In this document: piece after piece, positions 1-36,373 of the stretch
Layout: the number at the start of each line of letters is the position of its first letter
Numbering within the stretch: position 1 is the first letter of the stretch
Source of the DNA: Patescibacteria group bacterium
Lineage (GTDB): Bacteria > Patescibacteriota > Kazan-3B-28 > UBA10110
DNA length: 36,373 nucleotides
Assembly: GCA_018817805.1 (NCBI GenBank)
Contig: JAHITC010000034.1
Coordinates: 1-36,373 of the forward strand
Direction of reading: 5' to 3'
Program-made: the position numbers and the translations under genes
The notes under the pieces: model-generated
What the model was told of the DNA's origin: nothing
The model's database searches: none
Seen by the model: the letters and a program-made list of their open reading frames with translations, nothing else

Positions 1-45
1 CAGCTAAAAGAGCTAGGTTTAGTAGTTATACCGAAAGAAGAATGA
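1..45 (+). CDS. C-terminal end of an upstream CDS (...QLKELGLVVIPKEE*), truncated by the window
   Basis: Open frame from base 1 to TGA at 43-45, overlapping the next ATG (ATGA). Product not identifiable. Confidence 0.5.
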   Translation, partial: QLKELGLVVIPKEE

Positions 46-962
46 AAACTTTAGCAATTTTCTTAGCAATTTTTAATTTTTTAACTGGTTCTCTCGATAC
101 AGCAAAAGGCGACTTATCGGCAATGATGCTTAATCCAGAGTTGTATCCTTTGAAAACCCTTGCTTTTAAGTTGGCCAGACCAGAACCAGTGCGCAATATG
201 ATGTATGAGGAGCCAAGCGTGGGGGCAACTTCAGCTATTGTGATGGATGCTGAAACAGGTAAAGTGTTATTTGCTAAAAATGCCGAGGAAGATTTGGCTA
301 TGGCGAGCATTACAAAGATAATGACGGCCTTAGTGGTGCTAAGATTTTCTACTAATTTAAACGAAACTTTAGCAGCTTCCGAAAATGCTGTTAAAACTAT
401 TGGTTCTAGAATGTATCTAATGGTTGGGGAGAGATTAACAGTCGATAATTTAATGAGAGGGATGCTAATCGGGTCGGCAAATGATGCAGCGGTAGTTTTA
501 GCGGAGGGGATGCTAGGAAACGAAGCGAGGTTTGTAGAAGAAATGAATAAATATGCAAAAGAGCTAAGTTTAAAAGACACACATTTTACTAACGTATATG
601 GAGCAGATGATCCGAAGCATTATTCTAATGCCGAAGATCTCGCTCGATTAGCTAGCTATGCCCTGCAGAATACGACATTTCGCAACATTGTAGGTACAGA
701 ACAAATGACAGTAGCTGATGTCTCCGGTAAATTCAGCCATAAGCTGCAAAACACTAATAAGCTTGTTGGAAAATATTTAAATGTTATTGGGGTGAAAACA
801 GGCACTACTGCAGAAGCCGGAGCATCGTTAGTAGCGGCTGCTACGGGCGAAAGTGGTCAAACAGTAGTAACGGTACTACTTAATAGCCCAGAGAGGTTTA
901 ACGAAGGCAAGGCACTTCTAGATTGGGCTCTGAAGGCCTATACTTGGATAGAACCGTTATAA
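42..962 (+). CDS. D-alanyl-D-alanine carboxypeptidase (serine-type, S11/PBP5-like)
   Basis: Penicillin-binding motifs SITK (SxxK), SAN (SxN) and KTGTT (KTG) in the expected order; hydrophobic N-terminus. Confidence 0.9.
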   Translation: MKTLAIFLAIFNFLTGSLDTAKGDLSAMMLNPELYPLKTLAFKLARPEPVRNMMYEEPSVGATSAIVMDAETGKVLFAKNAEEDLAMASITKIMTALVVLRFSTNLNETLAASENAVKTIGSRMYLMVGERLTVDNLMRGMLIGSANDAAVVLAEGMLGNEARFVEEMNKYAKELSLKDTHFTNVYGADDPKHYSNAEDLARLASYALQNTTFRNIVGTEQMTVADVSGKFSHKLQNTNKLVGKYLNVIGVKTGTTAEAGASLVAAATGESGQTVVTVLLNSPERFNEGKALLDWALKAYTWIEPL

Positions 963-972
963 GCTAAAGATT

Positions 973-2319
973 ATGCCAAGACAGAAGCAACCGAAGTTGG
1001 CCGCAATCGTTGGCCGACCCAATGTCGGTAAGTCTACTTTGTTTAATAAGCTAATTGGGTATAGTCAGGCTATTGCGAGCAATATTCCTGGCACCACCAG
1101 AGATGTTTTATATGGAGATACCACATGGAATGGGGTAACTTTTACTATTGCAGATACGGCTGGCCTAGATTTCGACAACGAGGCCTTACAGCAAGATGTA
1201 ATGCTTCAAACCCAGATTGCTGCCGACGATGCCGATTTAATCATTTTCTTAGTGGATGTGCGAGAAGGCTTGCAAGTACTTGACCAAAAGGCAGCGGAGT
1301 TAATTAGGAAATTAAATAAACCAGTGGTGCTAGCCACCAACAAAACCGAAGGTGGCAAATATGATAGTATCGCCTACGATTTTCATAAATTAGGTTTGGG
1401 GGAGCCGATGTTAATTTCGGCGGTGCAAAGTCGGGGAGTAGGAGATTTGTTAGACAAAATTGTACTTAAATTAAAGCGAATTAAGAAAACCTCTCCGCCT
1501 ACTCGCAAAAAAACCGATAAACCACTGGTTAGAGTAGCTTTGCTTGGCAGACCAAATGTTGGAAAATCTACTTTATTTAATCAGTTAATAGGTAAAAAGA
1601 GGGCAGTAACCAGCAATGTACCAGGCACTACTCGTGACACAGTGGCGATGATAATAGAAACAAAAGATTTTGATATAGAACTAATTGATACTGCGGGTAT
1701 TAGAAGGCCAGGCAAGATTAGTGGTGTTATCGAGAAATTTAGTTATCTAAGTTTAATTAGGGCGCTTAGAAGCGCAGACATTGCCCTACTTTTATTAGAA
1801 GCTAACGAGGGGATTATTGCTCAAGATCTGCATATTACTCAGTTAGTACTAGAAGAGAATAAAGGTTTGTTAATTGTTGTTAATAAGTGGGATGCATTAG
1901 ATAAAGATAGCCATGTAACTTCTAACTATGATAGATATTTGGCGCGGAAGTTTGCTTTCGCGAATTGGGTACCACATCTTTATATATCAGCTCTTACTGG
2001 CCAACGTGTCGACAACATCAAAGAATCCATTGGTACAATCTGGGCATCTTTAAATATAAAGATTCCAACCAAAGCATTAAACAACATAATTGCTGATGCG
2101 TATGCTGGTCATCCTCCGGTTGGCAAAAGGACTTTACCTAAAATATATTTTGCTAGTCAGAGAGAGGTAAATCCGCCCACTATTTTGCTTAAGACGAATC
2201 GACCAGAAGAAATCCATTTTTCTTATCTAAGGTATTTAGAGAAAAAAGTTAGGGACAAGTACCCCATGGTGGGTGCACCCCTAAAATGGCAACTAATTAA
2301 AAGCTCTAGCAAAAAGTAA
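973..2319 (+). CDS. der: Ribosome biogenesis GTPase Der (EngA)
   Basis: Two tandem G domains, each with GRPNVGKSTLFN and PGTTRD; NKWD in the second domain; C-terminal KH-like region. Confidence 0.96.
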   Translation: MPRQKQPKLAAIVGRPNVGKSTLFNKLIGYSQAIASNIPGTTRDVLYGDTTWNGVTFTIADTAGLDFDNEALQQDVMLQTQIAADDADLIIFLVDVREGLQVLDQKAAELIRKLNKPVVLATNKTEGGKYDSIAYDFHKLGLGEPMLISAVQSRGVGDLLDKIVLKLKRIKKTSPPTRKKTDKPLVRVALLGRPNVGKSTLFNQLIGKKRAVTSNVPGTTRDTVAMIIETKDFDIELIDTAGIRRPGKISGVIEKFSYLSLIRALRSADIALLLLEANEGIIAQDLHITQLVLEENKGLLIVVNKWDALDKDSHVTSNYDRYLARKFAFANWVPHLYISALTGQRVDNIKESIGTIWASLNIKIPTKALNNIIADAYAGHPPVGKRTLPKIYFASQREVNPPTILLKTNRPEEIHFSYLRYLEKKVRDKYPMVGAPLKWQLIKSSSKK

Positions 2320-2321
2320 GG

Positions 2322-2350
2322 TTGCATGACAAAGATAATTTTGCTATGAT
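2322..2350 (+). promoter_or_regulatory. sigma70-like promoter for the downstream RNA candidate
   Basis: TTGCAT (2322-2327), 17-nt spacer, TATGAT (2345-2350). Confidence 0.55.
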
Positions 2351-2356
2351 CAGACA

Positions 2357-2484
2357 CGTGGCATAATTCGGGGTTTATTGGAAATAACACCAAGGGTGTT
2401 GTATAGGGGGCTTTGACCCCACGATAAACTACCGATGGGGTTCATACCCAGAAAGGCTCACCTTAAGTGGGCCTTATTTTTTAT
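2357..2484 (+). ncRNA. Unassigned structured small RNA candidate
   Basis: Promoter just upstream. Hairpins AACACC/GGTGTT (2386-2400) and GGGG/CCCC (2407-2420) enclosed by GTTTAT/ATAAAC (2373-2378/2424-2429), then a TGGG/CCCA hairpin, then a terminator. No ORF. Confidence 0.5.
2453..2482 (+). terminator. Rho-independent terminator
   Basis: AAGGCTCAC-cttaa-GTGGGCCTT followed by ATTTTTT. Confidence 0.8.
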
Positions 2485-2600
2485 GCAACAAATATATTTA
2501 TATGCCATGGGAGAGTGTTTTTGTTGACTGCCCGTTTATATGAGTGGTACGATAAGCAAGCGTTCATTACCTTTACATTTACTATAAGTGAGGCTTGCTT

Positions 2601-2696
2601 ATGGATCCAAGTGCAAAGAAAGTGATTATTTTACTATCAATTACTGTGCTAGGTGCTGGTGTTTATCTTTTGTGTTATTTTAATTCCATTGTTTGA
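2601..2696 (+). CDS. Small (31 aa) single-TM protein MDPSAKKVIILLSITVLGAGVYLLCYFNSIV
   Basis: ATG to TGA ORF below the track cutoff; candidate promoter TTGACT-18-TACGAT at 2524-2553; terminator directly downstream. Confidence 0.45.
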   Translation: MDPSAKKVIILLSITVLGAGVYLLCYFNSIV

Positions 2697-2717
2697 GATC
2701 ATTGGAATGGAAATCTG

Positions 2718-2744
2718 ACCCATCATTAATTGATGGGTTTTTAT
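2718..2744 (+). terminator. Rho-independent terminator
   Basis: ACCCATCA-ttaat-TGATGGGT followed by a T-rich tract. Confidence 0.75.
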
Positions 2745-2791
2745 TTAGTGATATAATACAAGTGTCATATCCTAACCCATGGGAGGAATTT

Positions 2792-3043
2792 ATGGCAGAA
2801 GGAAAGTTAGTTGGTAAAGTCGTTCACTATTACGACAAAATAGGGGTGGCTATTATTGAGCTCGCCGGCACACTTAAGGTTGGTGACAAGGTTAAGTTTG
2901 TCAAAGGTGACGACGAGGTCGAACAGGCCATTGTTTCGCTTCAGATTGAGCGAGAGGAAGTCGGGTCGGCAAAGAAAGGCCAAGTAGTTGGCATCAAAGC
3001 AGATTCGGTTGTTAAGGAAGGTACCAAAGTCTACTTGCTGTAA
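2792..3043 (+). CDS. Stand-alone translation-factor domain 2-like beta-barrel protein (83 aa)
   Basis: MAEGKLVGKVVHYYDKIGVAIIELAGTLKVGDKVKF... resembles the EF-Tu domain 2 pattern. The start at 2792 follows an SD (GGGAGGA), so the ORF-track start at 2693 is too long. Confidence 0.7.
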   Translation: MAEGKLVGKVVHYYDKIGVAIIELAGTLKVGDKVKFVKGDDEVEQAIVSLQIEREEVGSAKKGQVVGIKADSVVKEGTKVYLL

Positions 3044-3567
3044 TGAAACTAATCGTAGGGCTTGGTAATCCAGGTGCGAAGTATCAAAAAACGCGCCACA
3101 ATATTGGTTTTCGGTTAATTGATAAATTAGCCGGCGACCTTGAATTAAATTTTAGAACCAACCAAAAGCTACATTCTGAAATTGCGACTATTAAGGGTAG
3201 CCTAATATTGATGAAGCCTCAAACTTTTATGAATAACTCTGGTATTGCAGTAAAGGCAGTTATGCGAAAACAGGGCATAAAACCAGAAGATGTTTTGGTA
3301 ATCTACGATGATATCGATATGATTCTCGGTAAAGTGCGATTCAAAGCGGAGGGTAGCAGCGGTGGACACAATGGTATGCAATCAGTTATTGACGCGTTAG
3401 GTACCAACGCAATTGCTAGAATTAAAATTGGCATTGGTAGGTCTGATAGGTTGCCACCAGATAAACATGTGCTGGGAATGTTCTCAAAAGAAGAACTACC
3501 TCAAATTAAAATGAGCCTAGAAGAGGCAGATAAATTGATTAAAACTAAGTTCCCAATTGAAAAATAA
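3043..3567 (+). CDS. pth: Peptidyl-tRNA hydrolase
   Basis: MKLIVGLGNPGAKYQKTRHNIGF, LMKPQTFMNNSG, YDDIDMILGKVRFKAEGSSGGHNG. TAATG overlap with the previous gene. Confidence 0.96.
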   Translation: MKLIVGLGNPGAKYQKTRHNIGFRLIDKLAGDLELNFRTNQKLHSEIATIKGSLILMKPQTFMNNSGIAVKAVMRKQGIKPEDVLVIYDDIDMILGKVRFKAEGSSGGHNGMQSVIDALGTNAIARIKIGIGRSDRLPPDKHVLGMFSKEELPQIKMSLEEADKLIKTKFPIEK

Positions 3568-3574
3568 GCAGAAT

Positions 3575-3840
3575 TTGGGTAAGCTAAGAGAGGCGGTTAG
3601 CCCTTCAATATCGCTAGTTCGATGGCGATGAAGTTTGTTATTGAAGTGCTATGTGCCTCTCCTAACCCTCTCCCCCAAGATTAATATAGATGCCGAGCCC
3701 GAGGGCTTTTGACCGGACTCCAACAAGTAAATGTGAGTCGGGGCACCTATTTAAGTGACAAGTAAGGGGAATCTTGCCCGCGAGCTGAATCCAAGGAGGG
3801 TAGGACATTAGCTCACAAGGCAAGACTCCACTTGCTTAAT
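3575..3840. ncRNA. Large unassigned structured RNA candidate; strand uncertain, + favoured
   Basis: Multiple long nested complementary arms: CTTCAATA/TATTGAAG, GAGAGGC/GCCTCTC, GGTTAG/CTAACC, GACTC/GAGTC, TGCC/GGCA, TCTTGCC/GGCAAGA, GAGCT/AGCTC, CAAGT/ACTTG, TTAAG/CTTAA. No ORF. Confidence 0.5.
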
Positions 3841-3911
3841 CAGGTAAAACAAACATCATTTTGTTAAAGTAATCTCCTAATTATAACATATAATTTGTAA
3901 TTGGTCAAGAG

Positions 3912-6900
3912 GTGAGTTCGTCAATATTCGATCTATTGGTCGCCAAATTTGGAAATCTATCCGCTTATAAATTACTTAAGGGGAAGCTTGCCAACGGTAA
4001 AACTTATATTACCGGTCTTAATAATTTAGGCAAGTTAATTTTACTCTCTGAAACTGCCAAGGAAACTAAGAAAAAGATCGTTTATATTATTAAAAGTGAG
4101 GGTGAACAAATTACTCTTGATCGAGAGTTGAAGCATTTAACTAATCAATCGTTATATGTTTACCCCGATTTAAAGTCCGAGCATATTAATCGCCAGGAAT
4201 ATGTTAGGAATTTTGAAATGCGTTCTAAAATTACTCGTGCGTTTATGAAATCGAATGATGGTATCTATATTTTTCCAGTAAATGCGCTCATAGAACCAAT
4301 GACGAATCCAGTAAGTTTGTTCAGCATCAAATTAGGGGAAAAACAAAATCCTGAAAAAATTATCGCCAATTTAGTTGCTGCTGGGTACGAACGTCAGCAA
4401 AAAGTATTTCAAGCTGGTGAAGTGGCACTGCGCGGTGGCATCCTAGACATTTTTTCGGTTAATCGCGATCGTCCGTTGCGGATTGAGTTTGATGGTGAAG
4501 AAATAATTTCTATTAATGAGTTTGATCCAGTCGAGAATAAGCTACTCTTAAAGCTAACTACTGCCGAAATTCTATCTCTGAAGAGTGAAAAGATGAATAG
4601 CTACTTACTGGATATTGTTGAAGAGAACCCTAAAGACTATCTGTTAATTTTTAACCAAGCTGATGAAATCTTTCAGTTGTTATATGAGCTATATCAAGGC
4701 AACAGCCAGCACGATAGCGACATCTTAACTACTGTTAGTCGTCAGCTAGACGCTTTGTTCGCTTGGTATTTTGTAAGTATTCCACCAACAGAAGAGGGAC
4801 TGGTAAGGTTCGATTTAGAAAGTGCTCCATTGTTTGCAAATGATTTAAATAAACTATCCATCGAAATTAAAAAATATTTGAAAAAAAATTGGCAAGTTAT
4901 TCTAGCAACTACTAACAAGACGTTTTTGCCCGCATTGGCAGAACACGATTTAGCGGTAAGCAATGATGTAAATGATGGCTTAGTGCTAACAGAAATGAAA
5001 CTGGCGGAAGGGTTTGTGAGTCCTTCGTTAAAAACATTGTTACTAACAGATCAAGAAATTTTTGCACCAGTTATTAAAAGATCGCAAGAAGCACAAAAAA
5101 CTCCAAAAAAGAGACAACTGGCATTTTTGGCACAGATTGCTAAAGGTGATCATGTAGTACATATCGATTATGGGGTGGGGGAATTAACCGATATTAATAC
5201 TATTACAATCAATGGTGTGGCGCGGGAATATTTAATTATTCAGTATGCTGGTGCAGATAAAATTTATGTACCCATCGATCAGATTGATAAAGTTAGCAAA
5301 TACATCTCGGTTACTGGTGAAAAGCCAGTATTATCTAAACTTAATTCGCAAAGTTGGAAGCGATTGGTCAGTCGCATTAAAAAAGAATCTCAGGAATTTG
5401 CAAAAGAACTCTTAGACCTTTATGCAAAAAGGGCACTGAAAGAAGGCATCGCTTTTGATAGTGCAGAATTTTGGGAGAAGTCATTGGCCGATTCGTTTGC
5501 TTATAAAGAAACACCAGATCAAGAGCAGGTTATTCTAGACATAATACATGATATGGAAAAACCAAAACCAATGGATCGCTTGTTAGTGGCAGATGTTGGC
5601 TTTGGAAAAACTGAAGTAGCAGTTAGGGCCGCTTTTAAGGCAGTAACTTCTGGATTTCAGGTTGCGCTGCTCGCTCCAACCACTATTTTAGTAGAACAAC
5701 ATGTTAAAACCTTCACTGAGCGCCTAAGTCCCTTCGGTGTCCAAGTGGCGGCGTTAAGCAGATTTCGTTCGACAGTTGAACAAAAACGGATTGTTGCTGG
5801 GCTAAAAACTCGTGAAGTAGATGTGATTATAGGGACACATCGTTTGCTTTCTAAGGATATTCGATTTGCCAATTTAGGGTTAATTATTGTAGATGAGGAG
5901 CAAAGGTTTGGTGTACGCCATAAGGAAAGGTTAAAGATGCTTCGCTCGGAAGTCGATGTGCTAAGTTTAACTGCTACGCCAATCCCGCGGACATTAAACT
6001 TGGCTCTTTCGGGCATTAGAGATATTAGTGTTATTGAAACTCCGCCAGTTAATCGTTTGCCAATTCAAACTTCTGTGTCACCGTTCGATATGGAATCGGT
6101 AAAGAATTCTATTTTGAATGAAATTAAACGTGGTGGCCAGGTATATTTTGTGCATAATCGAGTGGCTACTATTGCAAGTGTAACGAATAAGTTAAAAGAA
6201 GTTTTGCCGGAAGTCAGATTTGTTTATGGTCATGGCCAAATGCCGGAACGATTGCTAGCAAAAATTATGGAAGATTTTAGTCAAGGGCAGTACGACTGTT
6301 TGGTGGCTAGCACAATTATTGAGAATGGCCTCGATAATCCCAATGTAAATACTCTAATTGTAGACAATGCTGGCTTTTTTGGTTTGTCGCAGTTACATCA
6401 ACTTAGGGGTCGCATTGGTCGTGGGAAAATTCAGGCCTATGCATATTTTTATTACAACCCTGGCAAACTCTCTGGTAGGGCATTGGAACGGCTTAAAACC
6501 ATTGCTGGGCACACAGAGTTAGGCAGTGGTTACCAAATTGCTTTGCGGGATATGCAAATTAGAGGGGCTGGGGGGGTGCTATCTAGCCGGCAACATGGCC
6601 ATATTAGTGCAGTTGGTTTAACTTTATATACCAAATTGCTTAATAGAACAGTAGAAGAATTAAGGTCTGGGCTTAGACCAAAAGTTGATAACATTACTGT
6701 TGATCTACCCATTTCGGCATACTTGCCAGATAGTTATATCGATAACGAAGCTCAACGAATTAAAACCTATCAGCATTTGGCTTTAATTGAAAATGAAAGA
6801 GAGCTTAAGGAAGCTAGAATAGAATTGGCCGAGAAATTTGGAGCGCTACCTAAAGAGGTTAATAGTTTATTTGATCTTTTGCACCTTAAGTTATTCGCTC

Positions 6901-7136
6901 TTAAAAGTCAAAAAGTTCAATCGATTGTGGCTCGAAATATTGCTCCATCTGGTGTTAAAGTACCAGTCTATTTGGCAACCATAACATTAGTAATACCCAT
7001 AAAAGATATGGATGTACTGAAAGCGCTAACAAAAACTGGATTTAAATGTGATGGAAGATCAATTCAGGTTCCACTGGCTGCATTAGGCAACAACTGGATC
7101 GAAGGAATCAAAAAGATTATTGGTTTGTTAAAATAG
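3912..7136 (+). CDS. mfd: Transcription-repair coupling factor
   Basis: GTG start. CarD/RID-like region GDHVVHIDYGVGEL; helicase motifs ADVGFGKTEVAVRAAF, DEEQRFGVRHKERLK, LTATPIPRTL, QLRGRIGRG. Confidence 0.96.
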   Translation: MSSSIFDLLVAKFGNLSAYKLLKGKLANGKTYITGLNNLGKLILLSETAKETKKKIVYIIKSEGEQITLDRELKHLTNQSLYVYPDLKSEHINRQEYVRNFEMRSKITRAFMKSNDGIYIFPVNALIEPMTNPVSLFSIKLGEKQNPEKIIANLVAAGYERQQKVFQAGEVALRGGILDIFSVNRDRPLRIEFDGEEIISINEFDPVENKLLLKLTTAEILSLKSEKMNSYLLDIVEENPKDYLLIFNQADEIFQLLYELYQGNSQHDSDILTTVSRQLDALFAWYFVSIPPTEEGLVRFDLESAPLFANDLNKLSIEIKKYLKKNWQVILATTNKTFLPALAEHDLAVSNDVNDGLVLTEMKLAEGFVSPSLKTLLLTDQEIFAPVIKRSQEAQKTPKKRQLAFLAQIAKGDHVVHIDYGVGELTDINTITINGVAREYLIIQYAGADKIYVPIDQIDKVSKYISVTGEKPVLSKLNSQSWKRLVSRIKKESQEFAKELLDLYAKRALKEGIAFDSAEFWEKSLADSFAYKETPDQEQVILDIIHDMEKPKPMDRLLVADVGFGKTEVAVRAAFKAVTSGFQVALLAPTTILVEQHVKTFTERLSPFGVQVAALSRFRSTVEQKRIVAGLKTREVDVIIGTHRLLSKDIRFANLGLIIVDEEQRFGVRHKERLKMLRSEVDVLSLTATPIPRTLNLALSGIRDISVIETPPVNRLPIQTSVSPFDMESVKNSILNEIKRGGQVYFVHNRVATIASVTNKLKEVLPEVRFVYGHGQMPERLLAKIMEDFSQGQYDCLVASTIIENGLDNPNVNTLIVDNAGFFGLSQLHQLRGRIGRGKIQAYAYFYYNPGKLSGRALERLKTIAGHTELGSGYQIALRDMQIRGAGGVLSSRQHGHISAVGLTLYTKLLNRTVEELRSGLRPKVDNITVDLPISAYLPDSYIDNEAQRIKTYQHLALIENERELKEARIELAEKFGALPKEVNSLFDLLHLKLFALKSQKVQSIVARNIAPSGVKVPVYLATITLVIPIKDMDVLKALTKTGFKCDGRSIQVPLAALGNNWIEGIKKIIGLLK

Positions 7137-7155
7137 ATTAGGAGGAGATTAAAAC

Positions 7156-7578
7156 ATGAAAATTAAAGATTTGAGTTGGTTGCAAGTTGTGTTGCTATTC
7201 ATCGGAGTTATTTTTACTAGTTGGGTATTGTACAGTGAACCAATGAGCAATTTTTGGCTAAATTTATATTTTTACAGTTTTTTGATATTCCTAGTTACTT
7301 GGTTAATGGGAATATATGTTCTGCGGGCAGGAAACAAAAGTTTACAATTAATTTTACAAAAACGATTAGTAGCAACATTAAGTATAGGTGCATTTCTTAC
7401 AACGGTTAATTTTGGTCTTTCGGCCTGTAATTTCTATAATAAACGCTTCTGTGCTCCTACTTGCCGAGTGGGTATAGATAATCCGCTGGTGTCACCTTGT
7501 TTTTATGGAGCAATAATTTTTCTAATTAGCTTGTGGGTGGCAATAAAATTGTATAAAAAATTTAAGAAAGTTCAGTAA
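7156..7578 (+). CDS. Cysteine-containing integral membrane protein, unknown function
   Basis: SD AGGAGGAG; about four hydrophobic segments; CNFYNKRFCAPTC...SPC cysteines between segments. Confidence 0.75.
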   Translation: MKIKDLSWLQVVLLFIGVIFTSWVLYSEPMSNFWLNLYFYSFLIFLVTWLMGIYVLRAGNKSLQLILQKRLVATLSIGAFLTTVNFGLSACNFYNKRFCAPTCRVGIDNPLVSPCFYGAIIFLISLWVAIKLYKKFKKVQ

Positions 7579-8180
7579 TGGATCTCTTTTCTGGAGCGGT
7601 ACTAGTCAGTCTAATAAAAACTGTCGGATATATAGGCATATTCTCCATAGTGTTTGCTGAGTCTGGTCTGTTCTTTGGGTTCTTTTTACCAGGAGATAGT
7701 TTGCTGTTTACAGCTGGGCTTTTGGCATCTCAAGGATATTTAAATATTTGGTTAACTGTAGTTGGCATATCTGTAGCGGCTATCCTTGGCGATAATGTAG
7801 GATATGCTTTTGGTAGAAAAGTTGGACCTAAGATATTTAGAAGGGAAGATTCCCGCTTTTTCCATAAAGATAATTTAATTAAAGCAGAGAAGTTTTATCA
7901 GAAACACGGGCCTCTAACTATTGTCATAGCCAGGTTCATGCCATTTATTCGCACATTTGCTCCGATTGTAGCCGGGGTTGGGAAGATGCACTACAAAACA
8001 TTTCTGTTATATAACATCGCTGGTGGGTTAATTTGGTCTTTTAGTCTACCGTTATCTGGATATTATTTAACTGAACTGATCCCTGACATCGAAAGCTATA
8101 TTACTTATGTCATCCTGCTGATTATATTTTTATCTACGTTTCCGATTGTTTTCCATTGGTTGAAATCGAAAAACAAGTAG
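7578..8180 (+). CDS. DedA family membrane protein
   Basis: ESGLFFGFFLPGDSLLFTAGLLA, GDNVGYAFGRKVG, ARFMPFIRTFAPIVAGVGKM motifs. Confidence 0.92.
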   Translation: MDLFSGAVLVSLIKTVGYIGIFSIVFAESGLFFGFFLPGDSLLFTAGLLASQGYLNIWLTVVGISVAAILGDNVGYAFGRKVGPKIFRREDSRFFHKDNLIKAEKFYQKHGPLTIVIARFMPFIRTFAPIVAGVGKMHYKTFLLYNIAGGLIWSFSLPLSGYYLTELIPDIESYITYVILLIIFLSTFPIVFHWLKSKNK

Positions 8181-8256
8181 TGCGTATGTGTGTTTTTGCG
8201 CTCTGGAAGCTAATAAACTTGACAGATGAGCAAAAATGATATATGGTGGGTGCACT

Positions 8257-9033
8257 ATGAAGAAACTACTTATTATATCTTCAATGATCTTAGGCATAGT
8301 TCTTTTGCCTACAACTTTAGCCACTGATGTGACTCAAGCTGAAGAAATACAGGTCAATATACCTGATGTAGCCCAAGAGGTTGAATATATACCTGAAATA
8401 GCAACAGGGGAGATACCAAAGCTCTCTCTGCCGTTTAATGTAGCTTCTCAATGGACAAGCGCAGATTCAAGTACCGCTGGTGTTACCTGGCAGGCAGGAG
8501 ATCAGAATATTAGGTTTGCCATTCAGGGCGGTAAATTCGCCACTAGTAGCCCGGACGATACTTGGTTTGTCTATGGTTGGTTTGGGCCAATTAAGGCCAT
8601 TCAGGAGGACTACAACATCAAATATCCCCAGTGGGGAGACAGACATAACGGCATAGATTTTGCTGGTAGGGTTGGTTTAGAAATAACATCAGCCAATAAT
8701 GGCAAAGTGGTCTTTGCAGGTAATAAATATGGGAAAACAGTAGTTGTTGAAGCTGGCAAATACAAAATTACTTACAGCCATTTGCAAGATATTGTTGTTA
8801 AGGTAGGGGATATTGTGCAAACAGGAGAGTTAATTGGCCATTTAGGAACTAGCGGAACAGTTAACCCGCATCTACACTTTGAAGTAGATAAAATTGAAGC
8901 TGGAGTACGTTGGGCAATAAACCCAGTGCCACTAATTAATGCTAATTGGAACAAAGTAATTATTCCCAACGCTAAAGCTAATCAATTCTTAAATGAAAAA
9001 ACACCATTCGAACAGACAAACTTTGTGTGGTAA
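8257..9033 (+). CDS. Secreted M23 (LytM-type) metallopeptidase
   Basis: Signal peptide MKKLLIISSMILGIVLLPTTLA; RHNGIDFAG ... YSHLQ ... PHLHFEV. The track start at 8236 is 7 codons upstream. Confidence 0.88.
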   Translation: MKKLLIISSMILGIVLLPTTLATDVTQAEEIQVNIPDVAQEVEYIPEIATGEIPKLSLPFNVASQWTSADSSTAGVTWQAGDQNIRFAIQGGKFATSSPDDTWFVYGWFGPIKAIQEDYNIKYPQWGDRHNGIDFAGRVGLEITSANNGKVVFAGNKYGKTVVVEAGKYKITYSHLQDIVVKVGDIVQTGELIGHLGTSGTVNPHLHFEVDKIEAGVRWAINPVPLINANWNKVIIPNAKANQFLNEKTPFEQTNFVW

Positions 9034-9076
9034 TACTTTGAAATCTAGTTGTTAAATTTCTAAGGGAGGTGCAGTA

Positions 9077-9712
9077 ATGCACCGATGCATTCTCGTCATG
9101 TGTTTTTTGGCTTTAATTGCTTCTTGTAGTTGCAGCAGCAACTCTCCTGTCGTTCCACTTGAAAATGATTTGAAGGTGGTAGGAGATTACTCGTATAGCC
9201 AAAGGAATGGCGAGATAGAGACAGGTATGCTGGTTATGGATATCCAACACAGGATAATGTTAATTCCTGATAATAGGTCGGCGGCATCAACATTCTCAAA
9301 TTGGTGGTTCGATATTCAATGCGAGTATCGTAATTATCAATATTTATTTGACGATACACCTGTTTATATTCGGAACACCGATGTTGTGATCGACATTACG
9401 ATCGATTACAAACAGAACCTGCCGTTGAATCAGCCACCTTTCTTGTTTGCTCGGGGGTGGATTCAACACCGAAACGCCAGGGACGGCAGTTTATTGCCTG
9501 GCCATTCGGTGCAAGTAGGAAACCTCCTGTTGGCTCCTTATGGGCATATGGAGCTTACTACCAAGTATTGGATACCTCCTGGTGTGCCAGCAGAGGATCC
9601 GTTCACTTGTATTACACCCTGGTTATCAGTCCAGTTGGTTTACAACGGAGGATCGTTCACCATGAACCTAGCTGGCTTTACTGCCGGCAACTGGTTGTTA
9701 ATAGCAGACTAA
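9077..9712 (+). CDS. Putative secreted lipoprotein, orphan
   Basis: SD GGGAGGTG 5 nt upstream; signal peptide with lipobox-like LIAS|C; terminator downstream. Confidence 0.75.
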   Translation: MHRCILVMCFLALIASCSCSSNSPVVPLENDLKVVGDYSYSQRNGEIETGMLVMDIQHRIMLIPDNRSAASTFSNWWFDIQCEYRNYQYLFDDTPVYIRNTDVVIDITIDYKQNLPLNQPPFLFARGWIQHRNARDGSLLPGHSVQVGNLLLAPYGHMELTTKYWIPPGVPAEDPFTCITPWLSVQLVYNGGSFTMNLAGFTAGNWLLIAD

Positions 9713-9728
9713 GTTAGCGCCAAATTAT

Positions 9729-9755
9729 AAGACCACCTAATAGATGGTCTTTTTT
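9729..9755 (+). terminator. Rho-independent terminator of the orphan lipoprotein gene
   Basis: AAGACCA-cctaataga-TGGTCTT followed by TTTT. Confidence 0.85.
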
Positions 9756-9761
9756 ATGTGG

Positions 9762-9791
9762 AACATGTTCGAAGCTCGTCCAGGACGGGGA
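9762..9791. repeat. 30-bp direct repeat, copy 1: AACATGTTCGAAGCTCGTCCAGGACGGGGA
   Basis: Identical to 10126-10155; contains palindromes AACATGTT, TTCGAA and CGTCCaGGACG. Confidence 0.95.
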
Positions 9792-9830
9792 ACCAATAAA
9801 GAATAAATAGCTCTGAGACAACAATAACTC

Positions 9831-9859
9831 TTGACGAGAGAGATACTTTGATGTATAAA
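9831..9859 (+). promoter_or_regulatory. sigma70-like promoter for the 57-aa ORF
   Basis: TTGACG (9831-9836), 17-nt spacer, TATAAA (9854-9859). Confidence 0.65.
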
Positions 9860-9899
9860 GTTAATAGTAAATTATTTTGACATTTTGGAGGTGAAATAA

Positions 9900-10073
9900 A
9901 TGACACCAAGTATTATTCTGATATGTATGGGAGTGGCTTATATAATTGGTACTTTGTTCACATTGATCTTTTTTGGAGAATCACGAGATGAGTTTCCTGG
10001 CTCAGTTAGAACTCTTGTGATAGGAATCATAATGCTTATTATCGGTATACTTCTTCCAACGATTGCATCATAA
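9900..10073 (+). CDS. Small (57 aa) two-TM membrane protein, orphan
   Basis: MTPSIILICMGVAYIIGTLFTLIFFGESRDEFPGSVRTLVIGIIMLIIGILLPTIAS; SD GGAGGTG; own promoter and terminator; below the track cutoff. Confidence 0.75.
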   Translation: MTPSIILICMGVAYIIGTLFTLIFFGESRDEFPGSVRTLVIGIIMLIIGILLPTIAS

Positions 10074-10092
10074 TTAACAACTAAAATAATAC

Positions 10093-10117
10093 AACTGGTC
10101 AAAAGACCAGTTTTTTC
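10093..10117 (+). terminator. Rho-independent terminator of the 57-aa ORF
   Basis: AACTGGTC-aaaa-GACCAGTT followed by TTTTCTT. Confidence 0.9.
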
Positions 10118-10125
10118 TTATCCAA

Positions 10126-10155
10126 AACATGTTCGAAGCTCGTCCAGGACGGGGA
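10126..10155. repeat. 30-bp direct repeat, copy 2
   Basis: Identical to 9762-9791; spacing 364 bp. Confidence 0.95.
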
Positions 10156-10230
10156 GGGGGGAAGAGTTCAAACAAATCTGTATATAATTTTGTTGTCCCC
10201 ATCTCTCTTATTTATTTAATAAAAAGTTAT

Positions 10231-10269
10231 TTAAAAACAACCCTGTGTAAACCTTAGGGAAGGGTTGTT
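10231..10269 (-). terminator. Terminator-like hairpin on the - strand
   Basis: - strand: AACAACCCT...AGGGTTGTT followed by TTTAAA. Confidence 0.5.
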
Positions 10270-10328
10270 GCTATCTCATTGTTACACGTCGTACAATGTA
10301 TCTTGTGCGACACTATCCCTGATATAAG

Positions 10329-10360
10329 TAAAAAACCGCCTCCATACCGGATAGCGGTTT
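10329..10360 (-). terminator. Rho-independent terminator of the propeller-like gene
   Basis: - strand: AAACCGC...GCGGTTT followed by a T tract. Confidence 0.75.
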
Positions 10361-10381
10361 AAATGTTCGATATAAGTTATT

Positions 10382-12277
10382 TTATCTCAGCGGTTTCCAC
10401 ATTTTATCATCTTGGAGTGAGAATAAATCTGCTTTCAATAACCACTTCCTAAAATCAGGAATGGTTCCGGAGAACTCCAGAACATCCTGTCCCTCAGTGA
10501 TCCCTAGCACTGAGAGATCATTGTCTTCGTCTGGTTGTGCAATTATCGTAAACTTCGAGTTAGAGATCTCCGTGCCACGTTCAGCGATAAATACAGCGAT
10601 TGAATACCCCTCGATCATGTTCGATCGATTATAGCGTTTTTCGTTGTCGATGTAACCATCCTGCACGAGTGACTCCCACGACCCATATTGTAATGCTGCA
10701 TCCCAATAGCACACTTGAACCGACCCAAGCGCCCTTAGGTATAGCCTGCATCCATGCTCAATGTCTGATTCTTTATCCTTGGCCTGTTCTTGCTTAGTTG
10801 CTTTTTTGAATTGTTCGATAAACTCTTTTTTCTCTAGAGGTACAATCTCTAGAACGTGGAGTTTACTATTACCATCAAGAATAAAAGCATGAATTTTATT
10901 GGAATCGAAATGAACATCGGCTATAAAATAATCGAATGATTGAAGAGCAGATACTTTCAGATCTCTTGGGTTAGATGCATCCAGAATGCAAAATTTTTCT
11001 TCACGTTTCAGATTCTCGCCATCCCTGACATAATTATAACCGAATACATAAACCCAGTTATCGATCGCTTCTACAAAAATCGGAGTGAATGGCAATCCTT
11101 TTGCACTTAGAACACGATCGGTGTTAACTACCTTCGTTTCCCCATGCCCTTTTAGGTAAGGATGTGCCCAATGCGAAAGAACCGTAATCCCATATTCTAC
11201 TCCAGGGATTTTATAAGTATCCTCCCCAATTTTTGCCACAGGTTCTACTTCTATTTCATTGGAAAGATGCATGCTCTTCCCAATAAAATATACATATTCA
11301 TCTTCCACAGAGTTGAGAATCCCCTCATTATCCACTTTTGTGAAATCAAATACATTTTTAAATCCTTCGCTCGAACTATGTGTGTCTCCAAGTTTTCCAA
11401 TGAGAAGTGGGTGTTTTTCATTAGGGCTATCGATATTTTCTTTCTCATCTCTCCTGTAGAGATCAAAGGCCAAGATCTCATCATAGAAATTGGCATAGAA
11501 ATAGTCACCAAAAACAGAAAGTTTTTGAAGATGTCCTGGAAATCGTCTCCATTTCTCATAAGAAACTGTGTATATCAAATTTCCATTTCCATCTTTCTTA
11601 ATCTTTCCATCCTGACCATATTCATACTGATGATCCTTATAGGCCAGAATTAAATTTGACAACAAAGCAGGTTTCTCAGGATCTTGTATATCAACCCTAT
11701 AAATCCTGCTGTTAAAAATGTAATTGTCATAATATTCGGTTGTCACAACAACTACATCCTTTCCGTTCGTAGCAATTTCTCCAGTGTCAGCATCTGGGAA
11801 AACTAAGTCGCTATCGATTGCCTTGAAATTCTTTCCATCAAATTTGTAGGCATCTAGATAGAGACATGAATCATGCCTCTCATGCGACGGATCTATCTTG
11901 TGCAGAATGAACAAATAATCATTCTGTGCTGCGACAATATCAACAACGTTCAGGTTTTGAGAGAGTTCTTCTACTCTTGCGTTATAAACAATTTGAGCAG
12001 TTTTTAGACTTACCACACATATATGTGATATCTTCTCTTTTCTTTCACCAGCCCCATCGATTATTTGAAAACCGACAAAGAAAGCGTAGTTATCACTGTA
12101 AGTCGTATGTCTGATATAAGAAAATGTATCAGACATGTCCACTACAGCAATTTCATTGAAAATTTTACCTGAAATTACCGTTTCCTCCGCTTCGACATTA
12201 GCTGTATTCGCAACTAATGTTGTTCCTGTAATTGAAATAATGGACACCATTATGACAATTAGAATTCGTAGTGCCAT
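10382..12277 (-). CDS. Large secreted protein, possible beta-propeller-like (631 aa)
   Basis: SD GGAGGTG 4 nt upstream of ATG; signal peptide; repeated hydrophobic-strand segments resembling secreted beta-propeller proteins. Family assignment tentative. Confidence 0.75.
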   Translation of the reverse strand: MALRILIVIMVSIISITGTTLVANTANVEAEETVISGKIFNEIAVVDMSDTFSYIRHTTYSDNYAFFVGFQIIDGAGERKEKISHICVVSLKTAQIVYNARVEELSQNLNVVDIVAAQNDYLFILHKIDPSHERHDSCLYLDAYKFDGKNFKAIDSDLVFPDADTGEIATNGKDVVVVTTEYYDNYIFNSRIYRVDIQDPEKPALLSNLILAYKDHQYEYGQDGKIKKDGNGNLIYTVSYEKWRRFPGHLQKLSVFGDYFYANFYDEILAFDLYRRDEKENIDSPNEKHPLLIGKLGDTHSSSEGFKNVFDFTKVDNEGILNSVEDEYVYFIGKSMHLSNEIEVEPVAKIGEDTYKIPGVEYGITVLSHWAHPYLKGHGETKVVNTDRVLSAKGLPFTPIFVEAIDNWVYVFGYNYVRDGENLKREEKFCILDASNPRDLKVSALQSFDYFIADVHFDSNKIHAFILDGNSKLHVLEIVPLEKKEFIEQFKKATKQEQAKDKESDIEHGCRLYLRALGSVQVCYWDAALQYGSWESLVQDGYIDNEKRYNRSNMIEGYSIAVFIAERGTEISNSKFTIIAQPDEDNDLSVLGITEGQDVLEFSGTIPDFRKWLLKADLFSLQDDKMWKPLR

Positions 12278-12351
12278 TGGGCACCTCCATCTATAGATTT
12301 TTAAAATTTTTAAGATACAACTTACCCTCTAGTATAACACCTTTTTAAAAT

Positions 12352-12383
12352 AAAAAACCGCTCCTATTGTTAAGAAACGGTTT
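12352..12383 (-). terminator. Rho-independent terminator
   Basis: - strand: AAACCG...CGGTTT followed by a T tract, just past the 12400 stop. Confidence 0.65.
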
Positions 12384-12399
12384 GTTCCAATTACTATTC

Positions 12400-12942
12400 T
12401 TATTTATCAATTTCTGGGTTAATTACAGCGTTTTCAACAGTCGCCCATTCACTATCACCGGTCTCTGGAATCAAGACAGTTACTTCGTCGCCTGGACTAA
12501 GCTTAAAATACGTTACCGAGGCCATAAGGACTTTATACGACTTACCAGCGGCAACTACCGTGTATTCATCGTTCTCATTCACTAAAGTACCTATCACTTT
12601 CTTTCTAGCAATAGGCCCAATTTGTTTATAGACAAACGAACCATCACTTAAAATAGTAAGTTTCATTACATCGCCAGCTACTAATTTAGATTTACTAGCA
12701 TAATTAGCCGGCACTGGATATTTCTTACCTTCATGGTCTATCATATACTGGCCGTCAAAAAAGACCCCTTCAATGATATTACCGTCGCTATTGAGACCTT
12801 CGGCTTTAGTTTGATAACCAGCAGATCCAGCTGAAAATGGCATGCCCAACATATCGGCTAAAATTTGTTTAGCTGTGGTAATATTAGCTGATGCAGTTTC
12901 TACTAGCGCTCTTAATTTTTCGAGTTGTTTGTCTTTGCTCAT
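12400..12942 (-). CDS. Conserved hypothetical protein with beta-rich C-terminal domain
   Basis: Likely start MSKDKQLEKLRALVETASANITTAKQIL; the track ORF begins at 13008 with an implausible N-terminal extension. Confidence 0.7.
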   Translation of the reverse strand: MSKDKQLEKLRALVETASANITTAKQILADMLGMPFSAGSAGYQTKAEGLNSDGNIIEGVFFDGQYMIDHEGKKYPVPANYASKSKLVAGDVMKLTILSDGSFVYKQIGPIARKKVIGTLVNENDEYTVVAAGKSYKVLMASVTYFKLSPGDEVTVLIPETGDSEWATVENAVINPEIDK

Positions 12943-13029
12943 CTCGGGAATTTTAATTTTTATATTTCTAGACCAGATAATTATACTCGAGTAGTTACTT
13001 TTAGACAACTCCCCTACTCTAGGAGCTTG

Positions 13030-15459
13030 TTATTTGGTTAGATTATCTAAATTATTTAAATCGGTTAAATTATCTAAGAATTTTCCACGTTCTCTAATTT
13101 CGCTATCGACAATTCTTCGATCGCGACCATATTTAAGCCGAGAAAGGTTTCTTAGGGCAGTGGCCAATTTAGGATTGGCCTCCCCCATTGGCGGCAAAGT
13201 AGAAAAGTTGAACGGTTTGCTACCAGCACCGTCAATCAGTAATTTAATATAAGCATTCCGATTTTCAATATTAAGTAAATCGTTAGCACTAACTTCGGGA
13301 TCGAATTCCTTTTGGATAATATCGGTATCCCCTGCCCCAATGCGGAAACTGACCGTAGTGCCCACGTTGCCGATTACCGCATCACGAATTTTTTCTTCAA
13401 GTTGAGCTACAAACTGGTGAGCTACAGTCAAATTTAAATGATATTTACGAGCTTCGGATAGAATAGTAGAAATAGAATCGGTGGTCACATTTTGAAACTC
13501 ATCTATGTATAAATAGAAATCTTCTCTCTCAGCTTCAGGGATATCGGCACGAGATAGTGCAGCCATTTGAATTTTAGAAACCAAGATAAATCCTAGAAGG
13601 TTGCTATTAATTTCTCCGGTTAAACCTTTTGCTAAGTTAACTAATAAGATTTTTTTATTATCCATTACATCGCGCATATTAAAAGCAGAATTTTTTTGAC
13701 CAATAATATTTCGCATCATTTCATTGCTGAGAAAACGACCAATTTTACTAACGACGTACGAAAGCATATCGGCCGACTGTTGGCCACGTTGCGATTGAGC
13801 GTATTCTTGAAGCCAGAATTGGCGCACAGCTGGGTCTGTTACTTTTTGCAGTTTAGTTTCTCTAAATTCTTTATCCGTAAACATTCTAGGGATCTCAATA
13901 AGGGTGGCGCCAGTTTCATCATCAGCCAAAAGAGCTAGCATAGCATTACGCATATAATGCTCGAACATTGGGCCAATAATTTGATTTGTACCAGTTGGGT
14001 CAAATAATTTATAGAAAATAGAGATCATTTCTGCCACAGCCATATCTTTCTCTGCAGGAGTTTTTGCGTCTAAAAGGTTTAAGCCAACAGGGCGCTCTAA
14101 ATCGGGAGGATAAAAATGGATAACATCTTCAGCCCGCTCCTTTGGAATACGGGCTAGTAGCCAATCTATCATGTCGCCATGAGGGTCGATTACACACACA
14201 CCGTTACCCTTTAGAATGTCTTGAATGGCCATGTTCTGCATCCAAGTAGTTTTACCGGTACCAGTTTTACCAATGCAATAAAGATGGTATCTACGATCGC
14301 TGTCTTGAATACGAACTATGTTCTCGATTCCTCGATATAAGTTTTTCCCAAGTATTGTCCCCTCTTTAGGTAAGTTATTAGGGGCGGCAAATCTTTTAGC
14401 TCGTTGCCATTTAATATTTGGAGTGTCGAGATATGCAGAAGGCAGATGCCATAACGTTGCAATTTCTTCGGTATTAAGTGTGAATGTTTTGCCTAAATTA
14501 AATAATCTAAAAATTAGTTGCGAGATAATTTTATTCTCTGGTAATTTATCTAGAGTAAACCTGTTTAATTGTGGGCTAGCATATTGATGAAAACTACTAA
14601 GAATGTTATTTAAATTAATTTGGGCTTCTTCTTTGGTGGATGAGGCAGTTACAATTCGAATTAAAGTGCTAAATCCTACCTTGCTAGTTTTTGCGCTGAT
14701 CGCTTCTATAATATTTTCTTCACCAGGAGTTAATTTCTTAGTTTCATCTTTCTTGTCGTCTTTCTTGTTATTGACGGAAGCTAAATCTCTAAAACCACTT
14801 AGAATTCCTTCGCCGATACTACCCCCACTTCCTTTTCCTTGCTGAAGCATGCTAGCAAGCGTTTGACCGCGTTTCTGCCAACCATCACTGGCTGGTCTAA
14901 TAATAATTTGGACAGCAGCTCCTTCGGTATCGCTGTTCAATTTACTTAAGGCGTTGGTTAAAGCATCGAGAGCATCTCCTTCGAAGTTTGGATAAGTTAC
15001 GATCGGGTAAACTGATTCTTTCTTTAATTTAATTTGGGCAGCCGCAATTTGACCAGTGTGGGGGAAAATATTTGGATCGATTACTTCTTCCACAACAGCT
15101 TCCGGATACTGGGCAGTAATTTGTTTCTCGAGTAAATCTTTTAAGTGTCCAGGGACGCTCATGTAAAAACCAATAGTTCCACCCTGGGCGATAAGCTCTA
15201 GCGTGATATATTCATTCTTTAAACTATCCTTAATAGAATGTAGATTACGTAAAAGAATTTCGGTGGGAGCAATTAATTCTTTAATTTGCTTATTCTTGTC
15301 TTCTTCTTTTAGTTCCTTAGGCAGGGTAATAAGGAATAACTTGCGCTCGACTGATTTCTTAACATTGTCTTTGGTGGCAATTGCTTTTTTGATGTACCAA
15401 AAATAACCGGTAATTCCGATTAGTATCAGAGCGAGAATTGTGATTAACCAAGTTAACAT
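13030..15459 (-). CDS. TraD/TraG/VirB4-like type IV secretion-type ATPase with N-terminal TM
   Basis: Walker A GKTGTGKTT, VCVIDPHGD, Walker B-like YLYIDEFQNV, VAHQF. Confidence 0.85.
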   Translation of the reverse strand: MLTWLITILALILIGITGYFWYIKKAIATKDNVKKSVERKLFLITLPKELKEEDKNKQIKELIAPTEILLRNLHSIKDSLKNEYITLELIAQGGTIGFYMSVPGHLKDLLEKQITAQYPEAVVEEVIDPNIFPHTGQIAAAQIKLKKESVYPIVTYPNFEGDALDALTNALSKLNSDTEGAAVQIIIRPASDGWQKRGQTLASMLQQGKGSGGSIGEGILSGFRDLASVNNKKDDKKDETKKLTPGEENIIEAISAKTSKVGFSTLIRIVTASSTKEEAQINLNNILSSFHQYASPQLNRFTLDKLPENKIISQLIFRLFNLGKTFTLNTEEIATLWHLPSAYLDTPNIKWQRAKRFAAPNNLPKEGTILGKNLYRGIENIVRIQDSDRRYHLYCIGKTGTGKTTWMQNMAIQDILKGNGVCVIDPHGDMIDWLLARIPKERAEDVIHFYPPDLERPVGLNLLDAKTPAEKDMAVAEMISIFYKLFDPTGTNQIIGPMFEHYMRNAMLALLADDETGATLIEIPRMFTDKEFRETKLQKVTDPAVRQFWLQEYAQSQRGQQSADMLSYVVSKIGRFLSNEMMRNIIGQKNSAFNMRDVMDNKKILLVNLAKGLTGEINSNLLGFILVSKIQMAALSRADIPEAEREDFYLYIDEFQNVTTDSISTILSEARKYHLNLTVAHQFVAQLEEKIRDAVIGNVGTTVSFRIGAGDTDIIQKEFDPEVSANDLLNIENRNAYIKLLIDGAGSKPFNFSTLPPMGEANPKLATALRNLSRLKYGRDRRIVDSEIRERGKFLDNLTDLNNLDNLTK

Positions 15460-15471
15460 GTTTGTTTTTAT

Positions 15472-15780
15472 TTATGCAGCTTTTTTGTACTCGATAAGTC
15501 TCTCCGTAATCTTACGAGCATTGCTAGCATCAGTTTCCATTTTATTTTCACTTAAAGTAAACAAGTCAAAAGTTTTTTCGCCTACATTCTGGACTATGGC
15601 TGTTTCGGTTGGGAGTTTGGAAGATTGAGGTTCGACAGCTAGCTCTATCTCTTCAGCAACATCTGCAGGTGTTGGCAATGAGGTAATTTCTTCGCTGTTT
15701 TCGGGAGCTTTAAACACCTCAATACCGCTTGAAGGCAACTGTTCGGGACTATTAGCAGATTTTTCTTGTTCCAGATTCAT
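15472..15780 (-). CDS. Small acidic hypothetical protein upstream of the ATPase gene
   Basis: 102-aa ORF in the same orientation, 12 nt from the ATPase gene. Confidence 0.55.
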   Translation of the reverse strand: MNLEQEKSANSPEQLPSSGIEVFKAPENSEEITSLPTPADVAEEIELAVEPQSSKLPTETAIVQNVGEKTFDLFTLSENKMETDASNARKITERLIEYKKAA

Positions 15781-15865
15781 ATTTGTATACTTTCGGAGAT
15801 AATCTATAAATTACCTCTTATCTGGAATTTAATCCAGCGTATCGTTTGATTATAACACACTGGGC

Positions 15866-17233
15866 TTATTTTGTCAATAATCTGCTCACCATGTCTTTAA
15901 TCTGATCCGGATCTGCACTACCTTTAGTTTTATTCATCACTTGTCCAATCAGGAAGCCAATTATTTTTGTTTCACCAGCCTGGTGCTTAGCTACGGCCTG
16001 CGCATTCTCGGAAAGTACGGTTTTAATAGTGCTTTCTAGCTCCCCCACTGAGATAGTTCTTATCTGTTTAATAGCATCAGTCAACTTAACCCCACTATTA
16101 ATAGCTGTATAAACTTGTTTAATAGCGGCGCTAGTTGGCTCTTGCTTCATTATCCATTGATAAAAAGCTAGATCTGCATTTGGCCAGTTAGCCACAGCTT
16201 TTGGATCGAGAGAACTGTCTTGCTCCATCAACTTAACAAAACCTAATAAAGCATCTTTACCTTGTAACTCCGTTACTCGATCGTACGATAGTTTGAATTT
16301 TTCGGATTTTTCTCGTAGTTCACGTGGGAGCATAGTTAAATCTTTTTTCCAACTGTTAACTTCTGCCTCTGTTAAAACAACGGGTGGTAAATCTGGTTCT
16401 GGGAAATAACGGTAGTCGATAGAGCCTTCTTTGCTGCGCTGCGAAATGCTAGTGTTGGTTTTACTATCCCACCCCCTAGTTTCTTGTTCTACTACTCCCC
16501 CGCTTTCTAATATTTTAATTTGGCGATCAATTTCAAATTTCAACGCTTGTTCTAAGTATTTAAATGAATTTAAGTTTTTAACTTCTACTTTAGTCCCAAG
16601 CTCTTTCTGGCCTTTAGGTCTAACGGATATATTGGCGTCTACTCTAAGGTGACCTTTTTCCATATCGGCATGGGAAACACCCATTAGGCGAACTAAGCGC
16701 TGTAGCTCTTGCATAAAAATTCTTGCTTCTTCTGGAGAAGTAATATCTGGTTCCGTTACAATCTCCATTAATGGAGTTCCACAACGATTAAAATCGACCA
16801 GGGTGGCATTGCTTGCGTGGATAGATTTACCTGCATCTTCTTCTAGGTGCAGACGAGTAATGCCAACTGTAAATTCTTTTTTTGTTCGTTTATCATCAGC
16901 TAGGTAGTCGATCAGCAATTTACCATTTTCTCCCACCGGGAAAAAGAACTGCGAAATCTGATAACCCTTAGGCAAGTCTGGGTAGAAATAATTTTTACGA
17001 TCGAATCTTTGGAATAAATTTATCTTACAACCTAGAGCTAGGGCAACTTTTGTTCCCCATTCAACGGCTTGTTTATTAGTTACAGGCAAAGTGCCTGGAA
17101 AACCCATACACAGTGGGCAAACTACTGTATTGGGGGCTTTATCTTCGGCATCATTATTACAACGACAAAACATTTTGCTTTTGGTTGCCAGTTGCGTATG
17201 AATTTCGAGACCAATTGTAGAAGTATATTCCAT
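15866..17233 (-). CDS. gatB: Aspartyl/glutamyl-tRNA amidotransferase subunit B
   Basis: GLEIHTQLATKSKMFCRC, PNTVVCPLCMGFPGTLPVTN, DFNRCGTPLMEIVTEPD, EVKNLNSF; TAATG overlap with the upstream gene. Confidence 0.97.
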   Translation of the reverse strand: MEYTSTIGLEIHTQLATKSKMFCRCNNDAEDKAPNTVVCPLCMGFPGTLPVTNKQAVEWGTKVALALGCKINLFQRFDRKNYFYPDLPKGYQISQFFFPVGENGKLLIDYLADDKRTKKEFTVGITRLHLEEDAGKSIHASNATLVDFNRCGTPLMEIVTEPDITSPEEARIFMQELQRLVRLMGVSHADMEKGHLRVDANISVRPKGQKELGTKVEVKNLNSFKYLEQALKFEIDRQIKILESGGVVEQETRGWDSKTNTSISQRSKEGSIDYRYFPEPDLPPVVLTEAEVNSWKKDLTMLPRELREKSEKFKLSYDRVTELQGKDALLGFVKLMEQDSSLDPKAVANWPNADLAFYQWIMKQEPTSAAIKQVYTAINSGVKLTDAIKQIRTISVGELESTIKTVLSENAQAVAKHQAGETKIIGFLIGQVMNKTKGSADPDQIKDMVSRLLTK

Positions 17234-17640
17234 TAGAGAGCTTTCAAATTCTTTAATGCGTTATAAAAAGCGTCGATGGCCTGTTCGCCATGATAGTCAG
17301 CTAAATGAAAATCTATTTCATGCACGAGTTTGTTGCGTAGTTTGTGTGCTTCCCACAGTGCTTGGTAATTACTTGCTGTAAGCAACGGTTTAGCCAGCTT
17401 TAACCTTTCAGCAAAAGTTTTACCGCGGAGATTTAATCGTTTTAGAACAAAATCTACTAATTTATCTGCTTCCATTAAGGCCTCTTTCATCCTTTTCTCT
17501 TCGGTATATGCCTCAATATCTTTCCATTTATGCAGAACTATGGAAAAATCTTTTTCACTTAGTTTACGTGGTCTGGAAATTAAAAATAAGATTAATAGCC
17601 CTATTGCCAGTACACCAAAAATGTACCAAATTGTTATCAT
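17233..17640 (-). CDS. Membrane-anchored HEPN-like protein inside the gat operon
   Basis: N-terminal TM; helical C-terminus with [14 protein letters not shown] (Rx4H). Best start is ATG at 17640 with ATGA overlap with gatA and SD GGAGGG; the track start at 17652 is a TTG. Confidence 0.75.
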
Positions 17641-19004
17641 AGTTCCCTCCAATTATAATTTTTCTCAAAATGATGTGCCACTCGCATAATTACACTTTCT
17701 CCTAGTTGTGGTCCCATAACTTGCAATCCTACTGGCAAACCGTCAGCTAGCCCACAAGGGATTGAAATGGCAGGAATACCCACTAAATTAGCTGGAGCAG
17801 TAAGAAGGTCGGCTTTGTACATAGCTAGGGGGTTATTAGCCCTCTCACCTAGCTTAAAAGCCACTGTAGGAGTAGTAGGTGAAATTAGCACGTCCACTTG
17901 TTTAAAAACCCGGTCAAAATCTTGCTTAATTAATTGGGCAACTTTGCGAGCTCTATCGTAATAAGCTTCCCTGAATCCTGCGGAGGTGGTGTAGGTGCCA
18001 AGCATAATTCTGCGTTTAACTTCATGCCCGAGCCCAAGAGCCCTAGTTTTTTTATATAGTTCCTCAATAGTTTCGATCTGATCGTCTGCCCCTAAAGACA
18101 AGCCATATTTAACACCATCAAAACGAGCTAGGTTGGATGAAACTTCAGCTGGTTGGATAATGTAATAAGTAGCGAGAGCAAATGGAGCTGTAGGCAAACT
18201 AACCTCTATAATCACGGCCCCAAGTTCTTTAATTTTAGCGATGGCATCTTTTACTTTTTTATCAACTGCTGGATCGACTCCTTCACCAAAAAACTCTTTA
18301 GGCACACCAATCTTAAGACCTTTAATATCTTTTTTGATTTCTGCTGGATAATCTGGGACTGGCACTGGAAGAGAAGTTGCATCTTTAGGATCAACCCCAG
18401 AAATTATTTTTAAAACTTGGGCACAATCTTCTACCGTATTAGTAATTGGTCCTATCTGGTCAAGCGAACTAGCCATAGCGATAAGTCCATAGCGACTAAC
18501 TCTGCCATAGGTTGGTTTTAGACCTACTACGCCACAAAAGGCAGCTGGTTGGCGGATAGAACCACCAGTATCGCTACCTAAACTAAATGGAGTAAGTCCG
18601 GCAGCTACAGCAGCAGTCGATCCACCACTACTACCTCCAGGCACTCTGCTTTTATCTATAGGATTTTTAACTACCCCAAAAGCTGAATTTTCGTTACTGG
18701 CACCGAGAGCAAATTCATCTAAATTCGTTTTGCCAGCCACCCAAACTCCAGCTGCTTTTAGTTTGGTAATAACAGTCGCTTCGTAAGGCGATTGAAAGTT
18801 CTCTAAAATCTTAGAGGCACAAGTTGTGGGATATTCCAGAGTTACAATATTGTCTTTAATAAAACAAGGCACAGCTAGTTCGCCACTACCTAATTTGCCA
18901 GGTTTATCGGCAATGGATATTAAAGCATTTAGTTCCTTATTAGCATCGTTGGCCTGTTTTAAGAAATTCTTTAAATCTATAGTTTTGGCTTCAGCAATAT
19001 TCAT
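17637..19004 (-). CDS. gatA: Aspartyl/glutamyl-tRNA amidotransferase subunit A
   Basis: Amidase signature [36 protein letters not shown]. Confidence 0.97.
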
Positions 19005-19303
19005 TATGTTTCTCTGCCTAAGACACTCTTAACTTTAATTTGGCCATTTTGAATGGCAGGGGCATTGGCTAGTAATTCTTTTTGACTTATTTCACAACCT
19101 TTTATTGTATCTTCAGCTAATTGGTTAGTCAGCCCTGTGATTTGACCAATTTCTTCAACATTGGTTATATCTAACTTATTCAAATCATCGACATAATCTA
19201 AAACTGCTGAAAGCTCTTCTCCGTATTTGGTAATTTCAGCTTCAGTTAGCTCGATTCTGGCTAAACTAGCAATATGCTTAACATCGGTTTTAGATATTTT
19301 CAT
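19004..19303 (-). CDS. gatC: Aspartyl/glutamyl-tRNA amidotransferase subunit C
   Basis: [43 protein letters not shown] overlap with gatA. Confidence 0.93.
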
Positions 19304-19366
19304 AACATAGCCATTATACCTAAATGGCTCTCAAACTAAAAAATTCGCGACGAATCATTGTCCTTC

Positions 19367-19398
19367 CCTGGGGCTGCTACACGACCTTCGAACCTTTT
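19367..19398 (-). repeat. Diverged copy of the 30-bp repeat motif
   Basis: - strand AAAAGGTTCGAAGGTCGTGTAGCAGCCCCAGG versus AAACATGTTCGAAGCTCGTCCAGGACGGGGA; also downstream of a terminator ending TTTTTCTTATCC. Confidence 0.4.
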
Positions 19399-19415
19399 GT
19401 TTGAGTTTAGGATAA

Positions 19416-19458
19416 GAAAAACCCCCCCGATCTCTATTAAAAAAGTGACTGGGGGGGT
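19416..19458 (-). terminator. Terminator with a G/C-only lower stem
   Basis: - strand: ACCCCCCC...GGGGGGGT followed by TTTTC. Confidence 0.7.
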
Positions 19459-19506
19459 AAAATGAAAAGAGTAATAATTGTGCATTGGGAGGAATCTAGT
19501 TTTCCC

Positions 19507-19938
19507 TTAAAAAGCACTTGGGGAAAATCGTCCGGATTTTCTATCCGCCTGAATTCCACCTTCATTGTGACTGTTCCTACTGATGAATGTTAGCACAGCT
19601 CGTTGGGATGAGGCTCTCTTCTTTTCGAGTTTGGAAATGGCTCTAATGAGATCCTTGGGTCCAAGGAAGATAGCAAATCCCCATTTGTTCTCGTAATCAT
19701 GGGACTTTCCTATTTTTGATTCGTGGAGCAATACCTCTGTGGCACTCCATCCTGCAGGGAGCAAAGCACGATCTATGTCATTCCTTGTCTTAAACATCCC
19801 AAAATGACAATCGTACCGTACTGCTTCCGGATCTGTTTGACACTCAGGAAAATGAGCTTTGCAGAAATCTAAAGAATGCCATATCCCAATTTTGGTTGGG
19901 GCTACAGTTTCCACACCATTAAGTTGTATCTCTGGCAC
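19507..19938 (-). CDS. Orphan hypothetical protein (143 aa)
   Basis: GTG start with AAGAGG upstream; terminator downstream. Confidence 0.6.
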   Translation of the reverse strand: MPEIQLNGVETVAPTKIGIWHSLDFCKAHFPECQTDPEAVRYDCHFGMFKTRNDIDRALLPAGWSATEVLLHESKIGKSHDYENKWGFAIFLGPKDLIRAISKLEKKRASSQRAVLTFISRNSHNEGGIQADRKSGRFSPSAF

Positions 19939-20018
19939 AGGACATCGCCTCTTTTTTAAGATTGCAAGTAATATCTAAGGATAGTATATATCTTGCTAGA
20001 AGTACAGGCGTCTGCTTC

Positions 20019-20399
20019 TTACTGGTCGCTAGGACCTTGCCCCCAAGGAGTTTGATCCGGAGAACTTCCTCCTGGTGGACTATCTTCCTTGTTATCTTCG
20101 TTGGTTGGAATATCTGCCGGTTCATCTGGGCTCGGAGTAGAATTGTCGATGTTATCTTCTTGGCTTGATTCATCTGTGTTATTAGATGGTAGGTTAGGTT
20201 TTGGTTTGTTGGTTATTAAATCAGAGTTGTTAATTTGCTCATCGACTATTTGGTCGGTGCTATCTTCAAGTGTCGATTGAGCCCATGCTTGCAAATCTGT
20301 TGCACTTTGTTTCCAAGAATAATAACCACCAACAATACTCGCAAGCAAGATAATACCACCCGTTACGATAAAATAGATGGGTTTAATTTGTAGCTTCAT
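20019..20399 (-). CDS. Membrane-anchored protein with acidic low-complexity tail
   Basis: N-terminal TM, then a D/E/S/P/N-rich tail; 4-nt overlap with murI. Confidence 0.65.
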   Translation of the reverse strand: MKLQIKPIYFIVTGGIILLASIVGGYYSWKQSATDLQAWAQSTLEDSTDQIVDEQINNSDLITNKPKPNLPSNNTDESSQEDNIDNSTPSPDEPADIPTNEDNKEDSPPGGSSPDQTPWGQGPSDQ

Positions 20400-21211
20400 A
20401 AAATAATTTGTTTTGCTTTGATATTAGAGATATTGGGTAAGAAGATTTTAGCTACAGAATTGAATTGCGTCGATGAATCTGTAACGAAAAATTTTATTTT
20501 CCCTGGTTGTTTTTGAGAATTGATTAACTGGTTTGTAGTTAATAGTGCTTTAACCGATTTTGCTAGAGCATTGCCAGAATCTAGAATTAGAGTTTTAGGC
20601 AAAAGTTTAGCTATCTCTTTTTTTAGTAAAGGGTAGTGCGTGCATCCAAGAATAAGTATTTCGGGTGAACTTTTAATTAAGGGAGTAAGGTAGGTTTTTA
20701 ATACATCTCTGGTTGCAGAATTTGCTATCCAATTTTCTTCAATTAACGGCACTAACAGCGGGCAAGCGATGTCAAAGATTCTAGCTTTTGGCAACGCTGT
20801 TTTTAACTTGCTTTGATAGGCACGACTGTTAATCGTTGCCCTGGTGCCTAAGATGCCAATAGTGGCATTAGAAGTAGCGTTTTCTTTAACTATGGCTATC
20901 ATTGGGTTGATAACCCCCATTACTGGTGTGGTTATTTCCTTTGGTAGGTCATTGAGTCCAATAGCCGAAGCGGTATTACAGGCACAAATAATGAGCTTGA
21001 CTCTCTGCCTAAGTAAAAAGTTAATATCCTCTTGGGTATATCTTTTTATGGTTTCTGCCGATCTGCTGCCATAAGGAGTTCTGGCAGTATCCCCCAGATA
21101 GATAAAGTCCTCGTGTGGCAAGACCTTAAGTAGAGATTTAATAACAGTTAACCCACCAACGCCAGAATCAAAAACTCCAATTGGTAGAGAAGAATTACTT
21201 TTAGATAACAT
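20396..21211 (-). CDS. murI: Glutamate racemase
   Basis: GVFDSGVGGLTVIKSL, YLGDTARTPYGSRS, ACNTASA, LGCTHYPLL. Confidence 0.96.
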   Translation of the reverse strand: MLSKSNSSLPIGVFDSGVGGLTVIKSLLKVLPHEDFIYLGDTARTPYGSRSAETIKRYTQEDINFLLRQRVKLIICACNTASAIGLNDLPKEITTPVMGVINPMIAIVKENATSNATIGILGTRATINSRAYQSKLKTALPKARIFDIACPLLVPLIEENWIANSATRDVLKTYLTPLIKSSPEILILGCTHYPLLKKEIAKLLPKTLILDSGNALAKSVKALLTTNQLINSQKQPGKIKFFVTDSSTQFNSVAKIFLPNISNIKAKQIIL

Positions 21212-21230
21212 ATTGTTATTTTAACATCGA

Positions 21231-21268
21231 ATAAAAAAACGGCGATAACTTGAGGGGTTATCGCCGTT
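21231..21268 (-). terminator. Strong rho-independent terminator
   Basis: 12-bp perfect stem AACGGCGATAAC/GTTATCGCCGTT; T tract on the - strand. Confidence 0.85.
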
Positions 21269-21337
21269 GTACTGGGTTCTATCCCAGCCGTAGGCGGACA
21301 ACAGAGGACTCTATCGGAGAAATCTTTAGTGGCTATT

Positions 21338-21823
21338 TTATATCCACCCCTTTAGTTTGTGGTGGATTAGAACCAATGCCCTATAAATAAAAAAGAGAAA
21401 CTGTGATCGACATCGGCTCTGAGGTTCATCGCTACCGGCATACCGAGTAGTGCCGGTTTTTTGCGTGACATTTAACCCTTGCTTTTTAAGGATACTTTTT
21501 GGCCACGTGTGATCCTCATGTGTGACCACATAAAATCTACATCGATTAGTGGACAACTTGACTTCAGCTAGTAAATCGAGGGCTTTCTCGATGACCTGTT
21601 TGCTAGATAAACAAGTTTTGGGTGATAGTTCAGTATGTTTTTTCGTTACTCCCTTATAGCTGAGAGTAACTTGCCCTTGCTCGGTTTGTTCAATCAAGCA
21701 ACATTCTACCGTGTGGGAATATTGCTTGATCAGTGTGTTGGCCTTTTTAAATATACTCTTGTTGGAAGTATTTTGAGGATTAGCACCGAACAAGAACGAT
21801 AAGATCACTACGGTATATGTCAA
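21338..21823 (-). CDS. Orphan hypothetical protein, possibly exported
   Basis: TTG start with AGAGGTG SD; hydrophobic N-terminus; strong terminator downstream. Confidence 0.55.
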   Translation of the reverse strand: MTYTVVILSFLFGANPQNTSNKSIFKKANTLIKQYSHTVECCLIEQTEQGQVTLSYKGVTKKHTELSPKTCLSSKQVIEKALDLLAEVKLSTNRCRFYVVTHEDHTWPKSILKKQGLNVTQKTGTTRYAGSDEPQSRCRSQFLFFIYRALVLIHHKLKGWI

Positions 21824-21948
21824 TCATCATCACCTCTTGTAGATTGGATTGTCAAAAATAAGAATACAAAATGCAAGCACACCCTCTCATGTCATGAAAA
21901 GAATGTCAAGCAATTTGTCTTTACCAGACACGATTATTTTAGTAGGAG

Positions 21949-22155
21949 TTAATCTTCGAAAAACAAAGATGTGGCGAACGCCGCAAATCCAACTCCTAAG
22001 CCAATGAACATCCCTGCAGGGAGATTATTGACGGCAAAACCAATGCCAAAACCTAAAAATAAACCAGCTGGGATGAATATGGCACCTTTCCCATGCTTAT
22101 ATTTTTCTACTTCAATTTTATTCTCAACTTTCTTACTAACTTTTTTAACAGCCAT
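21949..22155 (-). CDS. Small glycine-rich two-TM protein
   Basis: MAVKKVSKKVENKIEVEKYKHGKGAIFIPAGLFLGFGIGFAVNNLPAGMFIGLGVGFAAFATSLFFED. Confidence 0.6.
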   Translation of the reverse strand: MAVKKVSKKVENKIEVEKYKHGKGAIFIPAGLFLGFGIGFAVNNLPAGMFIGLGVGFAAFATSLFFED

Positions 22156-22225
22156 TTTATTCAACAATATTATAAACTAAAACTTTTTTATTATACCAAA
22201 CCTGATATATTAAATCTGTTGTTAT

Positions 22226-22299
22226 TGGGACGTAGCCAAGTGGTAAGGCAACGGGTTCTGGTCCCGTGATCGTAGGTTCGAACCCTACCGTCCCAGCCA
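22226..22299 (+). tRNA. tRNA-Gln(CUG) with encoded CCA
   Basis: Acceptor TGGGACG/CGTCCCA, anticodon arm ACGGG-TTCTGGT-CCCGT, T arm GTAGG-TTCGAAC-CCTAC, then GCCA. Confidence 0.95.
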
Positions 22300-22363
22300 T
22301 AGATTTTATCAGGTGAAGAAATGAGTTATATTGTAACTGGTTATATAAATAGTACAAAAAATT

Positions 22364-22759
22364 ATGAAAAAATATATTTGGCTCGGTTTAGCCGTTATGG
22401 TTCTAGGCCTTTCAGGATGCACATTGGTTAAATATGAGAATGTTCCGAATAACGATATTGTAGATAATCAGGGTGATATTAGCGCTGATGAAGCGGCTAT
22501 CAACCAATTATTTATTGATAAATATCCCACCGAAGCTGATCGCCCCGAAGTTAAAATAGAGACATTGGTTGGTGACAATGCCCGTGGTAGTTTGGTATTT
22601 AAAGATGCCGGAAACGCGGCAGTTAGTGGGGCTTATTTTTTCGCGGCCAAAGTGGATGACATCTGGGAAATTGTACTAAGCGGTAATGGCGTAATTGATT
22701 GCACCATTCTTGCCCCATATAATTTTCCATCTGATATGACAGCGGATTGCGCTGCATAA
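22364..22759 (+). CDS. Small lipoprotein
   Basis: MKKYIWLGLAVMVLGLSGC lipobox. Confidence 0.8.
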   Translation: MKKYIWLGLAVMVLGLSGCTLVKYENVPNNDIVDNQGDISADEAAINQLFIDKYPTEADRPEVKIETLVGDNARGSLVFKDAGNAAVSGAYFFAAKVDDIWEIVLSGNGVIDCTILAPYNFPSDMTADCAA

Positions 22760-22760
22760 T

Positions 22761-22790
22761 AAAAAGAGGGCGCCATTGGGTTAGCGCCCT
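22761..22790 (-). terminator. Terminator between convergent genes
   Basis: AGGGCGC/GCGCCCT stem; T tract on the - strand. Confidence 0.7.
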
Positions 22791-22802
22791 GTCCCCCCTT
22801 GT

Positions 22803-23312
22803 CTAGATAAGTACCTTCATTCTCTTCTTTTTCTTCTTCGCAGGTGAAGAAGGTTTTTCCGTCGTAGCGGATAAGATAATAGTTAGCTGGTTAAGTTCGT
22901 CCCAACAATATTCATGCAAGTAAAGCATGAATTTATCGTATCCGTCACCAGTTTCTACCAGCTTGAAAGCCCAAATGGCAAGAATTAGATCTCTTAGATC
23001 AGGATCTAAAGATGCGAGTCGCTTCTCCTTTAAGATGTTGTAAGTTTCACCTCGTGCTTCATACCCACGATATCGAAACTTAACATCCTTGCCAAACTCC
23101 TGTAGAGTCCTGTCTCCCATGCCAACAAAGACCTGAATAATATGTTTTAGAAACTCTCCTAGTTTTAAAGAGTTTCCAAATCTAATCTCATCCCTGGATA
23201 ACCCCGCGGCCGCCCTGCTACGGAAATCATTCTTCTGCTTGAGTATCTTATTAAGCAGACGATAGATCTCCTTTTTCCAAGTTACACTTGTGGTGCAAGC
23301 GCCATACTGCAT
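22803..23312 (-). CDS. Orphan hypothetical protein (169 aa), Lys-rich C-terminus
   Basis: SD GGGAGGTG 7 nt upstream of ATG; terminator downstream. Confidence 0.7.
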   Translation of the reverse strand: MQYGACTTSVTWKKEIYRLLNKILKQKNDFRSRAAAGLSRDEIRFGNSLKLGEFLKHIIQVFVGMGDRTLQEFGKDVKFRYRGYEARGETYNILKEKRLASLDPDLRDLILAIWAFKLVETGDGYDKFMLYLHEYCWDELNQLTIILSATTEKPSSPAKKKKKRMKVLI

Positions 23313-23369
23313 AAGCTTACACCTCCCGTAAATCTAACTATGTAAAAGTGCTTGAGTAATCTGAAGGTA

Positions 23370-24500
23370 TTATACCTTTTTAAGCAAATTTTTGTACACT
23401 TTGTCTGTAACTCGAACCATTTTGTGTGCAGAAAAGTTCTTAACAGTTTCTTCGCCAGCTTTAATAAACTTTTGTTGAAGTTTTCTGTCGTTAATTAACC
23501 GGATGATAGAAGAAGCGATTGTTTTACTATCCCCTGCTTCTACTAAGATTCCATTATGGTTATTTGTAATAATTTCTGGGATACCACCAACCCTTGTTGC
23601 AATAACTGGGACACGAGACCTCATAGCCTCTAGAATACAGATGCCAAATGCTTCCGACCGAGAAGTTAGCACAAAAGCAGTAAAAATTTGAGAAATACTA
23701 GATACTTCTTTCATTGCACCAGTAAATATTATGTTTTGGCTAATTTTTAACTTTTGGGCTAGTTTTTGTAATCTGTATTTTAATGGACCACTACCTACTA
23801 TTACTAACTTGGCTTTTGGTAGCTTATTAATTACTCTCGGCATAGCTTTAATTAAAGTGGCAGTATCTTTTTGAATATTTAAATTCCCTACTGTGCCGAT
23901 AATAACATCCTGCTTCTTAAGTCCATGCTGGTTAATTAAGTCGAGAGCTTGCTGGTCGATATGCTTACTTGCAGTTAATGAGATACCGTTATGAATTACT
24001 TCAATTTTGTCTGGCGTAGTAATTTTATTTTTAACCAAGAAATCAGCCACCGCCTGAGACACAGCAATATTCACATGTGTCATTTTGTCGAGCATTCGCA
24101 TAGCTCTAATATGCGCCCAATCTAGTGCCGAGTTGGCTAAATGAAACTGCGACGTACGAGTGTGCTCAGTATAAACTATTTTAATTGGTAGATTTCTAGC
24201 TGCAAACCGGCCGATAAGACCAGCTCTTTGACCATGCACATGCAAAATATCTGGGTCGTATTTGACTAATAGTTTTTTAATAGCATTAACCGCTGATATG
24301 TCCGACCGGCTTTTCATTGGCACTAAGAAGACATTTATTCTCCGCCTAGTTAACTCGTCGGCTAATGGACCTTGCGGTAAAATTACCGAAATAGAAAATT
24401 CTTTCTTATCTAAATAATCAACCAAAGAAAGTAGGTGTCTGGGAGCACCGGTTAAGGAACTATCTGCGATAACGTAAAATAAATTAATTTTTTTAGCCAT
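23370..24500 (-). CDS. GT4-like glycosyltransferase
   Basis: LTGAPRHLLSLV, HVHGQRAGLIGRFAA, SRSEAFGICILEAMRSRVPVIATRVGGIPEII. Confidence 0.9.
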   Translation of the reverse strand: MAKKINLFYVIADSSLTGAPRHLLSLVDYLDKKEFSISVILPQGPLADELTRRRINVFLVPMKSRSDISAVNAIKKLLVKYDPDILHVHGQRAGLIGRFAARNLPIKIVYTEHTRTSQFHLANSALDWAHIRAMRMLDKMTHVNIAVSQAVADFLVKNKITTPDKIEVIHNGISLTASKHIDQQALDLINQHGLKKQDVIIGTVGNLNIQKDTATLIKAMPRVINKLPKAKLVIVGSGPLKYRLQKLAQKLKISQNIIFTGAMKEVSSISQIFTAFVLTSRSEAFGICILEAMRSRVPVIATRVGGIPEIITNNHNGILVEAGDSKTIASSIIRLINDRKLQQKFIKAGEETVKNFSAHKMVRVTDKVYKNLLKKV

Positions 24501-25782
24501 TAATTTTGGTTAAAGCGGTTGATATACGTTTTAATGATTCTTCTTTACCTAAGACATTGAGCATTTCTACTGGGCTAGGACTACCAGCAAGTCCGGAAAG
24601 TGCAACTCTAACAGGCCAAAATACATCCCCTAAAGATAACCCTTCTGCTGCAATAGATAGATCCAGAATTTGTTGCAAGTGTTTTTCCTTCCATACAGTT
24701 TTAGCAGTACTCGATAAAACATTAAGGGCAAGTGTTAGGCCTTTATTTGTTAATGCAGGGGTACTCTTTTTAAAAACCAGTAAATCTTTATTGTAATCCG
24801 GTGTAGTGTAAAAAAATTCCATTAATTTAGGCAATTCTGCCAAATATTCTGCTCGTTCTTGTATAAGTTTTAAAACTTTTTTGTGGTAGATGCTAGTGCC
24901 TTTAAACGGAATATATTTCTTAGCTAGTTTATAGTATTCATCTAAAGATAATTGGGTTAGATAATGATGGTTTATATGGTTAAGATATTTAACATCAAAA
25001 ACTGCACCTGCTTTTTGGACCCTACTTAAATCGAAAACTTTAACTAGCTCTTCAAGAGTGAAGAACTCTCTGTTAGTTGGGTCAGACCAGCCAATCTGGG
25101 CTAAAAAGTTAATTAGCGCCGATGGCAAATATCCCTTTTTAATATAATCAGAGAAGTTTACATCGCCACTGCGTTTGCTCATTTTACTGCGATCGGAATT
25201 AAGAATAAGTGGGATATGTGCGTACTCTGGCACTCTGGCACTTAAGGCTTGGAATAATAAAATGTGTTTAGGGGTGTTAGACAAATGGTCTTCTCCGCGA
25301 ATAACATGCGATATGCGCATTTCCATATCATCTATTACATTTACGAAATGAAAAACAAAATCTCCATTACTTTTAGCAATAATAAAATCATCAAAACTTG
25401 TAGCATCGAATTCGACTTCTCCGCGAATAACGTCATTAACTATTATCTTGCCAGACGTTGGAGTGCGAAAATATATTGCATTATCTTTCTTATATGCTAG
25501 ATTTTTGTCTAGCAACGCTTGTAAATGTTTTTGATAAATATCAATCCGTTTGGATTGTTGGTATTTTTCATCCCATTTAAGACCCAACCATTTAAGACCA
25601 GCTTCAATGTCTTGCTCAAAAACTTTTTGATTACGCTCCTTGTCAGTATCTTCCAGTCGTAAAATAAATTTACCGTGATGTTTTTTAGCAAACAAATAAT
25701 TGAATAGAGCGGTACGTGCACTGCCAACATGTAGTGCACCAGTCGGGCTTGGCGCAAATCTAACCCTTGTTTCCACCTCCAT
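24493..25782 (-). CDS. gltX: Glutamyl-tRNA synthetase
   Basis: RFAPSPTGALHVGSARTALFNYLF, VIRGEDHLSNTPKH, KMSKRSGD. Confidence 0.95.
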   Translation of the reverse strand: MEVETRVRFAPSPTGALHVGSARTALFNYLFAKKHHGKFILRLEDTDKERNQKVFEQDIEAGLKWLGLKWDEKYQQSKRIDIYQKHLQALLDKNLAYKKDNAIYFRTPTSGKIIVNDVIRGEVEFDATSFDDFIIAKSNGDFVFHFVNVIDDMEMRISHVIRGEDHLSNTPKHILLFQALSARVPEYAHIPLILNSDRSKMSKRSGDVNFSDYIKKGYLPSALINFLAQIGWSDPTNREFFTLEELVKVFDLSRVQKAGAVFDVKYLNHINHHYLTQLSLDEYYKLAKKYIPFKGTSIYHKKVLKLIQERAEYLAELPKLMEFFYTTPDYNKDLLVFKKSTPALTNKGLTLALNVLSSTAKTVWKEKHLQQILDLSIAAEGLSLGDVFWPVRVALSGLAGSPSPVEMLNVLGKEESLKRISTALTKING

Positions 25783-25827
25783 ACCCCTATTTTAACACGT
25801 AGCGATTGTTTTAGTCATCAAGGAAAA

Positions 25828-25920
25828 GGGTTCTCTCTGTTCTGGATAGAGAGAACCCGGTGCATCGAAATATATTCTAGCAAAATCATGGAGGTGTTTC
25901 ATCTCATCAACTTCGATGCA
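25828..25920. repeat. Adjacent hairpin and 9-bp inverted repeat
   Basis: GGGTTCTCTCT/AGAGAGAACCC (25828-25858) and TGCATCGAA/TTCGATGCA (25861-25869/25912-25920). Confidence 0.8.
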
Positions 25921-25953
25921 TGGATTGATTCTACAACAGAAGTGCGAACTGCG

Positions 25954-26826
25954 TCAATTCTGTCGCCCCTGAGCTAGTTTATAGGCCTTAACGGTCTTCA
26001 TGAAGTCGATAGTAGCCGTTTTGATGCGTTCACGACGCCAGGGCTGTATTAAATATCGCCATAGCCACTCTAACCCTCTAACCTGTAACCACCTAGGGGC
26101 TCTTTTGGCTTTAGAGTCCTTAACTGGCGAATTAATAGGGGTGGCTTCAGCTATGAAATCGAAAGCTCCTCCTATGCCCATCATAGTCACGCCATTTAGC
26201 TTTCCAACATAATCTTTTATCCATCTAAGTTGCTCTTTGGCAGGGAAAGCCAAAAAAACAAACTTGGGATTAACTAATTTGATTCGATCAATAACTTCTG
26301 CTTCGAATTCGTACGGTGGACCAGGCATAACATCAGCTATTTGTAAATTAGGATACAACAGTTGCAATTTGCGCGATGCTTCGTAGGCAACTCCCGGGGC
26401 AGCTCCTAGAAGAAAGATGCTCCAACCTCTTTCAGATGCTAGTTTGCTAATCTCCCAAAGCATATCAGCGCCAGTAATACGCTCTGGAATAACTTTGGTT
26501 AGTGTTCTGGGGTTAATAACAATACTTAGACCAGTTAAAAACAATTGCACTGCTACTTGCAATTTAGCTAATGGAAGATAACTGCTGATAGGGATAGATA
26601 GATAATATGCGGCCCATAAAATACCGATACCATCGGCTAGCGCTAAATCGGAGTTATTAATTATTTCCCTAAAATTGCCGTCTTTGAGTGCCTGCATTAC
26701 AAATTCCGGATTGGGAGTGACAATGTAATGATCTTTTCTATCCCTCACTAAGCCTGCCACTTTGTCTAAAGCTTGCGGGGCAGTTACAGCACTAATTTGT
26801 ACCCCTAGAACATTAACTTTTTCCAT
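25954..26826 (-). CDS. WecG/TagA/CpsF family glycosyltransferase
   Basis: YIVTPNPEFVMQAL, LADGIGILWAAY, ITGADMLWEIS, FLLGAAPGVA, MGIGGAFDFIA, APRWLQVRGLEWLWRYLIQPWR. Confidence 0.93.
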   Translation of the reverse strand: MEKVNVLGVQISAVTAPQALDKVAGLVRDRKDHYIVTPNPEFVMQALKDGNFREIINNSDLALADGIGILWAAYYLSIPISSYLPLAKLQVAVQLFLTGLSIVINPRTLTKVIPERITGADMLWEISKLASERGWSIFLLGAAPGVAYEASRKLQLLYPNLQIADVMPGPPYEFEAEVIDRIKLVNPKFVFLAFPAKEQLRWIKDYVGKLNGVTMMGIGGAFDFIAEATPINSPVKDSKAKRAPRWLQVRGLEWLWRYLIQPWRRERIKTATIDFMKTVKAYKLAQGRQN

Positions 26827-26870
26827 AGTTCTATTATACTTGGCACTTAGAGAATAAAAAATATTCCAAC

Positions 26871-27989
26871 TTATACATTAAGAGGAAGTTTTTTGACCAA
26901 AGTTACTATCTCTTGGCGGAAGTGTTCTCTGCTAAACTGCAGAGCATGGCGATTTATTTCAGTAGCATTAAACTTGTGTTCGATTGTAATAAATTTACGT
27001 AAAGCCTCGGTTAAAGATTTGACTGTTTGCTCATCGAAGAACATGCCAGTTTTATTTGCCACAACCGTTTCTTGAAGCCCACCTTTATTAAAAGCTATTA
27101 CTGGTTTTCCAGCCGCCATGGCTTCGACTGGCACAATGCCAAAATCTTCTTCACCAGGAAAGATTAGAGCCCTAGCGTTTCTTAAATATTCAATTTTGTT
27201 TTTATCATCTTGCCACCCTAATAACTCTACAGTTGGTCCTGCAATGCTTTTTAGAAACTGCATTTGCTCCCCTTCTCCAATAATAACTAGGGGTAGATGC
27301 AGAATGTTGCAGGCCCGAACAGCTAAATCTATTTTCTTGTAGCTAGTTAATCTAGAGATAACTAAAAAATATCCAGCATTACTTTGTTTTGGTCTAATTA
27401 AATGCGTATCTACTGGTGGGTAAATTACTTCTGCTTCTTTGCGATAGTACTTTTTAATTCTTCTTTTTACGTATTGAGAGTTGGCAATATATTTTTGGAC
27501 TCTACCAGAAGAAAGTTTGTCCCAAATACGAAGTTTGAAAAGAATATTTTTAACAATGTTTTGCATAAATCTTGGTAGCCTCTGTTCTTCAACATAAGTA
27601 TGAAAGGAATCCCATAGATACCGGGTAGGAGAATGGCAGTAAGATAAATGATATGTATCAGGGTTAGTTATAATGCCACCAGCAAACGAATTGTTGCTAG
27701 AAATAACTAGATCGTAACCAGCAAAATCGAAACTCTCGATGGCTGCAGGCATAAAAGGTAATAAAAACTTAGTCGGAAGTTTTAAAAATTTGTACCAATA
27801 TTGCAAGTAAGAGACTACAATCTTCTTACGAGGAAAAAACTTAGCTACTTTTGGGTTATACAGCAGTGTATAAATTGATGCATCAGGAAAGATCTCTGAC
27901 AGAGCTAGTGTTACTCTTTCAGCCCCACCCATATTCACTAGAAAATCATGAACAATGGCAACCTTTAATTTGGTTAAAGACTTTTCCAT
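26871..27989 (-). CDS. GT4-like glycosyltransferase
   Basis: VHDFLVNMGGAERV, FPGEEDFGIVPVEAMAAGKPVIAFNKGG. Confidence 0.92.
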   Translation of the reverse strand: MEKSLTKLKVAIVHDFLVNMGGAERVTLALSEIFPDASIYTLLYNPKVAKFFPRKKIVVSYLQYWYKFLKLPTKFLLPFMPAAIESFDFAGYDLVISSNNSFAGGIITNPDTYHLSYCHSPTRYLWDSFHTYVEEQRLPRFMQNIVKNILFKLRIWDKLSSGRVQKYIANSQYVKRRIKKYYRKEAEVIYPPVDTHLIRPKQSNAGYFLVISRLTSYKKIDLAVRACNILHLPLVIIGEGEQMQFLKSIAGPTVELLGWQDDKNKIEYLRNARALIFPGEEDFGIVPVEAMAAGKPVIAFNKGGLQETVVANKTGMFFDEQTVKSLTEALRKFITIEHKFNATEINRHALQFSREHFRQEIVTLVKKLPLNV

Positions 27990-29059
27990 ATCTCCATAAG
28001 TTTTTCTGCTGCTTTTTCCCAGCTAAAATCTTGCAGCCTAATTTGACCTTTTTCGATTAAAACCTGACGCAAATTCTCATTTTGATACAACTCTAGGTAA
28101 CCTCTAGCAATTTCCTCTACTTTATTAGGGTCTACCAGTAAGGCAGCTCCACCCGCAATTTCTGCCATAGCTCCAAAATTAGAGGTTAGAACAGGCACAT
28201 TGGAAGCGAATCCTTCTAGAATATTTAGACCGAAACCTTCGTACTGAGAAACAAAAATTACACCTAAAGATTTCTGATAGAGTGCTGGCAAATGATTGGC
28301 TTCGATATAGCCCAGGAAAACAACTTTGTCTTCGAGCTTTAGTTTTCTAACTAACCTTTTAATCAGAAGATAACCGTAACCACGAGAACCACAAAGTAGT
28401 AACTTAACTGATGCATTAGTGGTGTTAATGAATTGATGGAACGCCCTAATAATGTTTGGTAAGTTTTTTCTAAGCTCTATCCTGCCAACATAAATAAAAT
28501 ATTTATCTAGATTGGGATAATTCATCTCGAAATTAAATTCGCTAGCATGTAAATCTTTTCTAACACCTAGGTGCATTACTTCAATGTTTTCACCAGGCAC
28601 TTTAAAATAACTTTTAATATCTCTTTTGGTTTGCCTACTAATGGCAATTAGTTTGCTGGCAGATTTAATCGCTCGGTTTAAAGCAAAATATGATAACATT
28701 CTAGATTTTAGTGAATAACTTCTAGGGAATAAATGGAATGCTAAATCATGAATGGTGGCTACTGCTTTTTTAGGCAAGTTGTATGGTAAAAAATTTGATG
28801 GAGACCAAAATATTTCTGGGGGTCTTTTTTTGATTTCTCTACTTAGGGCCCACAATGTCCATAACTTTTTCGCTGGCACTATAACATTTTGAACATTTTC
28901 AAAATTCGTCCATTCAGGAGCGAGTGGCATAGGTGAATACAACCAATAGGTGTTGGCACGATCTTGCTCTAAGAGGGCACGAATTAGCTCTGCCGTAGAT
29001 ATCTCTACACCAGTTGGATTAATAGCATTTAGCTTAGAGGCATCGATACCGATAATCAT
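27974..29059 (-). CDS. GT4-like glycosyltransferase
   Basis: FIYVGRIELRKNLPNIIRAF, SQYEGFGLNILEGFASNVPVLTSNFGAMAEIAGGAALLVDP. Confidence 0.92.
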   Translation of the reverse strand: MIIGIDASKLNAINPTGVEISTAELIRALLEQDRANTYWLYSPMPLAPEWTNFENVQNVIVPAKKLWTLWALSREIKKRPPEIFWSPSNFLPYNLPKKAVATIHDLAFHLFPRSYSLKSRMLSYFALNRAIKSASKLIAISRQTKRDIKSYFKVPGENIEVMHLGVRKDLHASEFNFEMNYPNLDKYFIYVGRIELRKNLPNIIRAFHQFINTTNASVKLLLCGSRGYGYLLIKRLVRKLKLEDKVVFLGYIEANHLPALYQKSLGVIFVSQYEGFGLNILEGFASNVPVLTSNFGAMAEIAGGAALLVDPNKVEEIARGYLELYQNENLRQVLIEKGQIRLQDFSWEKAAEKLMEIWKSL

Positions 29060-29062
29060 CGT

Positions 29063-30325
29063 TTAGTCGTTTGTTCTTGAAATATGTGCCCCCAATTTCC
29101 TTAGCTTATCATCAATTTGCTCATATCCCCGATCGATTATTTCCGCATGGTTAATAGTGCTCTGCCCATTAGCAGTTAGTGCAGCCAAAATTAAAGTAGC
29201 ACCAGCTCTAATATCTAAACTATCTATTTCCCTGCCGTAGAGCACTGATGGCCCCATAATGATAGCTCTGTGGGGGTCTAGGATTGTGGCTGCCGAACCC
29301 ATTTTAGCTAACTCTTTCAGATAATTAAGTCTGCCGTCGTACATAGTTTCAAAAACTCTACTATTTCCATTCGCTTGAGTCATTAGCACTGCAAAAGGTG
29401 CCTGCAGGTCGGTTGGGAACCCGGGATAGATATCCGTTCGGATGTCGACAGGTTTAATGATAGTACTTTTGGAAACATGTATTTTATTATTAGGTAAAAG
29501 CTGGAATTGAACATTGGCATCTCTGAGCTTGTTGGTAAAGATATTTAAATGATTTTCAACATATCCGTTAACAATAACATCACCGTGTGTAATAGCAGCA
29601 GCCATAACCAGAGTACCTGCTTCGATGCGATCAGGAATAATCTGTAAATGTGCGCCATGTAATTTATCTACTCCTTCAATAACCAAAACGTGCAACCCCA
29701 TGCCCCTAATTTTAGCCCCCATTAAATTAAGTGATTCGATTAGATTAGTAATTTCTGGTTCAGCAGCAGCCAAATGTATTTCAGTAATACCACGAGCCAG
29801 AACTGCCGCCATAATTACGTTTTCGGTAGCAGTTACACTCATTTCGTCTAATACTACCTTGGCACCGATTACAGCAGGGGCATCGATGGAATAGAACTGA
29901 TCTTCCATCGTCACTTTTGCACCTAATGCCGAAAGCGCCCTAAGGTGTACGTCGATTGGACGAGCTCCGATATGGCACCCTCCTGGATGAGTAACTTTTA
30001 CTCTACCGAAGCGAGCAAGCAAGGGGCCAGAGATTAATACCGATGCCCTAATTTTTCGAACTAAAGAAAAATCTGGATCCTTACCTGAAACATTACTATT
30101 GTCTACTACCAAATGTCCTTCTTTCGACCAAGAGATTTTACTGCCCAAGCTTTCTAAGATAGAGAGTAACGTCTGGATATCTTGAATATTTGGCACATTC
30201 TCGATAGTACATGTTTCGGCAGTTAGAAGAGTGGATGCTAAAATAGGCAGAGTAGCGTTTTTTGAGCCGCTGACTGTAACTTCCCCCCTCAGGGAGTGTC
30301 CTCCTTCGATAATAAATTTACTCAT
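29063..30325 (-). CDS. murA: UDP-N-acetylglucosamine 1-carboxyvinyltransferase
   Basis: SGSKNATLPILASTLL, HPGGCHIGARPIDVHL (catalytic Cys retained), YPGFPTDLQAP, DIRAGATLILAAL. Confidence 0.95.
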   Translation of the reverse strand: MSKFIIEGGHSLRGEVTVSGSKNATLPILASTLLTAETCTIENVPNIQDIQTLLSILESLGSKISWSKEGHLVVDNSNVSGKDPDFSLVRKIRASVLISGPLLARFGRVKVTHPGGCHIGARPIDVHLRALSALGAKVTMEDQFYSIDAPAVIGAKVVLDEMSVTATENVIMAAVLARGITEIHLAAAEPEITNLIESLNLMGAKIRGMGLHVLVIEGVDKLHGAHLQIIPDRIEAGTLVMAAAITHGDVIVNGYVENHLNIFTNKLRDANVQFQLLPNNKIHVSKSTIIKPVDIRTDIYPGFPTDLQAPFAVLMTQANGNSRVFETMYDGRLNYLKELAKMGSAATILDPHRAIIMGPSVLYGREIDSLDIRAGATLILAALTANGQSTINHAEIIDRGYEQIDDKLRKLGAHISRTND

Positions 30326-30387
30326 AGTTATCCTTGCGATTTTTCTTCTACTGTCTTATATTTTAGCAATAAACTCTCGATTAGAAA

Positions 30388-31812
30388 ATGCGACGAAATT
30401 GGTGGATTATTATTAGCTACATCTTTGCAACCATTGTCTTTTTGATTGTGGCTAGCTATGCAGTGTTATTTGCTACTGGATATAAGTACGATTGGCAAAA
30501 TAAGAGTTTTAAAAAAACTGGATTTATTCTAATTGAAACTTATCCTAAAGATGCCACTGTCACTATTGCTGGTAAACACATTAATAAAAAAACACCGGTT
30601 ATTATTAGACGGTTATTGCCTGGCAATTATTTAACCGAGATTCGTAAAGAAGGCTATAGGCCATGGCAAGCAGTAATCGAAGTTGAATCTGGCTTGGTTA
30701 CTGAACAACGTAATCTACTGCTTACTTTAGACAAATTATCCGAAGAAAAACTACGAGAAAAGACAGTAGATAAAATGGTGATATCGCCAAACTATGAAAA
30801 ATTGGCATTAGTTTCTGGGAAAGAAGTAGCCATCTGGAATGTGGAAACAAAGCATGAAGTAAGTGTCTATGACCCAGCTTTAGTTAGACAACGGATTACC
30901 ACACAGGATAATTACGATGTGGCAAATGGCACAATTCAAACATTGTTATTTGGACCAGATAATAAAACTTTGTTGATGCAGGTTGTTGGCAGATTAAATG
31001 TTTACCATGTGCTGCTTAATTCTAATACTGGTCAGATAAAAGTTTTGACTAAAGGAAGAAATATCGGTAACTGGCAATGGCTTAATGGCAACGAATTAAT
31101 ATTTATGCAAGGTAGTTCGCTTTATCTAACTGGGTTTGAAGCGAAAGAAAATAAAAAAATTATCGACAGTGTTATTAGTTACGGGGTTGTTGATGGCTCT
31201 ATTTACGGCACAGTTAAAGATGAATTAGGCAAACATTCGTTGATTAGAATTGAAAAAAATCAGACAGCTAGAATAGAAATTGATGAAGTGGCAGTAGCTA
31301 TTCAATACCAAATTCATAAGATTAAAAATAACTGGGTGTTAGTTACTAAAAGTACATCAAAATCCCCTGCTAACATCTGGTGGTACGAGCCAAAAAACAA
31401 TGAAGATAGTTGGAATCAATTAGCCAGCAATATTACCTCTAAAGTTTTGTGGGATAATAGTTCAATTATTTATCAGGTTGGTAATAAAATAACTGCCACT
31501 AAAATTGATCTTAATAACAAGTTAGAAACCCGTGAAATTTTTACTGCAGGAAGCCAACTAGCCTTTGCCAGCTTCCACTTCGATACCCTCCTCTACAACC
31601 AAGCTGGGATATTGAAGAGTTTAGACTTAACTGGTGAAAATAACTACACATTGTTCTCTGTTAAAAACGCTACCGAAATAGTAGCGACCGATTCACAAAT
31701 GAGCCAAATTATTTACATTAATCCTACTACTCGAGAGCTTCATGCCGCCACTCTTCGAGAAAAAACTAAGAACACAATTAATCTCGATAGGCTAATTAAT
31801 CGACTTAATTAA
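30388..31812 (+). CDS. PEGA domain-containing membrane-anchored protein
   Basis: N-terminal TM; GFILIETYPKDATVTIAGKHINKKTPVIIRRLLPGNYLTEIRKEGYRPW. Confidence 0.8.
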   Translation: MRRNWWIIISYIFATIVFLIVASYAVLFATGYKYDWQNKSFKKTGFILIETYPKDATVTIAGKHINKKTPVIIRRLLPGNYLTEIRKEGYRPWQAVIEVESGLVTEQRNLLLTLDKLSEEKLREKTVDKMVISPNYEKLALVSGKEVAIWNVETKHEVSVYDPALVRQRITTQDNYDVANGTIQTLLFGPDNKTLLMQVVGRLNVYHVLLNSNTGQIKVLTKGRNIGNWQWLNGNELIFMQGSSLYLTGFEAKENKKIIDSVISYGVVDGSIYGTVKDELGKHSLIRIEKNQTARIEIDEVAVAIQYQIHKIKNNWVLVTKSTSKSPANIWWYEPKNNEDSWNQLASNITSKVLWDNSSIIYQVGNKITATKIDLNNKLETREIFTAGSQLAFASFHFDTLLYNQAGILKSLDLTGENNYTLFSVKNATEIVATDSQMSQIIYINPTTRELHAATLREKTKNTINLDRLINRLN

Positions 31813-32576
31813 AGCGGAAGAATGTTCGGGATTTTGGGGATGTCGGAAAGTTCATATATTTTGCTCAAGCTAGTTGGTGGTGTTGAAACCAAATCTGCAT
31901 GTACGATTAATCGTTTTAGATTAGTACCAATCGGTACGCAAGTCATCAGCGACATGGTAGGAGAAAGAGTTTGATCCATTACTTCGATCTGAGTTGGTCT
32001 AACTACAATACTATCCGTAATCTTGTAAGTATATTCTCCACCTTTATAGTAGACGTAAATCAAATCGTTAGCTTTTAACTGTGGAAGCAATGCAAATATC
32101 TGATTATATTTACCATCACTCCACCAATAATATGAACTATGTCCAGTAATAAACATATTGCCAATTCTGCCTGGCATAGCCGTACCAGCCAGATGAGCTA
32201 CTCCGTTTTTAATAGCCTCCAGAATATCTGGATTTTTAGTGCTTTCCATAAAAATGATTGGCGCTTCGACATTAATCTTAGGAATAACTATGCGTGAATC
32301 ACTAGTAGAGATATTGGCTATATTGGTAGTGGTCTTAGGTACTACGTCGTTAACGGTGGTGGCAGGTAAAGCAGTGTTAACGGCAGATTCTGGAGAAGCA
32401 AAATAGCTTAACTTGGTGTAAATAACCGGCCACATGATAATAACTCCCGAAATTGCCAGAAAAAACGTAAAAATACCTAAAAATTTGGCCGATTCAACAA
32501 GAGAATATGCAAACCTGCCGCGCCGTTTGCGCGTATTGCTTCTAATTTTCACTACATGTGGATGTTCTTGATTCAT
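31809..32576 (-). CDS. Sortase family transpeptidase
   Basis: N-terminal TM; ITGHSSY (His), LSLMTC-like SLMTCVPIGTNLKRLIV (Cys and Arg). Confidence 0.88.
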   Translation of the reverse strand: MNQEHPHVVKIRSNTRKRRGRFAYSLVESAKFLGIFTFFLAISGVIIMWPVIYTKLSYFASPESAVNTALPATTVNDVVPKTTTNIANISTSDSRIVIPKINVEAPIIFMESTKNPDILEAIKNGVAHLAGTAMPGRIGNMFITGHSSYYWWSDGKYNQIFALLPQLKANDLIYVYYKGGEYTYKITDSIVVRPTQIEVMDQTLSPTMSLMTCVPIGTNLKRLIVHADLVSTPPTSLSKIYELSDIPKIPNILPL

Positions 32577-32632
32577 TTACTTTAATTATACCATAATTAC
32601 TGGTATTTGTAAAGTATTAATGTATGTCCTTG

Positions 32633-33040
32633 CTAGTTGAAACCAGATCTTTGGACAAGTTCTGCCAACGTCATGGCTCCAACCTGCTTCTCACCGTCTG
32701 GAAACTCCCATGTAGGATAAGCAGTTATTTTAGCTGCCAGACAAACCTCTGCTTGCCCCCCAGTTGGTGTACTACACTCTATGTAATCGATATACTGCCA
32801 GCTTCCACCGAATAACTCCTTCTGGTACGCACAAGCGCTGCATGTGTCTGCCCCATAGACCTTGGCGCCAATCTGGGTAAGATATCTTGCTAAATCATCC
32901 TTATTAATGCCTTCTGCGCTAATTACATCATCTTTTACTGCTGAGTTGTCTGCAGTGTTGGTTGCTGGTAAAAACTTAGCTCCTATTAATACCGCCACTA
33001 TAACTACACCAATAATTATTCCTGATCTCCAATTTTGCAT
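32633..33040 (-). CDS. Membrane-anchored thioredoxin-fold protein
   Basis: N-terminal TM; CSAC (CxxC), YPTWEFPDGEKQVGAMTLAEL, resembling Trx domains of VKOR-type proteins. Confidence 0.75.
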   Translation of the reverse strand: MQNWRSGIIIGVVIVAVLIGAKFLPATNTADNSAVKDDVISAEGINKDDLARYLTQIGAKVYGADTCSACAYQKELFGGSWQYIDYIECSTPTGGQAEVCLAAKITAYPTWEFPDGEKQVGAMTLAELVQRSGFN

Positions 33041-33136
33041 AATAATGATAATAATTTTATATACTTCTATTCTACTCTACCAGATATTCATTTTTTCTAG
33101 GTAATAAAAAGCGAGGAGCGAGAACTTCGTTCCGAT

Positions 33137-33223
33137 TGGTGGCTCGGGTGGGAATCGAACCCACACACCCTTGCGGATACACGATTTTGAGTCGTGCGCG
33201 TATACCAGTTCCGCCACCGAGCC
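33137..33223 (-). tRNA. tRNA-Leu(CAA) with encoded CCA
   Basis: Acceptor GGCTCGG/CCGAGCC, loop CTCAAAA, long variable arm, T arm GTGGG-TTCGATT-CCCAC, ACCA end. Confidence 0.95.
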
Positions 33224-33365
33224 CCGTTAAAAAATACTTCTGTTTATTTGTTCAATTGAATTATAACAAAAGTCATCTTCAGTTTGTAAGTTAACGGACA
33301 ATACTAATAAGATACGCCGCCTCATATGAGGCGGCTCGGCTCGAATGACTTTCTTTGCTAAAGAT

Positions 33366-34577
33366 TTATTTTGGAACGGGGAATTTTCGGCAGAGCTTTT
33401 TCACAATTTTAGCAGCTTCGAGCAAAACTGTTTTGTTTTGAGGATTCTTTAACACGCCAGCAATAATTTCAGCTAATATCTTTATTTCTGGTTCTTTCAT
33501 GCCTCGAGTAGTAATAGCAGGAGTACCGAGCCGAATACCAGAAGGGTCAAGGGGAGACCTAACGTCACCAGGAATCATGTTTTTATTTACAATAATACCA
33601 ACCTGCTCCAAAGTTGCCTCAGCTTCTTTGCCGGTGATGCTTAAGTTGGATAGATCGACTAGCAACAGATGGTTGTCAGTTCCCCCACCGCAGACTTTTA
33701 ACCCAGATTTTTGCAATTCGCTAGCTAAAGTTTTTGCATTTTTAACAACTTGTTTGGCATACTTCTTAAAACTAGTAGTTTGGGCGTCTTGCAGGCAGAT
33801 TGCTTTTCCAGCAATAGTGTTTATATGCGGACCACCTTGAATACCAGGAAATACTGCTTTATCTATTTTTTCTGCTAATTCTTTCTTGCATAAAATAATG
33901 GCACCTCTTGGCCCACGCAAGGTTTTATGTGTAGTAGTCATAACTACATCAGCATATTTTACAGGACTTGGATGCTCCCCTGCAGCCACCAAACCAGCAA
34001 TGTGAGAAATATCTGCTAATAAATATGCACCCGTGGCTCTTGCTATTTTAGAAAACTCCTGGAAATTTATAGTACGCGAATAAGCAGTGGCCCCACAGAC
34101 GATAAGCTTGGGCTTGAAAATACGAGCCATTTTTCTAATTTCGGCATAATCTAAAAGCCCTGTTTCGCTATTTACTCCATAATGCACGAATTTATATGCC
34201 TTACTCGAGAAACTAACTTTGTGTCCATGCGAAAGATGGCCACCATGAGCCAGCCCCATAGCCAAAACTGTGTCGCCCAAATTTAACAAAGCATTGTAAA
34301 CAGCTAGATTGGCTGGTGTGCCAGAATATGACTGTACGTTAGCATGCTCAGCTCCGAAAAGCTCTTTGGCTGCCTTAATCGCTTCTTGCTCAATTTTATC
34401 CACCACTTCATTGCCACCATAGTATCTTTTATTTGGATATCCTTCAGCGTATTTATTCATCAAAACTGATCCAACCACTTCCCTAATTTCTTTGGAAGCA
34501 TAATTCTCAGAGGCGATTAAACTAAGTGTGTCTTGCTCTCGGATTGCTTCTAATTTAACTAATTTTTTAATTTCCAT
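33366..34577 (-). CDS. glyA: Serine hydroxymethyltransferase
   Basis: LIASENYAS, NKYAEGYPNKRYYGGNE, HGGHLSHG, MTTTHKTLRGPRGA. Confidence 0.96.
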   Translation of the reverse strand: MEIKKLVKLEAIREQDTLSLIASENYASKEIREVVGSVLMNKYAEGYPNKRYYGGNEVVDKIEQEAIKAAKELFGAEHANVQSYSGTPANLAVYNALLNLGDTVLAMGLAHGGHLSHGHKVSFSSKAYKFVHYGVNSETGLLDYAEIRKMARIFKPKLIVCGATAYSRTINFQEFSKIARATGAYLLADISHIAGLVAAGEHPSPVKYADVVMTTTHKTLRGPRGAIILCKKELAEKIDKAVFPGIQGGPHINTIAGKAICLQDAQTTSFKKYAKQVVKNAKTLASELQKSGLKVCGGGTDNHLLLVDLSNLSITGKEAEATLEQVGIIVNKNMIPGDVRSPLDPSGIRLGTPAITTRGMKEPEIKILAEIIAGVLKNPQNKTVLLEAAKIVKKLCRKFPVPK

Positions 34578-34680
34578 AAGTTTATTGTCGGGGTTTAGCT
34601 AGTTATTGTCCAGCAGTGAATCCTCTTAAAAATATCTTTATTGGCTTGTAAATTAACCAGTAAGGAGTTAAATATAGGTT

Positions 34681-35928
34681 ATGTATAGATATGCGTTTCT
34701 GTTGGGAGCACACCCAACCATCAGTTTAGCGGAGATTTTAAACTACCTCACTAACCAAAAGATTAAGTTTGAGGAATATCTTTGGCTACAAGATATTTTA
34801 ATAATTAAAATCCAGCAGCTCCCAGAAGAAATAGCTAAACTACAAAATGAGCTAGGTGGCATAATCAAAATATTTTTAATTAAAGAAGAGTTTAAAGGCA
34901 AGATTTTTCAACTAGAAGATAAACTTACTCCCGAAAAACTATTAACTGACTTCTTTGCTCAAAACGAAACCAAAATTAACTTTGGCCTTAGCATCTACGC
35001 TAATCCCGATCCTAGTTATGCCGAACTTAATTGGTTAAGCAACTATGCTCATAATATTAAACAGTTATTAAAAGATAAATATAGCATTCGGTATGTCGAA
35101 GATAAAAGTTGGAATTTAAGTAGTGTGCAAGTTAATCGCAATCGTTTAATTGATACTGGTGCAGAAATTGCTCTTATCCGTGATAAAGATCATTTTTATA
35201 TTGGCAAAACTTTAACCGTGCAAGATTATGCCTCTTATTCGGAGCGTGATTTCGACAAACCATCTCCCGATGCAAAATCTGGCATGTTGCCTCCGAAGTT
35301 AGCCCAGATGATGCTAAACATTACTAGAAACAAAAAAACAAAGGTTTTATACGATCCTTTCTGTGGCAGCGGGTCTGTACTACAGGAGGCATTACTTTTG
35401 GGCTTAGATGTGTATGGATCAGATATTTCGCCAGAGGCAATAAAAAACACTCTGAGCAATCTGGAGTGGTTTATTAAGCTAAAAAAGTTTCCACAGGTAG
35501 ACCTTAAAACTCACATCAAGGACGCTGACGCTACTACCGTAAACTGGAGCACGTTAAACAAACCAGAAGTTGTAATAGTAACAGAGCCGTATTTAGGTCC
35601 ACCCTTAAAATCTCTTCCCTTCCCCCACCAAGTTAAAGACACTTTAGAAGAACTATCTAGTTTGTATGTTAAATTTTTTAAAAATCTAAATAAAAACTTT
35701 GACGCCGTACAAACAATTGGCATTGTTTTCCCAGTAATGAAAACTAGAGAAGGTCTAAGATATTTAGATATTCTAGAGGAAATAGCTAGTCTAGGCTACA
35801 AGCCAAAAATTATTTTGTCTGATGAGATCTCTAAAAAAGATGCAGGCATAAGCCCTCGTAATGGTTTTCTGTATTCTCGTCCTGATCAGTACGTCCTCCG
35901 AGAAATATTCGTTTTCGAAAGAAAATGA
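34681..35928 (+). CDS. TRM11-like RNA methyltransferase
   Basis: LYDPFCGSGSVLQEALLLGLDVYGSDISPEA SAM-binding motif; VIVTEPYLGPPL motif IV variant; THUMP-like N-terminus. Confidence 0.75.
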   Translation: MYRYAFLLGAHPTISLAEILNYLTNQKIKFEEYLWLQDILIIKIQQLPEEIAKLQNELGGIIKIFLIKEEFKGKIFQLEDKLTPEKLLTDFFAQNETKINFGLSIYANPDPSYAELNWLSNYAHNIKQLLKDKYSIRYVEDKSWNLSSVQVNRNRLIDTGAEIALIRDKDHFYIGKTLTVQDYASYSERDFDKPSPDAKSGMLPPKLAQMMLNITRNKKTKVLYDPFCGSGSVLQEALLLGLDVYGSDISPEAIKNTLSNLEWFIKLKKFPQVDLKTHIKDADATTVNWSTLNKPEVVIVTEPYLGPPLKSLPFPHQVKDTLEELSSLYVKFFKNLNKNFDAVQTIGIVFPVMKTREGLRYLDILEEIASLGYKPKIILSDEISKKDAGISPRNGFLYSRPDQYVLREIFVFERK

Positions 35929-36107
35929 CATCCTCCCCGCACTCCATTACATTACGTACGGGGCTTCCTCCGTGCTCCGCTATTCGCTCATTTAACATTC
36001 GCGCAACCAGCAAAGCCTAGTAGCTTTGCTCCTTCATCCCCGTATTTCGGCGGCTACAGAAACTTTGAATGACGCACGCCTCCGTGCGGGGTTTCCTGTA
36101 TGGATGT
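35927..36107 (-). mobile_element. Palindrome-rich element resembling an IS200/IS605-TnpB right-end remnant
   Basis: - strand GGAGGAAGCCCCGTACG...CGGGGAGGATGTCA; hairpin AGCAAAGC-ctagta-GCTTTGCT; outer inverted repeat ACATCCtCCCCGCAC ... GTGCGGGG...GGATGT. Confidence 0.45.
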
Positions 36108-36109
36108 AA

Positions 36110-36129
36110 AAAGCCCGCTTACGCGGGCT
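36110..36129 (-). terminator. Rho-independent terminator
   Basis: AGCCCGC-TTAC-GCGGGCT with T tract on the - strand. Confidence 0.75.
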
Positions 36130-36150
36130 GGCGGGTATCCCAAAGAATCC

Positions 36151-36339
36151 TTACCAAATATCAACTAAGAAGGCCTTGCTACCATTTATTTGGGAATCAG
36201 TAGTATATCCCATGACGCTTTCTAATTCAGATTGAATACAATATGAGTTAGCATGCTGAAGATATCCAAGATACGAAGGCATGACTTTGGCTAATTCGTT
36301 GTAATCTCCTGCATCGAGAAACTTACCAATCTTTTTCAT
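36151..36339 (-). CDS. Small ORF (62 aa), possibly the C-terminal part of a pilin-like protein
   Basis: Terminator follows the stop; SYCIQSELES-like segment; could be a fragment of a longer or degraded gene beyond the window. Confidence 0.4.
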   Translation of the reverse strand: MKKIGKFLDAGDYNELAKVMPSYLGYLQHANSYCIQSELESVMGYTTDSQINGSKAFLVDIW

Positions 36340-36373
36340 GATCCTTTTAACTGTCTTTTTTCTAGGTAAACTG

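Follow-up and report, generated by a model that had tools for sequence, protein, structure and literature searches.

In the stretch of DNA analyzed here (the window, 36,373 nt from a 617-kb Kazan-order genome in 45 contigs), the genes for peptidyl-tRNA hydrolase (pth) and the transcription-repair coupling factor (mfd) flank a 344-bp gap (3568–3911, from the pth stop at 3567 to the mfd start at 3912) that has no ORF of at least 80 aa (Table 1). The first-pass annotation of this DNA had described the gap as free of ORFs, packed with long complementary arms and highly structured, and all of this holds: the arms are present, and the predicted fold exceeds chance on either strand (minus, 3568–3878, MFE −116.0, z −6.67; plus, 3540–3880, MFE −103.7, z −3.68; 0/100 shuffles each). 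The same annotation had read the arms on the plus strand and divided them into three domains. The arms do fall into three genuine domains; the RNA, however, lies on the minus strand, and the helix that had been called domain 3 is its 5′ hairpin. The annotation had missed which strand is transcribed, as well as the promoter, the conservation of the loop and the spread of the family through the phylum. We are highly confident that the gap holds a structured minus-strand RNA gene; its length is about 290 nt, with predicted ends near 3873 and 3580.

Table 1. Features of the pth–mfd locus in the window, and loop-bearing hairpins on IMG/VR contigs
Feature	Positions	Strand	Basis
pth (peptidyl-tRNA hydrolase), convergent neighbor	3043–3567	+	Pfam Pept_tRNA_hydro, 4e-57
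3′ hairpin facing pth, probable (bidirectional) terminator	3588–3661	−	Fold; compact version at the same place in G001–G003
Strand T, conserved purine-rich segment UUGGGGGAGAG ahead of the 3′ hairpin	3661–3685	−	Conservation
Domain B, closing helix around two hairpins (three-way junction)	3690–3746	−	RNAalifold consensus; both-side changes in the closing helix as well as in each of the two hairpins
Strand M, 3′ basal arm of hairpin A	3752–3774	−	Predicted pairing with the 5′ arm or, alternatively, strand T
Hairpin A (5′ domain), ~29 bp, conserved apical loop	3760–3837	−	Consensus structure and covariation; counterpart hairpin in 14 members aligned across distant families
Apical loop UACCCUCCUU, includes CCUCCUU, the 16S anti-Shine-Dalgarno core	3793–3802	−	Loop conservation
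Sigma70-type promoter	3880–3908	−	TTGACC 3908–3903, 17-nt spacer ending in TG, TATAAT 3885–3880; RNA start predicted near 3873
mfd (transcription-repair coupling factor), divergent neighbor	3912–7136	+	GTG start; Pfam CarD_TRCF_RID, TRCF, UvrB_inter, DEAD
Non-coding hairpins with loop GTTTTCCCCTCCTTGC	L125, 455–500; L126, 7820–7865; L130, 1170–1215		IMG/VR contigs

The promoter, the balance of G-U and A-C pairs, the folding energies and the z-scores place the RNA on the minus strand, with pth converging on it. This promoter, divergent from mfd, scores 11 of 12 against the consensus and has a TG ahead of the −10 element; each of the remaining eight Kazan-order genomes carries the 29-nt element before its RNA as well (9/9 in the order). 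Across the family, 30 of 33 members have a promoter scoring at least 10/12 on the RNA strand no more than 150 nt away, compared with 44 of 990 shuffles, and the remaining three members also have one, farther upstream in G004 and G005 and at −48 in G102. The four-genome consensus contains 21 G-U and 2 A-C cells when folded as the minus strand (alifold −64.7), compared with 2 G-U and 9 A-C cells for the plus strand (−46.0), and per-sequence z-scores prefer the minus strand in seven of nine genomes.

The order mfd, promoter, RNA, 3′ hairpin, pth is the same in all nine Kazan-order genomes examined, with pattern matches in Kazan records that include CP011216.1 (the complete genome G005), METB01000001.1, META01000001.1 and METE01000002.1. 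A covariance model, R1, matched 10 of 380 phylum genomes, including G195 from another order; G380 was a further member recognized after R1, and G274 was found via synteny, downstream of rplK. A second model, R2, matched 13 of 55 genomes of the class to which G195, G380 and G274 belong, and a third, R3, made from 14 hairpins, matched 22 of the 380 phylum genomes at E ≤0.01, where about four chance matches are expected; weak R3 matches were retained only where promoter and synteny agreed. The members retained come from 27 genomes, nine of the Kazan order and 18 others of the phylum spread over many families, and any single model detects only 10 to 22 of the 380 sampled phylum genomes. G205, which belongs to the same genus as G195, gave no match. 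The R3 match in G181 looks like chance, and eight pattern matches outside Kazan (L026, L028–030, L034, L036, L037 and L039) together with L040 were attributed to chance because no covariance model matched them.

Family members occur in two forms, and most genomes have one locus per form. The long form (~250–400 nt) lies mostly, where the neighbors are readable, between a divergent mfd or dprA and a convergent rplK or pth; mfd and rplK flank it in G106 and G144, and dprA and rplK in others. The short form (~75 nt; G214, G067, G291, G185, G120, G033 and G102) is hairpin A alone, mostly with a U-tract at its end, and presents the loop in a compact terminator-like hairpin usually neighbored by DUF2130 and thioredoxin genes.

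Covariation among homologs, on which the first-pass annotation had let its RNA claim depend, is strong. Among the four Kazan sequences, both partners had changed in 10 of 49 pairs, a count that no shuffle reached (0/500) and that lies well above slid controls; the same was true of 19 of 52 pairs in an alignment of three sequences from the second order. For hairpin A in 14 members of many families, both partners had changed in 16 of 18 pairs (0/500 shuffles) and 88% were paired, compared with 43–49% in slid controls. Strand T reads UGGGGAG or UGGGGGA in Kazan and GUAAUGGAGGG(G)A in other families. The loop of the 3′ hairpin carries a long insertion that is not present in G001–G003, and from the modeled fold this hairpin is probably a terminator, possibly acting in both directions. 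Short reading frames occur in single genomes (e.g., after AAGGAGGUAAUG in G033 and G291) and are not kept elsewhere, so we rejected a short coding sequence and, by inspection, judged the RNA to be non-coding. Taken from the sequence, the RNA in the pth–mfd gap is probably a stand-alone, promoter-driven non-coding RNA that represents, in Kazan, a Patescibacteria (CPR) family not described before, and we infer that it is expressed.

The family is a real and new one, and on its novelty the first-pass annotation was right. The RNA class had gone unrecognized in the first-pass annotation, and Rfam 15 likewise gave no match at gathering score at the locus, the best sub-threshold models being unrelated miRNA and sRNA families; 20 loci of relatives, scanned at relaxed thresholds, returned nothing relevant either, and we found no description of the RNA in the open-access literature. 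In size, structure and stand-alone character it is like tmRNA, RNase P RNA and SRP RNA. The earlier failure to find hallmarks of tmRNA or RNase P RNA is borne out: G005, the complete Kazan genome, has a gene for each elsewhere, and Rfam locates its rRNAs and tRNAs outside the locus of the RNA too, with no match at that locus; the locus in the window has neither the tRNA-like domain with tag ORF of tmRNA (RF00023) nor a match to class A RNase P RNA (RF00010). With 6S RNA (RF00013) it shares a stand-alone, long rod-like structure, but the Kazan-type RNA has no large central bubble, its loop is anti-Shine-Dalgarno-like, and the 6S model does not match at the pth–mfd locus. Elsewhere in G001, G003, G000 and G002 there are sub-threshold 6S candidates (L009–L012; 33–38 bits against a gathering score of 46.4) that are probably diverged 6S RNAs; none was found in G004–G006.

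Closer parallels lie among RNAs with C-rich loops. The actinobacterial 6C RNA has a pair of hairpins whose loops are both C-rich (about six C), and RsaE/RoxS-type sRNAs of Firmicutes carry UCCC/CCUCC-type loops complementary to Shine-Dalgarno sequences. Like 6C/B11, the RNA described here is stand-alone and has a C-rich hairpin loop able to pair with G-rich 5′ regions of mRNAs. Unlike 6C/B11, it has a single long hairpin with CCCUCC(UU), so that there is one C-rich loop, CCCUCCUU, per RNA and the other hairpins are not C-rich; the long form has in addition the three-way junction of domain B and the M/T exchange, the phylum is a different one, and the 6C covariance model matched neither the window nor the 20 loci of relatives. 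Complementarity of the loop to Shine-Dalgarno sequences is shared with the RsaE/RoxS type, from which the RNA differs in its 25- to 30-bp stem, its conserved mfd/dprA–rplK/pth synteny and the lack of an Rfam match.

The feature that most directly suggests a function is the apical loop of hairpin A, which nearly always exposes (C)CCCUCCUU, matching the anti-Shine-Dalgarno tail of 16S rRNA. The sequence GUCCUACCCUCCUUGG is invariant in G000–G003, and in the 14 aligned members CCCUCCU is invariant while the stem covaries heavily, with CCCUCCUU unpaired within an apical loop of 10–14 nt and thus complementary to Shine-Dalgarno sequences. The 16S rRNA of G005 ends in AACACCUCCUUUCU and keeps the canonical anti-Shine-Dalgarno, and most Kazan genes in a crude gene set have a recognizable Shine-Dalgarno. 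Hairpin A is without CCUCC in G006 and G008, both of the Kazan order, and in the long forms of G120 and G067, indicating that the loop is not the sole function of the long form; the short forms of G120 and G067 do carry it. In short forms, the loop GGUUUUCCCCUCCUUGCC is conserved over 14–18 nt, as it is in the phage copies, which exceeds what Shine-Dalgarno pairing needs.

By analogy to 6C/B11, we consider it somewhat better than an even prospect that the RNA acts in trans, pairing with Shine-Dalgarno sequences through this loop. Hairpin A would hold the anti-Shine-Dalgarno-like loop on a long rigid stem, and pairing of the loop with G-rich Shine-Dalgarno sequences of mRNAs (AAGGAGGG) would block or tune binding of the 30S subunit. 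In the mycobacterial B11/6C sRNA, mutation of the C-rich loop lifts repression of an mRNA whose 5′ UTR contains a G-tract (PMC10470900). Sites with AAGGAGGG number 17 in G005 and 31 in G067; three of the former and about half of the latter stand at Shine-Dalgarno spacing before a start codon, among them those of a fabH-like gene in G005 and of genes for HU, a PilB-type ATPase and signal peptidase I in G067 (all named by eye). Such sites are leads and not targets. Their presence at start codons is expected from ordinary Shine-Dalgarno use. Shine-Dalgarno sequences with long complementarity to the short-form loop occur in G067 at 679202 (+), 483417 (+), 872406 (−) and 459488 (−), ahead of genes that by eye are HU-like, PilB-type ATPase, phosphoglycerate mutase-like and signal peptidase I-like.

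In the long form, strand M would quit the 5′ arm and pair with strand T after T has been transcribed, producing a two-state molecule. Over 19 long forms, the duplex of 5′ arm and M has a mean energy of −19.9 kcal/mol, compared with −11.5 for non-cognate pairs, and that of M and T a mean of −17.2 kcal/mol, compared with −13.2 for non-cognate pairs and −11.4 for shuffled T; in each case 0/5000 permutations were as good. The two helices are mutually exclusive, M being common to both, and the M:T duplex of the window itself is short (−10.8). Because the M and T segments were picked by eye and kinship of the members inflates the permutation test, these values are only suggestive of strand exchange. 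In the second order (L076 1968–2138, L074 1970–2166 and L073 1958–2139, minus strand), a downstream AAGGAG(G) is complementary to the hairpin loop over 7–9 nt, where CUUGC/GCAAG and CUUAC/GUAAG differ by a compensatory change, and a pseudoknot between loop and 3′ region is possible there. We did not take this pseudoknot as a general feature because the pairing, 7–9 bp by inspection in G195, G274 and G380, is weaker or absent in Kazan.

Relatives of the RNA probably also occur in some phages. The 18-nt loop GGTTTTCCCCTCCTTGCC lies in non-coding hairpins of two IMG/VR contigs, L126 and L125, and a third, the G+C-rich L130, has the 16-nt core of the loop on a perfect terminator hairpin. A sigma70-like promoter (TTGACA-type/TATAAT) stands upstream of the hairpin in L126. 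Judged from their sequences, the three hairpins are possible phage mimics of the bacterial RNA. Pattern matches in L127–129, L131 and L132 fall inside ORFs and were dismissed as chance.

Two other accounts of what the RNA does deserve weight, although we regard both as unlikely. It may be a protein-binding or ribonucleoprotein RNA in which the C-rich loop binds a conserved protein or the ribosome, so that the molecule would serve as a sponge, scaffold or regulator in the manner of 6S or CsrB. We raise this because the conservation of GGUUUUCCCCUCCUUGCC over up to 18 nt in short forms and phages, beyond the need of Shine-Dalgarno pairing, allows for a fixed partner, and domain B and the M/T strands are kept in long-form members without the CCUCC loop; against it, the loop core is exactly that of the 16S anti-Shine-Dalgarno, and no partner protein gene is constant beside both forms. 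About as doubtful is a more far-reaching form of the trans-acting model, in which the RNA would be a CPR mimic of the 16S tail, its anti-Shine-Dalgarno on a rigid stem damping initiation globally, the exchange of 5′ arm and T acting as a switch, and phages having copied it for host takeover.

The remaining explanations fare worse. The 3′ hairpin sits where a convergent gene pair needs a terminator, and the conserved hairpins could be only a cis element, a bidirectional terminator or RNA polymerase insulator between mfd and pth or rplK; this is improbable given the dedicated near-consensus promoter, the large covarying domains A and B with their invariant unpaired loop, and the presence of the RNA in phage contigs and at loci unrelated to this one (DUF2130/thioredoxin). 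The phage loops of 18 nt (L126, L125) and 16 nt (L130) could instead point to a mobile or phage-derived hairpin spread through CPR genomes without host function, which is also improbable given a synteny held over long distances with compensatory changes, and given that most genomes have just one locus for each form. The plus strand, as a pth 3′ UTR or mfd leader, also folds beyond chance, as in relatives, and has GGA motifs in a loop, so that AAGGAGGG/GGA could make it a CsrA-type sponge or ribosome-binding decoy; we rejected this very improbable reading because every genome has the promoter on the minus strand and the G-U versus A-C test and alifold energies point the same way, and covariance model scores in G000–G003 are 148–158 bits for minus and 27–39 for plus, with a model itself built on the minus strand. 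Least credible is a strongly diverged housekeeping RNA, above all SRP RNA. In its favor, neither SRP model (RF00169, RF01854) matches any of the seven Kazan-order genomes G000–G006, the locus included, and SRP RNA is thus not detectable elsewhere in Kazan. The RNA has no visible S-domain motif, however, in line with the first-pass annotation, which found no SRP RNA hallmarks, and a motif scan of G005 (CP011216.1) found no ORF with both SRP-GTPase motifs; taken with the lack of SRP model matches, this suggests that the signal recognition particle may have been lost in Kazan. The rRNAs, tmRNA and RNase P RNA have genes of their own, weak 6S candidates lie elsewhere in G000–G003, and the other family members fail every relevant Rfam model as well.

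Little is known of RNA regulators in CPR bacteria. A family in 27 genomes that combines a dedicated promoter, conserved synteny and a covarying fold with an unpaired loop equal to the anti-Shine-Dalgarno core provides a concrete candidate translation regulator for these mostly unculturable organisms. It may be an overlooked regulator of translation across distant CPR lineages, and the apparent phage copies would imply a contest over translation initiation.

Two further observations concern the surroundings of the family. A small ORF lies 5′ of pth in the window (2693–3043), with a weak match to EF-Tu domain 2 (2.7e-5, under the Pfam cut-off), and a similar small ORF (‘GKVTHYYDKIGVAIVELA’) is found ahead of pth in other Kazan genomes. 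In the 16S gene of G005 (L044, 9326 to 9580), the anti-Shine-Dalgarno end lies ~240 nt past the end of the cmscan match, an offset that points to an insertion close to the 3′ terminus of this gene.
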